DNA from: Achromobacter denitrificans NBRC 15125
GTDB taxonomy: Bacteria; Pseudomonadota; Gammaproteobacteria; Burkholderiales; Burkholderiaceae_B
Assembly (NCBI RefSeq): GCF_001571365.1
Contig: NZ_BCTQ01000025.1
Location: 1-64,000 of the forward strand
DNA length: 64,000 nucleotides
Reading direction: 5' to 3'
Shown piece by piece: positions 1 to 64,000 of this stretch. Each line of letters starts with the position of its first letter. The first letter of the stretch is position 1. A program made the position numbers and the translations under genes. A model generated the notes under the pieces. The model was not told the DNA's origin. It saw only the letters and a program-made list of their open reading frames with translations, and made no database searches.

Positions 1-35
1 TCCGCATCGTAGCGGCGCACCTCGAACACCTCATC
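1..35 (-). pseudogene. Partial duplicate of the 3' end of modC
   Basis: Bases 1-20 are identical to 318-337, and bases 21-35 are identical to 353-367, both inside modC. The copy lacks the 15 bases at 338-352, so it reads as the last modC codons minus five codons, in frame. Similarity fades after base 35. The copy may continue left of the window. It is separated from the intact modC end by the inverted repeat at 97-308, which suggests a repeat-mediated duplication (inference). Confidence 0.6.
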
Positions 36-96
36 GGCCCGCAAGAACGCCGGCGCCAAGCACACGTAACCCATCCGCCGACGCAAGCAGACATTC

Positions 97-308
97 GTAG
101 GATGGGTGGAGCGCGGCAAGCCCTCGGCAAGAACCCCGGGGGCAAACGCGCGTAACCCATCAGGCGGCGGGGGCCGGCTATGGCATCGGGCGGCCGAAGC
201 CGGCATTTGCGCTTGCCACGAAAAGCGGCGGCTGGCGCCGCCTGATGGGTTACGCGCGTTTGATGGTTGGGTTCTTGCTTAAGAACTCTCGCGCTGCACC
301 CATCCTAC
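97..308. repeat. Large imperfect inverted repeat (REP/MITE-like) at the end of modC
   Basis: Arms 97-169 and 236-308 are reverse complements over 73 positions with scattered mismatches. The inner 27 bases (143-169 against 236-262) are perfect. Each arm carries a GTAGGATGGGT motif at its outer edge and GTAACCCATC or its complement inside, resembling the dispersed GGATGGGT...ACCCATC repeats common in proteobacterial intergenic DNA. The modC stop codon (305-307) lies inside the right arm. No transposase or obvious target duplication is visible. As a transcript it would fold into a long hairpin that could end modABC transcription. Confidence 0.7.
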
Positions 309-991
309 ACGCCCACATCCGCATCGTAGCGGCGCACTGTCCCCTCGCGCACCTCGAACACCTCATCCGCCAGGGCGTCGACGTCGGCGGGGTCATGCGT
401 GATCAGCAGCATCGGCACGTCCAATTGCCGCTGCAGCGCGTTGAGCTCCAGCCGCATCTTGCCCCGCAACTGCGCGTCCAGCGCCGAGAACGGCTCGTCC
501 AGCAGCAGGATATCGGGTTGCAGCATGAGCGCCCGCGCCAGCGCCACGCGCTGTTTCTGGCCGCCCGAGATCTCGCTCGGGTAGCTGCCCACGATGGAAC
601 CCAGTTCAAACGCGTCCACCCAGCGCCGCGCCTGCGGGCCGACCTCGCGCCGCGGCGGATTGCGCCAGCCGCGGCGCAGCCCGAACGCGATGTTCTGCGC
701 CACGGTCAGATGGGGAAACAGGGCGTAGTCCTGGAACAGGTAGGCCACGCGGCGCGATTGCGCCGGCAGGCAGACGCCGGCCCGGGCGTCGTACAGCACG
801 CGGCCGTTGATCTCGATATGCCCGGAATCCGGACGCAGCAGGCCCGCCACCGCGCGCAGGGTCAGGCTCTTGCCGGCGCCCGAGGGGCCGAACAGCGCGA
901 TGCGCTTGGCCGACGAATCGAAGGCAACGTCCAGCGTGAAATGCCGGTCGCCGGACACCATCTGCTTGCGCACCTGGATGCTGACGCTCAT
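305..991 (-). CDS. modC: Molybdate ABC transporter ATP-binding protein ModC (short form)
   Basis: This is the ATPase that powers molybdate import through ModB. The start is the ATG at 991, which overlaps the modB stop by four bases (ATGA). The 228-residue protein has Walker A GPSGAGKS at about 35-42, an SGGQKQRVALARA signature near 135, a DEPFSALD Walker B/D-loop and an H-loop histidine in ITHD. Typical ModC is about 350 residues with a C-terminal molybdate-binding MOP domain. That domain is absent, and the stop codon is supplied by the inverted repeat. The protein may be a natural short form or may have lost its tail. Assignment rests on order with modB and modA. Confidence 0.88.
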   Translation of the reverse strand: MSVSIQVRKQMVSGDRHFTLDVAFDSSAKRIALFGPSGAGKSLTLRAVAGLLRPDSGHIEINGRVLYDARAGVCLPAQSRRVAYLFQDYALFPHLTVAQNIAFGLRRGWRNPPRREVGPQARRWVDAFELGSIVGSYPSEISGGQKQRVALARALMLQPDILLLDEPFSALDAQLRGKMRLELNALQRQLDVPMLLITHDPADVDALADEVFEVREGTVRRYDADVGV

Positions 992-1674
992 CGCAGGCCT
1001 CCGTCGCGCCGACCGCCGCCGACCGGCACCAGCCGGCCCGCCAGCAACAGGACCACGATGCAGGTGATCGACGTCACCACCACCAGCATATTGGCGGTGG
1101 CGTCGTCGCCGGCCTGCACGGCCTCGTAGATGGCCACGGACAGGGTCTGGGTGCGTCCGGGCAGGTTGCCGGCGATCATCAGGGTGGCGCCGAATTCGCC
1201 CAGGGCGCGGGCGAACGCGAGCAGCACGCCCGCAGCGATGCCGCGCGCGGCCAGCGGGAGGGTCACGCGGAAGAACACGCCGGCCTCGCAGACGCCGAGC
1301 ACGCGGGCCGCGTTCTCCAGCTGGCCATCGACGTTCTCGAAGGCGGCGCGGGCGGATTTGAATACCAGCGGAAACGCCACCACGGAGGCGGCGATCACCG
1401 CGCCCTGCCAGGTGAACACCAGTTCGATGCCCCAGCCGGCCAGCGTTTCGCCGATGATGCCGCGGCGGCCCAGCAATACCAGCAGGTAATAGCCCAGCAC
1501 GGTGGGCGGCAGCACCAGCGGCAAAGTGAGAATGGCGTCGAGCAGGTCGCGGCCCGGCCAGCGCCAGCGCGACAATGCGTATGCCGCGGCCGTGCCGGAC
1601 ACGGTGGCGAGCAGCGTTGCCCAGCCTGCCACTTTCAGGGAAAGCAGCAGGGGGACCCAAACCGGATCACTCAT
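988..1674 (-). CDS. modB: Molybdate ABC transporter permease ModB
   Basis: This is the inner-membrane channel subunit of the molybdate importer. The 228 residues are mostly hydrophobic with about five to six membrane segments. The cytoplasmic EAA loop that contacts the ATPase is visible as ENAARVLGVCEAGVFFRVTLP around residues 120-140, followed by RALGEFGATLMIAGN, which is typical of ModB/CysT permeases. The length matches the ModB family. It lies between modA (23 bp upstream) and modC (4-base overlap), so the three genes form one transcript. A sulfate-type permease is excluded mainly by the neighbouring ModA. Confidence 0.9.
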   Translation of the reverse strand: MSDPVWVPLLLSLKVAGWATLLATVSGTAAAYALSRWRWPGRDLLDAILTLPLVLPPTVLGYYLLVLLGRRGIIGETLAGWGIELVFTWQGAVIAASVVAFPLVFKSARAAFENVDGQLENAARVLGVCEAGVFFRVTLPLAARGIAAGVLLAFARALGEFGATLMIAGNLPGRTQTLSVAIYEAVQAGDDATANMLVVVTSITCIVVLLLAGRLVPVGGGRRDGGLR

Positions 1675-1697
1675 CGACGCCTACGATTCAACAGGTC

Positions 1698-2456
1698 TCA
1701 GGGCTTCTGGAAGCCGTAGCGCGACAGTATCGCCTGGCCGGCGGGAGACATCACGTAGGCCACGAAGCTTTCGGCTTCCTTGGCGGCCGCTTCGCGCGTG
1801 GTAACGGCGATGGGATAGGTCACAGGCGTTTGCGACGGCACGCGCACGGCCACCTTGACCTTGTCGGCCATGATGGCCGCGTCGGTGGCGAACACGAAGC
1901 CCGCGTCCACTTCGCCGCGCGCCACGTAGTCCAGGCTCTGCCGCACGTTCTGGGCCAGCACGCTCTTGGCCTGCACGGCATCCCACAGGCCCGCCGCCTG
2001 CAAGGCGCCCTGCGTGTAGCGGCCCACCGGCACCGACGCCGGATTGCCGTAGGCGATGCGCTTCACATCCTCGCGCGTCAGGTCCTTGAGCGCGGTGATG
2101 TTCGCCTTGCTGTCGGCCGGGACGATCAGCACGATCTGGTTGGCGGCGAAGTCCACGCGGGAGGCCGGCTTCACCGCCTTTTCCTCGACCGCCTTGTCCA
2201 TGGCCTTCTGGTCGGCCGAAGCGAAGACGTCGGCGGGCGCGCCCTTGACGATCTGCTGAAGCAGCACGTCGGAGGCGCCGAAGTTCAGGATCACCTTGGT
2301 GCCGGCGTGCGCTTGCTCGTAGCCCTGGGCCACTTCCTTGAAGGCGTTGGTCAGGCTGGCGGCTGCCGACACCACCAGGTCGCCGGCGTGGGCGGCGCCG
2401 CCCCAGGCGGCGGCCAGGACCAAGGAAAGCGCCGCGATCGGACGTTTGCGGAACAT
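1698..2456 (-). CDS. modA: Molybdate-binding periplasmic protein ModA
   Basis: This periplasmic receptor captures molybdate (or tungstate) for ModBC. The start is the ATG at 2456, preceded by a GGGAGA ribosome site. An earlier in-frame ATG would place the candidate operator inside the gene. The protein has a signal peptide with a cleavage site after AHA (about residue 25), then the ModA-type opening VVSAAASLTNAFKEVAQGYE and a VILNFGASDVLLQQI segment. Its length, 252 residues, is normal for ModA. It is the first gene of modABC, and a candidate ModE box stands 34 bp upstream. Confidence 0.92.
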   Translation of the reverse strand: MFRKRPIAALSLVLAAAWGGAAHAGDLVVSAAASLTNAFKEVAQGYEQAHAGTKVILNFGASDVLLQQIVKGAPADVFASADQKAMDKAVEEKAVKPASRVDFAANQIVLIVPADSKANITALKDLTREDVKRIAYGNPASVPVGRYTQGALQAAGLWDAVQAKSVLAQNVRQSLDYVARGEVDAGFVFATDAAIMADKVKVAVRVPSQTPVTYPIAVTTREAAAKEAESFVAYVMSPAGQAILSRYGFQKP

Positions 2457-2489
2457 GATTTTCTCCCTACGGAATCGGTGTGTCGGTAA

Positions 2490-2513
2490 CGAAATATATA
2501 TAGGTATATAACG
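2490..2513. promoter_or_regulatory. Candidate ModE box upstream of modA
   Basis: The 24-bp element is CGAAATATA, six bases, TATATAACG. The right half is a perfect TATATAACG and the left half differs from its mirror image at two positions. From memory, proteobacterial ModE boxes are TATATAACG-type inverted repeats with about six central bases. It sits 34 bp before the modA start, where a repressor would cover the promoter. No modE gene is in the window. Confidence 0.6.
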
Positions 2514-2568
2514 CCCGTCAATTTGACCGGACCGGGAGGCATTGAGGAATATCAAGAAGCGGCGGCGC

Positions 2569-2919
2569 TCAGCCGCGCTCTACGGTGGTGACGCGGACCG
2601 ATTCCGGCGCCAGCCGCGCCCGCAGCCGCTCCAGCGCGAGCTCCGGACGGGCCGCGCCGCACATGAAGATGTCCAGCGCCGCGTAGCGGTGCTCGGGCCA
2701 GGAATGGATGCTGATGTGGGATTCGCTCAGCATGACCACGCCGGTGACGCCGGCGCCGGCGCCGAAATGATGGAAATGGGCGCTCAGCACGCGCGCGCCC
2801 GCGGCCTGCGCGGCCTCGACCATTCCGCGCTCCAGCGCCTGCGGATCGGCGAGCAGGTCCGCCCGCACGCCGCTGAAGTCGGCCAGCAGGTGGCGGCCGG
2901 TCGTGGCGTGCGCGGTCAC
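2569..2919 (-). CDS. speD: S-adenosylmethionine decarboxylase proenzyme (SpeD)
   Basis: This pyruvoyl enzyme makes decarboxylated S-adenosylmethionine, the aminopropyl donor for spermidine. The bacterial small SpeD signature is clear: SESHISIHSWPEH contains the Glu-Ser self-cleavage site that creates the pyruvoyl group, followed by the conserved cysteine in DIFMCG. The opening GRHLLADFSG is also typical. I chose the GTG at 2919 because it overlaps the preceding small gene's stop as GTGA. An ATG at 2943 would add eight residues read from the Gly-rich gene's overlap. At about 116 residues it fits the family. It is the last gene of a five-gene leftward operon whose divergent partner encodes a spermidine synthase-like protein. 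Confidence 0.92.
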   Translation of the reverse strand: MTAHATTGRHLLADFSGVRADLLADPQALERGMVEAAQAAGARVLSAHFHHFGAGAGVTGVVMLSESHISIHSWPEHRYAALDIFMCGAARPELALERLRARLAPESVRVTTVERG

Positions 2920-3080
2920 TTGTGGGACCCGCCCGACGACCATCCCGAGCCGCCGGAGCTGCCGCCCCAGCTGCTGCCGCCGCCGCTGCCGCCGCTGACG
3001 AAGCCGCCGCCCGTGGAACTCGCGCCCGTGGCGGCCAGCACGACCACCACGGCATAGATGGCATACAGGAGCTTGCCCAT
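2916..3080 (-). CDS. Small Gly/Ser-rich membrane peptide, unknown function
   Basis: This 54-residue gene runs from the ATG at 3080 to the TGA at 2916. It has one hydrophobic segment (LLYAIYAVVVVLAATGA, about residues 4-20) followed by a low-complexity Gly/Ser tail with Trp (GGSGGGSSWGGSSGGSGW) ending in SHK. It starts 4 bp after the DUF4178 gene and its stop overlaps the speD GTG start, so it sits exactly in an operon slot with translational coupling on one side. I do not recognise a family. The anchor-plus-flexible-tail layout suggests a small membrane-associated partner of the cluster (inference). Confidence 0.65.
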   Translation of the reverse strand: MGKLLYAIYAVVVVLAATGASSTGGGFVSGGSGGGSSWGGSSGGSGWSSGGSHK

Positions 3081-3084
3081 CGCC

Positions 3085-4554
3085 CTATTCGTCCTTGCCG
3101 GAAAATTTGTCCGCCAGCGTGGCGGGGAACCAGAGGAACGCCATGCCGATCAGAATGGGGATGAAGCGTCCGCTGAAGATATTGCCCAGGTTCAGGAAGC
3201 CCAGCGCGATCATCGCCGTCCAGGCCCACTTGCGGTAGCCGCCGCCCTGGCCGCCGCGCGGCATGGCTTTCTGCTTGGCCAGTTCGGGGTCGCCGAACCA
3301 CTCGGCCAGCTGCGCCGGCGCCACCGGGCCCGACGCCGACCAGCCCAGCTCGGTGTCGCTCAGTTCGCGGGTCAGCTTGAGGTTGCCGGCCTTGTAGTCG
3401 GTGATCTTGGTGCTGTCGCCCGCCTTCACGCGCCAGTTGAAGGCGCCCAGCGCCAGTTCGACGCGCGAGGTGTAGTCGTACAGCTTGTGGTACAGCTTGG
3501 AGCGCCAGCGCACGCTGGTCGCGTTGTTATGGCTGGGCCAGGCGTCGCAGACCTGCACCCGCTCCCAGCCTTCGTCCGACTCCACCAGCCAGAGAAAGCC
3601 CTTGGCCGGGTTGAACAACAGGTACTCGATCCAGTCCGAGGGTTCCTCGGGATCCGGGTCGGCGCATTTCATCAGGCCGATGAGCGTGTAGGCGGCGCCC
3701 TCGATCCGGGCCTGCGCGCCCAGCGCCAGCGTGGTCTTGATCGCCTTGACCTTGCGGGCCTTTTCGATGACCTCGGCCGTGGGGCCCGAGCAATCCACCG
3801 CCGCCGCGCACGAGGGGCAGACCACCTGCGTGGCCATGGCGGCCACGAAGCTTATCGGGCCGCCGCAATTGGGGCAGGCCAGCGCCTTGATCTGGCCGCG
3901 GAAACGGCCCGCGGTTTCCTCCACCTGCTCGGCGCTGCGCAGGGAGGCCGCCTGCATGGCGGACAGATCGAAGGCCTTGCCGATGTAGAGCTCGGGATCG
4001 GGGCCGTCGGAAAAGTCCAGCGTCAGGAACGCGTCCAGGCTGCGGAAGTCCGCCACCTTCGCCTGCCAGCCGTCGCCGGGAACGAAGGGCAGTTCGCCCT
4101 GCGCCCCGCCGGCCTGGCTGATCCGCACGTCGGCCGCGGTGAAGCGCTGGCCGTCCAGCTTCAGTTCGTCGCCCGGCGCGATGTCCTCGAACGCGGGCAT
4201 GCCCTGCGCGGCCTTGACCTTGCGGCGCCGGGTGACGGCATACTGGCCGGACGCATCGGACAGCCAGCCGTCGGAACCGTCCTCGAACCACAGGTACCAC
4301 TCGTTCCAGAAGCCTTCGCCGTAGCGCAGCTGGAAGCGGCCGATGACGTCGAAGCGCTTGCCTTCGTGTTTGCCCGCCGCGCCCAGGCACAGGGGCGAAT
4401 AGTCTTCCAGGACGTCGGCCATCTCGCCGATGCGTCGGACCGAGTCCGCGTCCTTGAGCAAGGTGCTGCGGCAGGCGCCGCAGACCGCCATCACGGAGGC
4501 CGTGGACGTGAACTTGACGGGAGCGCCGCACTGCGGACACAAAACCTGTTGCAT
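3085..4554 (-). CDS. DUF4178 protein with two zinc ribbons and C-terminal membrane segments
   Basis: The protein has 489 residues. Two treble-clef-like zinc ribbons are visible: CPQCG...CGAC at residues 6-28 and CPNCGG...CPSC near 225-247. Each is followed by a beta-rich segment with WNEWYLWFEDGSDGWL or DWIEYLLFNPAKGFLWLVE, the pattern I associate with DUF4178. The C terminus has two hydrophobic segments (about 445-480) that would anchor it in the inner membrane. The family has no settled biochemistry but recurs with polyamine genes, SPFH and DUF350 proteins. It is separated from the SPFH gene by 15 bp and from the Gly-rich gene by 4 bp, so they are co-transcribed. Confidence 0.85.
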   Translation of the reverse strand: MQQVLCPQCGAPVKFTSTASVMAVCGACRSTLLKDADSVRRIGEMADVLEDYSPLCLGAAGKHEGKRFDVIGRFQLRYGEGFWNEWYLWFEDGSDGWLSDASGQYAVTRRRKVKAAQGMPAFEDIAPGDELKLDGQRFTAADVRISQAGGAQGELPFVPGDGWQAKVADFRSLDAFLTLDFSDGPDPELYIGKAFDLSAMQAASLRSAEQVEETAGRFRGQIKALACPNCGGPISFVAAMATQVVCPSCAAAVDCSGPTAEVIEKARKVKAIKTTLALGAQARIEGAAYTLIGLMKCADPDPEEPSDWIEYLLFNPAKGFLWLVESDEGWERVQVCDAWPSHNNATSVRWRSKLYHKLYDYTSRVELALGAFNWRVKAGDSTKITDYKAGNLKLTRELSDTELGWSASGPVAPAQLAEWFGDPELAKQKAMPRGGQGGGYRKWAWTAMIALGFLNLGNIFSGRFIPILIGMAFLWFPATLADKFSGKDE

Positions 4555-4569
4555 TAGGGGCGGTTCACG

Positions 4570-5586
4570 CTAGTTGGTGAGTTTCTTCAGCACTTCGGCC
4601 TTGGCCGCGTCGTAGTCGGCGGCCGTGATCAAGCCCTTGTCGAGCAAGTCCTTGAGCTGCTGCAGGCGCTGCACCGGATCGGCGCCCGCGGCGGCGGGCT
4701 GGGCGGCCGGCTGGGCCGGCTGGCCCTGCGCCGCGCCCAGCCCTTGCGCCATGGTCTGCCCCAGCGCCGCGCCCGCCGCCAGGCCCGCGCCGATGCCGGC
4801 GATGCCGCCTTCGTTCTGGGCCGCCAGCGGGATCGAGGTTGCGGTCTGGTACTGGGTGAACTTGCCCAGGTCCCCCGCCATGCCCATCGAGATCCGCGTG
4901 TCCAGCGCCTTCTGCAGTTCTTCCGGCAGCGAGACGTTCTCCACCGTGAAGTTGTCCAGCCGGACGCCATAGCGCTCGAACACCGGCCCGAGCTGCTCGC
5001 CGATGCTCTGCGACATCAGCCCCTGGTTGCCGGCGATGTCCAGGAACGGCACCTTGGAGCCGCCCAGCGCGGTGGTCATGGCCGCGACCACCATATTGCG
5101 CAGCTGCGCCTCCAGGTCGTCGACGGTGTATTCGTCGCGCGTGCCGCTGACTTCGCGGTAGAACTTGCCCGGATCGGAGATCTGGTACGAATACACGCCG
5201 AAGGCGCGCAGCCGCACCATGCCGAATTCGCTGTCGCGCAGCGTGACCGGCTGCGCCGTGCCCCAGCGCCGCCCCAGCTGCAGGCGCGTGCTGAAGAAGA
5301 TGACGTCCGACTTGAAGGGGGATTCGAACAGCTTGTCCCAATTCTTCAGGTAAGTCAGGATCGGCAGCGTCTGCGTGGTGAGCTTGTACATGCCGGGGCC
5401 GAACACGTCGGCCACCTTGCCTTCGTTGACGAACACCGCCATCTGCGATTCGCGCACCGTCAGGCTGGCGCCGTACTGGATTTCGAAATCCTGCATCGGA
5501 TGGCGCCAGGCGAGCACGCCGTCGCGATCCTCGTTCCATTGCAGGATGTCGATGAACTGCTTGCGGATGAATGAACCGAGACTCAT
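4570..5586 (-). CDS. SPFH/band-7-like protein with C-terminal SHOCT domain
   Basis: This 338-residue protein resembles the virion-core/YdjI-type SPFH proteins that assemble on membranes. Residues about 30-240 form the SPFH-like region (SLTVRESQMAVFVNEGKVADVFGPG, LRAFGVYSYQI, VSLPEELQKALD). A Gly/Ala-rich stretch follows (about 255-300) and then a SHOCT motif, RLQQLKDLLDKGLITAADYDAAKAEVL, at the end. There is no clear signal peptide. In the operon it follows the DUF350 gene by 43 bp and precedes DUF4178. The likely role is a membrane scaffold for the cluster (inference); the sequence does not show an enzymatic site. Confidence 0.85.
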   Translation of the reverse strand: MSLGSFIRKQFIDILQWNEDRDGVLAWRHPMQDFEIQYGASLTVRESQMAVFVNEGKVADVFGPGMYKLTTQTLPILTYLKNWDKLFESPFKSDVIFFSTRLQLGRRWGTAQPVTLRDSEFGMVRLRAFGVYSYQISDPGKFYREVSGTRDEYTVDDLEAQLRNMVVAAMTTALGGSKVPFLDIAGNQGLMSQSIGEQLGPVFERYGVRLDNFTVENVSLPEELQKALDTRISMGMAGDLGKFTQYQTATSIPLAAQNEGGIAGIGAGLAAGAALGQTMAQGLGAAQGQPAQPAAQPAAAGADPVQRLQQLKDLLDKGLITAADYDAAKAEVLKKLTN

Positions 5587-5629
5587 GGAAATTCCTCCTG
5601 TCGGATCGGAGTCGGCGCGCCTGCCGGGA

Positions 5630-6028
5630 TCAGGTCAGGCAGGCGGCGTTGACGATGCCGGCGGCGATCGAGATCGAGCCGATCAGGCCGCCCATGGCGA
5701 TGTTGTTTTCCTCGATGGCGTCGTTCATGCCGTGGATGGCGCGCGCCACGACCACGTACACGATGATCTGGACCAGCATGGCGGCCAGGCCCCACACGAG
5801 GAACATGGCGAAGCTGGCGTGCACCGCGATGCTGGAGCACAAGGTGAAGCTGAAGCCCACCAGCGCGCCGCCGTAGGACAGCATGGCGGCGATGTTGCCT
5901 TCGCGGATGAGCTCGAATTCCCGGTAGCGCGTGACGGCGGTATAGACCGCGGTGAAGACGCCCAGCATGGCGAGCGCCGACGCCATATAGATCAGATAAG
6001 TCACCGCCGGATGCATCGCTTCTCCCAT
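5630..6028 (-). CDS. DUF350 (YjfL-like) inner-membrane protein
   Basis: This 132-residue protein has four predicted membrane segments (about 9-28, 48-68, 74-96 and 110-131). The loops EFELIREGNIAAMLSYGGALVGF and HGMNDAIEENNIAMGGLIGSISIAAGI match the internal repeat of DUF350 proteins such as YjfL. Start codons at 6028 and 6016 are both possible. It is the first gene of the leftward operon and lies 77 bp from the divergent spermidine synthase gene, sharing the palindromic promoter region at 6048-6079. Function is unknown in the family, which recurs beside spermidine and glutathionylspermidine-type enzymes. Confidence 0.88.
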   Translation of the reverse strand: MGEAMHPAVTYLIYMASALAMLGVFTAVYTAVTRYREFELIREGNIAAMLSYGGALVGFSFTLCSSIAVHASFAMFLVWGLAAMLVQIIVYVVVARAIHGMNDAIEENNIAMGGLIGSISIAAGIVNAACLT

Positions 6029-6047
6029 AGCCAGGCTCCTGATTGCG

Positions 6048-6079
6048 CGCAGTATATACGCCGCCTTCGATATACTGCG
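6048..6079. promoter_or_regulatory. Symmetric divergent promoter/operator palindrome
   Basis: A perfect 10-bp inverted repeat, CGCAGTATAT, a 12-bp spacer, then ATATACTGCG, sits midway between the divergent DUF350 and spermidine synthase genes. Each arm contains TATACT reading outward on its own strand, a good -10 hexamer, so the element could be two overlapping mirror-image promoters, a dimeric repressor site, or both. It lies 27-58 bp before the rightward ATG and 20-51 bp before the leftward one. No regulator gene is adjacent. Confidence 0.6.
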
Positions 6080-6105
6080 AACGCATTTTTCGTGTCGGAC
6101 ACTCC

Positions 6106-7617
6106 ATGCGCGACCGCGTTCTCATCCTCTCGGTATTGATCGTCGCCTCCTGCGGTTTGGGCTATGAGCTCATCAGCAGCGCGCTCGCCAGCTATTTGCT
6201 GGGGGATTCCATCCTCCAGTTCTCGTCCGTCATCGGCTGCTATCTGTTCGCCATGGGCATCGGATCGTGGTTGTCAAAATATGTAAAAGACGAAGACGTT
6301 TTGAATCGCTTCATCGACGTGGAGCTGCTGGTCGCGCTGCTGGGCGGCGTGTCGGCCGCGGTGCTGTTCCTCGTCTTCGCGTGGCTCTCGGCGCCTTTCC
6401 GCGCCGCCCTCTACGTGGGAGTCTTCATCATCGGCCTGATGGTCGGCATGGAGATTCCGCTGGTGATGCGCGTATTCAACCAGCGCAAGGCCGAATTCCG
6501 CGAAATCGTCAGTCGCGTGCTGACCTTCGACTACCTGGGCGCGCTGGCCGTATCGCTGGTGTTCCCCCTGCTGCTCGCGCCCAAGCTGGGGCTGCTGCGC
6601 ACCAGCTTCCTGTTCGGCATCCTGAACGCCAGCGTGGCGCTGTGGACCACCTGGCTGTTCCGCGCCGAGGTGCGCCGGCCCGGCGAACGCGCCATCCGCG
6701 CCTGCGTGGTGATCGGGCTGCTGGGCCTGGGCTTCCTGTATTCCGGCAGCATGACGGCCTGGGCGGAAAAGGGCCTGTACGGCGACGAAGTCGTGCATGC
6801 CGAGACCACGCCGTACCAGCGCCTCGTGGTGACGCGCTGGCACGACGACCTGCGCCTGTACATCAACGGCAACCTGCAATTCTCCTCGCGCGACGAGCAC
6901 CGCTACCACGAGTCGCTGGTGCATCCCGGCCTGCAGGCCCTGCCCTGGGCGCGCAACGTGCTGGTGCTGGGCGGCGGCGACGGCCTGGCGGTGCGCGAGG
7001 TGCTGAAGCACAAGCAGGTGGAGCGCGTGACGCTGGTGGACCTGGACCCGGCCATGACCGGCCTGTTCTCCCGCTCCGAACCGCTGACGCGGCTGAACGG
7101 CGGGTCCCTGAAGGACCCGCGCGTCACCGTCATCAACGACGACGCCGGCCGCTGGCTGGAAACCCACGCCGAGGTCTACGACTTCATCGTCGTGGACTTC
7201 CCCGACCCCTCCAACTTCGGCCTGGGCCGCCTGTACTCGGTGCCCGTCTACCACCTGATGGCGCGCCACCTGGCGGAAAACGGCTACCTGGTCGTGCAGT
7301 CCACCTCGCCCTATTTCGCGCCGCGCTCCTTCTGGAGCGTGGACGCCACCCTCAAGGAAGCCGGCCTGAACACCTGGCCCTACCACGCCTACGTGCCTTC
7401 CTTCGGCGACTGGGGCTTCATCCTGGCGGGCAAGCGCAAGGACTACGCGCCCCCCACAGCCATCACCGTGAACACGCGCTACCTGGATCCCGCGACGATG
7501 CGCGAGCTGTTCCACTTCCCGGCCGACATGCCGGCGCTCGCGATGCCGCCCAACCGCTTGAATGAGCAGTCGCTCGTGCGTTACTTCGACGAGGACTGGC
7601 GCCAGGTCATCCGCTGA
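6106..7617 (+). CDS. Membrane-fused spermidine synthase-like aminopropyltransferase
   Basis: Residues 1 to about 210 form a multi-pass membrane domain of roughly six or seven hydrophobic segments, beginning with VLILSVLIVASCGLGYELISS. Residues about 230-490 are a spermidine synthase domain with the nucleotide motif GGGDG at 289-293, VDLDPA for the ribose, and VVDFPDPSNFGLGRLYS holding the putative catalytic aspartate. The start is the ATG at 6106; upstream in-frame codons fall in the promoter palindrome. At 503 residues it is about twice the size of SpeE but normal for the membrane-fused class. SpeD, which makes its co-substrate, is in the divergent operon. It overlaps the next gene by one base. 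Confidence 0.88.
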   Translation: MRDRVLILSVLIVASCGLGYELISSALASYLLGDSILQFSSVIGCYLFAMGIGSWLSKYVKDEDVLNRFIDVELLVALLGGVSAAVLFLVFAWLSAPFRAALYVGVFIIGLMVGMEIPLVMRVFNQRKAEFREIVSRVLTFDYLGALAVSLVFPLLLAPKLGLLRTSFLFGILNASVALWTTWLFRAEVRRPGERAIRACVVIGLLGLGFLYSGSMTAWAEKGLYGDEVVHAETTPYQRLVVTRWHDDLRLYINGNLQFSSRDEHRYHESLVHPGLQALPWARNVLVLGGGDGLAVREVLKHKQVERVTLVDLDPAMTGLFSRSEPLTRLNGGSLKDPRVTVINDDAGRWLETHAEVYDFIVVDFPDPSNFGLGRLYSVPVYHLMARHLAENGYLVVQSTSPYFAPRSFWSVDATLKEAGLNTWPYHAYVPSFGDWGFILAGKRKDYAPPTAITVNTRYLDPATMRELFHFPADMPALAMPPNRLNEQSLVRYFDEDWRQVIR

Positions 7618-9257
7618 TGCGCCGCCGCAGCTTCCTCCTGGGCACGGCCACGGCCGGCGCCGCCGGCGCCGCCGGCTACTGGCGTTCGCGCATCGTCGAG
7701 ACCACGCCGGAGGTCCTGTATCCCGGCATGCGGGCCGGCCACGCCCTGCGCGACGGCGCCGCCTGGCCGCAACCCGCGGCGGCCCGCCGCCACGGCGTGG
7801 CGATCCTGGGCTCGGGCGTCGCGGGCCTGTCCTGCGCCTGGAAACTGGCGCGCGAGGGCTATGCCGACTTCGTCGTGGTGCAGGGCCCCGAGTTCGGCGG
7901 CAACGCGGCCGCCGGCCGGCGCGAGGGCCTGGACTATCCGCGCGGCGCGCACTACCTGCCGCTGCCGTCGCTGGCGTCCTCGCACGTGCGCGAGATGCTG
8001 GCCGACTTCGGCATCATCGAACGCGGCGCGGGCGAGGTCCGGCCGTACTACGACGAGGCCGTGCTGGCGCATTCGCCCCAGGAGCGGTTGTTGCGGGACG
8101 GCCGCTGGGAAGACGCGCTGCTGCCCCTGGCCGGCCTGCCCGAAGCGGACCTGGCGCAGCACCGCCGCTTCCTGGATCGGGTGGAGCGCCTGCGCGCCGA
8201 AACCGGCAGCGACGGCCGCAAGGTCTTCTGCATTCCGCTCGCCCTGTCCTCGCGCGATCCGGCCTGGCGCGCGCTGGACGCGATCACGTTCAAGCAATGG
8301 CTGGACCGGGAAGGCTATTCGTCGCCCGCGCTGCACTGGTACCTGGACTACTGCTGCCGCGACGATTACGGCGCGCGCTACGACGCGGTCTCGGCCTGGG
8401 CCGGGCTGCATTATTTCGCCAGCCGCGACGGGCACGCCGCCAACGCGGGCGAAGGCGCGGTGTTGACCTGGCCGGGCGGCCTGTCGGCGCTGGCCGGCAA
8501 ACTGCGCGACGCGATCACGCGCAAGCTCGGCCATGCCGGCTGGCTGGTCGAGGGCACCGCCGTGCAGCTGCGGGACACGCCGGCCGGCCCGCTGGTCACC
8601 TGCCTCGCGCCCGGCCCCGCGGCCACCGCCTATACCGTGCAGGCCCGCCGCGCGGTGTGCGCCATGCCGCTGTTCGTGGCCCAGCGCATCCTGCCCGACA
8701 TCCGCGCCTATGGCTACGATCCCGCCGTGCACGCGTCCTCGCACGCCCCCTGGATGGTGTCGAACTTTCTCATGGACGGCTATCCCCGGGAGGCGCCCGG
8801 CGAGCCGCTGTCCTGGGATAACGTGGTCTACGGCGGCCGCGCCCTGGGCTACGTCGTGTCCACGCATCAACTGCTGCGCGTGGCTCCCTCGCCGCGCACC
8901 GTGTTCACGGCCTACCACGCGCTCAGCGGCCAGAGCCCGCGCGCCGCGCGCGACTGGCTCGCCGCCGCCAGCCCCGAGGCCTTGCGCGCGGAAGCCGCGG
9001 CCGACCTGATCGCCGCCTACGGCAAGGAATTCTGGCGGCATGCGCGGGCGCTGGAGATCACGGTGCGAGGCCATGCCATGGCCTCGCCGCTTTGCGGCTA
9101 CCTGTCCAATCCGGGGCTGGCCGCGCTGCGCGAGGTGGACGGCCCGGTGCTGTTCGCGCACGCCGACCTGTCCGGCTATTCCGTGTTCGAGGAAGCCGCC
9201 TGGTGGGGCGTCGTGGCGGCGGGCAGGATACTCGGCCAGGCGCCCCCGCAAACCTGA
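7617..9257 (+). CDS. Secreted FAD-dependent amine-oxidase-like protein
   Basis: The 546-residue protein starts with RRRSFLLGTATAGAAGAAGY, a twin-arginine-like signal, and then has a Rossmann dinucleotide fold AILGSGVAGLSCAWKL at about 62-78. Further conserved stretches are YPRGAHYLPLPS and, at the C terminus, HADLSGYSVFEEAAWWG, the usual closing FAD-contact region of amine oxidase/phytoene desaturase-like flavoproteins. It is translationally coupled to the spermidine synthase gene (TGATG). Tat export implies folding with FAD before transport. An obvious hypothesis is oxidation of a polyamine or polyamine conjugate on the periplasmic side. The substrate is not readable from the sequence. Confidence 0.8.
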   Translation: MRRRSFLLGTATAGAAGAAGYWRSRIVETTPEVLYPGMRAGHALRDGAAWPQPAAARRHGVAILGSGVAGLSCAWKLAREGYADFVVVQGPEFGGNAAAGRREGLDYPRGAHYLPLPSLASSHVREMLADFGIIERGAGEVRPYYDEAVLAHSPQERLLRDGRWEDALLPLAGLPEADLAQHRRFLDRVERLRAETGSDGRKVFCIPLALSSRDPAWRALDAITFKQWLDREGYSSPALHWYLDYCCRDDYGARYDAVSAWAGLHYFASRDGHAANAGEGAVLTWPGGLSALAGKLRDAITRKLGHAGWLVEGTAVQLRDTPAGPLVTCLAPGPAATAYTVQARRAVCAMPLFVAQRILPDIRAYGYDPAVHASSHAPWMVSNFLMDGYPREAPGEPLSWDNVVYGGRALGYVVSTHQLLRVAPSPRTVFTAYHALSGQSPRAARDWLAAASPEALRAEAAADLIAAYGKEFWRHARALEITVRGHAMASPLCGYLSNPGLAALREVDGPVLFAHADLSGYSVFEEAAWWGVVAAGRILGQAPPQT

Positions 9258-9349
9258 GGAAAGCGGCCTTCGCGCGCCCGCCGCTGCAATACAATTCGGC
9301 GTCCCCGCCGGCGACACGGCGGCCTTTGGCGGAACTCGGGTGGAACCCT

Positions 9350-10597
9350 ATGGGAAAGCAGGTCATCGTCCTCGGCGCGGGCATCGTCGGCGTGTGCTGC
9401 GCGCTTGAGCTATCGCGCCGGGGCATGTCGGTCACGCTGGTCGACCGGCAGGAACCCGGCCGCGAGACCTCGCTGGGCAATGCCGGCGTGATCGCCCGCA
9501 GCTCGCTCATGCCTTTCAACCACCCCGGCCTGTGGGGGCAATTGCCGCGGCTCCTGAGGAACGACACCGTCCAGTTCCGCTACCGGTGGCGCTACCTGGC
9601 CGCCAACCTGGGCTGGGCCACCCGCTTTCTCCTCAATGCCCGCCCCGCGGTCTTCAAGGAAACCGTGACGGCCCTGGACGGCCTGATCCGCCTGTCCGTG
9701 CCCGAGCACCTGCGCCTGCTGGACGAGGCCGGCGCCGCGCACCGGCTGCGCGATACCGGCTGGATGCTGCTGTACCGCTCGGAGCAGGCCTGGAACGGCG
9801 GCGAACTGGCGCGCAGGACCTACGCGCGGCACCAAGTGCCGGCGCAGGCCTTGAACGCCGCCGAGCTGGCCGAGCTCGAACCCGCGCTGTCGCCCATCTT
9901 CCCCCGGGCGCTGTGGATCCAGGGCTCGTATTCCGTGGACGATCCGCACGAAGTCACGGCGGCCTACGCCGAGCTGTTCCGCCGCCGCGGCGGCGCCTTC
10001 GTCCGGATGGATGCCGGCGAGATCCGCCGCGACGGCCCGCGCTGGACGGTCCGGGGCCGGGAGGCATCCGCGTCGCTGTCGGCGGACCAATTGGTGGTGG
10101 CGCTGGGCCCCTGGTCCAAGGGTCTGCTGAAAACGGCCGGCATAGCCCTGCCCCTGGCGTTCGAGCGGGGCTATCACATGCACTACAGCGGCCTGGAAGG
10201 CGCGAGCCTGTCGCGCCCGGTGCACGATACGGGCGGCGGCTACGTGCTGTCGCCCATGGCCCGCGGCCTGCGGCTGACCACGGGCGTGGAACTGGCCGAC
10301 TGCGAGGCCCCCGCCCGGCCCGACCAGCTGGAACTGGCCGAGGCGCGCGCCCGCGAGGCCTTCCCGCTGGATCGGCGGCTGGACCGGGAAGCCTGGCTGG
10401 GCCGGCGCCCCACCCTGCCCGACAGCCGCCCGATGATCGGGCAGGCGCCGCGCCATCCGGGGCTGTGGCTGGCGCTGGGGCACCAGCACATCGGCTTCAG
10501 CACCGCGCCGGGCACGGCCCGCGTCCTGGGGGAACTCATGGGCGAGGAAGGCGGCGCGGCGCGCCACGCGGCCTTCCGGCCGGGGCGCTTTCTGTAG
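9350..10597 (+). CDS. D-amino-acid dehydrogenase-like FAD oxidoreductase (DadA family)
   Basis: The 415-residue protein begins directly with an FAD Rossmann motif, VIVLGAGIVGVCCALELSRRG, and shows DadA-like features: DRQEPGRETSLGNAGVIA near residue 35, ERGYHMHY in the substrate domain and LGRRPTLPDSRPMIG plus ALGHQHIGFSTAPGTA at the C terminus. DadA enzymes oxidise D-amino acids to keto acids and pass electrons to the respiratory chain. The start ATG at 9350 is chosen because the preceding in-frame residues are the shadow of the upstream gene. It is 92 bp after the FAD oxidoreductase and may be a separate unit. Substrate (D-alanine or another) is uncertain. Confidence 0.85.
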   Translation: MGKQVIVLGAGIVGVCCALELSRRGMSVTLVDRQEPGRETSLGNAGVIARSSLMPFNHPGLWGQLPRLLRNDTVQFRYRWRYLAANLGWATRFLLNARPAVFKETVTALDGLIRLSVPEHLRLLDEAGAAHRLRDTGWMLLYRSEQAWNGGELARRTYARHQVPAQALNAAELAELEPALSPIFPRALWIQGSYSVDDPHEVTAAYAELFRRRGGAFVRMDAGEIRRDGPRWTVRGREASASLSADQLVVALGPWSKGLLKTAGIALPLAFERGYHMHYSGLEGASLSRPVHDTGGGYVLSPMARGLRLTTGVELADCEAPARPDQLELAEARAREAFPLDRRLDREAWLGRRPTLPDSRPMIGQAPRHPGLWLALGHQHIGFSTAPGTARVLGELMGEEGGAARHAAFRPGRFL

Positions 10598-10624
10598 CCT
10601 GCCGTTTCCATGGCTTGCCCTTCT

Positions 10625-10643
10625 CCGGCGCGCGCCGCGCCGG
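10625..10643. terminator. GC hairpin between convergent genes
   Basis: CCGGCGCG, CGC, CGCGCCGG is a perfect 8-bp hairpin between the convergent DadA-like and ABC ATPase genes. There is no clear T-tract on either side, so a bidirectional terminator role is likely but not proven. Confidence 0.4.
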
Positions 10644-10651
10644 CGGGTGGC

Positions 10652-11446
10652 TCAACCCAGCAGCAGCGCGTCGTCGGAGATCTTCTCGCCGCGCACGCGC
10701 TCGAACATGGCCAGCAGGTCGGGCACGTCCATGCCGCGGCGTTCCTCGCCCGACACGTCCAGCACCACCTGCCCCTGGTGCAGCATCACCGTGCGATCGC
10801 CCACGTCCAGCGCCTGGCGCATGCTGTGCGTCACCATCATGGTGGTCAGGCGGCTTTCCGACACGATGCGCGCCGTCAGCTGCAGCACGAAATCCGCGGT
10901 GCGCGGATCCAGCGCCGCCGTGTGCTCGTCGAGCAGCAGGATGCGCGAGGGCTGCAGCGCCGCCATCAGCAGGCTGACCGCCTGGCGCTGGCCGCCGGAC
11001 AGCAGGCCGATGCGATCGGCCAGGCGGTTTTCCAGGCCCAGGCCCAGCGTGGCCAGGCGCTCGCGGAACCCCTCGCGCATCGACGCCTTGACCGCGCGGC
11101 TGTAGCCGCGGCGGGCGCCGCGCATCTGCGCCAGCGCCATGTTCTCTTCGATGGTCAGGTCTTCGCAGGTGCCGGCCATGGGGTCCTGGAACACGCGGGC
11201 CACGCTGCCCGCGCGCGCCCACACGGGCTGGCGGGTGACGTCCACGCCATTGATATCGATGCGGCCCGAGTCGACCGACAGGTCGCCCGACACCGCATTG
11301 AGGAAGGTGGACTTGCCGGCGCCGTTGGAACCGATGACGGTCACGAACTGGCCCGACGGGATTTCCAGAGACAGGCCGCGCAGCGCGCGAGTCTCGATGG
11401 GCGTCCCGGCATTGAAAGTGATTTTGAGATCTTTAGCGGACAACAT
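10652..11446 (-). CDS. ABC transporter ATP-binding protein (TrpZ-like)
   Basis: The 264-residue ATPase has Walker A GSNGAGKS near residues 39-46, a Q-loop in FQDPMAGTCEDLTI, signature LLSGGQRQAVSLLMA, Walker B LLLDEHTAALD (His after the catalytic Glu, as is usual in this subgroup) and H-loop TH in MMVTHS. This DEHTAALDP variant is typical of ATPases paired with the TrpX/TrpY-type importer (PF04392 receptor). The permease gene is 57 bp upstream. The transported substrate is unknown; tryptophan, tyrosine and thiamine-precursor transporters all belong to this family. Confidence 0.87.
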   Translation of the reverse strand: MLSAKDLKITFNAGTPIETRALRGLSLEIPSGQFVTVIGSNGAGKSTFLNAVSGDLSVDSGRIDINGVDVTRQPVWARAGSVARVFQDPMAGTCEDLTIEENMALAQMRGARRGYSRAVKASMREGFRERLATLGLGLENRLADRIGLLSGGQRQAVSLLMAALQPSRILLLDEHTAALDPRTADFVLQLTARIVSESRLTTMMVTHSMRQALDVGDRTVMLHQGQVVLDVSGEERRGMDVPDLLAMFERVRGEKISDDALLLG

Positions 11447-11503
11447 TTCAGTACTCCATGGTGCAGTCGCGATACCCGCGCCGCAGGCGCTTCGGGGCGG
11501 TGT

Positions 11504-12388
11504 TCACTTCTTTCCCACCAGGCGACGCTTGAGCATCGGGATGACCAGCGCGATCGTGACCAGCACGGCGGTGACGAGGTTCAGGTCCTGCGCCTTCAGG
11601 CCGATGAAGTCGCTGTTGAGCGCCAGCGCGATGAAGAAACGGTAGACGATGGCGCCGATGATGACGGCCAGCGTCGCCAGCACCAGCTTGCGCGAGGGCA
11701 GGATGCTCTCGCCCACGATCACCGCGGCCAGGCCGATCACGATGGTGCCGATGCCCATGGAGATGTCCGACCCGCCCTGCGTCTGGGCGAACAGCGCGCC
11801 GGCCATGGCGACCAGCGCGTTGGACAGCGCCATGCCGCCCAGGATCATGCGGCCGGTGTTCACGCCCTGGGCCCGGGCCATGCGGCCGTTGGAGCCGGTG
11901 GCGCGCACGGCCAGCCCGGTCTGCGTGGCGAAGAACCAGTCCAGCGCGAGCTTGGCCAGGACCACGATGACGGCCAGGATCAGCGGGCGGGCGACGTAGT
12001 CCGACAGCCATTCGGGCTGCAGGATGGTAAACACGGTGGGTTCGGTGATCAGGGGCACGTTGGGCTTGCCCATGATGCGCAGGTTGACCGAGTACAGCGC
12101 GATCATCATCAGGATGCTGGCCAGCAGATCCATGATCTTGAGCTTCACGTTCAGCCAGCCCGTGACCAGGCCCGCGGCGGCGCCGGCGATGGTGGCGACG
12201 ATGGTGGCGAGGAAGGGGTCGATGCCGGCGGCGATCAGCGTGGCACAGACGGCGCCGCCCAGCGGAAAGCTGCCGTCAACGGTCAGGTCGGGGAAGCGCA
12301 GCAGGCGGAACGAGATGAATACGCCCAAGGCCACCAGGCTGAAGATCAGGCCGATCTCCAGCGCGCCCAACAACGAAAACAATGACAT
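11504..12388 (-). CDS. ABC transporter permease (TrpY-like)
   Basis: The 294-residue integral membrane protein has about eight to nine hydrophobic segments, starting LGALEIGLIFSLVALGVFIS. It contains FPDLTVDGSFPLGGAVCA and GLAVRATGSNGRMARAQGVN, the cytoplasmic coupling loop of the branched-chain/TrpY permease fold. One permease gene suggests a homodimeric channel. It lies between the ATPase gene and, 376 bp upstream, the receptor gene. That long gap contains a terminator-like hairpin, so permease and ATPase are probably made at a lower level than the receptor or from their own promoter. Confidence 0.87.
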   Translation of the reverse strand: MSLFSLLGALEIGLIFSLVALGVFISFRLLRFPDLTVDGSFPLGGAVCATLIAAGIDPFLATIVATIAGAAAGLVTGWLNVKLKIMDLLASILMMIALYSVNLRIMGKPNVPLITEPTVFTILQPEWLSDYVARPLILAVIVVLAKLALDWFFATQTGLAVRATGSNGRMARAQGVNTGRMILGGMALSNALVAMAGALFAQTQGGSDISMGIGTIVIGLAAVIVGESILPSRKLVLATLAVIIGAIVYRFFIALALNSDFIGLKAQDLNLVTAVLVTIALVIPMLKRRLVGKK

Positions 12389-12764
12389 GGGTCAAATCCA
12401 GATAAGGTAAGAAACGAGCATATTAAAGAGTTGAAACGTCGGATTTCTTGCGTTCAGGGGTCAGTTTTACCCCAGCTTTCGCAATAAACGTTTCCCAACC
12501 CGTGATTTTCTCTCGTTTCCTGCCAAAGCGCCGCCGCACCGGGCGGCGAAGCCGCCGGCGGGAGTCCGGGACCGGTCAGGAAGCAGGAATGCCAAGCGCC
12601 GCGCCGCGTGGGCCGGACCGCCAGGCCATTCAAAACCAGCGCATCGCGCCGGGCCGCGAGCATCTCGTGAACGCTGCCGCCCTGAGGACCTTTGGGTAAG
12701 ACAAAAACTCAAGAAAAACCCCGCTCACGCCGGGTAGGCATGGCGGGGCGGGTACGGTCTCGAT
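12389..12764. other. 376-bp gap inside the TrpXYZ-type gene set
   Basis: The gap holds, in transcription order (minus strand), the terminator at 12711-12749 after the receptor gene, a GC hairpin at 12542-12556 (GGCGGC, GAA, GCCGCC), and an A/T-richer stretch at about 12420-12480 that could carry a promoter for the permease gene. Reading frames of 69-83 codons here lack recognisable content and good ribosome sites, so I do not call a gene. Confidence 0.5.
12711..12749 (-). terminator. Intrinsic terminator after the TrpX-like receptor gene
   Basis: On the minus strand a stem CCCCGC/GCGGGG (12743-12748 with 12719-12724) is followed directly by a TTTTTCTT run. It lies 16 bp after the receptor stop codon and before the permease gene, so it should truncate most transcripts after the receptor. 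Confidence 0.65.
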
Positions 12765-13736
12765 TTACTTCACGACCACCGCGGCCGACTTGATCAGCGC
12801 GTCGGGCAGCGTCACGCCTTGCTTGGCGGCGGCGCCCGGGTTCACGTAGAGCTCAAGCTTGGAGCTGGTTTCCGAGGGAATGGCGCCCGGCTTCTCGCCC
12901 TTCAGGATGCGCACCACGATCTTGCCCGTCTGCACGCCGAGGTCGCGGTAGTTGATGCCCAGGGCGGCGATGCCGCCGCGCTTGACGCTGTCGGTGTCGG
13001 ACGCGATCAGCGGGATCTTGGCGTCGTTGCCGACCTTGACCAGCGATTCGTAGGCCGACACGACGTTGTTGTCGGTATTGGTGTAGATGACGTCGACCTT
13101 GCCGATCAGGCTGCGGGCGGCGGAAGCCACGTCCACCGAGCGCGGCGCGGCGGCCTCGACCAGGCTCATGCCCGACTTGGGCAGGATTTCCTGCAGCTTC
13201 TTCACAACCACGACCGAGTTGGCCTCGCCCGGGTTGTAGACCATGCCCACGCGCTTGGCGTTGGGGACGATCTTCTTGATCAGCTCGACCTGCTTGTCCA
13301 GGGCCAGCAGGTCCGACACGCCGGTCACGTTGGTGCCCGAGGCGTCCATGCTGGAGACCAGCTGGGCCGCGACCGGATCGGTCACGGCGGAGTACACCAC
13401 CGGCACGTCCTTCGTGGCGGCCACGACGGCCTGCGCCGACGGCGTGGCGATCGCGACGATGGCATCGGGCTTGTCGCCCACGAATTTGCGGGCGATCTGC
13501 GCGGCGGTGCCGTTGTTGCCCTGGGCGCTCTGGTATTGCCACTTCAGGTTCTTGCCCGGCTCGTAGCCAGCCTGCTTCAGGGCGTCCTGGACGCCGTCAC
13601 GCACGGCGTCCAGCGCCGGGTGCTCGACGATGGCGGTGACCGCCACCGATTTTTGCTGCGCAGCCACGGGCGCGGCGATAGCCATCGCCAGTGCCATGGC
13701 GCCAACCGTCAGAAAATGTTTTTTTCCGATCAGCAT
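12765..13736 (-). CDS. ABC transporter substrate-binding protein (TrpX-like, PF04392 type)
   Basis: The 323-residue periplasmic receptor has a signal peptide ending in PVAAQ (about residue 26). Then come AVTAIVEHPALDAVRDGVQDALKQAGYEPG and VAIATPSAQAVVAATKDVPVVYSAVTDPVAA, hallmark blocks of the uncharacterised ABC_sub_bind (TrpX/YkfA-like) family. Later TNTDNNVVSAYESLV and GINYRDLGVQTGKIVVRILKGEKP complete the two-lobed fold. It is the first gene of the transporter set. The family includes tryptophan and tyrosine receptors, and the ligand here is undetermined. Confidence 0.9.
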   Translation of the reverse strand: MLIGKKHFLTVGAMALAMAIAAPVAAQQKSVAVTAIVEHPALDAVRDGVQDALKQAGYEPGKNLKWQYQSAQGNNGTAAQIARKFVGDKPDAIVAIATPSAQAVVAATKDVPVVYSAVTDPVAAQLVSSMDASGTNVTGVSDLLALDKQVELIKKIVPNAKRVGMVYNPGEANSVVVVKKLQEILPKSGMSLVEAAAPRSVDVASAARSLIGKVDVIYTNTDNNVVSAYESLVKVGNDAKIPLIASDTDSVKRGGIAALGINYRDLGVQTGKIVVRILKGEKPGAIPSETSSKLELYVNPGAAAKQGVTLPDALIKSAAVVVK

Positions 13737-13927
13737 ACGTAAGCTCCTTGAACCCTTGGTTTTTTCCGTTTTTATGCCCCGGCCGGTGGCTCCCCGCCGG
13801 CCGGCCCGGCCATAAAGCCGTATAGTCTAACTTGCCGCCACCCGAATTACTTGGGGGGAATCCCTGTAATGGTGCATGCCGTGGCGCCCCCTTTCCGCAG
13901 CCCCCCGCAGCTTCCAGAGGCCACACC

Positions 13928-14884
13928 ATGATCAAACGCGCATTGGGCCGTTCCGGCCTGCAGATTCCCCCTCTCACCTTCGGCGGCAACGTCTTCGGCT
14001 GGACCGTGGACGAAGCCGGCACGTATTCCCTGCTGGACGCCCTGGTGGACGCGGGCCTGAACTTCATCGACACGGCCGACGTGTATTCCCGATGGGTGCC
14101 GGGCAACCAGGGCGGGGAATCCGAGACGCTGATCGGCAAATGGCTGAAACGGTCGGGCAAGCGCGATCGCGTGCTCATCGCCACCAAGGTCGGCATGGAG
14201 ATGGGCCCCGACGCCAAGGGCCTGGCGCCCGCCTACATCCGCCGTTCCCTGGAGGCCTCGCTCGCCCGCCTGCAGACCGACCACGTCGATCTGTACCAGT
14301 CGCACCAGGACGATCCCGACACGCCGCTCACCGACACGCTGGGCGAATACGCGAAGCTCATGGAAGCCGGCAAGGTGCGCGCCATCGGCGCGTCCAACTA
14401 CACCGCCGTGCGCCTGTCGGAAGCGCTGATCGCCAGCGAACGGCACAGCCTGCCGCGCTACGAAAGCATCCAGCCGGAATACAACCTGTATCGCCGCGAA
14501 CCGTTCGAGTCCGGGCTGCAAAGCCTGGTGAAGACGCAGCAGATGGGCACGATCAACTATTACGCGCTGGCCAGCGGCTTTCTCAGCGGCAAGTACCGCA
14601 GCCCGGCCGACGCCGGCAAGAGCCCGCGCGGCCGCAAGATCGTCGACACCTACCTGAACGACCGCGGCTACCGCATCCTGAAGGCGCTGGACGAGGTCTC
14701 GGAAGAAGCCGGCTGCACGCCCGCGCAGGCCGCGCTCGCCTGGCAGATCGCCCAGCCCGGCATCACCTCCCCCATCGTCAGCGCCACCTCGCTGGCGCAG
14801 CTGGACGAACTGGTCAAGGCCGCCAGCCTGACGCTGACGCGCGACCAGCTCGCCAAGCTCAGCCAGGCCAGCGACTGGCGTTGA
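13928..14884 (+). CDS. Aldo/keto reductase
   Basis: The 318-residue NADP(H)-dependent oxidoreductase has the usual catalytic set: aspartate and tyrosine in FIDTADVYSRW (about 47-57), lysine in IATKVGMEMG and histidine in DLYQSHQDDPDTPL. A cofactor-phosphate region PAQAALAWQIAQPGITSPIVSATS lies near the C terminus. It resembles YajO/YghZ-type AKRs. The start is the ATG at 13928; the extension upstream overlaps a poorly coding GC-rich stretch. It is divergent from the TrpX-like gene and convergent with the Bug gene. The natural substrate is unknown. Confidence 0.87.
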   Translation: MIKRALGRSGLQIPPLTFGGNVFGWTVDEAGTYSLLDALVDAGLNFIDTADVYSRWVPGNQGGESETLIGKWLKRSGKRDRVLIATKVGMEMGPDAKGLAPAYIRRSLEASLARLQTDHVDLYQSHQDDPDTPLTDTLGEYAKLMEAGKVRAIGASNYTAVRLSEALIASERHSLPRYESIQPEYNLYRREPFESGLQSLVKTQQMGTINYYALASGFLSGKYRSPADAGKSPRGRKIVDTYLNDRGYRILKALDEVSEEAGCTPAQAALAWQIAQPGITSPIVSATSLAQLDELVKAASLTLTRDQLAKLSQASDWR

Positions 14885-14890
14885 GGACGC

Positions 14891-14914
14891 GGCGCGCGCC
14901 GGCCGGCGCGCGCC
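14891..14914. terminator. 24-bp perfect GC palindrome between convergent genes
   Basis: GGCGCGCGCCGG followed immediately by its exact reverse complement lies between the convergent aldo/keto reductase and Bug genes. A bidirectional transcription stop is the likeliest role, although no T-tract follows on the plus strand. Confidence 0.4.
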
Positions 14915-14923
14915 CGCCGCCCA

Positions 14924-15895
14924 TCAATCCAGCTTCACGCCGGAATCCTTCACGACCTTGGCCCAGCGGTCTACCTCGCTGTCGACGAACTTGCCGAAGT
15001 CGGCGCCCGTGAGCGTGGGCACCGCCGAACCGTTGCCCGTCCAGGTTTCCTTGATCTTCGGCGCGTTGAGCGCCTTGGTGATCTCGGCGCTCATCTTGTC
15101 GACCGCCTCCTTGGGCGTTCCGGCGGGCGCCCAGATCGCGTACCAGGTCGACACCACGTAGTTCGGCACGCCGGCCTCGGCCGCGGTGGGCACGTCCGGC
15201 AGGGACGGCGAGCGCTCGGTGGCGGCCACCGCCAGCGGCTTGATCGACCCGGCGCGGATGTGCCCGGCCGACGAGCCCAGGCCGTCGAACGCCAGGTCCA
15301 CCTGGCCGCCGATCAGCGCCGACAGCATCGGCCCGGCGCCCTGGTAGGGCACGTCCACCAGCTTGATGCCGGTCTGCATGGCGAAGAGCTCGCCGGCCAG
15401 GTGGTGCGTGCTGCCCTTGCCGGCGGTGCCGAAGTTGATTTCCCCCGGCCGCTTCTTGGCGTAGGCGATGAGCTCCTGGACGGTCTTGACCGGCAGCTTG
15501 CCCTGGTTGATGACGATGACCTGGGGCGGCTGCGCGACCAGCGCGACCGGCACGAAATCCTTCTGGATGTCGTAGTTCAGGTTCTTGTACAGCGAGGGGG
15601 CCAGCGCATGGTGCGCGCCGCCCATGAAGAAGGTGTAGCCGTCGGGCCTGGCCTTGGCCGCCACGCCGGCGCCCACGGTTCCGCCCGCGCCGCCCTTGTT
15701 GTCGATGACCACCGTCTGGCCCAGCTGCGTGGTCAGCTGCTGGGCCAGCGGGCGGGCGAAGGTGTCGGTGCCGCCCCCGGCGGGGAAAGGCACGATCAGC
15801 GTGATCGGGCGCTCGGGCCATTGCGCGGCGGCGGCGCCGCCGAAACCCGTGGCGAACACGGCGAACACGGCCGCGGCGGTAGTGCGATATTTCAT
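14924..15895 (-). CDS. Bug-family (tripartite tricarboxylate-type) solute-binding protein
   Basis: The 323-residue periplasmic receptor has a signal peptide ending AAAAQ, then the Bug opening WPERPITLIVPFPAGGGTDTFARPLAQQL, VVIDNKGGAGGTVGAGVAAKA near residue 65 and the YQGAGPMLSALIGGQVDLAFD ligand-gate region. A GGAGA ribosome site precedes the ATG. It follows matB by 215 bp on the same strand, so malonate or a related dicarboxylate is a reasonable guess. There are no TctA/TctB membrane partners here, which is normal for Bug orphans. Confidence 0.9.
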   Translation of the reverse strand: MKYRTTAAAVFAVFATGFGGAAAAQWPERPITLIVPFPAGGGTDTFARPLAQQLTTQLGQTVVIDNKGGAGGTVGAGVAAKARPDGYTFFMGGAHHALAPSLYKNLNYDIQKDFVPVALVAQPPQVIVINQGKLPVKTVQELIAYAKKRPGEINFGTAGKGSTHHLAGELFAMQTGIKLVDVPYQGAGPMLSALIGGQVDLAFDGLGSSAGHIRAGSIKPLAVAATERSPSLPDVPTAAEAGVPNYVVSTWYAIWAPAGTPKEAVDKMSAEITKALNAPKIKETWTGNGSAVPTLTGADFGKFVDSEVDRWAKVVKDSGVKLD

Positions 15896-16110
15896 ATTGT
15901 CTCCTCTTGCTGCAGCATGGGGACGGCGCGATTCTATTGCGTCTCGTCTCTCGGATTTTTATTGAATGAAGCTGCTCGGACCTGGGTGGTTCTCTCTGGG
16001 TATGGGCTCCTGAAAAGGGGTATTGGCCCGCCGCTCGCGGGCATCGCGCTTGGGCCGGCGCGGCGGCGAAACCGCTGCCCCGCAAGGGCCGCGGCCGCCG
16101 CCCGCGGGGC

Positions 16111-17652
16111 TCAGAGCGCCTGGTAGGTTTCGCGCAGCACGTTCTTCTGGACCTTGCCCATGGTGTTGCGCGGCAGCTGGTCGATGATGTGCACGCGCTT
16201 GGGCACCTTGAAATTGGCGATGCGCGCCTTCAGCTCGGCCTGCATGGCGGCCGCGTCCAGCGCCGCGCCTTCCTTGGGCACCACCACGGCAACCACGGCT
16301 TCGCCGAAGTCGGCATGCGGCACGCCGATGACCGCGGACTCGGCCACGCCGGGCATGTCGTCGATCAGCGTCTCGATTTCCTTGGGGTAGACGTTGTAGC
16401 CGCCCGAGATGATCAGGTCCTTGCTGCGGCCCACGATGGACAGGTAGTCGGCCGGCACGTCGCGCCCGGCGGATTCGCCACCCCAGCGGCCCACGTCGCC
16501 CGTCTTGAACCAGCCGTCTTCGGTGAATTCCTCGCGGGTCTTCTCCGGCATGCGCCAGTAGCCCGAGAACACGTTGGGCCCGCGCACCTGCACGTTGCCG
16601 ATCTCGCCCGGGGCCAGCGCGATGCCGGCATCGTCCACCACGCGCACCTGCACGCCCGGCAGGGCGCGGCCCACGGTGCCGGCCAGGCGTTCGCCCAGCT
16701 TGGGATCGTAGGGGTTGGACGTCAGCATGACGGTCTCGCTCATGCCGTAGCGCTCCAGGATGGCGTGGCCGCTGCGCTGCTCGAAATCGGAGAAGGTCTC
16801 GGCCAGCAGGGGCGCCGAGCCCGAGATGAACAGGCGCATCCTGGCGCACACGCCGCGGTCGAAGCGCGGGTCGGAGAGCAGGCGCACGTAGTAGGTGGGC
16901 ACGCCCATCATGACCGTGCTCTGCGGCAGGTAGCGCAGGGCCAGGTCGGCGTCCAGCTTGGGCAGCCAGATCATCTTGGCGCCGGCCAGCAGCGCGCCGT
17001 GGGACGCCACGAACAGGCCGTGCACGTGGAAGATCGGCAACATGTGCAGCAGCACGTCGTCCTTGCGCCAGCCCCAGTAGTCGTTCAGCACGCGGGCGTT
17101 GGCGGCTAGGTTGCCGTGCGACAGCATCGCGCCCTTGCTGCGGCCGGTGGTGCCGGACGTGTAGAGGATCGCGGCCAGGTCGTCGGGCTTGCGCGCCACG
17201 GTCTTGAAGGCCTGCGACAGGCCGCCCGCGGCGTCCAGCAGGCTGCCGCTGCGGTCTTCGTCCAGCGTATAGACGTGCGCGCAGCCGGCGCGGTCGGCCG
17301 CGCGCCGCACCCACTCCAGGTTCTTGCTGGCGCAGACCACCACGGCCGGCTCGGCGTTGCCGAGGAAGTACTCGATTTCCGATTCGCGGTAGGCGGTGTT
17401 CAGGGGCAGGTAGACCAGGCCCGCGCGCAGCGTGGCGAGGTACAGCAGCAGCGCTTCCGGCGACTTCTCCACCTGCACCGCCACGCGCGATCCGGCGGGC
17501 AGGTCCAGCGAGGCCAGCAGATTGGCCAGGCACGCGGTGGCGCGATCGATGTCGTCCCAGGTGTATTGCAGGTCGGGCGTTTCGAGCGCGACCTTGCTGC
17601 GATCCTTGGGAAAGCCGCCTTGCAGGACGGCGTATAGATTAGCGTTGCTCAC
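16111..17652 (-). CDS. matB: Malonyl-CoA synthetase (MatB)
   Basis: This AMP-forming ligase converts malonate, ATP and CoA to malonyl-CoA. The 513-residue protein has the AMP-binding P-loop YTSGTTGRSKGAMLSHGN (about 163-180), the YGMSETVMLTSNPYD motif, the hinge TGDVGRW and the catalytic lysine in PRNTMGKVQKN at the C terminus. The GTG at 17652 is the start. The longer reading frame upstream is the antisense-free run-on of the crotonase gene in another frame. The gene follows the crotonase gene by 5 bp, in an operon with malonyl-CoA decarboxylase and a GntR regulator, which supports MatB over other acyl-CoA ligases. Confidence 0.88.
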   Translation of the reverse strand: MSNANLYAVLQGGFPKDRSKVALETPDLQYTWDDIDRATACLANLLASLDLPAGSRVAVQVEKSPEALLLYLATLRAGLVYLPLNTAYRESEIEYFLGNAEPAVVVCASKNLEWVRRAADRAGCAHVYTLDEDRSGSLLDAAGGLSQAFKTVARKPDDLAAILYTSGTTGRSKGAMLSHGNLAANARVLNDYWGWRKDDVLLHMLPIFHVHGLFVASHGALLAGAKMIWLPKLDADLALRYLPQSTVMMGVPTYYVRLLSDPRFDRGVCARMRLFISGSAPLLAETFSDFEQRSGHAILERYGMSETVMLTSNPYDPKLGERLAGTVGRALPGVQVRVVDDAGIALAPGEIGNVQVRGPNVFSGYWRMPEKTREEFTEDGWFKTGDVGRWGGESAGRDVPADYLSIVGRSKDLIISGGYNVYPKEIETLIDDMPGVAESAVIGVPHADFGEAVVAVVVPKEGAALDAAAMQAELKARIANFKVPKRVHIIDQLPRNTMGKVQKNVLRETYQAL

Positions 17653-17657
17653 CTTGT

Positions 17658-18449
17658 CTAGTCTCCGGAGAAGGAAGGGTCTACGCCGGCCAGGAAGGCG
17701 CGCACGCCCTCCTTGTGGTCCCGGCTTTCGGCGTAAGAGAAATAATCCTGGTACTCGTCCTCGGTCAAGGCGCCGCCTTCGGCGAGCCGGCGGGACAAGC
17801 GTTTGTTGATGCGGGCGGCCAGCGGCGCGCCGCGGGCGATGCGCCGGGCGCTCTGCAGCGCGGCGGCGGCCACCTCGTCGTCGGGCACGATGCGGGTCAG
17901 CAGGCCCAGGCCGGCGGCTTCCTCGGCGCCGAACACGCGGCCTTCCAGCAGGATGGCGAGCGTGGCGGCGCGCCCGGCCAGCGCCAGCAGGCCGCGCATT
18001 TCGTCGGGCGCCATGGGAAAGCCCAGGCGGTTGATCGGCACGCCGAAGCGCGCCGAGGCGCCGGCGATGCGCAGGTCGCACTGGCTGGCGATCTCCAGGC
18101 CGCCGCCCACGCAGACGCCCTCGATCTGGGCGACCACGGGCTGCGGACACTGCGCGACCGCCTGGAGGGCGGGAGCCAGCACCTCGCGGTGATAGCGTTG
18201 CACGCCGGCCATGTCGGCGCGCTGGGCGGGAAACTCGCGGATGTCGGCGCCCGCGGCGAAATTGCCGCCTTCGCCGCGCACGATCACGCAACGCACGGCG
18301 GCGTCCGCCGCGATGCGCTCGAACACGTCGCGCAATGCCTGCCACATGCCCACCGTGATCGCATTCAGGCGCCCCGGGTGCGATAGCGTCACCCAGGCCA
18401 GTTCTCCCTCGCGCTCCAGCAGCACGCGGCCCGCCACGTTTTCCGTCAT
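17658..18449 (-). CDS. Crotonase (enoyl-CoA hydratase/isomerase family) in the malonate operon
   Basis: The 263-residue crotonase-fold protein has both oxyanion-hole blocks, RGEGGNFAAGADIREF (about 58-73) and IEGVCVGGGLEIASQCDLRI (about 108-127). The usual first catalytic glutamate in the PEI motif is replaced: the segment reads FGVPINRLGFPM. It may therefore be a hydrolase, decarboxylase or isomerase rather than a true hydratase (inference). It sits between malonyl-CoA decarboxylase and matB, so it probably acts on malonyl-CoA or a substituted malonyl-CoA. Confidence 0.82.
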   Translation of the reverse strand: MTENVAGRVLLEREGELAWVTLSHPGRLNAITVGMWQALRDVFERIAADAAVRCVIVRGEGGNFAAGADIREFPAQRADMAGVQRYHREVLAPALQAVAQCPQPVVAQIEGVCVGGGLEIASQCDLRIAGASARFGVPINRLGFPMAPDEMRGLLALAGRAATLAILLEGRVFGAEEAAGLGLLTRIVPDDEVAAAALQSARRIARGAPLAARINKRLSRRLAEGGALTEDEYQDYFSYAESRDHKEGVRAFLAGVDPSFSGD

Positions 18450-18527
18450 GTCCCCTGCCCTTTCTTATCTGTGTTCGGCGCCGCGCGCCCGGCCGGCGGA
18501 CCGGGGCGCGGCTTGCGTTCCGGCGTC

Positions 18528-19844
18528 CTAGGCCACGCGCCCCACGCCCCGGCTGACCTGGGGCTTGCCTTCGCCCAGGCGGGCGAGGTTGTCGTCCAGT
18601 TCGTCCAGGTCGTAGAGATAGTTGACCATCATGGCGCAGGACTGCTTGAGCCCCTTGGGCGAAGTGTCGGCCGCCCAGTTGAGCCGTTCGATGCGGGCGC
18701 CGTTGCCCAGGTGGAAGCGCGCCACGGGATCCACCGGCAGCCCGTTTTTCATGGATTGCAGATAGCTGGCCGCCAGCCGGAAAGCCGCCCGGCGCACCAC
18801 GTCCGGCGCCTTGCCCTGCGCCGCGCTGGCCAGGCGCGCCACCCAGCGCTGCCCGTCGGGCACGCCTTCGCGCTTGCGGGCCTTGGCGCGCACTTTGTCT
18901 TCGCGCACGATGGCCTCGACCGCCTCGGCATCCAGCTTGCCCAGCCAGTCCGCGAAACCCGGGATCGGCGACAGCGTGGCGAAGGACTTCAGCTTGGGCA
19001 GTTCATCCAGCAATTGCTCGACCACGCGCTTGAGCAGGAAGTTGCCGAAGCTGATGCCTTTCAGGCCCGGCTGCGTGTTGGAGATCGAATAGAAGATCGC
19101 CCAGCGCGCCTTGTCCAGGTCCTGCGGCGGCAGCGTGCTGTCGAGCAGCACCTGCACGTCGTCGGCCATCTGGCTGGCGAAGGCCACCTCCACGAAAATC
19201 AGCGGCACGCCCGGCATCTGCGGATGGAAGTAGGCGTAGCAGCGGCGGTCCGGCGACACGCGGCGGCGCAGGTCGTCCCAGGATTTGATCTCGTGGACGG
19301 CCTCGTAGAGGATCAGCTTTTCCAGCAGCGAGGCGGGCGAGTCCCAGGTCAGCGGGCGCAGTTCCAGCAGCCCCACGTCGAACCAGGCGGAGAGCAGGCC
19401 TTCGAGGTCCTTGTCGAGCGCCTGGATGCCGGCGACCTGCTTGCGCCAGCGCAGCATGTCCGCGCGCAGTTCCACCAGGAAGCGCAGGCCCTGCGGCTGC
19501 GCGTTGAATCGCTTGAACAGGCGCGCGCCCTCGCCGCCGTTCTCGGGAAAGGTCGCGCGCGCCTGGGCCAGCGCGGCCAGCATGAGCCGGCGGTCCTTGC
19601 CGTCCGCGGCGCCGTATTGCTCGCACCAGCGGCGCGCCAGCTTGTTCGCGGCGACGTCGGTTAGGCGGGCCTCGAACAGGCGCCGGACTTCGGATTCGCT
19701 CGGCAGGCGGCCGCGTTCCCACAGGCGGCCCAGCCGCGTGATCAGGCCGGCGCTCTCCGCCGCGGCGGCCGCCTCGGCGGTATCGGCCTCGGGCTCAGGC
19801 GTGCGCGCGCCGCGCGCGGGTGCGAGATTGGCGGGTCCGGACAT
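18528..19844 (-). CDS. matA: Malonyl-CoA decarboxylase
   Basis: This enzyme decarboxylates malonyl-CoA to acetyl-CoA. The 438-residue protein has an N-terminal helical region (about 50-170) and a C-terminal GNAT-like catalytic region with HPQMPGVPLIFVEVAF, SISNTQPGLKGISFGNFLLKRV (candidate catalytic serine) and ARFHLGNGARIERLNW (candidate catalytic histidine), the conserved blocks of MCD. The ATG at 19844 makes the gene overlap the regulator gene by 50 bp. With MatB it forms the standard malonate-to-acetyl-CoA route. Confidence 0.93.
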   Translation of the reverse strand: MSGPANLAPARGARTPEPEADTAEAAAAAESAGLITRLGRLWERGRLPSESEVRRLFEARLTDVAANKLARRWCEQYGAADGKDRRLMLAALAQARATFPENGGEGARLFKRFNAQPQGLRFLVELRADMLRWRKQVAGIQALDKDLEGLLSAWFDVGLLELRPLTWDSPASLLEKLILYEAVHEIKSWDDLRRRVSPDRRCYAYFHPQMPGVPLIFVEVAFASQMADDVQVLLDSTLPPQDLDKARWAIFYSISNTQPGLKGISFGNFLLKRVVEQLLDELPKLKSFATLSPIPGFADWLGKLDAEAVEAIVREDKVRAKARKREGVPDGQRWVARLASAAQGKAPDVVRRAAFRLAASYLQSMKNGLPVDPVARFHLGNGARIERLNWAADTSPKGLKQSCAMMVNYLYDLDELDDNLARLGEGKPQVSRGVGRVA

Positions 19845-20547
19845 GGGCGGGCTCCTCGATGACGATGGGTTCCGAGGACGCCGGATCGCCGGCGTCCGCA
19901 TGGCTCAATGCGCGCAGTGCTTCCAGCTGCCGCATCAGGTGGGTATGCGCGAGCGCCTGCGCGGCTTCGCCGTCGCGCGCCTTCAGCGCCTCGAAAATGG
20001 CGAGATGCTCGGCGCAGGACTGCTGGATCCGGCCCGGCTGGGACAGGCTGCGATGGCGCGACAGGCTCAGGACCTTGCGCAGGTTGCCGACCGCGTCCGA
20101 CAGCCACTGGTTGCCGGCCAGGGCCTGCACCGCCTCGTGGATCAGGTAGTTGGTTTTGTAATAGGCGTCGATGCGCCCGGCCTGCGCATGGCCGGCCAGC
20201 GCCGCGTGCAGCGGCTCCAGCGCGGCCAGTTGCTCGTCGCTGGCCTTGCGCGCGGCCTCGAAGGCGCAGCGCCCTTCCAGCATGGCCATCAGGGGGAAGA
20301 TGTCTTCCAGGTCTTGCGCCGACAGCTCGTTGACGAAGCAGCCGCGCCGGGGCTCCAGCCGCACCAGCCCCTCGGTGGCCAGCACCTTGAGCGCCTCGCG
20401 CAGGGGCGTGCGGGAAATGCCCAGCTCGCCGGCCAGGCGCAGCTCGTCGATCCATTCGCCGTTGCGCAGGGAACGGGCGTGGATCATGCCGCGCAGGCGG
20501 TCGGCGACTTCCAGGTAAAGGGCTTGCCGGACGATGGGTAGGGTCAT
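19795..20547 (-). CDS. matR: GntR/FadR-subfamily transcriptional regulator (MatR-like)
   Basis: The 250-residue protein has an N-terminal winged helix with LRLAGELGISRTPLREALKVLATEGLVRLEPRRG (about 36-70) and a C-terminal all-helical FCD ligand domain (about 80-215) with the metal-type histidines in HEAVQ and HTHLMRQ. A basic tail (RTRQSRTRARRAHA) lies in the overlap with the decarboxylase gene. It is the first gene of the mat operon. A 16-bp perfect palindrome 39 bp upstream is its likely operator. The ligand is probably malonate or malonyl-CoA by analogy with MatR. Confidence 0.86.
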   Translation of the reverse strand: MTLPIVRQALYLEVADRLRGMIHARSLRNGEWIDELRLAGELGISRTPLREALKVLATEGLVRLEPRRGCFVNELSAQDLEDIFPLMAMLEGRCAFEAARKASDEQLAALEPLHAALAGHAQAGRIDAYYKTNYLIHEAVQALAGNQWLSDAVGNLRKVLSLSRHRSLSQPGRIQQSCAEHLAIFEALKARDGEAAQALAHTHLMRQLEALRALSHADAGDPASSEPIVIEEPAHVRTRQSRTRARRAHA

Positions 20548-20585
20548 GGGGCGCGGGCCGGCGGGCTTGAGGCAAGCTCGCCGTA

Positions 20586-20601
20586 ATTCATAATTATGAA
20601 T
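20586..20601. promoter_or_regulatory. Perfect 16-bp palindrome, candidate MatR operator
   Basis: ATTCATAATTATGAAT is perfectly symmetric and stands out in very GC-rich DNA. It lies 39 bp before the matR-like start codon, so binding would control the whole malonate operon, including the regulator. Confidence 0.6.
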
Positions 20602-20679
20602 AAGGCCATGATAGGCCCGGACCGCGAAAAAGGTAAACCCCCGCCGCCCCCGTACCTACCCTAACGACCGCCGGACGGC

Positions 20680-21450
20680 CTAGAAGTGCAGGACGCCGTC
20701 CACGGCGTGGCGGGTCAGCGACCGCGCCCAGCGGCGCGCCGGCAGGCCGTAGCGGGCCTCGACCACCGCCGCCCGCCCCAGCAGCTGGGCCGGCGAAATG
20801 GCCAGCCGCGGGCCGGAGAACGCCAGCACGATCTGATTGCCCGCGTCGACTTCGGGCAGCAGCACGATCCGGTCGTCGAAGGCCTTGGACAGGTTGTCGA
20901 TGTTGCGGCCGAAGCTTTCGTGGCGGCCGAACAGGTTCACCGCCAGCACGCCGACTTCGCCCAGCACGCGGCGGCAATCGCGGTAGAACTTCACGCTGTC
21001 GCGCACCGGCCCTTCGGCCGACGCGTCGTAGAGGTCGACCATCAGCACCGGGCAGCGGCCCGCGTTGAGCGGATCGGCCGCCCAAACGCCGGCGTCCGCG
21101 TGCTCGACCGTCAGCCGGTTGGAGCCGGGCAGCCGGAAGAACATGTGGCAGGCCGCCGTCACGCGCGGATTCCACTCCACCGCCAGCAACGGGCCGCGGG
21201 TGTGCTTGACGCAGAACCGGGCCAGCGACCCGGCGCCCAGCCCCAGCATGCCGATGGACTCTTCCTTGGGCGGCTCCAGGAACAGCAGCCAGGCCATCAT
21301 CTGGCTGGTGTATTCCAGCACCAGTTCCGAGGGGTTCTTGATGCGCATCGCGCCCTGGACCCATTCGGTGTTGAAGTGCAGATAGCGGACGCCATCCACC
21401 TCGGAGAGGGTGGGCTGGTCGAGTTCGGAGGGAAAGGTCGATTTGTGCAT
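20680..21450 (-). CDS. Spermidine synthase-family protein (soluble, unassigned)
   Basis: The 256-residue protein has a spermidine-synthase/methyltransferase Rossmann core: GMLGLGAGSLARFCVKH near residues 68-84 (AGS instead of GDG), LLAVEWNPRVTAACHMFF for the ribose acid, and VLMVDLYDASAEGP with the aspartate usually catalytic in SpeE. The GGGDG signature of true SpeE is degenerate, so the aminopropyl donor or substrate may differ. The start is the ATG at 21450, 35 bp after the acyl-CoA dehydrogenase stop, so it may be the tail of that operon, though it has no obvious pathway link. Confidence 0.78.
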   Translation of the reverse strand: MHKSTFPSELDQPTLSEVDGVRYLHFNTEWVQGAMRIKNPSELVLEYTSQMMAWLLFLEPPKEESIGMLGLGAGSLARFCVKHTRGPLLAVEWNPRVTAACHMFFRLPGSNRLTVEHADAGVWAADPLNAGRCPVLMVDLYDASAEGPVRDSVKFYRDCRRVLGEVGVLAVNLFGRHESFGRNIDNLSKAFDDRIVLLPEVDAGNQIVLAFSGPRLAISPAQLLGRAAVVEARYGLPARRWARSLTRHAVDGVLHF

Positions 21451-21485
21451 GGCCGGATTGTAGGCCGGACGCCTCCCGCCCTCCC

Positions 21486-22520
21486 CTAGGGCCTGTCTTC
21501 CCCGGCTTCCCAGATGCGTTCCAGCAGATCGGCGCAGGACGCTTGCGCCCGCAGGGCCGCCGCCAGGCGCAGCACGCGCTTCAGGTAGAGATGCGCGTCG
21601 CATTCCCAGGTGATGCCCAGCGCGCCGTGGACCTGCACCGCGTTCTGCGCGGCGCGCCGGCCGGCCTCGACCGCCAGCAAGGGCGCGAACAGGCCGTCGC
21701 GCTCCGCCGAGGCGGCGCCGGCATCGTGCGCGGCGGCGGCCGCGACGCCGGCCAGCCGCGCGTCGTCCAGGGCCATCCAGTCGTCGGCCAGGCGGTGCTT
21801 GATCGCCTGGTTGGCGCCGATCGCGCGGTCGAACTGGCGCCGCTCGCGCGCATAGGCCGCCGCCGCGTTCAGGGCGGCCGAGGCCGCGCCTAGCAGCTCG
21901 GCCGAGCGCAGCAGGAGCAGCCGGGCGCGCAGCCGCGTCCAGGTCTCGGGCGCGACGGAGAGGTCGGCGCTCTCCAGCACGACCGGCTCGCGCACCCGCG
22001 CCACGGGCATGGTCGGATCCAGCCCGGCTTCGCCCGCCACCGGCGCATGCAGTTCGATCCGCAAGGCGGCCGCGCCGGTCCTGTGCAGCGCCAGGGCGCG
22101 CACGCCCTCGCCCGCGCCTTCGACGAAGGCGGAGCCGTCGGGCCGCGGGGCCGCGTCGGCGAAATAGGTGTCGCCCGCCATCAGCGCGGCGGTCCATTGC
22201 GCGACCGGCCCGGCCGCGCCCGCGGCGCACAGTGTGGGCAGCACCGCCATATTGGCGGCCAGCGGCAGGCTCAGCAGATGCCGGCCGGCGGCTTCCGCCA
22301 CGATCCAGGCTTCGCGCATGCCCAGCCCCAGCCCGTCCTGCGACGCGGGAACCAGCAGGGCCGGCCAGCCCTGCCCGGCGATTTCCCGCCATTGGGCGAG
22401 GCGCGCTTGCAACGGGCGGGCGGCCGCCGCGCGCGCCGCGGCGAGCGGATGGCGTTCGGCCAGATAGCGGCAAGCCGCGTCTTGCAGCATGCGCTGGTCT
22501 TCGGTGGGATGCAGGTCCAT
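21486..22520 (-). CDS. Acyl-CoA dehydrogenase-like subunit (short partner)
   Basis: The 344-residue protein has the ACAD fold: N-terminal helices (MDLHPTEDQRMLQDAACRYL), an Ala-rich and poorly conserved middle domain, and the C-terminal helices with YARERRQFDRAIGANQAIKHRLADDW (about 235-260) and VHGALGITWECDAHLYLKR (about 297-315). It is shorter than a normal ACAD and is always beside a full-length one in this layout, 6 bp downstream of the larger ACAD gene. Such pairs form heteromeric flavoenzymes in steroid and related catabolism; that is an inference here. Confidence 0.85.
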   Translation of the reverse strand: MDLHPTEDQRMLQDAACRYLAERHPLAAARAAAARPLQARLAQWREIAGQGWPALLVPASQDGLGLGMREAWIVAEAAGRHLLSLPLAANMAVLPTLCAAGAAGPVAQWTAALMAGDTYFADAAPRPDGSAFVEGAGEGVRALALHRTGAAALRIELHAPVAGEAGLDPTMPVARVREPVVLESADLSVAPETWTRLRARLLLLRSAELLGAASAALNAAAAYARERRQFDRAIGANQAIKHRLADDWMALDDARLAGVAAAAAHDAGAASAERDGLFAPLLAVEAGRRAAQNAVQVHGALGITWECDAHLYLKRVLRLAAALRAQASCADLLERIWEAGEDRP

Positions 22521-22526
22521 GGGAAT

Positions 22527-23711
22527 TCAAGCCTTGGGCAGGCCGAGCATCTGCTCGGCGATGATGTTGCGCTGGATCTCCGACGTGCCGGCCAGGATGG
22601 TTTCCGCGCGCGACCACAGGTAGGCGTGCGTCAGGCCGGCGGCGTCCGGGTCCGCCGCGTCGCCCAGGCAGGCGTCGTCGCCCAGCAGCTGCAGCGACAA
22701 TTCCAGCAGGCGCTGGTGCGCCTCGCTCCAGTGGATCTTGGTGGAGGATCCCTCCGGGCCCGGCGGATCGCCGCGCATGGCGCCGGCCAGGGCGCGCTGC
22801 GACTTCAGCGCCAGCACGTGGCTGTCGGCCGCCAGCCGCGCCCAGCGGTGGCGCACGGCGGCCGAGGACGCGGGCACCCGGCCGTAGGCATCGGGCCGCA
22901 GGGCCAGTTCGCGCACCTGCCCCAGCTCCTGCGCGAACCGCACCAGCCGCGGAATGAAGTAGGTGCCGCGCTCGAAACTGGCCGCGGCCATGGCGATCTT
23001 CCAGCCCTGGTTCTCCGCGCCCAGCAGGTCCTCTTGCGGCACGAACACGTTCTCGAAGAACACTTCGCAGAACTCGGCCTCGCCAGTGAGCTGGCGGATG
23101 GGTTCCACGCGCACGCCGGGGCTGCGCATGTCGACCAGCAGGAAGCTCAGGCCCTTGTGCCGGGACGACTGCGGATCCGTGCGCGCCAGCACGAAGCAGC
23201 GCTGCGCGCGGTCGGCGAACGAGGTCCAGATCTTGTGGCCGTTCAGCCGGTAGCCGCCGGGCGCCAGCTCCGCCCGGGTGCGCACCGAGGCGAGGTCGGA
23301 GCCGGCGCCCGGCTCCGAATAGCCCTGGCACCAGACTTCGCGGTTGGACAGGATGCCGGGCAGGAAGCGGCGCTTCTGCGCTTCGGTGCCGAAGTGCAGC
23401 AGCGTGGGCGCGAGAATGCCGTGCCCGATCAGGTTCACGCCCAGCGGCGCGCCGCAGCGCGCATGCTCTTCGTGGAACACCGCCTGCCGCGACAGCGGCA
23501 AGGCGCGTCCGCCGTGTTCCGTGGGCCAGCCCAGCCCCGACCAGCCGTTGGCGCAAAGGGTGTCTTCCCAGGCGCGCCGGAAATCCAGGTTGCGCGGATC
23601 GGCCCCGCCCGGCCAGCCGCGGACGAAGCCGGCGTAGGCCCGCTCCAGCCAGGCGCGCAAGTCGTGGCGGAACGCCTCGTCGTCCGCCGCGGCGATTTCC
23701 AATTGGGTCAT
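22527..23711 (-). CDS. Acyl-CoA dehydrogenase (large partner)
   Basis: The 394-residue FAD enzyme introduces an alpha-beta double bond into an acyl-CoA. It shows WPTEHGGRALPLSRQAVFHEE (about 68-88), QGYSEPGAGSDLASVRTRAE for FAD and substrate contact, NGHKIWTSFADRAQRCFVLARTD, and the C-terminal TILAGTSEIQRNIIAEQMLGLP. In the last block Ala-Gly replaces the Glu-Gly of medium-chain enzymes, so the catalytic base must lie elsewhere, as in the isovaleryl-CoA type. It is 4 bp downstream of the Bug gene and 6 bp upstream of its short partner. Confidence 0.9.
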   Translation of the reverse strand: MTQLEIAAADDEAFRHDLRAWLERAYAGFVRGWPGGADPRNLDFRRAWEDTLCANGWSGLGWPTEHGGRALPLSRQAVFHEEHARCGAPLGVNLIGHGILAPTLLHFGTEAQKRRFLPGILSNREVWCQGYSEPGAGSDLASVRTRAELAPGGYRLNGHKIWTSFADRAQRCFVLARTDPQSSRHKGLSFLLVDMRSPGVRVEPIRQLTGEAEFCEVFFENVFVPQEDLLGAENQGWKIAMAAASFERGTYFIPRLVRFAQELGQVRELALRPDAYGRVPASSAAVRHRWARLAADSHVLALKSQRALAGAMRGDPPGPEGSSTKIHWSEAHQRLLELSLQLLGDDACLGDAADPDAAGLTHAYLWSRAETILAGTSEIQRNIIAEQMLGLPKA

Positions 23712-23715
23712 GCCG

Positions 23716-24687
23716 TCACTCCAGGCGGATGTTCGACTCGCGCGCGACCTTGGCCCAGGTCGCGACGTCCTGGCGGATGAACTCGCCGAAGGCCTTGGGG
23801 TCGCTGCCGATGATGTCCAGCCCCAACCCCACGAACTGCGCCTTGACGTCGGGCTGCTCCAGGATCTGCGCCAGGTTCTTGTAGAGCTTGTCCACCACCG
23901 GCTGCGGCGTACGGGCGGGCGCCACCAGGCCCAGCCAGGGCATGGCGGAATAGCCGGGCAGGCCCGAGGCCGCCACGGTCGGCAGGTCCGGGACCGAGGC
24001 CGAAGGCTGGGCCGTGGTCACCGCCAGCACGCGCAGCTTGCGGTCCTTCACGAAGGGGCCAGACGACGCCCAGGCGTCGAACATGACCTGCAGGCGGCCC
24101 GCCACCAGGTCGTTCAGGGCCGGCGCGCTGCCCTTGTAGGGAATGTGCGTCATCTGCACGCCCGCCATGCTGTTGAACAGCTCGGCCTCCAGGTGGGTGG
24201 AGCTGCCCGTGCCCACCGAGCCGTAGCTGACCTTGCCGGGATTCGCCTTCAGGTAGGCGATGAGCTCGCCCACGTTCTTGGCGGGAACCGACGGATGCAC
24301 TTCCAGCACGTGCACCACCGAGGCCACCTGGCTGACGGGCGTGAAGTCCTTGATGGGGTCGTAATTGACCTTGGCGTAGATGCTGGGCGCGATGCCCAGC
24401 GAAGACGCCGCCATCAGCAAGGTGTAGCCGTCGGGCTCGGCGCGCGAGACGTAGTCGGAGGCGATCATCGTGCCGCCGCCCGGCTTGTTCTCCACGATCA
24501 CCGGCTGGCCCAGCCTGGCGCCGAGCTTCTCCGCCAGCAGGCGGCTCATGATGTCGGTCGCGCCGCCCGGCGAGAACGGCACCACGATGCGCACGGGGCG
24601 GTTGGGGTAGTTGTCCTGGGCCAGCGCCGGGCCGCTCGCGCCGATGCAGGCCAGCGCCACGCCGGCCAATAGTCTCTTCATCATCAT
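23716..24687 (-). CDS. Bug-family solute-binding protein
   Basis: The 323-residue receptor starts at the ATG at 24687, eight bases after a GGAGGAG ribosome site. A signal peptide ends at ALAQ. The Bug blocks follow: YPNRPVRIVVPFSPGGATDIMSRLLAEKLG, VIVENKPGGGTMIASDYVSRA and THIPYKGSAPALNDLVAGRLQVMFD. It is embedded in an acyl-CoA catabolic operon, between the acyl-CoA synthetase and the dehydrogenase genes, so its ligand is probably the free acid that the pathway degrades (inference). No TctAB-type membrane subunits are present. Confidence 0.9.
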   Translation of the reverse strand: MMMKRLLAGVALACIGASGPALAQDNYPNRPVRIVVPFSPGGATDIMSRLLAEKLGARLGQPVIVENKPGGGTMIASDYVSRAEPDGYTLLMAASSLGIAPSIYAKVNYDPIKDFTPVSQVASVVHVLEVHPSVPAKNVGELIAYLKANPGKVSYGSVGTGSSTHLEAELFNSMAGVQMTHIPYKGSAPALNDLVAGRLQVMFDAWASSGPFVKDRKLRVLAVTTAQPSASVPDLPTVAASGLPGYSAMPWLGLVAPARTPQPVVDKLYKNLAQILEQPDVKAQFVGLGLDIIGSDPKAFGEFIRQDVATWAKVARESNIRLE

Positions 24688-24723
24688 GCTTGTCTCCTCC
24701 TGGGATGGCATTGCGCTTGCGCG

Positions 24724-26808
24724 CTACGGGGTTGCGGGCAGGATCAGCGCGTCCAGTACCGCGACGCCCCGTCCCGCCTCTTTGATCAGCATAGGATTGA
24801 CTTCGATTTCCGCCACGGCCTCCGGCGCGGCGAGCAAGGCGTTGCCCACGGCCACGATGCTCCGGCACGCCGCGGCCACGTCCGCCGGCGGCTTGCCCCG
24901 GTAGCCGTCCAGCAGCGCGTACGCCTTGAGTTCGCGCAGCATCTGCAGGGCGATGTCTTCATCGACCGGCAGCAGGCGGTGGCTGGTGTCCTGGTAGAGC
25001 TCCGTCAGCACGCCGCCCAGGCCCACGGTCAGCACGGGGCCGAATACCGGGTCGCGGGTGGCGCCGACGAGGATCTCGGCCACGCCGCGCTCCATCTTCT
25101 GCACCATCACGCCGTCGATGCGCGCGTCCGGCCGGGCCTGCGCCGCGGCTTGCGTCACGGCGCGGTGCGCGGCGCGCACGGCTTCGTCGTCCGCGAGGTT
25201 CAGGGCCACGCCGCCCGCCTCGGTCTTGTGGGGGATGTCGGGACTCAGGATTTTCAGCGCGACGGGGTAGCCGGCGGCGCGCGCGTCGGCCACGGCCTCG
25301 TCGGCGTCGCGGGCGGCGCGCGCCTGCGCTTGCGACAGGCCGAAGGCCGCGACGTAGGCGCGGGCGTCAGCCTCGTTGCACGGCAGGGCCGGAACCTCGG
25401 CCGAGACCGGGGCGGGCGCGGGGGCGATGCGTTTTTCGCCGCGCGCTTCGCACCAGAGCAGGTAGGGCGCCAGGGCCGAGACCGCCTGGCCCAGGTCTTC
25501 GAATACCGCGACGCCGGCCTCGCGCAGCGCGGCGCGGCTCTGGGCCAGGCCGGTGTCGATCGCGACGAACAGCCTGGGATGCTGGCGCGATACGTCGGCC
25601 AGGGCGCCGGCCATGCGGTCGAGCATGTAGCCGGGCGCGTACACGACGACGGTGTCGATGGCGGCGCTGGTGGCCAGCGCCTGCAGCACGGTGCGCACGA
25701 AGTCCGGGTCGTTGACGACGTTGCCGGTCACGTCCACCGGGTTGCCGACCATGCCGTAGTCGGGAATGCCGCCGCGCAGCACGGCCTGCAGGTCCGGCGG
25801 CAAGTCGGGCAGGTCGAGGCCGGCGCCGATGAATTTGTCGGCCAGGATGGCGCCCAGGGCGCCCGACATCGTGAGCACGGCGACGCGCTTGCCCGCGCTG
25901 CGATGGCGCAGCGTGGCAAGGCTGGCCAGGTGCGCCATCTGCGCGAAGTCGGTGGCCTCGATCACGTTGAGCTGGCGGAAGGCCGCGCCGTAGACGCGCC
26001 GGTCTCCGGCCAGAGCCGAGGTGTGCGACTGCACGGCCTGCGCGCCTTTGTCGGTGGTGCCCGCCTTGAGCGCGATCAGCAGTTTGCCCTGGCGCTCCAG
26101 TTCGCGGCAGGCGCGGATGAAGCGCTCGCCGTCGCGCAGCTGTTCGATGTAGCCCAGCACGATTTCGGTTTGCGGGTCGGCGGCGAGGTATTCGAGGTAT
26201 TGCGAGAAGTCCAGGCAGGCTTCGTTGCCGGTGTTGATGAAATGCGAAAACGGCAGGCCCAGGCGGCGCGCGATGGCGTAGACGGCGGCGCATACGTTGC
26301 CGCTCTGGGTGAGCAGGCTGACCGTGCCCGGCCCGCCCTGGGCGGGCGCGGTCTTGAACACGGAGGCGAAGGCGGTGTAGGCCTGGGTGTTGAGGTTGGC
26401 GAAGCCCATGCAATTCGGACCGGCGACGGCCATGCCGCTTTCGGCGGCGAAGGCCTCCAGTTCGTCCTGCAGGCGCGCGCCCTCCCCGCCCGCCTCGGCG
26501 AAGCCGGCGGCGTAGACGATGGCCGCGCGCACGCCGCGCGCATGGCAGCGGCGCAGCATGGGGGTCACGTCGGCGGCGGCGATCGCCAGCACCGCGAGGT
26601 CCACGGGTTCGGGCACGGATTCGATGTCGGGAAAGCAGCGCCGGCCGAACACTTCCTGGTACTTCGGATTCACGGGGTAGATGCCGCCGGCGTAGCCGAA
26701 GCGCGTGAGCAGTTCCAGCGGCATGCCGCCGATGCGCCCGGGGTCGGCGCTGGCGCCGATCATCGCGATGGAGCGCGGATTGAGCAGGGGGTCCAGGGGC
26801 TGGGTCAT
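24724..26808 (-). CDS. Acyl-CoA synthetase, NDP-forming type (fused alpha-beta)
   Basis: The 694-residue protein fuses a CoA-binding Rossmann domain (LNPRSIAMIGASADPGRIGG, residues about 10-130), two ligase-CoA lobes (LLTQSGNVCAAVYAIARRLGLP and SGALGAILADKF) and a C-terminal ATP-grasp domain (AAGYPVALKILSPDIPHKTEAGGVALNL, VEINPML-type metal site as VAEIEVNPMLI). This is the ACD/acetyl-CoA synthetase (ADP-forming) class that activates carboxylic acids or conserves energy from acyl-CoA. The ATG at 26808 overlaps the preceding crotonase gene stop by four bases. It probably activates the acid imported by the operon's transport system. Confidence 0.9.
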   Translation of the reverse strand: MTQPLDPLLNPRSIAMIGASADPGRIGGMPLELLTRFGYAGGIYPVNPKYQEVFGRRCFPDIESVPEPVDLAVLAIAAADVTPMLRRCHARGVRAAIVYAAGFAEAGGEGARLQDELEAFAAESGMAVAGPNCMGFANLNTQAYTAFASVFKTAPAQGGPGTVSLLTQSGNVCAAVYAIARRLGLPFSHFINTGNEACLDFSQYLEYLAADPQTEIVLGYIEQLRDGERFIRACRELERQGKLLIALKAGTTDKGAQAVQSHTSALAGDRRVYGAAFRQLNVIEATDFAQMAHLASLATLRHRSAGKRVAVLTMSGALGAILADKFIGAGLDLPDLPPDLQAVLRGGIPDYGMVGNPVDVTGNVVNDPDFVRTVLQALATSAAIDTVVVYAPGYMLDRMAGALADVSRQHPRLFVAIDTGLAQSRAALREAGVAVFEDLGQAVSALAPYLLWCEARGEKRIAPAPAPVSAEVPALPCNEADARAYVAAFGLSQAQARAARDADEAVADARAAGYPVALKILSPDIPHKTEAGGVALNLADDEAVRAAHRAVTQAAAQARPDARIDGVMVQKMERGVAEILVGATRDPVFGPVLTVGLGGVLTELYQDTSHRLLPVDEDIALQMLRELKAYALLDGYRGKPPADVAAACRSIVAVGNALLAAPEAVAEIEVNPMLIKEAGRGVAVLDALILPATP

Positions 26809-27608
26809 GCCGTCTTGCCGTCCTTGTTGCGCTGGATCGCCTGGGCCAGGCCGCGCTCGCGCACGGCCTGGAATTCCTGGCTCATGTGCGAGAGCTGGTG
26901 GGTGTCGAAGTGGGCCGACAAGGCGGTGCGAAACCCTTGCGCGTCGGCCGTGCGGTTCAGGGAGCGCTTGACCAGGCGCAGGCCGAAGGGCGGCGCCTGC
27001 GCGATGCGCCGGGCCAGGGCCAGGGTGGCGGCGTCCAGTTCGGCCTCGGGCACGACGCGGTTGACCATGCCGATGCGCAGCGCTTCCTGGGCGTCGACTT
27101 TTTCGCCCGTGTAGAGCATTTCCTTGGCTTTGCGCAGGCCCATGACCCAGGGGTGGATGAGCACTTCGGTGGCGGCGGCGGCCAGGGTGTGGCCGACCGG
27201 ATCGGAGAAGTACGCGGTGTCGGCGCACACGACGAGGTCGCACATGTTGGCGATCATGAATCCGCCGGCGACGCAGGCGCCCTGGACCTGGGCGACGGTG
27301 GGCTTGGGGAAGTCCCAGATGCGCAGGCAGTAGCCGTAGTAGCGGCGCGATTCGTATTCCCAGCGCTCTTCCACCGTGAAGTCGGCGCGCTTGGCCTGGG
27401 CTTCTTTCAGGTCGTGGCCGGCGGAGAAGTGCGCGCCCTGGCCGGCCAGGACGACGACGCGGACGGAGTCGTCCCGTTCGGCTTGCGTCAGGGCCTCGTC
27501 CAGCTCGTCGAGCATCTGCTGGCTCTGGGCATTGCGCGCGGATTCACGCGCGAGGCTGATGCGGCATATGGAGTCGTGCCGTTCGACGGCCAGGGTGGCG
27601 TATTCCAT
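26805..27608 (-). CDS. Enoyl-CoA hydratase/isomerase family protein
   Basis: The 267-residue crotonase has oxyanion blocks GQGAHFSAGHDLKEA (about 55-69) and VQGACVAGGFMIANMCDLVV (about 109-128). The region normally carrying catalytic glutamates reads FSDPVGHTLAAAATEVLIHPW, so the standard PEI-type glutamate is not evident. It is the first gene of the leftward catabolic operon and overlaps the acyl-CoA synthetase start (ATGA). The divergent IclR gene 112 bp away is its likely regulator. Confidence 0.87.
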   Translation of the reverse strand: MEYATLAVERHDSICRISLARESARNAQSQQMLDELDEALTQAERDDSVRVVVLAGQGAHFSAGHDLKEAQAKRADFTVEERWEYESRRYYGYCLRIWDFPKPTVAQVQGACVAGGFMIANMCDLVVCADTAYFSDPVGHTLAAAATEVLIHPWVMGLRKAKEMLYTGEKVDAQEALRIGMVNRVVPEAELDAATLALARRIAQAPPFGLRLVKRSLNRTADAQGFRTALSAHFDTHQLSHMSQEFQAVRERGLAQAIQRNKDGKTA

Positions 27609-27720
27609 GGTCTCCTCGTCTTTGTTCTGCCGCGCCCGGGAAGGCGGCGCGGTCTGTTGGATTGAATTAACGCACCTGGAATCCTAAAATACAAAATATT
27701 CAACCACTATTTCCCACATT

Positions 27721-28488
27721 ATGAGCAACACGAGTTCAACCGGCGGTACACAGAGCATGCGGCGCGCGTTGGCGCTGCTGCGGGTACTGGCGCAGCACCA
27801 GGAGGAAGGGATCGATCTGCAAGGCGTGATGGCCGCGACGGGGCTGGAGCGTTCGACGGCGCACCGTCTGCTGAGCAGCCTGCTGGAGGAGCAGTTCGCG
27901 GAGCGCGATGGGAAGACGCGGCGCTATCGGTTGGGGGTGGATTCGATGCAGCTGGGGTTCGCGGCGCTGCGGCGGACGCCCTTGCTGGATGCGCTGCGCC
28001 CTTTCGCGCAGAAGCTGGCGCGGCTGTCGGGGGATACGGTGTTCCTGGTGATACGCCAGGGCGATTACGCGTTGTGTCTGTTGCGGGAGGCGGGGTCGTT
28101 TCCGGTGAAGGTGTTCACCATCGATCAGGGGGAGCGGCGGCTGCTGGGGGTGGGCGCGGGGGGGCTGGCGCTGATGGCCGCGCTGCCGGACGAGGAGATC
28201 GCGGCTCTCTATGCGCGGCACGCGGCGAGCTATGCGCAGATCGGCGTTTCGAGCGCGGGGCTGATGAAGGCGGTGAAGCAGACGCGCGCGGCGGGGTATT
28301 CGGAGATCGTGGATACGATCACGCCGGGCGTGTCGGGGGTGGGGGTGGCGTTCCGGGTGTCGGAGCTGACGTGGGTGGCGTTCAGTTTTGGCGCGATCAG
28401 CAGTCGGCTGGATGCGCCTCGGCGGGCGGAGATGGGGGCGTTGCTGCGGGCGGAATGCGAGGCTTGGGGACGGGATTACTTGGGGTGA
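27721..28488 (+). CDS. IclR-family transcriptional regulator
   Basis: The 255-residue protein has an N-terminal winged helix (MRRALALLRVLAQHQ, then MAATGLERSTAHRLLSSLLEEQFAERDG, about 12-60) and a C-terminal IclR effector domain with LLREAGSFPVKVFTIDQGERRLLGVGAGGLALMAALP. It is divergent from the crotonase-led operon across a 112-bp A/T-richer gap that includes AATACAAAATATT at 27688-27700, so it most likely controls that operon. Its codons end in G more than in the neighbours (many GGG), a mild difference in composition. Confidence 0.9.
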   Translation: MSNTSSTGGTQSMRRALALLRVLAQHQEEGIDLQGVMAATGLERSTAHRLLSSLLEEQFAERDGKTRRYRLGVDSMQLGFAALRRTPLLDALRPFAQKLARLSGDTVFLVIRQGDYALCLLREAGSFPVKVFTIDQGERRLLGVGAGGLALMAALPDEEIAALYARHAASYAQIGVSSAGLMKAVKQTRAAGYSEIVDTITPGVSGVGVAFRVSELTWVAFSFGAISSRLDAPRRAEMGALLRAECEAWGRDYLG

Positions 28489-28680
28489 TGGGGAGATTTC
28501 GAGCCTGGGCTCGTGCTGCATCGCCGTTCGTTCCGGGGCCGCCAGGCGCGGCGGTGTTGATTGCTCGGTTGCAGGGGGGAGTCGTGTGCTTAGGGTTCTT
28601 GCGGCGGATTTTCGTGCCGCCCGGACTGTCCGGGCACCTTCCGGGCTTGCGCGAGATCTTGCCGTCGCGACTTGGGCAGG

Positions 28681-28723
28681 CGCTTGCACGGGCAAGCGTG
28701 CCTGCCGCCCCCGAAGGGGCGGC
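28681..28723. terminator. Two tandem hairpins between convergent genes
   Basis: Hairpins CGCTTGC/GCAAGCG (28681-28698) and GCCGCCCC/GGGGCGGC (28704-28723) lie back to back just after the thiolase stop on the minus strand and in the trailer of the IclR gene. No T-tract follows either one, so termination is plausible but unproven. Confidence 0.4.
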
Positions 28724-28732
28724 TCGGAGGCG

Positions 28733-29914
28733 TCAGATGCGCTCGAAGATCGCGGCGATGCCTTGGCCGCCGCCGATGCACATGGTGACCAGCGCGTAGC
28801 GCCCGCCCACGCGTTGCAGTTCGTGCAACGCCTTGACGGTGATGATCGCGCCGGTGGCGCCGATGGGGTGGCCCAGGCCGATGCCGCTGCCGTTGGGGTT
28901 CACCTTGGCGGGGTCCAGCTTCAGTTCGCGGGTGACGGCGCATGCCTGCGCGGCGAAGGCTTCGTTGGCTTCGATCACGTCCAGCTGGTCCACTGTGAGG
29001 CCGGCGCGCTTGAGGGCGGCCTGGGTGGCCGGCACCGGGCCGATGCCCATGATGTCGGGGTCGACGCCGGCGTGGGCGTAGGCGACCAGGCGCGCCAGCG
29101 GCTTGATGCCGCGCTTGGCCGCCACCGAGGCGTTCATCAGCACGACGGCGCCAGCGCCGTCGTTCAGGCCCGAGGCGTTGCCCGCGGTGACGGTGCCGTT
29201 TTCCTTCTGGAATACCGGCTTGAGCGTGGACAGGCTGGCGGCCGAGACGTCGCGGCGCACGTGTTCGTCGGTGTCGAATACGACTTCGCCTTTGCGCGAC
29301 TTCATGACGACCGGGACGATCTGGTCGCGGAAATGGCCGGCGTCGATGGCGGCGGCGGCGCGGCGGTGGGATTCGGCGGCCACGGCGTCCTGGTCTTCGC
29401 GGCTGATGCCGTAGCGGGCGGCGACGTTTTCGGCCGTGACGCCCATGTGCATGCGGCCGAAGGGATCGGACAGCGCGCCGGTCATCATGTCGAGCATGAC
29501 GCTGTCGCCCATGCGAGCGCCCCAGCGCTGGGCCGGCGCGATGTAGGGCGCGCGGCTCATGCTTTCGGCGCCGGCGCCGATCGCGATGTCGGCGTCGCCC
29601 AGCAGGATGGTCTGCGCCGCCGAGACGATGGCCTGCAGGCCGGAGCCGCACAGGCGGTTGACGTTGAAGGCGGGGGTTTCCTTGGCGATGCCAGCGTTCA
29701 TGGCGGCAACGCGCGACAGGTACATGTCGCGCGGTTCGGTGTTGATCACGTGGCCGACGGCGACGTGGCCGACTTCGTCGCCCTTGACGGCGGCGCGTTC
29801 CAGCGCGGCCTTGATGACGGTGGCGCCCAGGTCGCACGGCGGCACGTCTTTCAGCGCGCCTCCGAAATCGCCGATGGCGGTGCGGACGGCGGACGCGACG
29901 ATGACTTCATTCAT
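28733..29914 (-). CDS. Acetyl-CoA acetyltransferase / 3-ketoacyl-CoA thiolase
   Basis: The 393-residue thiolase has the acyl-accepting cysteine in NRLCGSG (Cys89), the histidine in [11 protein letters not shown] and the second catalytic cysteine in MCIGGGQG near the end. The NEAF loop is present in [11 protein letters not shown]. The length and motifs match the PhaA/BktB type, which can condense two acetyl-CoA or cleave 3-ketoacyl-CoA. It stands alone on the minus strand, with its own upstream region of 252 bp shared with the BON operon. Confidence 0.92.
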
Positions 29915-30096
29915 GGCTAGAGATTCCCTTGAAATTTCACGATTGATGTAAGCAGTTGATCCAATGGCATTTTCAGCAAGTCTCGATGCCGCCTGCGGGT
30001 CCCTGCATCCTCCCCATTAAACCGAGACTTCCGGTGCGAGGGCAAGCGCCGCCGACAGCGGCGGTGTCGCGGGCCGATATTTCCCCATTTTCTTTG

Positions 30097-30110
30097 CTGA
30101 TATTTATCAA
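30097..30110. promoter_or_regulatory. FNR-type box upstream of the BON-nrdJ operon
   Basis: CTGAT, four bases, ATCAA matches the FNR consensus TTGAT-N4-ATCAA at nine of ten positions. Its centre is 63 bp before the BON start codon, compatible with an activating site near -41.5 and a leader of about 20 bases. The FNR-like regulator gene lies 8 kb downstream. Confidence 0.6.
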
Positions 30111-30166
30111 GGCCCGCGCGGCGCATGCGGGGAAACTCGATGATTCCTTGCGTTTGGAGAATCGCC

Positions 30167-30814
30167 ATGGAAGATGAAAAACTTCGTCGCCTGACCCTGG
30201 ATGCGCTGGAATACGATCCCGGGGTCGACGCCTCCGGAATCGGCGTGGCCGTCGCCAACGGCGTGGTGACGCTGACCGGCCATGTGAAGACCTATGCCGA
30301 GAAGTACGACGCGGAGCGCATCGTGCAGCGCGTCCGGGGCGTGAATGGGCTGGCCCAGGAGCTCCAGGTCCGCACCGAGTTCGAAGAGCGGACGGCGGAC
30401 GACCAGATCGCGGCCCGCGCGCTCAGCGTGATCGAGTGGAACGTTTCGATCCCCGCCGACAAGGTGCAGGTAAAGGTGCAGCAGGGCTGGGTGACGCTCA
30501 CGGGCGAGGTGAACTGGAACTACCAGCGCGCGGCGGCGGAAAGCGCGGTGCGCAAGCTCACCGGCGTAAAGGGGGTGTCCAACCTGATCGCCCTGAATCC
30601 CGTGGCCCAGGTCAGCGATATCAAGGAAAGGATACAGACCGCGCTCAGGCGCAGCGCCGAGCTGGAGGCGAACGAGATCCAGGTATCGGTCCACGACCGC
30701 AAGGTCGTCTTGACCGGCAAGGTGCGCAGCTGGCCCGAGCGTCATGCGGCGGAACGCGCGGCCTGGAGCGCGCCCAGCGTGCTCGGCGTGGACGACAGGC
30801 TGGAAATCGGCTGA
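30167..30814 (+). CDS. Triple BON-domain protein
   Basis: The 215-residue protein contains three BON repeats at about 4-72, 78-146 and 150-214. Each carries the core hydrophobic pattern with VTLTGHVKTYAEKYDAERIV, VTLTGEVNWNYQRAAAESAV or VVLTGKVRSWPERHAAERAA. The GGAGA site before the ATG at 30167 decides the start. There is no signal peptide, so unlike OsmY it should be cytoplasmic. BON proteins of this type are often stress-induced and may bind membranes. It is followed 4 bp later by nrdJ and preceded by an FNR-type box. Confidence 0.88.
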   Translation: MEDEKLRRLTLDALEYDPGVDASGIGVAVANGVVTLTGHVKTYAEKYDAERIVQRVRGVNGLAQELQVRTEFEERTADDQIAARALSVIEWNVSIPADKVQVKVQQGWVTLTGEVNWNYQRAAAESAVRKLTGVKGVSNLIALNPVAQVSDIKERIQTALRRSAELEANEIQVSVHDRKVVLTGKVRSWPERHAAERAAWSAPSVLGVDDRLEIG

Positions 30815-30818
30815 GTCC

Positions 30819-32621
30819 ATGCGGCTGAGCGTGCAGCCCATCTGCTTCCAGGTGCTGGCCGACCGGTACGCGGCGCCCGGCGAGTCGCTGGCCGCGCAGG
30901 TGTATGCGCGCGTGGCCCACGCCCTGGCCCAGGCCGAGCCCCTCGACAAGCGCGCGGAGATCGCCCGGCTGTTCCGGCGCAACCTGGAGAACGGGGCGAT
31001 CGGGGCGGGCCGCATCATGGCGAACGCGGGAACCGCCGCGCACGCGACCATGGTCAATTGCTTCGTGCAGCCGGTGGGCGGCGGCCGTTCCGGCCTGTTG
31101 TTCGCCGATGGGATCGCGGAGGCCTGCAAGACGCTGGCGATGGGCGGGGGCGTGGGGTACGACTTCTCCCCGCTGTCGCCGGCTGCGGCCGATGCCGACG
31201 CCAGCAGCGCCGCGCCCGCCGTCTGCCAGGCGATCGACCGCTATGAGGAGGCCTGCGCGAACCTGCGGTCGGCGGGCAGCCGGCGCGGCGCGCAGATGGC
31301 CGTCCTCTCGTGCTCGCATCCGGATATCCTCGAATTCGCGGGCGCCAAGCGCGGCCGCAGGCGCTGGCGCACGTTCAATGTTTCGGTGGCGGTGACAGAC
31401 GCGTTCCTCGACGCCGTGGAACGCGATGACGCCTGGGCCTTGGAGCATGCCGCCCGGCCCGGCGCGGCGGCGATCGCGGCGGGCGCGGTCCGTTCGGAAA
31501 GCGGGCTGTGGCGCTACCGGGTGGAATCCGCCCGGGCGATCTGGGACGAGATCTGCCGCCAGGCCCTGCACAGCTCCGAACCGGGGCTGCTGTACATCGA
31601 CACCATCAAGCGGACGAACAACCTGCGCGCGCTGGAATCGATACGCGCGACGAACCCCTGCGGCGAACAGCCCCTGCCGGAATACGGCTGCTGCGTGCTG
31701 GGGCCGATCGACCTTTCGCGTCTGGTCAGGCATCCCTTCGGCGTGGCCGCCCCGCCGGAAATCGACCTGGTCAGGCTCGGCGGCATGGTCCGGACGCAGG
31801 TTCGCATGCTGGACAACGTGATCGACCTGACGCGTTGGCCCCTGCCCGCCCAGGAGCAGGAGGCGCGCGCCAAGCGCCGGATCGGCGTGGGCGTCACGGG
31901 CCTGGCCGACATGCTGGCGATGATGCGATTGCGCTACGACAGCGAATCCGGGCGGGCGTGCGCCCAGGCGGTCGCCCGATGCATCCGGGACCACGCCTAT
32001 GCGGCGTCGGCGGCCCTGGCGGCGGAGCGCGGGCCGTTTCCGCTCTACCGCGCGCAGGACTACCTGGCGGCCGGCGCGATCGGCGATACGCTACCCCAGG
32101 AGGCGCGGCAGGCGATCGCGGAGCACGGCCTGCGCAACAGCCACCTCGTTTCCTATGCCCCGACGGGCAGCGTCAGCCTGGCCTTCGCGGACAATTGCTC
32201 CAACGGCATCGAGCCCGCCTATGGCTGGTCGTACCGGCGGCGGCTGCGGGTGGGCGGGGAATCCCCCGTGGAAATGACCGCGGAGAACCATGCATGGCGG
32301 CTCTGGAAACGCCTGCACCCGGGACAGTCCGCGCCTCCCGGCTACTTCCTGGGCGCCGCGGACATCGCGCCGGAAGACCACGTCGCCATGCTGGCGGCGC
32401 TGCAGCCTTATGTCGATGCGTCGATCTCGAAGACGGTTCCCGTCCCGGGCGATTGGCCGGTCGAGCGCGTCCAGGCCCTGTTCATGCGGGGATGGCGGGC
32501 CGGGCTGAAAGGGCTGACGATTTTCCGCCCCGACCCGGGCCTGGAGGCGGTCATGTCGCCGGCGCCGGACGCGACCGCGCCCGGCGGGCCGCCGGCCCAG
32601 GACTGCCGCATCTGCGGATAG
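30819..32621 (+). CDS. nrdJ: Compact adenosylcobalamin-dependent (class II) ribonucleotide reductase
   Basis: This enzyme reduces ribonucleotides to deoxyribonucleotides using B12 and needs no oxygen. The 600-residue protein has the first redox cysteine in MVNCFVQPV (Cys81), the MGGGVGYDFSPL loop near 110, the radical-site motif NPCGE (Asn279, Cys281, Glu283), a nearby cysteine pair in EYGCCVLGP, and the PTGSVSLAFADNCSNGIEP block typical of class II/III-like NrdJ. It ends in DCRICG, a possible thioredoxin-reducible pair. It lacks an ATP cone and is shorter than the roughly 700-1000 residues of many NrdJ proteins. Position in an FNR-boxed operon suggests use at low oxygen. Confidence 0.88.
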   Translation: MRLSVQPICFQVLADRYAAPGESLAAQVYARVAHALAQAEPLDKRAEIARLFRRNLENGAIGAGRIMANAGTAAHATMVNCFVQPVGGGRSGLLFADGIAEACKTLAMGGGVGYDFSPLSPAAADADASSAAPAVCQAIDRYEEACANLRSAGSRRGAQMAVLSCSHPDILEFAGAKRGRRRWRTFNVSVAVTDAFLDAVERDDAWALEHAARPGAAAIAAGAVRSESGLWRYRVESARAIWDEICRQALHSSEPGLLYIDTIKRTNNLRALESIRATNPCGEQPLPEYGCCVLGPIDLSRLVRHPFGVAAPPEIDLVRLGGMVRTQVRMLDNVIDLTRWPLPAQEQEARAKRRIGVGVTGLADMLAMMRLRYDSESGRACAQAVARCIRDHAYAASAALAAERGPFPLYRAQDYLAAGAIGDTLPQEARQAIAEHGLRNSHLVSYAPTGSVSLAFADNCSNGIEPAYGWSYRRRLRVGGESPVEMTAENHAWRLWKRLHPGQSAPPGYFLGAADIAPEDHVAMLAALQPYVDASISKTVPVPGDWPVERVQALFMRGWRAGLKGLTIFRPDPGLEAVMSPAPDATAPGGPPAQDCRICG

Positions 32622-32628
32622 CGCGCCG

Positions 32629-33465
32629 TCAATGGGAAAAAAGAACGGGCATCGTCATCGCCGCGAGCAGCGTGCGCGTTGCGCCGCCCATGATCCATTG
32701 GCGCATGCGGCTATGGCCGTAGGCGCCCATGACGATGAGATCGGCGCTGAAGTCCGCCGCCGCGCTCAGGATCGCATCGCCGACGTCTATGTCGCGCGTG
32801 TTGCGGAATTCGTGTTCGGGCAGGGGAAAGCCGTGGCAGGCGCAGTACGCCGCCAGGTCTTCGAACGGCACTTCGAGCGCGGATGCGTCGTCCGCGCCCT
32901 CGCCCAGCGTCAGGACGGCCAAGGCGTGGGCATTGCGCAGTAGCGGCGCGGCGTCGGCAATGGCGCGGGCCGACTCGCGGCCCCGGTCCCAGCAGTACAG
33001 CACGCGCGCGCCGACCGCCTTGAATGTGCCCAGCGTCGGCAGGACGATGACGGGGCGGCCGACGGACATCAGCACTTGCTCCACGAAATCGTTCCCGATG
33101 GCGGCGTCCAGGTCGTCGGGGTTGTCCTGGCTGACGACGAGCACGTCCGAACAGCGCGCGTGCCGGGCCACGCAATCCGCCGGGGAGCCCTCCCCTTGCC
33201 GCCACGAGGCGGACACGCCGAGGTCCCTTGCCGCCTCGCTGAACGCGGCCTGGGCGGCGGTGCGGCCCTGTTCGTTGATCTGCGTGGCCGTGTCCATGGA
33301 CCGCACCCACAGCCCGGCCTCGTCGTAGAAATAGCCGGGCGCGACGTAGCTGGCGAATATGCCCGTGAGATGGGCGTCATGCGCCTTGGCCAGGCGCAGG
33401 GAAAACTCCAGGCGGCGCGACATGTCGACGCCATGGTCCAGGTGAACGGCTATGCGGCGAAACAT
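32629..33465 (-). CDS. Tandem universal stress protein
   Basis: The 278-residue protein has two UspA folds. The first opens RRIAVHLDHGVDMSRRLEFSLRLAKAHDAHLTGIF. The second ends with the nucleotide-loop type sequence DLIVMGAYGHSRMRQWIMGGATRTLLAAMTMPVLFSH (GxxGHSR...G type ATP loop). The first half lacks this loop (DVLVVSQDNPDDLDAAIG). The start ATG at 33465 lies 11 bp after the Hsp20 gene, so both share a promoter with FNR-type boxes. It converges with nrdJ at only 7 bp distance. Confidence 0.88.
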   Translation of the reverse strand: MFRRIAVHLDHGVDMSRRLEFSLRLAKAHDAHLTGIFASYVAPGYFYDEAGLWVRSMDTATQINEQGRTAAQAAFSEAARDLGVSASWRQGEGSPADCVARHARCSDVLVVSQDNPDDLDAAIGNDFVEQVLMSVGRPVIVLPTLGTFKAVGARVLYCWDRGRESARAIADAAPLLRNAHALAVLTLGEGADDASALEVPFEDLAAYCACHGFPLPEHEFRNTRDIDVGDAILSAAADFSADLIVMGAYGHSRMRQWIMGGATRTLLAAMTMPVLFSH

Positions 33466-33476
33466 GGCGGTCTCCC

Positions 33477-33902
33477 TTATTCGATCCGCAGCGTCTTGTT
33501 CCGGTTGCCCGCGGCTTTGGGCAAGGTCAGGACCAGCACGCCGTTCTCGCAGACCGCCCGGGCGGCGGACTCGTCTATCGAACTGGCCAGCGATACCGTA
33601 CGCTGGATCCGCCCCCAGAACCTCTCCTGGCGGATCGTGTTGCCCGCTGCCTTCACTTCGCTGCTCTGTTCCTTGTTGGCCGAGATCATCACGGTGTTCC
33701 CGTCGATTTCCACCGAGATGTCTTTCTTGTCTATTCCGGGAACTTCGGCCTTCAACACGTACTTGTCGCCCTCTTCGGTCACGTCGATGTCCATCCGGGG
33801 CGCCTGGTCCTCGGCGCCGTGCCGGATCGGCCGCAGAAAGGCCTGGAACACGTCCGCGAGGGGTTCGGCGGAAAACGGGCTGTATTGCGTCAAGCGCGGC
33901 AT
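33477..33902 (-). CDS. Small heat-shock protein (Hsp20/alpha-crystallin)
   Basis: The 141-residue chaperone has an alpha-crystallin domain from about residue 35 (MDIDVTEEGDKYVLKAEVPGIDKKDISVEID) to ENGVLVLTLPK near 128. A C-terminal RIE tail is close to the I-x-I anchor seen in sHSPs, though the second isoleucine is not obvious. It prevents aggregation of unfolded proteins without ATP. It is the first gene of the Hsp20-USP pair, divergent from a USP gene across a 252-bp region that carries two FNR-type boxes. Confidence 0.93.
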   Translation of the reverse strand: MPRLTQYSPFSAEPLADVFQAFLRPIRHGAEDQAPRMDIDVTEEGDKYVLKAEVPGIDKKDISVEIDGNTVMISANKEQSSEVKAAGNTIRQERFWGRIQRTVSLASSIDESAARAVCENGVLVLTLPKAAGNRNKTLRIE

Positions 33903-33979
33903 GGCTATCTCCCTGTCGAGTGAACGGCGGGCGCCCGCCCGCCTTCGATGCCATGTTGCTCCGCCACGCCGCGCCCATC

Positions 33980-33993
33980 TTGACCTTTGTCAA
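33980..33993. promoter_or_regulatory. FNR/Anr-type box, Hsp20 side
   Basis: TTGAC, four bases, GTCAA is a perfect inverted repeat of the FNR/Anr class (TTGAY-N4-RTCAA). Its centre is 84 bp before the Hsp20 start on the minus strand, which fits activation of the Hsp20-USP pair. Confidence 0.6.
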
Positions 33994-34054
33994 CCCTAAA
34001 ACGGGGACGAAAATCCCGGCGCGAAATGCCGCTCCGGAGAAAACCGGCGGGAAG

Positions 34055-34068
34055 TTGACCGGCGTCAA
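34055..34068. promoter_or_regulatory. FNR/Anr-type box, USP side
   Basis: A second TTGAC, four bases, GTCAA inverted repeat lies 75 bp from the first. Its centre is 93 bp before the rightward USP start. Two identical half-site pairs in one divergent gap, one near each gene, are unlikely by chance. Confidence 0.62.
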
Positions 34069-34154
34069 TTCGGCCGCCGACCGCAGCGCGATGATGTCCA
34101 TGTGCCCGGCGTTCATTTCCCCGCAGACCCCGGCATCCCCTACCAGGAGGCGCT

Positions 34155-34580
34155 GTGAAAAACGTACTTGTCCCCGTCGACGGATCGGCCAACTCGCTGC
34201 GCGCCGTGCGCTACATGGTCGATTACATCCAAGAGAACGGCCCCTGCGCCCTGCACCTGCTCAACGTGCAGCTTCCCATCGTTTCCGGGACGGTGCTGAC
34301 CTTCATCGACCAGAAGACCATCCAGGAGTACTACGAGGACGAGGCCAAAATGGCCCTGTCCGACGCGAAGGCGCTGCTGGACAGGGCGGGCATCGTCTAC
34401 GAGGTCGCCCTGCGCGTCGGCAATATCGCCGACACGATCAAGAACTACGCCACGGAACAGCGCTGCGACCACATCGTCATGGGGTCGCGAGGGCTGGGCG
34501 CGGCGGGCAGCCTGCTGCTGGGGTCGGTCACCCTGAAAGTGCTGCACACCATCCACATCCCCGTCGTCCTGATCAACTAG
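34155..34580 (+). CDS. Universal stress protein
   Basis: The 141-residue single-domain UspA protein opens MKNVLVPVDGSANSLRAVRYMVDYI and closes with the ATP-loop motif HIVMGSRGLGAAGSLLLGSVTLKVLHTIHIPVVLIN (G-x2-G-x9-G-S/T). Such ATP-binding Usps support survival of starvation and anaerobiosis. It is the first gene of a rightward set with a second Usp 19 bp downstream, and lies behind an FNR-type box at 34055-34068. Confidence 0.92.
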   Translation: MKNVLVPVDGSANSLRAVRYMVDYIQENGPCALHLLNVQLPIVSGTVLTFIDQKTIQEYYEDEAKMALSDAKALLDRAGIVYEVALRVGNIADTIKNYATEQRCDHIVMGSRGLGAAGSLLLGSVTLKVLHTIHIPVVLIN

Positions 34581-34599
34581 ATCCTCAGGAGCCCACGCC

Positions 34600-35058
34600 A
34601 TGTACCAACGCATACTCGTCCCCCTGGACGGCAGCGAAACCTCGGACCTCGGGTTGACCGAAGCCATACGCCTGGCGCAGCTGACGCACGCCAGGCTGCG
34701 ACTGATCCACGTCATCGACGAGCTCTCTTTCGCCTTCACGGCGGACGCCTACAGCTATCGCGCGGGCGAGCTGCTGGACCTGCTGCGCAAGAACGGCGCC
34801 GACATCCTGGAAAAGGCCCTGGCCACGGTGCGGGCGCAAGGCATCGAAGCGGATACCGTGCTCTACGAAAACCTGGACAAGACCGTGCAGCAGCGCGTGC
34901 TCTCCGAGGCCGAGACCTGGGAGGCGGACCTGATCGTGATCGGCACCCACGGCCGCCGCGGCGTGCGCCGCATGGTGCTGGGCAGCAGCGCCGAGGGCAT
35001 CCTGCGCAGCGCCCACGTGCCCGTGCTGCTGGTGCGCTCCCCCAACGGGACGTCCTGA
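34600..35058 (+). CDS. Universal stress protein
   Basis: The 152-residue UspA-fold protein starts YQRILVPLDGSETSDLGLTEAIRLAQ and contains the ATP-loop block LIVIGTHGRRGVRRMVLGSSAEGILRSAHVPVLLVR. It is 19 bp after the first USP gene and likely co-transcribed. It differs from its neighbour by a longer central region with a Tyr/Ala-rich helix (FTADAYSYRAGELLDLLRKNG). Dimerisation between the two Usps is possible but not shown. Confidence 0.92.
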   Translation: MYQRILVPLDGSETSDLGLTEAIRLAQLTHARLRLIHVIDELSFAFTADAYSYRAGELLDLLRKNGADILEKALATVRAQGIEADTVLYENLDKTVQQRVLSEAETWEADLIVIGTHGRRGVRRMVLGSSAEGILRSAHVPVLLVRSPNGTS

Positions 35059-35121
35059 GCCGAACGGCCGGCGGCCCCAAGCAGACAGACGGCGCCCCTC
35101 CGGGCGCCCCGGAGAGCAACC

Positions 35122-35577
35122 ATGCGCGCGCGCGAACTTATGACCCCTTCCCCTTATTGCGTCAACGCCAGAACGCCCGTCTCCCAGATCATGCGCATCC
35201 TGCTGGACGAAAACATCAGCGCGGTGATGGTGCTGGGCGACGACGGCAAGCTCATCGGCCTGGTCAGCGAGGGCGACCTGGTGCGGCGGCTGGACAGCTC
35301 GCACCAGAAGAAAATAGACCACTGGCTGGCGCTGCTCGCCGAAGGCGAGGCGCTGAACCTGGAGTTCCTGCACAGCCTGCAGCTGGGCGAGCAGACCGCC
35401 GCCTCCGTCATGAGCAGCCCGGTGATCACGGTGGACGACACGGCAGACCTGTCGGCGATCGCCGAACTGCTGCTCAAGCGCGGCATCAAGCGCGTGCCCG
35501 TCACGCGCGACGGCAAGCTGGTCGGCGTGGTCAGCCGGCGCGACATCCTGCGGGCGCTGCTGGCCCAGGAAGCCTGA
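35122..35577 (+). CDS. CBS-domain pair protein
   Basis: The 151-residue protein consists of two CBS domains (about 1-60 and 92-150). The first holds ARELMTPSPYCVNARTPVSQIMRILLDENISAVMVLGDDGKLIGLVSEGDLV and the second MSSPVITVDDTADLSAIAELLLKRGIKRVPVTRDGKLVGVVSRRDILR. Stand-alone CBS pairs bind adenosyl ligands and sense energy charge. It is 63 bp after the second USP gene and 27 bp before the flavodoxin-like gene, so it belongs to the stress set. No attached enzymatic domain is present. Confidence 0.92.
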   Translation: MRARELMTPSPYCVNARTPVSQIMRILLDENISAVMVLGDDGKLIGLVSEGDLVRRLDSSHQKKIDHWLALLAEGEALNLEFLHSLQLGEQTAASVMSSPVITVDDTADLSAIAELLLKRGIKRVPVTRDGKLVGVVSRRDILRALLAQEA

Positions 35578-35604
35578 GGACCGCAACCGCGACAGGAGCC
35601 CGCC

Positions 35605-36126
35605 ATGGAGCGCATCGGCATCGTTTTCTATTCCCGCACCGGCACCGCCCGGGCCGCCGCCGAGCGTTTGGGCTCCTTGAGCGGCTGGCCCGTCCACGAA
35701 GTCCGGGACGCCGTGCCCAGGTTTGGCCTGGGCGGCGACGCGCGCTGCGTCCTCGACATCCTGCTCAAGCGCAATCCCGACTTCCGCTACGACGGTCCCC
35801 CACTGGACCAGCTGGACCACGTCATCCTGATCGCGCCGGTATGGCTGCGTTCGCTGGCGGCGCCCATGCGGGCCTTCCTCCAGACGCAGGGCCGGCTGAT
35901 CAAGGCCTATTCGGTGATCTGCGTGATGTCGGGCTACGGCGGCTTCCGCGCCGTCGACGATATCGCCACCCTGTCGGGGTCCAGGCCCCGCTCCATCCTG
36001 CTCCTGAAGCAGTATGACGTGCTGGCCGAGGAGTGCGATGCGTCCCTCTGCCGCTTCCGGGAACAGACGCAGGCGGCCGCGGGACGCCCGGACTGGAACG
36101 ATCCGGTGCTGCCCGCCGTGGACTAG
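35605..36126 (+). CDS. Flavodoxin-like protein
   Basis: The 173-residue protein starts with RIGIVFYSRTGTARAAAERL, a flavodoxin FMN-phosphate loop (S-R-T-G-T-A). HVILIAPVWLRSLAAPMRAFLQ resembles the WrbA/NAD(P)H-dehydrogenase type region. The later part, VICVMSGYGGFRAVDDI, would hold the second FMN-contact loop. It probably carries FMN in the cytoplasm. It follows the CBS gene by 27 bp. Whether it is an electron carrier or a quinone reductase cannot be told from the sequence. Confidence 0.82.
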   Translation: MERIGIVFYSRTGTARAAAERLGSLSGWPVHEVRDAVPRFGLGGDARCVLDILLKRNPDFRYDGPPLDQLDHVILIAPVWLRSLAAPMRAFLQTQGRLIKAYSVICVMSGYGGFRAVDDIATLSGSRPRSILLLKQYDVLAEECDASLCRFREQTQAAAGRPDWNDPVLPAVD

Positions 36127-36248
36127 CGCCCGCGCGCCCTAGTGCTTTTGAACGACTGCGCCCAGCCCCTGTGGCCAGGCGCGGGAATGTGTGCTGCAAT
36201 AATTTGCATCCGCCTCAGGACGACATCGGCACATCGCACGTTCCCGCA

Positions 36249-37337
36249 ATGAAGCAACCGCTCAGCGCGCCGCCCCTGCTCGACATCATCCAGTCCGCCA
36301 CCGAACCGATCATCACGATAGACGAGCACCAGCGCATCGTGATGTTCAATCCGGCGGCCGAACGCGTCTTCCTGTGCGGCGCCGACAAGGCCATCGGCGC
36401 GAACCTGGCCATGCTCATCCCGGAGCGCTTCCGCGCCGCCCATGCCAGGCATGTGGACCGTTTCAGGGAAACCGGCATCTCAGACCGCCAGATGGGCCTG
36501 GGCGGCCCCCTGTGGGGCCTGCGCTCGAACGGCGAGGAATTTCCCATGGAGGCGTCGATCTCCCAGACCCGGTCGGAGGCCGGCGTCTTCCTGTCCGTCT
36601 TCCTGCGGGACGTCACCGAACGGCAACGGGTGGACCAGGCCTTGCGGGCCTCGCGCGACGAGCTGACCCGGCTCTCGACCGCCCTGCTGCACGTGCGCGA
36701 GCAGGAAAAGAAACACATCGCCCGGGAGCTGCACGACGACCTGGGCCAGACCCTGACGGCGCTGACCATGGAGCTGTCGCAACTGGAGGCCGGCTTCCCG
36801 CCCGACGACGAGGACATGCGCGCCCGCGTGCGCGGCATGCGCGACCTGATCAAGAAGACCTTCGCCTCGTTGCGGCGCATCGCCTCCGACCTGCGGCCGG
36901 TCATGCTGGACGATCTCGGGCTGGCGGCGGCGGCCGAATGGCTGGTGGCGGACTTCGTGTCCCGCTACGGCATCGACACCGAGGCCGATATCTCGATCGG
37001 CGGCGAGGAGCCCAGCAAGCCCGTGGCCACCACCCTGTTCCGGGTCGTCCAGGAGGCGCTTACCAACATCGCCAAGCATGCGCAGGCCAGCAAGGTCACC
37101 CTGCGGCTGCACTGCACGGATACACAGTGCGAACTGAGCGTGCAGGACGACGGCGTGGGCGCGACGCCCGAAAGCCTGGCGAAAAAACTGCCCATGTCGC
37201 TGGGGCTGCAAGGCATCCGCGAACGGGTCCGGCTGCTCAACGGCGAGGTCACCATCCATACGCGCAAGAAGGGAGGGTTCCGCCTGGGCGTCCGCATGCC
37301 GGCGCAGCCGCCCCATTCCCCCTGGGAGGCATTGTGA
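36249..37337 (+). CDS. PAS-domain sensor histidine kinase (HisKA_3 type)
   Basis: The 362-residue cytoplasmic kinase has a PAS domain (about 12-125, with ATEPIITIDEHQRIVMFNPAAERVF), a HisKA_3 dimerisation segment with the phosphorylated histidine in IARELHDDLGQTL (His162), and an HATPase_c domain with VVQEALTNIAKHAQA and DDGVG. There is no membrane segment, so it senses an internal signal such as oxygen or redox state, although the PAS lacks an obvious heme-ligand marker. Its stop overlaps the response regulator GTG start by four bases. Confidence 0.9.
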   Translation: MKQPLSAPPLLDIIQSATEPIITIDEHQRIVMFNPAAERVFLCGADKAIGANLAMLIPERFRAAHARHVDRFRETGISDRQMGLGGPLWGLRSNGEEFPMEASISQTRSEAGVFLSVFLRDVTERQRVDQALRASRDELTRLSTALLHVREQEKKHIARELHDDLGQTLTALTMELSQLEAGFPPDDEDMRARVRGMRDLIKKTFASLRRIASDLRPVMLDDLGLAAAAEWLVADFVSRYGIDTEADISIGGEEPSKPVATTLFRVVQEALTNIAKHAQASKVTLRLHCTDTQCELSVQDDGVGATPESLAKKLPMSLGLQGIRERVRLLNGEVTIHTRKKGGFRLGVRMPAQPPHSPWEAL

Positions 37338-37987
37338 TCACGGTCATGCTGGCGGACGACCACACCCTGCTGCGCGCGGGCCTGCGGCGCCTGCTCGAAC
37401 ACGCCGGCGACATTTCGGTCGAAGGCGAGGCCGGCAACGGCGCCGAGGCGCTGGCGCTGCTGGCCCAGCGCCCCTGGGACCTGCTGGTGCTGGACATGTC
37501 CATGCCCGGCCGCGACGGCGTAGACCTGATCCGCCAGATCCGCGGCGAACACCCCAAACTGCCGATCCTCGTGCTCACCATGCACGGCGAGCAACAATAC
37601 GCGGTGCGCGCGATCAAGGCGGGCGCGGCCGGCTACCTGACCAAGGACAGCGCCGCCGAGGAACTGGTGGAGGCGGTGCGCAAGGTGGCCGGCGGCGGCC
37701 GCTACCTGAGCCGGTCCCTGGCGGAGAACATCGTCTTCGAGCGGCACGGCGACGCCGACGCCCTGCCCCACCTGATGCTGTCGGACCGCGAGCTGACGGT
37801 GTTCCGGCATCTGGCTTCCGGCCTGAACAACTCAGACATCGCCAAGCGCCTGTTCCTGAGCGTCAAGACCATCAGCACCTACAAGAGCCGCATCCTCGTC
37901 AAGATGCATTTGCGCAACCAGACGGACTTGGTCCGCTACGCGATCAGGCACCGCCTGGTCGACGACAAGGACGCTCCGGACCTCTGA
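37334..37987 (+). CDS. NarL/FixJ-family response regulator
   Basis: The 217-residue protein has a receiver domain with acidic pocket ADDH (about 8-10), phospho-acceptor Asp54 in LLVLDMSMPG and lysine in YLTKDSAAEE. It ends with a LuxR/NarL-type helix-turn-helix, LSDRELTVFRHLASGLNNSDIAKRLFLSVKTISTYKSRILVKM (about 148-190). The GTG at 37334 is chosen because a GGAGG sits six bases upstream and it overlaps the kinase stop as GTGA; an ATG at 37346 is the alternative. A palindrome at 38003-38022 just downstream is a candidate target site. Confidence 0.92.
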   Translation: MITVMLADDHTLLRAGLRRLLEHAGDISVEGEAGNGAEALALLAQRPWDLLVLDMSMPGRDGVDLIRQIRGEHPKLPILVLTMHGEQQYAVRAIKAGAAGYLTKDSAAEELVEAVRKVAGGGRYLSRSLAENIVFERHGDADALPHLMLSDRELTVFRHLASGLNNSDIAKRLFLSVKTISTYKSRILVKMHLRNQTDLVRYAIRHRLVDDKDAPDL

Positions 37988-38002
37988 GCCGCCCACCGCG
38001 AC

Positions 38003-38022
38003 ACGTAGGAAAATTCCTACGT
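38003..38022. promoter_or_regulatory. Palindromic operator upstream of the FNR-like gene
   Basis: ACGTAGGAA, two bases, TTCCTACGT is a perfect 9-bp inverted repeat, followed at 38023-38029 by CCGTAGG, a third half-site. The half-site resembles the heptads bound by NarL/BvgA-type regulators (TTTCCTA-like). It lies 105 bp before the FNR-like gene and 16 bp after the stop of a NarL-type regulator, so autoregulation of the island is a reasonable guess. Confidence 0.55.
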
Positions 38023-38126
38023 CCGTAGGCGATTACAGCGGAAATCCGGCGTGCCGCGCTGATAGCGCGAGACCGGCCCGAAACGCATACTGGGTTCCGG
38101 ACCACCCGATCTGGCGAGGCGCGGCC

Positions 38127-38852
38127 ATGGAAACCATCTCCGTATTCCCCGAAACGGCTTTGCCGCCGCAAGCGGCGCCCGCGGGCGACTGCGCCGCATG
38201 CCCCCTGGCCCGCCTTTGCCACCCAACGGAGGACGCGCCCGTCCCGGCCTTCCGCGCGCGGCGGCGCGTCCGCCAGGGCGAGGCGATCTACCGGGCGGGC
38301 GACGCCTTGCAGAACCTCTACCGGCTGCGCTCCGGCTCCGTGAAGATCCGCCACACCAACCCCTCCGGACTGGAACAGATCACCGCCTTTCCCATCGCCG
38401 GCGCCCTGCTCGGGCTGGACGCCATCGAGACCGGCGCGCACGCGAGCGATGCCATCGCGCTGGAAGACTCGCTGGTCTGCGTGCTGCCCTACGCGGATCT
38501 CATGCGCAACTGCCACCAGGACTTCACGGCCGCCCAGCTCTTCAACAGGCTGATCGCCCACGACATCAACGAATGCCGCCACCTGCTGATGGCATTGGGA
38601 TGCATGACGACCGAGGAACGCGTGGCGAATTTCCTGATGGGCATATCGCGACAGATGGCGGCCAACGGCTACTCGCCCCGCGAGTTCATCCTGAAGATGA
38701 CGCGCGAAGACATCGCCAGCCACCTCGGGATGAAAGTGGAAACCGTGTGCCGCGTGCTGGCGCGCCTGCAAGCGGCGTCGCTGGTGCAGGTCCGCAGAAG
38801 GCGGCTGGAAATCCGCGACATCGACGCGCTGCGAAAAATGGGCTGCGGCTGA
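38127..38852 (+). CDS. FNR/Crp-family oxygen-responsive regulator
   Basis: The 241-residue protein has four cysteines placed as in FNR for a [4Fe-4S] cluster: Cys22, Cys25 and Cys31 in DCAACPLARLCHP and Cys118 in DSLVCVL. A cyclic-nucleotide-type beta domain (about 50-125) and a long dimer helix follow. The winged helix contains TREDIASHLGMKVETVCRVLARL. Compared with FNR (E-x2-S-R) the recognition helix reads E-x2-C-R, with the serine replaced. It is the likely activator of the surrounding stress operons, whose promoters carry matching boxes. Confidence 0.9.
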   Translation: METISVFPETALPPQAAPAGDCAACPLARLCHPTEDAPVPAFRARRRVRQGEAIYRAGDALQNLYRLRSGSVKIRHTNPSGLEQITAFPIAGALLGLDAIETGAHASDAIALEDSLVCVLPYADLMRNCHQDFTAAQLFNRLIAHDINECRHLLMALGCMTTEERVANFLMGISRQMAANGYSPREFILKMTREDIASHLGMKVETVCRVLARLQAASLVQVRRRRLEIRDIDALRKMGCG

Positions 38853-38909
38853 TCCGAGACCGAGCGGACGCCCGCGACGGCCTTCATGTAGCCCCGGCCG
38901 CCGCCTTCC

Positions 38910-39710
38910 TCATGCCCGATTCTTGCGCGCCGCGCGGCGCGCGACGAAGTCCTGCACCGCCTGCGCATGCGCCGGGGTCTTGTGGGCCAGGGCCTGGTAG
39001 GCCGCCGACAGCTCCAGCAACGTGTCCAGGCGCGAATGCTGGCTTTCGCGCAGCAGCCGCTTGGTCAGGCGCACCGCGTCGGGCGAATTGGCGGCGATGC
39101 GGCCGGCCAGCGCATGCGCCGCCGGCAGCAATTCCGCCGCCGGCACCACGCGCGAAACCAGGCCCCATTCGGCCGCCGTGCGCGCGTCGATCGCGTCGCC
39201 GGTGAACGACATTTCGGCCGCCCGCGCCATGCCGATCAGGCGCGGCAGGAACCAGGCGCCGCCGTCGCCCGGCACGATGCCCAGCTTCACGAAGCTCTCG
39301 GCGAACGACGCTTCCTCCGCGGCGATCCGGACGTCGCACATGCAGGCCAGGTCGCAACCGGCGCCGACCGCGGGGCCGTTGACCGCGGCGATGGTGGGCA
39401 CCTCCAGCGCGTGCAAGGCCAGCGGCAGGCGCTGGATGCCGTGGCGGTACTCCTGGCGCAACGCGGTGCCGCCCACTTCCGGGCCGATCTGGCGCTGCAT
39501 GTCGTTGACGTTGCCGCCGGACGAGAACACGGCGCCGGACGCGGCGATGATCAGCACGCGGACGGCCGGGTCGCGTTCGATGCGCGCGAAGGCCGCGAGC
39601 AGTTCGTCGACCATCGTGCTGCCCGTCAGGGCGTTGCGGGTTTTCGGGTCGTCCAGGGTCAGGGTGACCACGCCGTTTTCGTCCTGCTCGTAACGCAATA
39701 GTTCGCTCAT
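38910..39710 (-). CDS. Enoyl-CoA hydratase
   Basis: The 266-residue crotonase has oxyanion-hole blocks ASGAVFSSGGNVNDMQ (about 63-78) and VNGPAVGAGCDLACMCDVRI (about 111-130). The first catalytic glutamate region reads FAESFVKLGIVPGDGGAWFLPRL, retaining a glutamate one residue before the usual spot. The ATG at 39710 is the start. It is divergent from the acyl-CoA dehydrogenase-led operon across a 233-bp region containing a palindrome, so both are probably co-regulated in one pathway. Confidence 0.87.
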   Translation of the reverse strand: MSELLRYEQDENGVVTLTLDDPKTRNALTGSTMVDELLAAFARIERDPAVRVLIIAASGAVFSSGGNVNDMQRQIGPEVGGTALRQEYRHGIQRLPLALHALEVPTIAAVNGPAVGAGCDLACMCDVRIAAEEASFAESFVKLGIVPGDGGAWFLPRLIGMARAAEMSFTGDAIDARTAAEWGLVSRVVPAAELLPAAHALAGRIAANSPDAVRLTKRLLRESQHSRLDTLLELSAAYQALAHKTPAHAQAVQDFVARRAARKNRA

Positions 39711-39846
39711 GCCGTACGTCGCCTCGCGGTTGGGAAAATATGCCGTCCAGGGTAGGCGGGGCGGCCGTATCGCGTCCAATACTGTTTCGGCGTCTGGCGA
39801 TACCGTTGCAATATCAGCCCGAGGGCGGCCGGGGCGGTCCGCCCGC

Positions 39847-39865
39847 TGATACGAAAACCGTATCA
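39847..39865. promoter_or_regulatory. 19-bp palindrome in a divergent promoter region
   Basis: TGATACG, AAAAC, CGTATCA is a perfect 7-bp inverted repeat with a 5-bp centre, within an A-rich stretch between the hydratase gene and the acyl-CoA dehydrogenase operon. It is a candidate repressor site. No regulator gene is directly adjacent; the nearest is the LysR gene at 51294-52187. Confidence 0.5.
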
Positions 39866-39943
39866 AAAAGCTGGAAAAAAATATTAGACAGGTCTCACCC
39901 CCAGGGGGGATAGTCCTCCGCAACCGAGAAGACGGACGGAGAC

Positions 39944-41095
39944 ATGATCGATACCCTTGAACTGACCGCCATCCCCGCCGAAGACGAGGCGCTGCGCGCC
40001 GACATCCGCGAATTCCTGGCCGGCGCCATGGCCGGCCGGCCCGCCGACCAGCGGGCGCGTTCCTGGATGGGCTTCGACGCCGGCTTCAGCCGCGCCCTGG
40101 CCGAGCGCGGCTGGCTGGGCATGACGCTGCCGCGCGAATACGGCGGCGCCGCGCGCGGGCATTTCGCGCGCTTCGTGTTGTCGGAAGAACTGCTGTGCGC
40201 AGGCGCGCCGGTCTCGGCGCACTGGATCGCCGACCGCCAGAGCGCGCCGCTGATCCTGAAATACGGCACCGAGGAGCAGCGCCGCTTCTACCTGCCTCGC
40301 ATCTGCCGCGCCGAGGCTTTTTTCTGCATCGGCATGAGCGAACCGAACTCGGGCTCCGATCTGGCCAGCATCCGCACCCGCGCCGAGCCGCGCGACGGCG
40401 GCTGGCTGCTCAACGGCAGCAAGATCTGGACCACCAATGCGCATCGCTCGCACTACATGATCGCGCTGGTGCGCACCTCGGGCACGGCGGCCGACCGGCA
40501 CCAGGGCCTGTCCCAGATGATCGTCGACCTGTCCCTGCCCGGCGTAACCATCCGGCCCATCGAAGACCTGGCCGGCGACGCGCACTTCTCGGAAGTGTTC
40601 TTCGACAACGTCGAGCTCGACGCGCAGGCCCTGATCGGCAAAGAGGGCGACGGCTGGCCGCAAGTCAACGCCGAACTGGCGTTCGAGCGCAGCGGCCCCG
40701 AGCGCATTTACTCCAGCATGGCGCTGGCGCAATGCTGGCTGGAGCATTGCCGCGCCGAAGGCATCAACGACGCGCAGACCGCCGAGACGCTGGGCGAGAT
40801 CCTGGGCCGGCTGGCCGCCCTGCGCGCCATGTCGCTGGCGGTGGCCGGCCAGTTGGCCCGCGGGCTCAGCCCCGCCACCGAGGCCTCGCTGGTCAAGGAC
40901 GCCGGCACCGAACTCGAACAGGCCATCCCGGACCTGATCGCGCAGGCGCTGGGCCGGCATCCGGACCGCCCCGTCCCCCCCGAACTGCTGCGCACGCTGG
41001 CCTATATCGAACAGGTCGGCCCCACGTTCTCGCTGCGCGGCGGCACCCGCGAAATCCTGCGCGGCATCATCGCTCGCGGCCTCGGCCTCAGATAG
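39944..41095 (+). CDS. Acyl-CoA dehydrogenase (large partner)
   Basis: The 383-residue FAD enzyme has the ACAD blocks PREYGGAARGHFARFVLSEEL (about 64-84), GMSEPNSGSDLASIRTRAEPRDGG, NGSKIWTTNAHRSHYMIALVRT and a C-terminal VGPTFSLRGGTREILRGIIARGLGL. In the final block Gly-Gly replaces the Glu-Gly of medium-chain enzymes. It is the first gene of the rightward operon and is followed 9 bp later by a shorter ACAD, mirroring the pair at 21486-23711. Confidence 0.9.
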   Translation: MIDTLELTAIPAEDEALRADIREFLAGAMAGRPADQRARSWMGFDAGFSRALAERGWLGMTLPREYGGAARGHFARFVLSEELLCAGAPVSAHWIADRQSAPLILKYGTEEQRRFYLPRICRAEAFFCIGMSEPNSGSDLASIRTRAEPRDGGWLLNGSKIWTTNAHRSHYMIALVRTSGTAADRHQGLSQMIVDLSLPGVTIRPIEDLAGDAHFSEVFFDNVELDAQALIGKEGDGWPQVNAELAFERSGPERIYSSMALAQCWLEHCRAEGINDAQTAETLGEILGRLAALRAMSLAVAGQLARGLSPATEASLVKDAGTELEQAIPDLIAQALGRHPDRPVPPELLRTLAYIEQVGPTFSLRGGTREILRGIIARGLGLR

Positions 41096-41104
41096 GAAGG
41101 AAAC

Positions 41105-42124
41105 ATGATGGACGCCCTGTTTGGCGACACCGCCCACCGCCTGTTCGCGCAGGCCTATCCTCCCGACGCGCTGCGCGCCGTCGAACGCGGGCAGGCGCCC
41201 GCGGCCGCCTGGGAGGCCATCGAGGACTCCGGCTTCCTGGACGCGCTGCTGCCCGAGGACGCGGGCGGGGCCGGCCTGCGGCTGGCCGACATCGCGCCGC
41301 TGGCGCAGGCCGCCGGCTGGCACGCGGTGGGCGCGCCGGTCATCCAGACCCTGCTCGCGCGCGCCTGGCTGCACGCCGCCGGCCGCCGACCTCCCCCGGG
41401 CCCGATCGCCCTGGCGCCGGCGGCGGTATCCGCCGATGCCGACGGCGTCCAGGCCCTTGCGGTGGGCGCGGCCCGCGCCGCCGATTGGGTGCTCGCCGCC
41501 GCGCCGGGCGGTGTCCGCCTGCTGGCCATGGCGGACGCTCAGGCCGCGCCTTCGGGGGGACATGGCAGCCTCGACGCCGACCTGCGCTGGCCCGCCGCCG
41601 CGGTGGCGTCCGCGCCGACGGCCGAGGCGGCCGGAGCCGATCTGGCCGACCTCGCCGCCGTGGCCTACGCCGGCCTCATCGCCGGCGCGCTGGAGCGCAT
41701 CCTGTCGATGACCGTCGAGTACACCAACCAGCGCACGCAATTCGGCAAGCCCATCGGGCGCTTCCAGGCGGTGCAGCAGCAGATCAGCGTCCTGGCCGAA
41801 CTGGTCTGGACGGTGCGCGCCGCCGCCCAGCTGGCGTTCCAGAGCGCTAGCTGGATGCCGCAGCCGCTGCTGGCCGCGCTGGGCAAGGCCCGCGCCAGCT
41901 CGGCCGTGGCGCGCGCCGCCGACATCGCCCACGCGATGCATGGCGCCATCGGCGTCACCGCCGAATGCGACCTGCAATGCCATACGCGCCGGCTGCGCGA
42001 GTGGCGCCGGTTGGGTGGCGGCGAACCGCAGTGGAACGCCCGCATCGGCGCGCACGCGCTGGCCGCCGGCGACCTCTCCGCGCTCGATTACTTGCGGACC
42101 CACCTCTACGCGGTGGTCGAATGA
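41105..42124 (+). CDS. Acyl-CoA dehydrogenase-like subunit (short partner)
   Basis: The 339-residue protein has an Ala-rich, weakly conserved N-terminal half and the ACAD C-terminal helices with RILSMTVEYTNQRTQFGKPIGRFQAVQQQISVLAE (about 196-230), SSAVARAADIAHAMHGAIGVTAECDL and LHCHTRRLR-like end. It overlaps the CoA transferase start by four bases. Together with the upstream gene it forms a second ACAD pair in this window, probably a heteromeric enzyme (inference). Confidence 0.85.
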   Translation: MMDALFGDTAHRLFAQAYPPDALRAVERGQAPAAAWEAIEDSGFLDALLPEDAGGAGLRLADIAPLAQAAGWHAVGAPVIQTLLARAWLHAAGRRPPPGPIALAPAAVSADADGVQALAVGAARAADWVLAAAPGGVRLLAMADAQAAPSGGHGSLDADLRWPAAAVASAPTAEAAGADLADLAAVAYAGLIAGALERILSMTVEYTNQRTQFGKPIGRFQAVQQQISVLAELVWTVRAAAQLAFQSASWMPQPLLAALGKARASSAVARAADIAHAMHGAIGVTAECDLQCHTRRLREWRRLGGGEPQWNARIGAHALAAGDLSALDYLRTHLYAVVE

Positions 42125-43335
42125 CGGTGCCCGACGCCTCCTCCTCCCTGCCGCTGGCCGGCGTGCGCGTGCTGGACCTGAGCCGCGTGCTGGCAGGCCC
42201 CTGGTGCACCCAGACGCTGGCCGACCTGGGCGCCGACGTCTGGAAGATCGAAGCGCCGGGCCAAGGCGACGACACCCGCGGCTGGACGCCGCCCGATGTG
42301 GACGGCGAATCCACCTATTTCATGTGCACCAACCGCAGCAAGCGTTCGCTGGCGATCGACCTGCGCCACCCCGAGGGCCGCGCGCTGGCGCGCCGCCTGG
42401 CGCTGCAGGCCGACGTGCTGGTGGAGAACTATCGCCTGGGCGCGCTGGCCAGGTTCGGACTCGACTACGACACGCTCTCGCAGGCGCACCCCGGCCTGAT
42501 CTATTGCTCGATTTCCGGCTACGGCCGCACCGGCCCGCGCGCCGCCGAGCCCGGCTACGACTTCGTCATCCAGGCCGAGAGCGGCCTGATGTCGATCACC
42601 GGCGAACCCGAAGGCGCGCCGATGAAGCTGGGCGTGGCCATCACCGACCTGGTCACCGGCATGAACGCCACGCAGGCCGTGCTCGCGGCCCTGCTGGCGC
42701 GCCAGAAAACCGGTAAGGGGCAGTTGATCGACCTGGCGCTGCTCGACAGCGCCGTCAACGTGCTGGCCAATGTCGGCGCGGGCTACCTGGCGGCCGGGCA
42801 GGTGCCGCAGCGGCTCGGCAACGGGCACCCCACCGTGGTGCCCTACCAGATCTTCGCCACCGCCGACGGCGCGTTCGCGCTGGGCGTGGGCAACGACGCC
42901 CAGTTCGCCGCGCTCTGCGCCGCGCTGGGCCGGCCGGAATGGGCCGAGGACGAGCGCTACCGCAAGAACCGCTCCCGCGCGCTGAACCGCGGCTCGCTGG
43001 TGCCGGCGCTGCAGCAGATCTTCATGACGCAGTCCAGCGAGCACTGGCTGGCGCGCATCCGCGCCGCCGGCATCCCGGCCGGCCCGGTGCGCACGGTTCC
43101 CCAGGCGCTGGACGCGCCCGAGATCGCCGCGCGCGGCCTGCTGGCCGACACTCCCGACGCCCGCCACGGAAGCTTGCGGCTGATGCGTTCGCCCCTGCAC
43201 CTGCGCGGCACGCCGCCGCGCGAGCCGGCGGCCCCGCCGCGCCTGGGCGAACACACCGACGAGGTGCTGGCGCAGGCGCTGGGCGCCAGCGCCGCCGACA
43301 TCCAGGCCTGGCGCCATGCCGGCGCCGTCGCCTGA
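42121..43335 (+). CDS. Class III CoA transferase (CaiB/BaiF family)
   Basis: The 404-residue enzyme moves CoA between carboxylic acids. It opens GVRVLDLSRVLAGPWCTQTLADLGADVWKIE and contains the catalytic aspartate in KLGVAITDLVTGM (about 178), with the surrounding RSLAIDLRHPEGRALARRLALQADVLVENYR typical of CaiB/BaiF proteins. A conserved C-terminal GIPAGPVRTVPQALDAPEIAARGLL is also present. It is coupled to the ACAD gene (ATGA). It probably loads CoA onto the acid metabolised by this operon. Confidence 0.9.
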   Translation: MTVPDASSSLPLAGVRVLDLSRVLAGPWCTQTLADLGADVWKIEAPGQGDDTRGWTPPDVDGESTYFMCTNRSKRSLAIDLRHPEGRALARRLALQADVLVENYRLGALARFGLDYDTLSQAHPGLIYCSISGYGRTGPRAAEPGYDFVIQAESGLMSITGEPEGAPMKLGVAITDLVTGMNATQAVLAALLARQKTGKGQLIDLALLDSAVNVLANVGAGYLAAGQVPQRLGNGHPTVVPYQIFATADGAFALGVGNDAQFAALCAALGRPEWAEDERYRKNRSRALNRGSLVPALQQIFMTQSSEHWLARIRAAGIPAGPVRTVPQALDAPEIAARGLLADTPDARHGSLRLMRSPLHLRGTPPREPAAPPRLGEHTDEVLAQALGASAADIQAWRHAGAVA

Positions 43336-43344
43336 GCCACCGCC

Positions 43345-44316
43345 ATGAACCAGGCCGTGATCCTCGATACGCATGGCGGCCCGGACGTGCTGCGGGTGGC
43401 CGACAGCCGCTTGCCCGGGCCGGCCGCGGGCGAGGTCACCGTGGCCCACCGCGCCGTGGGCATCAACCGTATCGACCTGCACTATCGCAGCGGCGTGTAT
43501 CCGCATGCCCTGCCCCACGGCCTGGGCTTCGAGGGCGCGGGCGTGATCGAGGCCGTGGGCGAGGGCGTGCGGGGGCTGAGGCCGGGCGACCGCGTGGCCT
43601 ACGCCACCGGCCCGCTGGGGGCCTACGCCCAGGCCCGCAACCTGCCCGCGAGCCACCTCATCAAGCTGCCGCCCGACATCGGCTTCGACGCGGCCATGGC
43701 CTTTCTGTACAAAGGCCTGACCGTGCAATACCTGTTCCGCCAGGCCTATCGCCCGCAGGCCGGTGAAACCGTGCTGTTCCACGGCGCCGCCAGCGGCGTC
43801 GGGCTGATCGCCTGCCAATGGGCGCGGTTGCTCGGCGTGCAGCTGATCGGCACCGTCGGCGACAGCGCGGGCGCGGCGCTGGCGCGCGAGCACGGCGCCT
43901 GGCGCACCGTCGACACGCGCCACGAAGACGTGGCCGCCCGGGTGGTCGCCCTGACCGGCGGCGCCGGCGTGGCCGCCGTCTACGACGGCGCGGGCCGCGA
44001 CACCTGGCAGGCGTCGCTGGACAGTCTGCGGCCGCGCGGGCTGCTGATCAGCTTCGACGAGGCGACGGGTCCGGTGACCGACGTGGCGCTGTCGGCCCTG
44101 CAGAAGAAGTCGCTGTACCTGACGCGCACCAGCCTGGCCGCCTATCTGAATACCCCGACACGGCTGCTGGCGGCCGCGTCGGAACTCTTCGGCCACGTGC
44201 GCGCCAAGGCGCTGCGCGCGCACATCCCGCGCCACTATCCGCTTGCGCAGGCGGCCCGCGCCCATGCCGCGCTCGAAAAGCGCAGCATCGCGGCCGCCGT
44301 CCTCATCCCCAGCTAG
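43345..44316 (+). CDS. Quinone oxidoreductase-type NADPH reductase
   Basis: The 323-residue MDR-superfamily zinc-free reductase has LPHGLGFEGAGVIEAVGEGV (about 54-73), VAYATGPLGAYAQARNLPASHLIKLP and the cofactor motif LFHGAASGVGLIACQWARLLG (about 146-166). This matches QOR/CRYZ-type enzymes, which reduce quinones or enoyl/alkenal substrates. It is 9 bp after the CoA transferase gene, in the same transcript, so a role in reducing a pathway intermediate is more likely than general quinone detoxification. Confidence 0.87.
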   Translation: MNQAVILDTHGGPDVLRVADSRLPGPAAGEVTVAHRAVGINRIDLHYRSGVYPHALPHGLGFEGAGVIEAVGEGVRGLRPGDRVAYATGPLGAYAQARNLPASHLIKLPPDIGFDAAMAFLYKGLTVQYLFRQAYRPQAGETVLFHGAASGVGLIACQWARLLGVQLIGTVGDSAGAALAREHGAWRTVDTRHEDVAARVVALTGGAGVAAVYDGAGRDTWQASLDSLRPRGLLISFDEATGPVTDVALSALQKKSLYLTRTSLAAYLNTPTRLLAAASELFGHVRAKALRAHIPRHYPLAQAARAHAALEKRSIAAAVLIPS

Positions 44317-44346
44317 GGCCTGTTAACACTAAACCCGGAGCCCCTC

Positions 44347-45465
44347 ATGTCGAACGCCGTACGCATCACCGCCCTGCACACCCGGCTCGCCAGGATTCCC
44401 CTGCCCCGCCCGCTCAAGACCTCGATCCACGAAATCGCCGACGTCTGCTGCCTGCTGGTTTCGCTCGAAACCGACGCCGGCGTCACCGGCGAAGGCTATG
44501 GCTTCTGCTTCAATCCGCAGCGGCTGGAGGCCATCGCGCAGTTCACGCGGTCGCTCGCCCCGCTGGTGGTCGGGCGCGATCCGCACGATGTGGAGGCCCT
44601 CTGGAGCGACTTCCTGCGCAGTTGCAATTTCTACGGCCAGAGCGGAGTCTCGATCCTGGCCTACAACCCCATCGACGTGGCCTGCTGGGACATCGTCGGC
44701 AAACTGGCGGGGCGGCCGCTGTACAAACTTTTCGGCGCGCACCGCGAACGCGTGCCGGTCTACGCCAGCGCCGGCCTGTGGCTGTCCTCCAGCGTCGATG
44801 AATTGCGCGAAGAGGCGCGCGGCTTCCTAGACCAGGGATTCAAGGCGATGAAGATGCGCCTGGGTTCGCCCGACTGGCGCGCGGACGTGGCCCGCGCGGA
44901 AGCCGTGCGCGACGTCATCGGCGACCAGATCACCCTGATGGCCGACGCCAACCAGGGCCTGGACCTGAAGCGCGCCCTGCAACTGGGCCGCGAGCTCGCC
45001 CGCTTCGACCTCGCCTGGTTCGAGGAGCCGGTGCCCACCTGGGACGACGACAGCGCCGCCGAAATCGTGCGCCGCCTGCCCATGCCCATCGCCAGCGGCG
45101 AAACCGAATACACGCGCTACGGCCTGCGCCGGATGGCGCGCGAACGCGCCGCCAGCGTATTCATGCCCGACCTGCAGCGCATGGGCGGCTATACCGAAAT
45201 GCTCAAGGCGGTTCGCTATCTGGCCGCGCACGACCTGCCGGTGGCGCCCCACATTTTCACCGAACACAGCCTGCACATCGTGGCCTCGGCCGGCAACGCT
45301 ACCTGGGGCGAACACATGCCCTGGTTCGAGCCGCTGTTCCATGAACGCATGGAGATCGGGGCCGACGGCTGCATCGCGGTGCCCGACCGGCCCGGCGCGG
45401 GCTTCACGTTCGACTGGAACCGCATCGACGCCTATCTGATTTCCCCACGCACCGCCGGCGGCTAG
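44347..45465 (+). CDS. Enolase-superfamily (mandelate racemase/muconate lactonizing) enzyme
   Basis: The 372-residue protein has an N-terminal capping domain and a TIM barrel with metal ligands Asp in LMADANQG (about 198), Glu in WFEEPVP (about 224) and Glu in IASGETEYT (about 250). The base candidate is KAMKMRLG near 163-170, and a histidine lies in VAPHIFTEHSLH. This is the mandelate racemase-like layout, for racemisation or dehydration of a hydroxy-acid or amino-acid derivative. It stands before the Liv transporter in the same operon. The substrate is unknown. Confidence 0.87.
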   Translation: MSNAVRITALHTRLARIPLPRPLKTSIHEIADVCCLLVSLETDAGVTGEGYGFCFNPQRLEAIAQFTRSLAPLVVGRDPHDVEALWSDFLRSCNFYGQSGVSILAYNPIDVACWDIVGKLAGRPLYKLFGAHRERVPVYASAGLWLSSSVDELREEARGFLDQGFKAMKMRLGSPDWRADVARAEAVRDVIGDQITLMADANQGLDLKRALQLGRELARFDLAWFEEPVPTWDDDSAAEIVRRLPMPIASGETEYTRYGLRRMARERAASVFMPDLQRMGGYTEMLKAVRYLAAHDLPVAPHIFTEHSLHIVASAGNATWGEHMPWFEPLFHERMEIGADGCIAVPDRPGAGFTFDWNRIDAYLISPRTAGG

Positions 45466-45551
45466 GCGTGGGCGGCGGGCCCGCTCGGGTCCGCCGCGAC
45501 ATTGCCGTCGTACTCCACTCGTTCGAAGTGGATAGCACAAACGGAGACATC

Positions 45552-46742
45552 ATGAACCCCATCAAGACCCTCGCAGCGCCCCTTCTTTGCCTGAGCACCC
45601 TGACGGCCGCCATGCTGCCCGCCCACGCCGCCGAGGCGCAGGGAGAGCCGATCCGCATCGGCTGGCTTTCCTCGCTGACCGGGCCGCTGTCCTCGGCCGC
45701 CATCGCCGAGAACCAGGGCGTGCAGTTCGCCGTGGAGGAGATCAACAAGGCCGGCGGCATCAACGGCCGCAAGCTGGAACTGATCACGCGCGATACCGCC
45801 GGCGACCCGACCAAGGCGGTCAACTTCGCCAAGCAGCTCGCCTACGACGACAAGGTTTCCTACGTGATCGGCCCGGTCAACTCGGGCGAATCGCTCGCCA
45901 CGGTGCCCATCCTGGCCAAGGCCGGCGTGCCCAACCTGATCATCGGCACGGTGGACGAGCTGACCAACCCGAAGAAATATCCCTTGGCCTTCCGCGTCAT
46001 CAACACGAACGAGCAGTGGATCACGTCGGCCAACAAGTACGCCCTGGAAACGCTCAAACGCAGGAAGGTGGCCGTGCTGGGCGACACCACCGGCTACGGC
46101 GCGTCCTCGGCCAAGCGCGCCGCCGCGCTGCTGGAGCAGGCCGGCGTCAAGCCCGTGTATTCGGTGCTCATCGATCCGAACAAGACCAGCGTCACCGATG
46201 AAATCGAGAAAGCGCGCGCCGCCGGCGCCGACGTGATCATGCCCTGGTCGGCCGCCACCGGCCTGCTGGCCCGCATCCTGAACGCCCGCGGCGACCTGCA
46301 ATGGGACGTGCCGGTGGTCGGCCATCCCGCGCTCATGGGCCTGCCCATCCGCAACCTGCTGAACAAGCCTTCGTACTGGGACAACACCTACGCGGCGGGC
46401 TACGCCAGCACCACCTACGACGCCGGCGGCAAGCTGCCCGAACGCACCCAGGCGCTGATGACGGCCATCCAGCCCAAGCTGGGCGGCAAGATCGACTTCA
46501 CGTTCTGGTGGGTGGCGCTGGGCTACGACACGGTCAAGGTCATCGAGCACGCCGTCAAGCAGACCGGCGGCACCGACGCGCAGGCCTTCCGCAAGGCGCT
46601 GGAAAGCACCCGCGGCATGCCGGGCGTGTACGCGGACTACACCTGGACCGCCGACGACCACAACGGCTTTCCGGATTCCGGCATGGTGGTGAACCGCGCC
46701 AACACCTTCAAGGACGGAAGCTTCGAGCTCGCCGGCAAGTAA
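45552..46742 (+). CDS. Branched-chain-type ABC transporter substrate-binding protein (LivK-like)
   Basis: The 396-residue receptor has a signal peptide ending in AHAAEA (about 27) and the family-4 opening IRIGWLSSLTGPLSSAAIAENQGVQFAVEEINKAGGINGRKLELI. A VIGPVNSGESLATVPILAKAGVP block and a C-terminal TWTADDHNGFPDSGMVVNRA segment follow. Start ATG 45552 avoids an unlikely charged N-terminal extension. Receptors of this family bind amino acids, but also aromatic acids and amides. Genes for both permeases and both ATPases follow. Confidence 0.92.
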   Translation: MNPIKTLAAPLLCLSTLTAAMLPAHAAEAQGEPIRIGWLSSLTGPLSSAAIAENQGVQFAVEEINKAGGINGRKLELITRDTAGDPTKAVNFAKQLAYDDKVSYVIGPVNSGESLATVPILAKAGVPNLIIGTVDELTNPKKYPLAFRVINTNEQWITSANKYALETLKRRKVAVLGDTTGYGASSAKRAAALLEQAGVKPVYSVLIDPNKTSVTDEIEKARAAGADVIMPWSAATGLLARILNARGDLQWDVPVVGHPALMGLPIRNLLNKPSYWDNTYAAGYASTTYDAGGKLPERTQALMTAIQPKLGGKIDFTFWWVALGYDTVKVIEHAVKQTGGTDAQAFRKALESTRGMPGVYADYTWTADDHNGFPDSGMVVNRANTFKDGSFELAGK

Positions 46743-46770
46743 GGCCGCACCGGCCAGAGGAGACCTTCCC

Positions 46771-47631
46771 ATGTTGACCGTCCTCGTGACCGGCCTGGCG
46801 ATCGGCGCGCTCTACGCCGCCGCCGCGCTGGCCTACAACGTGATGTATTCCACCTCGCAGGTGCTCAGCATCACCACCGGCCACCTGTTCATGCTCAGCA
46901 GCGTCGCCGGCGCCTGGTTGATCGGCGACCTGGGCCTGCCCTGGCCCGTCGGGCTGGTCGGCGCCGTGGCCGCCTCCGTGGTGTTCGGCCTGGTGACCGA
47001 GGCCGTGGCGATCCGCCGCATCCTCGCGCGCTCGGACGAGCACCTGTGGCTGCTCAGCACCCTGGCGCTCGCCACCATCGTGCAGCAGTCGGTGGGGCTG
47101 TGGTGGGGCACCGAGCCGCGCGCCTTCCCGCGCCTGATCCCCCAGGAGTTCACCGCGGGCATCTGGGACCAGAAATACTGGCTGCCTATCGCGTGCGTGG
47201 CGCTGCTGGCCCTGGGGCTGGACGTGTTCTACCGCCGCACGCTGTTCGGCAAGGTGTTCCTCGCCGTGGCGGAGGATGCCTACGCGGCGCGCGCGCGCGG
47301 TATCTCGACGGAGCGGGTGCGCGCCTTCTCGTACGGCCTGGCCGGCCTGCTCGGCGGCCTGGTGGGCTTCGCGGCCGGCCAGCTGACCTTCGCCTTCTTC
47401 GCGCTGGGGCTTACGCTGACCCTGTACGGATTCATCGCGCTGGCGGCGGGCGGGCTGGGCAGCAACGCGGGGGCCATCGTGGGCGGCCTCACGCTGGGCC
47501 TGCTCAGCACCTTCGCCACGTATTTCTTCGGCGGGGAGTACCAGCAGACCATCGCGGTCGGCCTGCTGATGATCTTCCTCCTGATCAAGCCCGCGGGCTT
47601 GTTCGGCAACAAGCAGGTGCGCCAAGTATGA
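46771..47631 (+). CDS. Branched-chain-type ABC permease (LivH-like)
   Basis: The 286-residue inner-membrane protein has about eight hydrophobic segments. LTVLVTGLAIGALYAAAALAYNVMYSTSQVLSITTGHLFML at the N terminus and AARARGISTERVRAFSYGLAGLLGGLVGF as the cytoplasmic coupling loop are LivH hallmarks. A ribosome site AGAGGAGA precedes the ATG. The stop overlaps the LivM start (ATGA at 47628-47631). Confidence 0.92.
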   Translation: MLTVLVTGLAIGALYAAAALAYNVMYSTSQVLSITTGHLFMLSSVAGAWLIGDLGLPWPVGLVGAVAASVVFGLVTEAVAIRRILARSDEHLWLLSTLALATIVQQSVGLWWGTEPRAFPRLIPQEFTAGIWDQKYWLPIACVALLALGLDVFYRRTLFGKVFLAVAEDAYAARARGISTERVRAFSYGLAGLLGGLVGFAAGQLTFAFFALGLTLTLYGFIALAAGGLGSNAGAIVGGLTLGLLSTFATYFFGGEYQQTIAVGLLMIFLLIKPAGLFGNKQVRQV

Positions 47632-48635
47632 ACACCCGACAAAAATTCCACTGGCCCCTGGCCATCGGCGTCGCAGCGCTGGCGGTGCTGCCCTTCTGGG
47701 CCGGCAATCCCTACCAGCTGCACGTCGCCACCCTGATCGGCACCTACTGGATCCTGATCGCCAGCCTCAACCTGGTGGTGGGATACACCGGGCTGCTGTC
47801 CATCGGACACGTCGGGCTGCTGGCCATCGGCGCGTACACCTTCGCCATTCTGACCGGCCATTACGAGACGAGCCCCTGGACCGCGCTGTTGGCCTCGGCC
47901 GCGCTATGCGGGGTCTGCGGCTTCCTGCTGGGCCTGCCGTCCCTGCGGCTGCCGGGGTTCTATTTCGCCATGGCGACCATGGCCTTCGCGATGATGGTGA
48001 CCGAGTTCTCGCTGGCGCGGGACGATCTCACCGGCGGCGGCGCGGGCCTGAGCGTCGCCTCGTTCGACGCGCCGTTCGACAGCCCCGCCGGCCTGTACTG
48101 GCTGGTGGCGGCGGTGGCCGGGATCGTCAGCTGGCTGGTATGGAACCTGGCCCGCTACTCCTGGGGCCGGGCCATGATCGCGCTGCGCGACAGCACGGTG
48201 ACGGCCGCGGCGGTGGGTATCCCGGTGTTCCGCGTCAAGCTGGCGGTATTCACCTTCAGCGGCGTGACGGCGGGCATCGCGGGCGCGCTGTTCGCCTCGC
48301 TGCAGAGCTACATCACGCCCGAAACCTTCGTGTTCGAGCTGAGCCTGTTCTTCTTCGTGTGCATCGTGATCGGCGGGCGCGGCGTCATCATGGGGCCCTT
48401 CGTGGGCACCATCGTGCTGGCCGCCCTGCCCGAACTGGTCGCGCCGCTGGCGCGCTGGGGGCAGCTGTTCTACGGCATCCTGCTCCTGCTCGTCGTGCTG
48501 CTCGTGCCCGAGGGCATCGGCAGCATCGTGCGCGTGCTGCGCGACAAGTTCGCGCCGCGCAAGCCCGAGAAGCACGTGGTCGCGCCCGACCTGCCGCGCC
48601 TGGCGGCGGCCATCCGCGGAGGGCGCCCGTCATGA
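47628..48635 (+). CDS. Branched-chain-type ABC permease (LivM-like)
   Basis: The 335-residue membrane protein has about ten hydrophobic segments. LNLVVGYTGLLSIGHVGLLAIGAYTFAIL near residue 48 and the EAA-type loop MIALRDSTVTAAAVGIPVFRVKLAVFTFSG near 185 are typical of LivM. A longer reading frame starting upstream is the run-on of the LivH region in another frame. The gene overlaps both neighbours by four bases, so translation of the transporter is coupled. Confidence 0.92.
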   Translation: MNTRQKFHWPLAIGVAALAVLPFWAGNPYQLHVATLIGTYWILIASLNLVVGYTGLLSIGHVGLLAIGAYTFAILTGHYETSPWTALLASAALCGVCGFLLGLPSLRLPGFYFAMATMAFAMMVTEFSLARDDLTGGGAGLSVASFDAPFDSPAGLYWLVAAVAGIVSWLVWNLARYSWGRAMIALRDSTVTAAAVGIPVFRVKLAVFTFSGVTAGIAGALFASLQSYITPETFVFELSLFFFVCIVIGGRGVIMGPFVGTIVLAALPELVAPLARWGQLFYGILLLLVVLLVPEGIGSIVRVLRDKFAPRKPEKHVVAPDLPRLAAAIRGGRPS

Positions 48636-49387
48636 GCCAGCTCAGCGCCAATGGCGTCACCAAGCGGTTCGGCGGCATCACCGCGGTCGACAGCGTGAGC
48701 CTGACGCTCGCCGAAGGCGAAATCCACGGCCTGATCGGCCCCAACGGCAGCGGCAAGACCACCCTGCTGAACCTGCTGTCCGGCTACTACCCCATCGACG
48801 GCGGCACCCTGGCGCTCGACGACGCGCCCCTCACCCTGGCCTCGGTGCAGCAGCGCGCGCTGCGCGGCATCGCCCGCACCTTCCAGAAGCCGCGCCTGCT
48901 GGGTTCCCTGAGCGCCTGGCAGAACGTCATGCTGGGCAGCTGGATGCACAGCGACGCGCGCTTCGTGCGCACCGCGCTGTCGCTGCCCGCCATGCGCCGG
49001 CGCGAGCGCGAGGCGCGCGAGCTGGCCTACGAGATGCTGTGCGGCGTGGGCCTGGAGAAAGTGGCCGAACGGCCCGCCAGCATGCTCGACCACGCCGAGC
49101 AGCGTTTCCTGGAAATCGCCCGCGGCCTGGCCATGCGCCCGCGCTTCATCCTGCTGGACGAGCCGGCCGGCGGACTGACCGAGCACGAGATCGAGCAGTT
49201 GGCCCTGATCGTGGACACCGTGCGCGGGGCCGGCGTGGGGGTGCTGATCGTGGAACACCACACGGATTTCGTCTTCCGGCTGTGCGACCGCGTCACCACC
49301 CTCAACCTGGGCCGCATGATCGCCCAGGGCTCGCCGCAGGACGTGCGCAACAACGCCGAAGTGATTCGGGTCTATCTGGGAGCCTGA
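48632..49387 (+). CDS. Branched-chain-type ABC ATPase (LivG-like)
   Basis: The 251-residue ATPase has Walker A GPNGSGKTT (about 38-46), the LivG-type Q-loop region GIARTFQKPRLLGSLSAWQNVMLG, Walker B FILLDEPAGGLTEHE and the switch histidine in VEHHTDFVF. The signature is unusual: the site before Walker B reads MLDHAEQRFLEIARGLAMRP, where LivG normally has LSYGxQR, so the LSGGQ-like motif is weakened to LDHAEQR. Pairing with LivF, which has a canonical signature, would give one strong and one weak site. Confidence 0.9.
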   Translation: MSQLSANGVTKRFGGITAVDSVSLTLAEGEIHGLIGPNGSGKTTLLNLLSGYYPIDGGTLALDDAPLTLASVQQRALRGIARTFQKPRLLGSLSAWQNVMLGSWMHSDARFVRTALSLPAMRRREREARELAYEMLCGVGLEKVAERPASMLDHAEQRFLEIARGLAMRPRFILLDEPAGGLTEHEIEQLALIVDTVRGAGVGVLIVEHHTDFVFRLCDRVTTLNLGRMIAQGSPQDVRNNAEVIRVYLGA

Positions 49388-49389
49388 CC

Positions 49390-50169
49390 ATGCAGAACCA
49401 TCAACGCGCGCATAGCTCGGCCCCCGTGCTGCTGGATGTGCAGGGGCTGCAGGTGGCCTACGGCAAGGCGCAGGTCGTGCACGGCGTGGACCTGCGCGTG
49501 CACCAGGGCGAGTTCGTGGTCATGCTGGGCCGCAATGGCGCCGGCAAGACCTCGATGCTGCACGCGCTGGCCGGCCTGATCCCGAAGCGCGCCGGCCGGG
49601 TGGCGTTCAAGGGCAACGACATCAGCAACGCCGACGCGCGCACTACGGTGCGGGCCGGCATCAACGTCGTGCTGGAGGGACACCGCGTCTTCACCGGCCT
49701 GACCGTGGAAGACAACCTGCTGCTGGGCACCTATGCCACTCACCGCCACGGCGACCGCGCGCGCCTGCCGCGCATCTATGAACTGTTCCCGGAACTGGCC
49801 GAGAAGCGCATGCAGCCGGCCTCGCGACTGAGCGGCGGGCAACAACAGATATTGGCCGTGGCGCAGGGAGTGATCGCCGAGCCCGCGCTGCTGATCCTCG
49901 ACGAGCCGTCCGGCGGCCTGGCGCCCATGGTCGTGGACCGCATCCTCACGGTGGCCAAGGACCTCACCCGTACCGGCATGGCCGTGCTGCTGGTCGAGCA
50001 GCTGGTCAAGGAGGCCATGCGCTTCGCCGACTACTGCTACCTGGTCGAGACCGGCCACATCGGCGGCCAGGGCACGCCCGCCGAAGTGCAGGCCGGCGAA
50101 CTGATCCAGCGCATCTACCTGGGCGGCCAGGCCACGCCTTCCTCCCATCCCGCAGGAGACGCATCATGA
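49390..50169 (+). CDS. Branched-chain-type ABC ATPase (LivF-like)
   Basis: The 259-residue ATPase has Walker A GRNGAGKTS (about 45-53), canonical signature RLSGGQQQILAVAQGV, Walker B LLILDEPSGGLAPMVVDRIL and a VEQ switch region (LLVEQLVKEAM), as in LivF. An unusual insertion with HRHGDRARLPRIYELFPELAEKRMQ holds the LivF-type FPRL-like segment. Its stop overlaps the following enolase-superfamily gene (ATGA), so the enzyme and transporter are made together. Confidence 0.92.
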   Translation: MQNHQRAHSSAPVLLDVQGLQVAYGKAQVVHGVDLRVHQGEFVVMLGRNGAGKTSMLHALAGLIPKRAGRVAFKGNDISNADARTTVRAGINVVLEGHRVFTGLTVEDNLLLGTYATHRHGDRARLPRIYELFPELAEKRMQPASRLSGGQQQILAVAQGVIAEPALLILDEPSGGLAPMVVDRILTVAKDLTRTGMAVLLVEQLVKEAMRFADYCYLVETGHIGGQGTPAEVQAGELIQRIYLGGQATPSSHPAGDAS

Positions 50170-51263
50170 AGATCCTCGCCATCGAACCCATCGTCGTCTC
50201 GATTCCGTACCGCCACGACGGGCCGCCCACCGGCTTCGGCGGCACGGTGTGGTCGCAGCTCAACTATCTGCTGGTGAAGGTCAGCACCGACGACGGGCTG
50301 ATCGGCTGGGGCGAGGCGTTCGGCTACAACGCCATTCCCGCCACGCTGGCCGCGCTGGAAAAAATCGTTGCGCCGCTGGCGATCGGCCGCGACGCCGGCG
50401 ACATCGCGCAACTCATGGAGGACCTGAAGCGGCCGCTGCACATCTTCGGCCGCAACGGCCCGGTGATGTACGCGCTGTCGGGGCTGGACATCGCCCTGTG
50501 GGACCTGGCGGGCAAACGCGCGGGCATGCCCGTGTGCCGGCTGCTGGGCGCGGGGTCGCGCCGTTCGGTCACGGCCTACACCAGCCTGATGCGGCTGCAT
50601 GAGCCCGCCACCGTGGCCACCGCGTGCGAACGCGCGCTGGAACGCGGTTTCCGCAGGCTGAAGCTGCACGAAGTCACCGTGCCCGCGGTGGCCGCGGCGC
50701 GCCAGGCGCTGGGCGCGGACGTCGACCTGATGCTCGACGTCAATTGCGCGTGGCCCGCCGACGAGGCGCTGCGCATGGCGCACCAGCTGGAACCCTATGG
50801 GCTCAAGTGGCTGGAAGAGCCGGTCTGGCCGCCCGAGGACGTCGCGGGGCTGGCGCGCCTGCGACGCGAGGCGCGCATTCCGCTAGCCGCGGGCGAGAAC
50901 GTCGGCAACGCCTGGGCCTTCCAGCCGCTCGCGGACTCGGGCGCGCTGGATTATTTCCAGCCCAGCATCACCAAGGTGGGCGGCATCAGCGAATTCCGCG
51001 CCGTGGCCGAAATGGCCCGCTCGCACGGCCGGGCGGTGGCGCCGCATTCGCCCTACTTCGGCCCGGGGCTGCTGGCCACGCTGCAGATGGCCGCGGTGTA
51101 TCCCCACATCGGCGGCATCGAGATATTCGGCGTGCAGCTCGAATCGGGGCTGTTCGGCGAGGCCGGCCTGCCCGGTCCGGACGGCGAAGTGGCGATTCCC
51201 CAGGGCCCCGGCCTGGGCTGCGATCCCGACCCCGAGGTGATTGCGCGCTACCGCAAGGCCTGA
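50166..51263 (+). CDS. Enolase-superfamily (mandelate racemase-like) enzyme, second copy
   Basis: The 365-residue protein has metal ligands Asp in LMLDVNCAW (about 193), Glu in WLEEPVWPPED (about 219) and Glu in AAGENVGNAW (about 244). The barrel base region reads RRLKLHEVT, with Lys-x-His rather than Lys-x-Lys, and a histidine lies in VAPHSPYFGPG (about 294). It is closer to the dehydratase-type MR subgroup than the first copy. It is coupled to the LivF gene, so it probably processes the imported solute in the cytoplasm. Confidence 0.88.
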   Translation: MKILAIEPIVVSIPYRHDGPPTGFGGTVWSQLNYLLVKVSTDDGLIGWGEAFGYNAIPATLAALEKIVAPLAIGRDAGDIAQLMEDLKRPLHIFGRNGPVMYALSGLDIALWDLAGKRAGMPVCRLLGAGSRRSVTAYTSLMRLHEPATVATACERALERGFRRLKLHEVTVPAVAAARQALGADVDLMLDVNCAWPADEALRMAHQLEPYGLKWLEEPVWPPEDVAGLARLRREARIPLAAGENVGNAWAFQPLADSGALDYFQPSITKVGGISEFRAVAEMARSHGRAVAPHSPYFGPGLLATLQMAAVYPHIGGIEIFGVQLESGLFGEAGLPGPDGEVAIPQGPGLGCDPDPEVIARYRKA

Positions 51264-51293
51264 CGGCGCGGGCCCCGGAACGCGCCCAGGGCC

Positions 51294-52187
51294 CTAGGCC
51301 TTGAATACCTGCGCCGCCACGTCCAGGAAGTTGCGCACGGCGGCGCTCTCGGCGGACGGCTTCCACGCCAGCGACAGGCCGATCGACGCGCTGGCGGGGA
51401 AGTCCGTAAGTTTTTTGTAGATGACGTGGCGGCTGCTGAAGCGCCGCGAGACCGACGGCACCAGGGCGATGCCGAAACCCGCCTCGACCAGGCTCAGCAC
51501 GGTCTGCACCTGGATCGCCTCCTGCGTCACGCGCGGCATGAAGCCCCGCAGCTGGCAGGCGTGGATGGCGGCGGTGCGCAGCCCGGGAGCGTCCACGCCG
51601 GAGTACAGGATGAAGCCCTCGTCGGACAGGTCCTTGAGCCTGATCGTCGCGCGCTGCGCGAGGGGATTGCTCTTGGGCACCGCCAGCACGAAGGTCTCGG
51701 TGAGGAGCGTGGCCAGGCGCGTGTTCTGGCCGATCGCCACCGGCACGCGAACCACGCCGATGTCCATCACGCCTTCCTCGATGCTTTGCATGACGCTGAT
51801 CGAGATCGCTTCGCGCAGTTCCAGCTCCACGCGCGGGTACAGCGCGCGAAAGCGCGGCAACAAACGCGGCAGCACCTCGTGCGTGGCCGAGCCCACGAAG
51901 CCGATGCGCAAGGTGCCCAGGTCGCCGGTGGAGGCTGCGCGCGCGGCCTGGCGGAACTGCGCCGCGTGGAACAGCGCGCGCCGCGCCTCGGCCAGCGCGG
52001 CCTCGCCGCTTTCGGTGAGCTTGACGCCGTCCTTGCCGCGCGAAAACAGGGTGACTCCCACCTCGGCCTCCAGCTTGCGTATCGAGACGGACAAGGGCGG
52101 CTGCGCCATGTGCAGCTTTTCGGCCGCGCGGCGGAAATTGAGCGTTTCCGCCAGCGTCAGAAACTGCTGAAAGTGCTTGAAGTCCAT
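51294..52187 (-). CDS. LysR-family transcriptional regulator
   Basis: The 297-residue protein has the LysR winged helix MDFKHFQQFLTLAETLNFRRAAEKLHMAQPPLSVSIRKLEAEVG (residues 1-45) and a two-lobe effector domain from about 92 (LRIGFVGSATHEVLPRLLPRFR). It is similar in layout to BenM/CatM-type regulators. It converges with the end of the transporter operon, which it may regulate from a distance, because no divergent partner gene other than the CBS gene 386 bp away is present. Confidence 0.9.
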   Translation of the reverse strand: MDFKHFQQFLTLAETLNFRRAAEKLHMAQPPLSVSIRKLEAEVGVTLFSRGKDGVKLTESGEAALAEARRALFHAAQFRQAARAASTGDLGTLRIGFVGSATHEVLPRLLPRFRALYPRVELELREAISISVMQSIEEGVMDIGVVRVPVAIGQNTRLATLLTETFVLAVPKSNPLAQRATIRLKDLSDEGFILYSGVDAPGLRTAAIHACQLRGFMPRVTQEAIQVQTVLSLVEAGFGIALVPSVSRRFSSRHVIYKKLTDFPASASIGLSLAWKPSAESAAVRNFLDVAAQVFKA

Positions 52188-52573
52188 GTTCCCCTCCGAC
52201 TTTCCTGATATCAGGATCGTATCGGCCTTTCAGAAAATAATATTCGAACGGCTTTTTTTATCAGCCTTATTCTGCCTCATCGGCGACGCTGCGTCGCCAT
52301 GAAAAGCGGCCGCGCCAACAAACCCGAGGACCGGGGCGCAATCTCCTGCCGGCACGAAGCCGCCGCCAACATGGCCGAGGCCCGAGGCAGGCTGACGGGG
52401 CGCGCGGGCCGGCCGGACCCGTTGGCGGCGAAGATACGAAATAGACCGCCCCGCTTGCGGCAATGCCGTCGACAGGCTTAGGATGGAGTCAGGCCGCCCC
52501 GCCGCGCATCCCCAGGGCTCGCGCCGGGGCGCCGGACCGGGGTTCGACTTCACCAGCGATTCGGGAGCACATC
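52188..52573. other. 386-bp divergent gap, LysR gene to CBS gene
   Basis: Close to the LysR start is a perfect palindrome CCTGATATCAGG (52204-52215) and an A/T-rich stretch (52231-52262) suitable for the LysR promoter and an autoregulatory site. The rest is GC-rich. A 60-codon frame at 52299-52481 has no recognisable content, so no gene is called. Confidence 0.5.
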
Positions 52574-53014
52574 GTGAAGACAGTTGCTGAGCTTCTCAGG
52601 GAAAAGGCCAACCATTCCGTCGTGACGGTTTCACCGGACTCGTCGGTCTTCGATGCCATCAAGACCATGGCGGAACGCGGCATCGGCGCCGTGGTGGTGG
52701 TCCAGGGCGACGCCGTGCTGGGCATGCTGACCGAGCGCGACTACGCCCGCAAGATCGTCCTGCAGGACCGCTCATCGCGAACCACGAAGGTCCGGGACAT
52801 CATGACCGATTCGGTGTATTACGTCAGCCGCACGGACACCCGCGAGCACTGCATGGCGATGATGACCGAACGGCATTTCCGTCATCTGCCCGTCATCGAG
52901 GACGGCAAGCTGATCGGCCTGCTGTCCATCGGCGACCTGGTCAAGGACGTCATGAGCGAACAGAAGTTCATCATCCACGAACTCGAACGCTACATCACCG
53001 GCGAACGCGGCTGA
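52574..53014 (+). CDS. CBS-domain pair protein
   Basis: The 146-residue protein contains two CBS domains (about 8-65 and 75-135): TVAELLREKANHSVVTVSPDSSVFDAIKTMAERGIGAVVVVQGD and VRDIMTDSVYYVSRTDTREHCMAMMTERHFRHLPVIEDGKLIGLLSIGDLV. The start is a GTG at 52574, with GGGAG seven bases upstream. It resembles YrbH/IMPDH-like stand-alone CBS modules and the stress-island CBS protein at 35122-35577, but is a different sequence. The last helices carry a conserved basic HELERYITGER end. Confidence 0.9.
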   Translation: MKTVAELLREKANHSVVTVSPDSSVFDAIKTMAERGIGAVVVVQGDAVLGMLTERDYARKIVLQDRSSRTTKVRDIMTDSVYYVSRTDTREHCMAMMTERHFRHLPVIEDGKLIGLLSIGDLVKDVMSEQKFIIHELERYITGERG

Positions 53015-53083
53015 CGCGATCGGCGCGCCGCGGGCGCGCCGGCCCCTGGCCCTTGCGGGCGGTCGCGTCCGCGGGCGCCGGCC

Positions 53084-53848
53084 CTAGCCCGCCGCGAGCG
53101 TCCTGAACGCCGGCACGATCAGCCCCAGCCCGGCGGCCAGCAGCAGCACGAACACCATGCGCTTGACGGTCTTCATCGACCCGGCGGTGGCATAGCGGCG
53201 CGCAACCCAGGTCACCCCGATCACGATGGGCAGCGCCAGCACGCTCAGCCAGAACGACGACGCCATGAACTCGCCCTGCCCCGTCACCAGGGTCAAGCGC
53301 ACCACCGCGTTGAGCGAAAACAGGATCAGCAGGCTGTTGCGGATCGCGGCCAGCGGCAGGGGTTGGCGGTACAGGTGATAGACCATGGGCGGGCCGGCGC
53401 TGGAAAACAGGCCACCCAGCACGCCCGATACGGCGCCGAAGAACAGGAATGACTTGCGCGACGACACGCGCGCCAGGGGCTGCGCGCGGGCCACCAGCAG
53501 CACGGCGCAGGCCAGGATGGTGACGCCCAGCAGCAGTTGCAGCAGCACGGCCATCGATCCGCTGATCCAGGCCAGCGCGGCCACGCCCACCGCCACGCCC
53601 GCCAGGCTGCTGATCATGGCGGGCCGGATCAGCGACCAGTTCACCTGCGGCTTGGCGCGAGCCAGCGTCACGGCGGCGTTCACCAGCGACAGCACGCTGA
53701 CCACATTGGCCACCTCGGACACGGACGCCAGCTGGAAGACGCCCGACAGGCCCAGCAGCACCAGGCCGAACGCGAAGCCCGTCATCGTCTGCGCATAGGT
53801 GGCGAGCGCCACGCAGGCGAGGAACAGCAAATGTTGGGAAATACTCAT
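53084..53848 (-). CDS. TauE/SafE (TSUP) family membrane transporter
   Basis: The 254-residue protein has about eight membrane segments, opening LLFLACVALATYAQTMTGFAFGLVLLGLSGVF, with the family's repeated half. A second conserved stretch is FFGAVSGVLGGLFSSAGPPMVYHLYRQPL (about 135-163). TSUP proteins move sulfite, sulfoacetate or other small organosulfur or carboxylate anions. The ATG at 53848 is the start; the longer frame upstream is poorly coding. It is isolated from its neighbours, so the substrate cannot be inferred. Confidence 0.87.
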   Translation of the reverse strand: MSISQHLLFLACVALATYAQTMTGFAFGLVLLGLSGVFQLASVSEVANVVSVLSLVNAAVTLARAKPQVNWSLIRPAMISSLAGVAVGVAALAWISGSMAVLLQLLLGVTILACAVLLVARAQPLARVSSRKSFLFFGAVSGVLGGLFSSAGPPMVYHLYRQPLPLAAIRNSLLILFSLNAVVRLTLVTGQGEFMASSFWLSVLALPIVIGVTWVARRYATAGSMKTVKRMVFVLLLAAGLGLIVPAFRTLAAG

Positions 53849-54116
53849 GCTTAAGGGAAGAGCCTGGCCTGCCTCGGCTCTGCCCGGCGTCGCGCATGGG
53901 CGCGGCATGGGAGCGGATCGACGGGGGGAACGGCGTGCTGAAGGGGCTGCTGGGTCTGCTTTTTCTCGGTGGCGATGATAGCACCGGCCCGCCGGCGCCC
54001 GGCCTCCGGGGGGTAGCCACACACTCTGTCACAAATGGATGCGCTCTGCACCCCGTCCCCTCCGGCGTCCCGCTATCCTTGCCGCCCTGCCACCCGCTGC
54101 GCTCCGCCCCGCGCCA

Positions 54117-55001
54117 ATGACGCCCCGACAGACCACGATCAATACGGTGACCCTGACCTGCTCCACCTGCGGCAGCGCCCAGTTCACCAAGCTGGACACC
54201 AACGAGTACCGGTGCAGCCATTGCCACGCCGTAACGCTGGTCGAAGACAACGTCGCCCAGCGCCTGGAGAAGATCCTGCGCGGCATGCAGGCGCCGCCGC
54301 CGTCGCGGCCCGGCCCCGGCGCCCTGGCGGCGATCGCCGTCACCGTCGCGGCGGCCATCGCGATCCCGGTGGCGATCTCGCTCCTGGGCTCCGGCTCGGA
54401 CACGCGCAGCGTGCCGCGCCAGCCGCCGCCCCCGTCCATCGACGCCACGCTGGTCAAGCTGACCGACGTACAGGAGGTCGAGACGCGGGGCCGCCGCCAG
54501 CTCGTCATGATCGTGCGCAACGACACCGGCAGGAAGATCGAGATGCCGCGGGTCACGGCGTCGTTTTTCCAGGGCGAGCTGTCGCTGTCGTCCACCTCGG
54601 GCTCCGCCTCGGCGCGCTCGCTGCAGCCGGGGGAGTACGCGCCCATGACGGTGTCGGCGCCGGACAAGGCCTACACCCGCTATACGCTGCAAGTCGCCGC
54701 GCCCGCCCTCGCCCGCGGCCAGAACAACGACGTCGCCGCCAGCAAGGTCCAGTTGGTGCGCAACGACGGCAATTACCGCCTCGTCGGCCTGCTGAAAAAC
54801 AACGGGGCCCAGGCCGCCAACAGCAGCCAGGTCACGGTCATGCTGTACGGCGACGACGGCAGGCTGATCGGCATGGGCAACGGCTACGGCGCCGCCAGCC
54901 CGCTCGCGCCCGGCGCGCTGACCGCCTTCGACGTGCGCTGCGAAATGCTGACCGACGGCCAGGTCGCCTCCTACGACTACATGGTGCAAAGTGAACGCTA
55001 G
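54117..55001 (+). CDS. Membrane-anchored zinc-ribbon protein with beta-sandwich repeats
   Basis: The 294-residue protein starts with a zinc ribbon (CSTCGS...CSHCHA, cysteines at about 15, 18, 32 and 35), then a single membrane helix near 65-90 (ALAAIAVTVAAAIAIPVAISLLG), and two beta-rich domains from about 110 to 290. The latter have LVMIVRNDTGRKIEMPRVTASF and YRLVGLLKNNGAQAANSSQVTVMLYGDDG, similar to the FxLYD fold. The ribbon would face the cytoplasm and the beta domains the periplasm. It overlaps the next gene by 11 bp. Function unknown. Confidence 0.75.
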   Translation: MTPRQTTINTVTLTCSTCGSAQFTKLDTNEYRCSHCHAVTLVEDNVAQRLEKILRGMQAPPPSRPGPGALAAIAVTVAAAIAIPVAISLLGSGSDTRSVPRQPPPPSIDATLVKLTDVQEVETRGRRQLVMIVRNDTGRKIEMPRVTASFFQGELSLSSTSGSASARSLQPGEYAPMTVSAPDKAYTRYTLQVAAPALARGQNNDVAASKVQLVRNDGNYRLVGLLKNNGAQAANSSQVTVMLYGDDGRLIGMGNGYGAASPLAPGALTAFDVRCEMLTDGQVASYDYMVQSER

Positions 55002-55887
55002 CCATTCCGACTCCAAGGGCCTGTCCCGGCCGGCCGCCGCCGGACTGGCGCTGATCCTGCTGGCCGCCGGCGGCTACGCGCTGTGGAAATACACCAGCGT
55101 GCTGCCCTGGAGCGCGCGCCCCGCCACCCCGCCCGCGCCGGCGTCCGCGCCCGCTCCGGCCCGCGAAGACGCCCCCCCGAGCCGCATCGTGCGCGTCAGC
55201 CCCGCCAACCCGCGGGTGATCGACCACGTGCGCCTGAGCACCGAAGAACTGCTGGATCCGGATTTCGCCCTGTTCGATCCGGCCGCCCTCAAGCTGTCGC
55301 CGCCGCGCCGGCTGCTCGACGAGATCGAACGCCCGGTCCTGTACGCGGAGGTGGTGAATACCAGCGATGCCTACGTCGCCCTGGCGCCCAAGGCGACGAT
55401 CACGGTGTTCGACGGCTCGCGCGCGCTGAGCCTGCGGCAGGACTGGAGCCTGCCCGCCCGCCTCTACCCGGGCGAGCGGGTGCCGGTGGCGCTGGTCGGC
55501 CGCGTCGAACGCTACACCGAGGTCAAGACCGACTGGCTGCCCGCCAAGCGCGCCGCCCTGCCCGGCCCGCGCCCCAAGCTGGCCGTCTCGGTGGAGAACA
55601 CCGAGGCGCAGGTCGGCACGGGCACGCTGAACTTCAGCTACCGCTTCCGTTACAAGTACGTGACCGTGCACGGACGGGCGCGCAACGAGAGCGCGTCCGA
55701 GGTCGAGAACGTCAAGGTCTGGGTGAGCCTGTACGACGCCCAGGACAAGCTGTCCGGCGCCACCTTCCGGGAACTGCGGCTGCCCAAGCTCAAGCCCGGC
55801 GAGAGCGCCCCGTTCCAGGTCGACGTGAAGCAGTACGGCGGCAATTTCGCCCGGGTGGAAATCGTTTACGACGCCGACGCGCGCTAA
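54991..55887 (+). CDS. Membrane-anchored FxLYD-like beta-domain protein
   Basis: The 298-residue protein begins at a GTG at 54991. One N-terminal membrane helix (AAAGLALILLAAGGYALWKYTSV, about 15-38) is followed by a Pro/Ala-rich linker (APASAPAPARED) and two beta domains. The first contains VLYAEVVNTSDAYVALAPKATITVFDG; the second contains YKYVTVHGRARNESASEVENVKVWVSLYDAQ, close to the FxLYD motif. It probably faces the periplasm. It shares its layout with the previous gene, and the overlap suggests one complex. Function unknown. Confidence 0.75.
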   Translation: MNASHSDSKGLSRPAAAGLALILLAAGGYALWKYTSVLPWSARPATPPAPASAPAPAREDAPPSRIVRVSPANPRVIDHVRLSTEELLDPDFALFDPAALKLSPPRRLLDEIERPVLYAEVVNTSDAYVALAPKATITVFDGSRALSLRQDWSLPARLYPGERVPVALVGRVERYTEVKTDWLPAKRAALPGPRPKLAVSVENTEAQVGTGTLNFSYRFRYKYVTVHGRARNESASEVENVKVWVSLYDAQDKLSGATFRELRLPKLKPGESAPFQVDVKQYGGNFARVEIVYDADAR

Positions 55888-55945
55888 CGGCGCCGCCCGC
55901 GCCCGCCGCCGGCGCGTCGCCCTTAAGCAACAGCTATGAAGCCAA

Positions 55946-55966
55946 GTCTTATATAAGATATAAGAC
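55946..55966. promoter_or_regulatory. Strong operator upstream of acnB
   Basis: GTCTTATAT, AAG, ATATAAGAC is a perfect 9-bp inverted repeat, and its left part contains the further palindrome TCTTATATAAGA. It lies 79 bp before the acnB start. GntR-family sites of this type, seen before TCA-cycle genes in related betaproteobacteria, look similar from memory. No regulator gene is adjacent. Confidence 0.62.
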
Positions 55967-56044
55967 ATTTGCTTGCGTCCCCCTGTTCCCTCTACAATCC
56001 CCGCCAACAACCCTTCTTCCAACCCGACTTTGAGCAGGCCTCAC

Positions 56045-58636
56045 ATGCTGGATAACTACCGCCAACACGTCGCCGAACGCGCGGCCCTGGGGATCCCCCC
56101 GCTGCCCCTTACGGCCAAACAAACCGCTGAACTGATCGAACTGCTGAAGAACCCGCCCGCTGGCGAAGAGCAGAACCTGGTCGAGCTGCTGACCCATCGC
56201 GTGCCGGCCGGCGTGGACGATGCCGCCAAGGTCAAGGCCTCCTATCTGGCCGCCGTGGCGCTGGGCAAGGAAGCTTGTGCGCTGATCAGCCGTGCCAAGG
56301 CGACGGAACTGCTGGGCACCATGCTCGGCGGCTACAACATTGGCCCGCTGGTCGAACTGCTGGACGACGCGGAAATCGGCACCATCGCCGCCGATGCGCT
56401 GAAGAAGACCCTGCTGATGTTCGACGCCTTCCACGACGTGAAGGAAAAGGCGGACCGCGGCAACGCCAACGCCAAGTCCGTGATGCAGAGCTGGGCCGAC
56501 GCCGAATGGTTCACCAGCCGCCCGGAACTGCCGGAAAGCCTGACCATCACCGTCTTCAAGGTGCCTGGCGAAACCAACACCGACGACCTGTCGCCGGCGC
56601 CCGACGCCACGACCCGTCCCGACATCCCCATGCACGCCCTGGCGATGCTGAAGAACAAGCGTGACGGCGCGGCCTTCGAACCGGAAGAAGACGGCAAGCG
56701 CGGCCCGGTCAAGTTCATCGAATCGCTGAAGGACAAGGGCCACCTGGTCGCCTACGTGGGCGACGTGGTCGGCACCGGCTCCTCGCGCAAATCGGCCACC
56801 AACTCGGTGCTGTGGTTCACCGGCGAAGACATCCCCTTCGTGCCGAACAAGCGTTTCGGCGGCGTGTGCCTGGGCAACAAGATCGCCCCGATCTTCTACA
56901 ACACGATGGAAGACGCCGGCGCCCTGCCGATCGAACTCGACGTCTCCAAGATGGAGATGGGCGACGTGGTCGAACTGCGCCCCTATGAAGGCAAAGCCAT
57001 CAAGAACGGCGAAGTCATCGCCGAATTCGAAGTGAAGTCCGACGTGCTGTTCGACGAAGTGCGCGCCGGCGGCCGCATTCCGCTGATCATCGGCCGCGGC
57101 CTGACGGCCAAGGCGCGCGAAGCGCTGGGCCTGGCCCCGTCGACGCTGTTCCGCCTGCCGAAGGATCCGGCCGACACGGGCAAGGGCTACACCCTGGCCC
57201 AGAAGATGGTCGGCCGCGCCTGCGGCCTGCCGGAAGGCCGCGGCATCCGCCCGGGCACCTACTGCGAACCGAAGATGACCTCGGTGGGCAGCCAGGACAC
57301 CACCGGCCCCATGACCCGCGACGAGCTGAAGGACCTGGCCTGCCTGGGCTTCTCGGCCGACCTGGTGATGCAGTCGTTCTGCCACACCGCCGCCTATCCC
57401 AAGCCCGTGGACGTGAAGACGCACCACACGCTGCCGGAATTCATCAGCACCCGCGGCGGCGTTTCGCTGCGCCCGGGCGACGGCGTGATCCACTCGTGGC
57501 TGAACCGCATGCTGCTGCCCGACACCGTCGGCACCGGCGGCGACTCGCACACCCGCTTCCCCATCGGCATCTCGTTCCCGGCCGGCTCGGGCCTGGTCGC
57601 CTTCGCCGCCGCCACGGGCGTGATGCCCCTGGACATGCCGGAATCGGTGCTGGTCCGCTTCAAGGGCAAGCTGCAGCCCGGCGTCACCCTGCGCGACCTG
57701 GTCAACGCCATCCCGCTGTACGCCATCAAGCAAGGCCTGCTGACGGTCGCCAAGCAAGGCAAGAAGAACATCTTCTCCGGCCGCATCCTGGAAATCGAAG
57801 GCCTGCCCGACCTGAAGGTCGAACAAGCCTTCGAACTGTCGGACGCTTCCGCCGAACGTTCGGCCGCCGGCTGCTCGGTGCGCCTGAACAAGGAACCGAT
57901 CATCGAGTACATCAACAGCAACATCGTGATGCTGAAGTGGATGATCGCCAACGGCTATGAAGACGAGCGCACGCTGGGCCGCCGCATCAAGGCGATGGAA
58001 GCCTGGCTGGCCGATCCCAAGCTGCTGGAGCCGGACGCCGACGCCGAATACGCCGCCGTCATCGAAATCGACCTGGCCGACGTGCACGAGCCCATCGTGG
58101 CCTGCCCGAACGACCCGGACGACGTGAAGACGCTGTCGGAAGTCGCCGGCGCCAAGATCGACGAAGTGTTCATCGGCAGCTGCATGACCAATATCGGCCA
58201 CTTCCGCGCGGCGTCCAAGCTGCTCGAAGGCAAGCGCGACATCCCGGTCAAGCTGTGGGTCGCCCCGCCGACCAAGATGGACGCCACGCAGCTGACCGAG
58301 GAAGGCCATTACGGCGTGTTCGGCACCGCCGGCGCCCGCACGGAAATGCCGGGTTGCTCGCTGTGCATGGGCAACCAGGCGCAAGTCCGCGAAGGCGCGA
58401 CCGTCATGTCGACCAGCACCCGCAACTTCCCGAACCGCCTGGGCAAGAACACCAACGTGTACCTGGGTTCGGCCGAACTGGCCGCCATCTGCTCGAAGCT
58501 GGGCCGCATCCCGACCAAGGACGAGTACATGGCCGACATGGGCGTCATCAACAAGAGCGGCGACCAGATCTACCAGTACCTGAACTTCGACAAGATCGCC
58601 GACTACAAGGACGTGGCCGACGTCATCGAAGTCTAA
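56045..58636 (+). CDS. acnB: Aconitate hydratase B
   Basis: AcnB isomerises citrate to isocitrate through cis-aconitate. The 863-residue protein has the AcnB-specific HEAT-like N-terminal domain (residues 1 to about 160), a swivel domain and the catalytic core. Fe-S cysteine motifs are visible in [14 protein letters not shown] and GCSLCMGNQ, together with [18 protein letters not shown]. AcnB can also hydrate 2-methylaconitate. The ATG at 56045 is chosen over upstream codons that fall inside the operator region. A terminator follows 46 bp later, so it is transcribed alone. Confidence 0.97.
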
Positions 58637-58682
58637 GCGGCCCGCGGGCTCAGCCCGCGCCCGCCAGGCACAGGCCTGCAAG

Positions 58683-58715
58683 ACAGCCCCGGATCGCTCC
58701 GGGGCTGTTTTTTTT
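58683..58715 (+). terminator. Intrinsic terminator of acnB
   Basis: ACAGCCCCGG, ATCGCT, CCGGGGCTGT forms a perfect 10-bp stem and is followed by a run of eight T. It is a textbook rho-independent terminator 46 bp after the acnB stop. Confidence 0.93.
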
Positions 58716-58848
58716 GCGCCGCGGACGGGCGCCGCCATGCCCTGCGCAGCGAAAATCGATACGTTTCAATACAATCGCGGTAACCATTGACACAAATCAG
58801 CGCCGCCGGGGAAGCCCCGGCCCTCGCGTCCAGGAGGAAGCCTCGCCA

Positions 58849-59445
58849 ATGACCCGGCTCATGTTGCCGCCGCTGCTGCTGGCGCTCGCCGGTTGCGCCA
58901 CCGCGCCGCCGTCCAATCCCGAGAACATCTGCGCCATCTTTCGGGAAAAGCCGGACTGGCACGACGCCGCCCTGAAGGTGCAGAAGAAATGGGGCGCGCC
59001 GGTGCCGGTGCCCATGGCCATGATGTACCAGGAATCGTCCTTCAAGCAGGACGCGGTGCCGCCGCGCTACTACTTCCTGGGCATCATCCCCTGGGGCCGC
59101 GTCAGCTCCGCCTATGGCTACGCGCAGGCCAAGGACGAAACCTGGGCCGACTACAAGAAGGATGCGGGCGGCTGGGGCGCCAGCCGCGACGACTTCGCCG
59201 ACGCCCTGGATTTCATGGGCTGGTACATGAACAAGAGCCAGCGCATGAACGGCATCTCGAAGTGGGATGCCTACGGCCAGTACCTGAACTACCACGAGGG
59301 CTGGACCGGCTACCGCAACCGCAGCTATGACCGCAAGGCCTGGCTCAAGACCGTCTCGCGCAAGGTGCAGGCGCGCGCCGAAAAATTCACCGCGCAGTAC
59401 AAGAGCTGCGAAAGCAGCCTGACGCGCGGCGGGTGGCTCTGGTAG
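58849..59445 (+). CDS. Lytic-transglycosylase-like (SLT) lipoprotein
   Basis: The 198-residue protein has a lipoprotein signal with lipobox LAGC (cysteine about 16) and an SLT-like domain with the catalytic glutamate in AMMYQESSFKQDAVPP (about 66) and a SAYGYAQAKDETWADYKK segment (about 91). The later NKSQRMNGISKWDAYGQYLNYHEGWTGY matches the transglycosylase fold. An AGGAGGA ribosome site precedes the ATG. It would cleave peptidoglycan from the outer or inner membrane face. It is a stand-alone gene. Confidence 0.87.
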   Translation: MTRLMLPPLLLALAGCATAPPSNPENICAIFREKPDWHDAALKVQKKWGAPVPVPMAMMYQESSFKQDAVPPRYYFLGIIPWGRVSSAYGYAQAKDETWADYKKDAGGWGASRDDFADALDFMGWYMNKSQRMNGISKWDAYGQYLNYHEGWTGYRNRSYDRKAWLKTVSRKVQARAEKFTAQYKSCESSLTRGGWLW

Positions 59446-59475
59446 ATCCGCCGCGGCCGCAGCTTGGCGGCGTGC

Positions 59476-60372
59476 CTATCGGGCGATACGCTGGGCGGTC
59501 ACTCTCAACTCTTCGATGAACTCGCCCACGATCAACGACACCATGCGCCCCGCCGTCGTCACGACCGTGGGCTTGAGCTGGATCGTCGGCAGGAAGGGGC
59601 GCGCGGTCAGCCGGGGAAAGGAGTCGGTGTGAAGATGGAATTCGTCTATCAGGCCGACGCCGCTGCCCAGGTCGATCAAGGAGCAAGCCAGGTAGGAGTG
59701 ATTGATCGTCATGATGAAGTTGCAGGGCACGTTGTCCTGCCTGAACGCCTCGCGCACCAGGCTGTTCGAGGTCGTGTCGTCGGGAAACGTCAGGATGGGG
59801 TAGTCGACCAGCAATGCCGGCGTGACGGACTCGAACTGCGCCAGCGGATGATCCCGCGGCATCACGCAATGCACCGAGGCGTCGCACAGCTCCATGACGT
59901 CCACGTTCGACGGATCCTTGGGGCTCAGGTCCAGCAGCCCCAATCCCACCTGCCCCAGCCGCACCCGCTCCAGCACCACCTTGGTACTGTGGACTTCAAC
60001 GTCGAAGCGGACCTTCGGATGCCGCGTGCGGAACTGGGCGATCGCCCGCCCCAGAAGCGCCGCCGACAGATTCGACACCGTGGCCAGGACGATGCGGCCC
60101 GCATGCCCCTGGCGCACTTCGTTCGCGAGATCCTGCAAGTGAAAGATGTCGCCGAAAATGCGCTCCATCTCGGGGTACAGAAATGTCGCTTCGGCCGTTG
60201 GAATCAACTTCCCTTTCGATCGAACGAAAAGCTTGACCCCCAGCTCCTCCTCGGCGAGCTGGATCGATTTCGTCACCGCCGGCTGTGTCAGGAAAAGCAT
60301 GCGCGCAGCACCGGAAATCGACCCTGCGCGCATGACGGCGCGCACCGCGGATAAATATCGGATATTGAGCAT
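59476..60372 (-). CDS. LysR-family transcriptional regulator
   Basis: The 298-residue protein has the LysR winged helix MLNIRYLSAVRAVMRAGSISGAARMLFLTQPAVTKSIQLAEEELGVKLF (residues 1-50) and an effector domain beginning RIVLATVSNLSAALLGRAI. It is divergent from the aldehyde dehydrogenase gene across a 115-bp A/T-rich gap that contains the candidate site at 60400-60417. It probably controls the PuuC-like and ABC transporter operon and responds to its substrate. Confidence 0.92.
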   Translation of the reverse strand: MLNIRYLSAVRAVMRAGSISGAARMLFLTQPAVTKSIQLAEEELGVKLFVRSKGKLIPTAEATFLYPEMERIFGDIFHLQDLANEVRQGHAGRIVLATVSNLSAALLGRAIAQFRTRHPKVRFDVEVHSTKVVLERVRLGQVGLGLLDLSPKDPSNVDVMELCDASVHCVMPRDHPLAQFESVTPALLVDYPILTFPDDTTSNSLVREAFRQDNVPCNFIMTINHSYLACSLIDLGSGVGLIDEFHLHTDSFPRLTARPFLPTIQLKPTVVTTAGRMVSLIVGEFIEELRVTAQRIAR

Positions 60373-60399
60373 TAGGGTTTACACCTTATCAATTTTATT

Positions 60400-60417
60400 T
60401 TGGTTCATTCCAACTAA
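60400..60417. promoter_or_regulatory. Candidate LysR-type binding site
   Basis: TTGGTT, six bases, AACTAA is an inverted repeat with one mismatch inside the A/T-rich gap between the divergent LysR and aldehyde dehydrogenase genes. It is 28 bp from the LysR start, where autoregulation and activation of the rightward operon would both be possible. Confidence 0.45.
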
Positions 60418-60487
60418 ATACTAATAGACGCAATGGGATGCGCAATCCTAGACTTCCCCTACCGATAGACCACCTCAGGGGAATTCA

Positions 60488-61975
60488 GTGTCTGCACAGC
60501 TTGATTGGCATCAACGCTCCAACCAACTCAGCATCGAGGGGCGCGCGTATATCGACGGCGCCTACGTCGATGCCATCGATTCGGAAACCTTCGCCTGCAT
60601 CAACCCGGCCACGGGCAAGGCCCTTGCCCGGATCGCCTCGTGCAAGGACGCGGACGTCGATCGGGCCGTGGCCAGCTGCCGCGGCGCGTTCGAGCGCGGC
60701 GACTGGTCCCGCATGCCTCCCCTGGAGCGCAAGCGCATCCTGCTGCAGTTTTCCGCCCTGCTGCTGGCGCACCGGGAAGAGCTGGCGCTGCTGGAGTCGT
60801 TGAACGTCGGCAAGCCCATCACCAACGCCTTCAATGGCGATATCGTTAGCGCCGCCACCACGATCCAGTGGTATGCCGAGGCCATCGACAAGGTCTACGG
60901 CGAAGTGGCCCCTTCGGGCCACGCGATGACCACCCTGGTCATTCGCGAGGCGCTGGGCGTGGTGGCTGCCGTAGTGCCCTGGAACTACCCGCTGTCGATG
61001 GCCTGCTGGAAGCTCGGCCCGGCGCTGGCCTCCGGCAATTCGGTGGTCCTCAAGCCCGCGGAGCAATCGCCGCTGACGGCGATCCGCATTGCCCAATTGG
61101 CCGCCGACGCCGGCATTCCGAAGGGCGTGCTGAACGTCGTCCCCGGCTTCGGCGAAACCGCGGGCCGCGCCCTGGGCATGCACATGGACGTCGATGCGAT
61201 CGGCTTCACCGGATCGACCGAGGTCGGAAAACTGTTCATGCAGTATTCGGGCCTGTCCAACATCAAGCGCATCGGCCTGGAACTGGGCGGCAAGAGCCCG
61301 CATATCGTGCTGGCGGATTGCAGCGACCTGGATGCCGCCGCCCAGTCGGTCGCCGCGGGGATCTTCGCCAACGCCGGCCAGGTCTGCAATGCCGGCTCGC
61401 GCCTGATCGTGGACCGGGCCATCAAGGACGTCTTCCTGGGCAAGGTCGCCGAGCATGCCGCCCGCCTGCGCCCCGGCGACCCGCTGGATCCCGACACGCG
61501 CCTGGGCGCGATCGTCAGCGAGAAGCAACTCGACCGCATCATGTCGTACGTCGAGTCCGGCACCCGGCAGGGCGCCAGCCTGATCGCGGGCGGCCGGCGC
61601 GCCCGGGAGGAATCCGGCGGCTTTTTCATGGAGCCCACCGTCTTCGCCGACGTCTCGCCCGATATGCGGATCGCGCAGGAAGAGATCTTCGGGCCGGTGC
61701 TGTCCGCCATCACCGTGTCGGGCGCGGACGAAGCGATCGCCGTGGCCAACGCGAGCCAGTACGGCCTGGCCGCGGGCATCTGGACCGACAACGTCAAAAC
61801 GGCCATGAACGCATCGCGCATGCTGCGCGCCGGCGTCGTGTGGGTGAACTGCTTCGACCGCGGCAGCATGTCCGCCCCGTTCGGCGGCTTCAAGCAATCG
61901 GGCTTCGGCCGGGACAAATCCTTGCATGCCTTCGACAAGTACACCGACTGGAAGTCCATCTGGCTTGCGCATTGA
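60488..61975 (+). CDS. PuuC-like aldehyde dehydrogenase
   Basis: The 495-residue NAD(P)+-dependent enzyme is very close in layout to PuuC (gamma-glutamyl-gamma-aminobutyraldehyde dehydrogenase). It shows WYAEAIDKVYGEVAPSGH, VPWNYPLSMACWKLGPALASGNSVVLKP, glutamate in LELGGKSPHI (about 264), the catalytic cysteine in NAGQVCNAGSRL (about 299) and the PuuC-like end GGFKQSGFGRDKSLHAFDKYT. A GTG at 60488 is the start, with AGGGGAA nine bases upstream. The following polyamine-type ABC transporter fits catabolism of a polyamine or related amine. The exact aldehyde is not determined. Confidence 0.88.
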   Translation: MSAQLDWHQRSNQLSIEGRAYIDGAYVDAIDSETFACINPATGKALARIASCKDADVDRAVASCRGAFERGDWSRMPPLERKRILLQFSALLLAHREELALLESLNVGKPITNAFNGDIVSAATTIQWYAEAIDKVYGEVAPSGHAMTTLVIREALGVVAAVVPWNYPLSMACWKLGPALASGNSVVLKPAEQSPLTAIRIAQLAADAGIPKGVLNVVPGFGETAGRALGMHMDVDAIGFTGSTEVGKLFMQYSGLSNIKRIGLELGGKSPHIVLADCSDLDAAAQSVAAGIFANAGQVCNAGSRLIVDRAIKDVFLGKVAEHAARLRPGDPLDPDTRLGAIVSEKQLDRIMSYVESGTRQGASLIAGGRRAREESGGFFMEPTVFADVSPDMRIAQEEIFGPVLSAITVSGADEAIAVANASQYGLAAGIWTDNVKTAMNASRMLRAGVVWVNCFDRGSMSAPFGGFKQSGFGRDKSLHAFDKYTDWKSIWLAH

Positions 61976-62026
61976 TTGATTCATTGATTGGTCGATAGAC
62001 GACAACGACACACCAAGGGGAAACAC

Positions 62027-63100
62027 ATGACAATCAAAGACACCACCGCCCGCAGCGCGGTCCATGGCGTAACGCGCCGCTCGATCCTGAAGGCGGCCGC
62101 CGCGGCGCCGCTGGCCGGCCTCGCCTCCTGGGCGCCCGCCGCAGGCGCCGCCCAATCGATTACCGTGACCTGCTGGGGCGGAGACTATGAAAAGAACGTG
62201 CGCGCGATCTTTGCCGAACCGTTCACCAAGGAAACCGGCATCGGCGTCAACATCGTCAACAACGCGGACCTGACGAAGCTCAAGGTCCAGGTCCGCAACA
62301 ACAACGTCTCCTGGGACGTCTTCGACAGCATCGGGCCGCATATCCTTTCCGCCTCCAAGGACGGCATCTGGGAACCCATCGACCGCAACATCGTGGACAC
62401 CTCCAGCCTGATCGTGCCCGGAGGCGCGGACCACGTGGGGACTTTCCTCTTCGCCGCGGGCATCGCCTATGACCCGAAGCGCTTTCCCTCCGGCAAGTTC
62501 CCGACGAACTTCAAGGAGTTCTGGGATGTGGAGAAATTCCCCGGGCGGCGCGCCCTGCGTCCCCGCGTGAGCGAAATGCTGGAAATCGCGCTGGTGGCGG
62601 ACGGCGTGGAACCGTCCAAGCTGTATCCGCTGGACGTCGAGCGCGCCTTCAAGTCGCTCGAACGCATCAAGAAGCACGTCCGGAAATGGACCGAGACCAC
62701 GCCGGAGACGATATCGCTGGTGATAAACAATGAAGTGGATTTCTCCTACAGCTTCATCACCCGCGTCATCCCTTCGCAACAGGCCGGCAATTCGATCGAC
62801 ATGCCCTTGTCGCAGACCGTGAACGCCACGGAGTACCTGGCCGTGCCCAAGGGATCCAGGAACCGGGAAGCGGCGATGCGCTACATCGCCTTCGTCCTGC
62901 GCCCCGACCGCCAGGCCGAGTTCTCCAATCGCATGTTCTTCTCGCCGAACAACAAGGCCGCGGCGGGCCTGGTGCAGGAAGCCACGAAGAAGTACCTGCC
63001 CGACATGGCCAGCAAGGACAACATCGTCATCGACGACGCGTGGTGGGCGGACAACTTCGAAGCGCTCCAGAAGCGCTTCACCGGCTGGCTGCTCGTCTAG
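62027..63100 (+). CDS. Polyamine-type ABC transporter substrate-binding protein
   Basis: The 357-residue receptor has a twin-arginine-like signal (VTRRSILKAAAAAPLAGLASW, residues about 16-36). The mature part opens ITVTCWGGDYEKNVRAIFAEPFTKETGIGVNIV. Family features of PotF/PotD and AfuA-like receptors are visible, including ATEYLAVPKGSRNREAAMRYIAFVL. The start ATG 62027 avoids a charged extension. It follows the PuuC-like gene by 51 bp and precedes a PotB-like permease, so the transporter is encoded as a unit that continues past the window. Confidence 0.88.
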   Translation: MTIKDTTARSAVHGVTRRSILKAAAAAPLAGLASWAPAAGAAQSITVTCWGGDYEKNVRAIFAEPFTKETGIGVNIVNNADLTKLKVQVRNNNVSWDVFDSIGPHILSASKDGIWEPIDRNIVDTSSLIVPGGADHVGTFLFAAGIAYDPKRFPSGKFPTNFKEFWDVEKFPGRRALRPRVSEMLEIALVADGVEPSKLYPLDVERAFKSLERIKKHVRKWTETTPETISLVINNEVDFSYSFITRVIPSQQAGNSIDMPLSQTVNATEYLAVPKGSRNREAAMRYIAFVLRPDRQAEFSNRMFFSPNNKAAAGLVQEATKKYLPDMASKDNIVIDDAWWADNFEALQKRFTGWLLV

Positions 63101-63169
63101 GGCATCGCGCAGCAAGGGTGCCGGAGACCGATCCGGCACGCCGCCCTCTTTTCGGAGATTCCGTCGATC

Positions 63170-64000
63170 ATGGTCAGCATGCTTGGAAAGCGGCATGCGG
63201 CGCTGCTGTTGGCGCCCGCTAGCCTGCTGTTGTGCGTCTTCTTTCTCTATCCCCTGTGTGTCGTCGCTTGGAAAAGCGTGTACTCGGGGGGCTACACCCT
63301 GGCCTCCTACGCGTCGCTGTTCGAGGGCCCCCTGTTCGCCAAGGTCCTTGCCAATACGCTGAAGGTGTCTTTCATCGCGACCCTGCTCAGCACGCTGGGC
63401 GGCTATTGCCTGGCCGTTCACATCGCTCGCCAGAACGGCGCCCGGCGCCTCATCTACCTGACTCTCGTAATGGTTCCCCTGTGGACCAGCGTGCTGGTCA
63501 AGAGCTTTTCGCTGACGGTGCTGCTGGGCGACCAGGGCCTGTTGAACCGGGCGATCGTCGGCCTGTTCGGGGAACAGGCCCGGATCCAGATGCTGTTCAA
63601 CGGCACCGGCGTGATCATCGGGATGATCAACTACCTGCTGCCGTTCACCGTCTTTCCCATCCTCGCCAGCCTGCTGGCCGTGGATCCGCTGCTGGCGCGC
63701 GCGGCCAGGCTGATGGGCGCCGGTCCGATCCGCATTTTCCTGCGCATCACGCTGCCATTGAGCATGCCGGGCGTCATGGCGGCCACCCTGATGGCGATGA
63801 CGCTCTCCCTGGGCATGTTCGTCACGCCCGCGCTTCTGGGCGGACGGCAGGACATGATGATGGCCAATCTCGTCGACCTCTACACCCGCCAGATCCTGGA
63901 CTGGGAGGGCGCATCCGCCATCGCCATGATCCTGCTGGCCCTGTCGGGCGCATTCATCCTGCTGCTGCTGAAGATTCAGGGCGGCGCTCCCGGCCAGAAG
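63170..64000 (+). CDS. ABC transporter permease (PotB-like), 3' end outside the window
   Basis: The reading frame starts at the ATG at 63170 and stays open to the window edge (277 codons seen). The product is hydrophobic with about six segments, starting LLLAPASLLLCVFFLYPLCVVAWKSVYSGG, and has the EAA-type coupling loop AARLMGAGPIRIFLRITLPLSMPGVMAA near residues 181-208. This matches PotB/PotH-type permeases of polyamine-class importers. It lies 69 bp after the receptor gene. The stop codon and any second permease and ATPase are beyond the window. Confidence 0.88.
   Translation, partial: MVSMLGKRHAALLLAPASLLLCVFFLYPLCVVAWKSVYSGGYTLASYASLFEGPLFAKVLANTLKVSFIATLLSTLGGYCLAVHIARQNGARRLIYLTLVMVPLWTSVLVKSFSLTVLLGDQGLLNRAIVGLFGEQARIQMLFNGTGVIIGMINYLLPFTVFPILASLLAVDPLLARAARLMGAGPIRIFLRITLPLSMPGVMAATLMAMTLSLGMFVTPALLGGRQDMMMANLVDLYTRQILDWEGASAIAMILLALSGAFILLLLKIQGGAPGQK

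Follow-up and report, generated by a model that had tools for sequence, protein, structure and literature searches.

The window, the whole 64,000-nucleotide stretch of Achromobacter denitrificans DNA that was analysed, carries near one end a divergent cluster of seven genes. Translation and Pfam/NCBIfam profile search verified its content, order and coordinates as an earlier note had described them, and all seven genes are real; megablast of positions 2500-9300 against phage records returned no match. Five genes lie on the minus strand. The outermost (2569..2943) encodes SpeD, S-adenosylmethionine (AdoMet) decarboxylase, which matches AdoMet_dc at 124.7 bits and TIGR03330 at 124.2 (Pfam/NCBIfam), is the sole AdoMet_dc match in the genome, and has an intact pyruvoyl site, its translation containing ESHISIHSWPE, which we take to be the pyruvoyl motif of SpeD. 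The listed ATG (2943) falls within the neighbouring gene for a 54-residue peptide (2916..3080, minus strand) and is created by a GGA codon present in only 3 of 27 genomes; the true start is probably the GTG at 2919, which overlaps the AAG-TGA end of the peptide gene and would be coupled to its stop.

Beyond the peptide gene on the same strand stand three others. The first (3085..4554) encodes a DUF4178 protein, matched over two stretches at 93.9 bits (Pfam), whose profile match and AF2 model (pLDDT 88.1) indicate two zinc-ribbon and beta-rich domains with C-terminal helices; none of the 50 PDB matches listed by Foldseek was credible, TM to the query being at a chance-like 0.12 or less, and we do not claim the RseB/MucB rows among them as fold relatives. 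The next (4570..5586) encodes an SPFH protein with a C-terminal SHOCT domain (Band_7_1, 253.5 bits; SHOCT, 30.6 bits), and the last (5630..6028) a DUF350 membrane protein (109.4 bits), the only DUF350 match in the genome. The plus strand carries a fusion of a membrane domain to a spermidine-synthase-like aminopropyltransferase domain (6106..7617) and a FAD protein (7617..9257) with amine-oxidase-like matches (Pfam/NCBIfam) and the Tat motif RRRSFL. Of 81 sequences, 78 have an RR motif ahead of the FAD site, by a loose pattern and a scan that includes translated DNA 5' of the start, so that a few may be chance matches. Many loci lack the FAD gene (it is unlabelled, for example, in L069, L072, L077 and L078), and one, L182, has it together with PspA.

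The cluster thus has the DUF350, DUF4178, fusion and AdoMet decarboxylase genes that define AdoMetDC/7TM-SpdSyn/DUF350 clusters; PspA and CesT had no match in the window, where SPFH-SHOCT is found instead, which places it outside the PspA-CesT/Tir class, marked by PspA and CesT/Tir (YjfI) genes. The earlier note had stated that such families recur with these enzymes, and the association is indeed conserved across bacteria. Within the phylum, 26 of 398 genomes have DUF4178, and every one of them is also among the 44 that hold a fusion above cut-off.

What that note called a symmetric promoter does contain a perfect 10-nt inverted repeat, CGCAGTATAT-N12-ATATACTGCG (6048..6079, arms 6048-6057 and 6070-6079), between the divergent genes. 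With 15 of 23 rows covered, the repeat keeps its 10-nt arms in 10 of the 12 rows from Achromobacter; it was not seen in the single Burkholderiaceae row in which the start was located. It could be an operator or twin -10 elements; a sigma-70 scan marked no site in the region.

The fusion protein and its predicted topology

The fusion scores 706.8 bits against the polyamine aminopropyltransferase model NF002956 (cut-off 472) and belongs to that family, and only 128.4 bits against the SpeE model TIGR00417 (cut-off 249.55), so that by score it is not a canonical SpeE. In its AF2 model (pLDDT 90.4) the enzymatic domain adopts the aminopropyltransferase fold (Z 35.5 to 3anx/1uir). Catalytic residues are intact, with DxPDP, YH and GGGDG invariant among homologues, and the variants D(F/L)PDP and P(S/A)FGxWG are conserved in 81 of them. 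Three other SpeE-like proteins in the genome, compared at nearly full length, fall below the aminopropyltransferase equivalog cut-offs, two of them exceeding the MFS_SpdSyn subfamily cut-off; since these too could use decarboxylated AdoMet (dcAdoMet), we do not claim exclusive use of it by the cluster.

The membrane part comprises seven hydrophobic segments and holds strongly conserved motifs and invariant charged residues. The seventh segment is hydrophobic (mean 2.28, minimum 1.39), and every one of the 81 homologues has loops biased positive-inside (0.21 K/R per residue inside against 0.10 outside). Seven segments oriented in this way predict that the aminopropyltransferase domain faces outside, on the same side as the FAD enzyme with its Tat signal and the tail described below. 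The count of seven is hydropathy-based, AF2 drawing residues 131-184 as a single long helix; Ravi 2024 (PMC11237479), in the parts consulted, likewise terms the domain 7TM.

A lysine-ended tail beside the fusion

The 54-residue peptide is a membrane or secreted Gly-Ser peptide without a family match in Pfam or NCBIfam. Of 28 Achromobacter loci (26 from the genus, L106 and the window), 27 encode it. The sole locus without it, L050, is a 4.5-kb contig. The window peptide ends ...WSSGGSHK, that is in HK, and so provides the exported, lysine-ended tail beside the fusion that the system proposed below requires. Over its last ten codons the residue changes only at position -3 (S in 25, F in 2), most codons varying synonymously; the terminal lysine codon (2919..2921, minus strand) is AAG in 26 of 27 genomes and AAA in one. 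No other unusual feature of the cluster is as well conserved as this C-terminus, which the earlier note had overlooked.

The lysine end recurs well beyond the genus. In 93 of 95 loci with DUF4178 and the fusion, a set that includes Achromobacter relatives and is hence non-independent, it is carried by a small membrane peptide (77) or by the DUF4178 protein itself (16); the ends are HK in 72, GK in 16 and I/V-K in 5. One of the two misses is a contig end; in the second, a K-ended peptide stands at a greater distance. Because tails in this count were picked by their K end, the fair figures are those of the control, in which the identical test downstream of other long ORFs gave 13 of 1167, and of the follow-up sets. 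One of these gave a K-ended tail in 12 of 13 testable genomes (of 16), G465 being judged by eye. In genomes without a recognisable DUF4178, a K-ended tail protein adjoins the fusion in 15 of 18, 11 by the rule [HG]K following a G/S/R-rich stretch and 4 by eye; the rule marks 11 of 236 ORFs in this set, all of them tail proteins, whereas any K end is common there (42 of 236). Genomes G057 and G458 yielded no K tail, and in G164 and G052 cluster genes were not found beside the fusion. Among named loci from several phyla, 63 of 64 are K-ended, and the tail keeps its position beside the cluster.

Carrier proteins that differ thus share the K end, and in 70 of the 93 tails the terminal lysine is the only one beyond the membrane core; PspA-type lipoprotein tails often have further lysines, up to seven in the last 40 residues, the terminal one included. 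Lipoboxes in 8 of the 12 PspA-type carriers listed, together with the charge bias of the small peptides, which puts the N-terminus inside in 50 and outside in 5 and is tied in 22, lead us to place the tails outside.

Three simpler explanations of the lysine end were dropped. A GHK-type copper site requires a free N-terminal glycine; many of the K-ended tails are not rich in Gly and Ser, which a plain Gly-Ser linker does not account for; and overlap with speD does not force the lysine, as tails with no SpeD gene downstream end likewise. The conserved terminal lysine could instead be a binding or sorting motif.

A sister system, which has the peptide-spermidine-ligase family, was surveyed as well. 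DUF1190 proteins are GG-ended in 18 of 27 readable matches. On the downstream side, to which the neighbour survey was confined (the first 10 of 24 loci hand-picked, the remaining 14 run later), the longest ORF is GSP_synth in 11 of 24, of which 10 are GG-ended, and another protein in 13. DUF1190 had no match in the window's genome, so the system here is not of the YgiBC/YjfMC lipoprotein type.

Discussion

Most of the gene set has already been published: Ravi 2024 (PMC11237479) presents, in the parts consulted, operons of DUF350, DUF4178 and 7TM-spermidine synthase, and a related ligase-type group with a band-7-SHOCT variant that has SpeD and a polyamine oxidase. What appears to be new is the lysine-ended tail, here the C-terminus of the 54-residue peptide, of which we did not find mention in titles and abstracts on these families and on aminopropylation, a search mostly of literature open without subscription.

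The reading that we favour, with belief and doubt in even balance, is an envelope protein-modification system in which SpeD makes dcAdoMet and the fusion passes it outward and aminopropylates the terminal lysine of the tail. SpeD would produce dcAdoMet in the cytoplasm; through the seven-helix domain it would gain access to an aminopropyltransferase domain exposed outside the cytoplasmic membrane; and that domain would move the 3-aminopropyl group to the lysine at the C-terminus of a flexible exported tail, at its epsilon-amine. The tail would be that of the small membrane peptide here, whereas loci of the Comamonadaceae type would have it as the end of DUF4178 and many of the PspA type on a lipoprotein. 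The modified tail would become a membrane-anchored polyamine, from which the Tat-signal FAD oxidase might take off or convert the aminopropyl group, while DUF4178, SPFH-SHOCT and DUF350 may form a scaffold in the membrane by which the charged tail is sensed or used under envelope stress. Outward passage, lysine modification, the FAD step, the scaffold role and the acceptor's identity are all inferred. We know of no precedent for dcAdoMet export or for methylthioadenosine release outside the membrane.

The outward enzyme might instead aminopropylate a lipid head group, such as that of phosphatidylethanolamine, or another envelope amine, peptidoglycan amines being alternative acceptors like lipids, and the lysine tail would then be a docking, sensing or charge element. 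An enzyme embedded in the membrane through strongly conserved motifs, SPFH and PSP-like partners that work on membranes, and lipid amines on the matching side all suit this account, but it accounts neither for the regular lysine end of different carriers nor for the GG that often closes the tail in the sister system with the ligase, and we think it unlikely. Decidedly improbable is an enzyme with six true crossings that works on a cytoplasmic substrate, the tail being a separate envelope sensor: substrate and product would remain in the cytoplasm, twelve-helix relatives keep the aminopropyltransferase domain inside, and the single long AF2 helix fits, against which stand the seven hydrophobic segments and the uniform positive-inside bias, as well as the 7TM description in those parts of Ravi 2024. 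Just as improbable is the earlier note's own view, that spermidine or a related free polyamine is made at the membrane and oxidised by the FAD enzyme: the catalytic motifs of SpeD and the aminopropyltransferase are intact and the FAD protein matches amine oxidase, but the fusion falls below the SpeE cut-off, and the conserved tail would have no reason. Homologous fusions, according to Li et al. (2019), reportedly fail to complement a spermidine-synthase mutant, do not make spermidine from putrescine and come from hosts without spermidine.

Making a polyamine is accordingly the part of the earlier interpretation that lacks support, the lysine-ended tail suggesting that the acceptor is fixed and not a free diamine; that a polyamine is oxidised or conjugated was right in spirit. 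Polyamine-type enzymes at the membrane are borne out, and the envelope-stress setting gains support from the PSP-like partners and, in the parts consulted, from Ravi 2024 (PMC11237479).

Returning to the favoured lysine modification, we put forward more tentatively, and with somewhat more doubt than belief, its broader form: a new post-translational modification in which a dcAdoMet-delivering transporter-enzyme hybrid, acting outside the cytoplasmic membrane, would produce N-epsilon-(3-aminopropyl)lysine, or a longer chain, at the C-terminus, as one branch of a DUF350-linked polyamine tagging of exported tails in which K ends go with aminopropyltransferases and Gly-Gly ends with peptide-spermidine ligases. 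AdoMet decarboxylase is paired with the membrane spermidine-synthase fusion in many bacteria, and a named lysine on a named exported tail makes the question of its acceptor testable. If the proposal is true, DUF350, DUF4178 and the SPFH/PspA partners gain a role, and AdoMet-derived chemistry occurs outside the cytoplasm.

Clusters of AdoMetDC, an MFS-SpdSyn fusion and DUF350 were reportedly described by Li et al. (Biochem J, 2019), who are said to have counted thousands of AdoMet decarboxylase homologues in bacteria and to have proposed a non-putrescine acceptor whose identity was left unknown; the window shares those three genes, and an acceptor candidate is named here. Spermidine synthase/PAPT (1uir, 3anx) has its fold and catalytic motif in common with the fusion's C-terminal domain, which differs in its attached membrane domain, its D(F/L)PDP and P(S/A)FGxWG variants and its predicted location outside. 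The PspA-CesT operons of Ravi 2024 (PMC11237479), in the parts examined, also have DUF350, DUF4178 and the 7TM-SpdSyn fusion, plus a 'novel lipoprotein' that is probably the K-tail carrier there, and those parts describe neither a Lys-ended tail nor an outward-facing enzyme; in the window SPFH-SHOCT replaces PspA/CesT, and the cluster has SpeD and the FAD gene as well. The band-7-SHOCT variant of the ATP-grasp-ligase group in the same source shares band-7-SHOCT, AdoMet decarboxylase and a polyamine oxidase replacing the PspA dyad, but that group is built on a glutathionylspermidine-synthetase-like ligase, of which Pfam finds none among the window's seven genes. In B. subtilis pspA-ydjGHI (PMC8581546) an SPFH protein is similarly held at the membrane by integral partners in envelope stress, and the parts examined name no polyamine enzymes for the operon. 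In the E. coli yjfIJKLMC and ygiBC type, too, a polyamine-type enzyme has an exported tail of low complexity next to it, and YjfL is a DUF350 relative, but the enzyme is a GSP_synth ligase rather than an aminopropyltransferase (YgiC/YjfC are called peptide-spermidine ligases in the title of a cited paper) and the DUF1190 tail ends mostly in GG, not K; the parallel between the two kinds of tail suggests a general route to protein-anchored polyamines at the envelope.

Composition and surroundings of the cluster

The earlier note had described seven genes about one divergent promoter. That content was confirmed by profile searches, with family assignments standing for six of the seven. On the minus strand, SpeD (2569-2943) matches AdoMet_dc at 124.7 bits, the DUF4178 protein (3085-4554) has two matched DUF4178 stretches and weak zinc-ribbon matches, the SPFH protein (4570-5586) ends in SHOCT, and DUF350 (5630-6028) is matched at 109.4 bits; the 54-residue peptide (2916-3080) has no family match in the Pfam/NCBIfam search. 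On the plus strand, the fusion of a seven-segment membrane part to an aminopropyltransferase (6106-7617) matches NF002956 at 706.8 bits (cut-off 472), and the last gene (7617-9257) encodes an FAD amine-oxidase-like protein whose Tat motif is RRRSFL. AdoMet_dc and DUF350 are each matched once in the genome, Spermine_synth four times, the fusion best by far. As listed, SpeD and the peptide gene share 28 nt (2916-2943); a coupled start at a GTG made from the peptide's last Lys codon and its stop (AAGTGA) is likelier. The promoter holds a perfect inverted repeat with 10-nt arms, present in 10 of 12 Achromobacter rows; one Achromobacter locus, L106, is 94% identical to that of the window.

ModA-, ModB- and ModC-like ORFs (binding protein, permease and ATPase; 305-2555, minus strand) directly adjoin the cluster, the ModA-like gene doing so in the Achromobacter loci whose flank is long enough. 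The Tat-FAD gene is followed by a D-amino-acid-dehydrogenase-like FAD enzyme (9350-10597, plus), also found beside the cluster in Achromobacter loci. At 10652-13736 (minus) is an ABC transporter set that includes a TrpX-like substrate-binding protein. These neighbours were named by eye.

The cluster genes recur together

The association holds in other genomes: of 398 from the phylum, 26 have DUF4178 and 44 have the fusion above its cut-off, and all 26 fall among the 44. In the best 80 of 560 relatives from a scan of genome contigs, our named loci, DUF4178 lies near the fusion in 64; in 15 of the other 16 it is elsewhere in the genome, the exception being the genome of locus L159. Independent annotation of Novosphingobium sp. 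ES2-1 gives the order SPFH, DUF4178, DUF4178, 48-residue "hypothetical protein", DUF350, aminopropyltransferase, FAD, speD, and the 48-residue protein ends GPSHK.

A lysine-ended tail

The single constant of the small peptides compared side by side is a last residue of Lys. We fixed a rule and ran it on 95 loci that have both the fusion and a long DUF4178. In 77, a small membrane-like ORF immediately downstream of DUF4178 ends in lysine, the residue for which the rule itself looks; in 16, the DUF4178 protein does so. The two loci outside the rule are L104, at a contig end, and L142, whose VFHK-ended peptide lies farther off. The terminal lysine is preceded by H in 72 of these 93 tails, G in 16, V in 3 and I in 2, and is the sole lysine after the membrane core in 70. 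Applied after other long ORFs (at least 350 codons) of the same loci, the rule was passed by 13 of 1167, five with HK or GK; 55 of the 1167 end in lysine themselves.

Since the rule looks for lysine, we examined further genomes. In the 16 genomes whose fusion has no DUF4178 nearby (15 hold DUF4178; G452 and G463 not counted, G465 read by eye) the lysine end is present in 12 of 13 testable, and was looked for but not found in G458. Of 18 genomes that have the fusion but no Pfam DUF4178, 15 carry a lysine-ended tail protein beside DUF350 or the fusion, 11 by rule ([HG]K after a G/S/R-rich stretch) and four by eye (G152, G362, G320, G168); in G164 and G052 cluster genes were not found beside the fusion, and in G057 the tail was not found. 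The [HG]K rule marks 11 of 236 ORFs of these loci, every one a tail protein, while 42 end in lysine. Among the named loci drawn from the best 80 of 560 relatives, 63 of 64 have the lysine end (47 HK, 16 GK), spanning, by record title, Proteobacteria, Acidobacteria, Gemmatimonadetes, Bacteroidota, Leptospiraceae, Fibrobacteres and Verrucomicrobiota.

The carriers differ in kind: a peptide of about 45-70 residues, the end of a DUF4178 membrane protein, or a lipoprotein of about 300 residues. Extra lysines are frequent in the lipoprotein tails of PspA-type loci, in which PspA replaces SPFH-SHOCT. Most of the last ten codons of the Achromobacter peptide show synonymous change. A second motif, approximately P-x-S-[VI]-R-x-N-P-G-x-Y-R, precedes the lysine end in most Acidobacteria and Gemmatimonadetes tail peptides (L141, L145-L147, L149-L152, L154, L157, L158, L161, L162, L164, L167, L172).

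Enzyme, tail and oxidase most likely share one side of the membrane

A lipobox, by pattern, in 8 of 12 PspA-type carriers shown places those tails outside. The charge bias of 77 small peptides is N-in in 50, N-out in 5 and tied in 22. In the fusion, mean K/R is 2.8, 3.7 and 3.3 for loops 58-71, 122-140 and 186-199 (47 residues) and 0, 0.9 and 1.4 for loops 31-38, 93-100 and 160-167 (24 residues). When the first three are summed as inner and the last three as outer loops, the inner sum is the larger in each of the 81 sequences (0.21 versus 0.10 per residue). Hydropathy of the seventh segment averages 2.28 with a minimum of 1.39, making it a hydrophobic one. With the N-terminus inside and seven crossings, the enzyme domain would lie outside. 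The AF2 model (pLDDT 90.4) does not by itself prove seven crossings, because 131-184 is drawn as one helix. Of 81 sequences of the FAD enzyme, 78 carry an RR motif, and by eye a lipobox often comes after it. Fusion topology, tail sidedness and RR motif together make it most likely that all three are on one side.

A model for the cluster

Sequence and fold (Z 35.5 to Thermus PAPT) both identify the soluble domain as an aminopropyltransferase, with D364, P366, D367, P368, Y267, H268 and GGGDG invariant in 81 fusion sequences. Y20, E21, D34, Q38, E116, R122, D142, Y143, R165 and N174 are invariant in the membrane part; they are unusual for a simple anchor and suited to cation handling, and this part may handle decarboxylated AdoMet.

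We propose aminopropylation of the exported tail by this cluster, at the terminal lysine, and give it about an even chance. An enzyme of this kind might act on lipid acceptors instead of that constant lysine, which we consider possible though rather unlikely. Free polyamine as product is less probable still: in the 2019 work of Li, AdoMetDCs were reportedly active, spermidine absent and the fusion no substitute for spermidine synthase. A cytoplasmic enzyme, set against the loop charges, is doubtful to the same degree.

In tail aminopropylation, SPFH and DUF4178 might act as a scaffold, by analogy with B. subtilis YdjI, whose membrane recruitment requires YdjG/YdjH (PMC8581546). We are least sure of the FAD step, because an FAD gene is not labelled in many loci: none is in the PspA-type loci of the 18-genome set, nor in the named loci L069, L072, L077 and L078; L182 has both FAD gene and PspA.

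Comparison with known systems

The cluster plainly belongs to a kind described by Ravi et al. 2024 (PMC11237479), the accessible text of which reports PspA/CesT operons with a 7TM-fused spermidine-synthase-like domain, DUF350, DUF4178 and a "novel lipoprotein", and proposes "aminopropylation of other substrates", with Li et al. 2019 as source; the exact set of the window (SPFH-SHOCT, DUF4178, fusion, SpeD, FAD) is, however, not spelled out in that text.

DUF1190 lipoproteins (YgiB/YjfM type, L186-L211) likewise have low-complexity tails, mostly ending Gly-Gly and often beside GSP_synth ligases. GG ends 18 of 27 readable matches (28 in all), the three weakest of the 27 (E above 1e-8) lacking it. 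A GSP_synth ligase is the longest downstream ORF in 11 of 24 loci, and 10 of those 11 proteins end GG, that of L206 ending SS. Pederick et al. 2023, as cited elsewhere, call the E. coli ligases YgiC/YjfC peptide-spermidine ligases in their title, and PMC12568646 terms them "peptidylpolyamine synthetases"; the DUF1190 lipoproteins of L186-L211 are candidate natural substrates of such ligases. In this sister system, a Gly end fits a ligase joining spermidine to the C-terminal carboxylate; in tails of the window type, a Lys end fits an aminopropyltransferase, which needs an amine.
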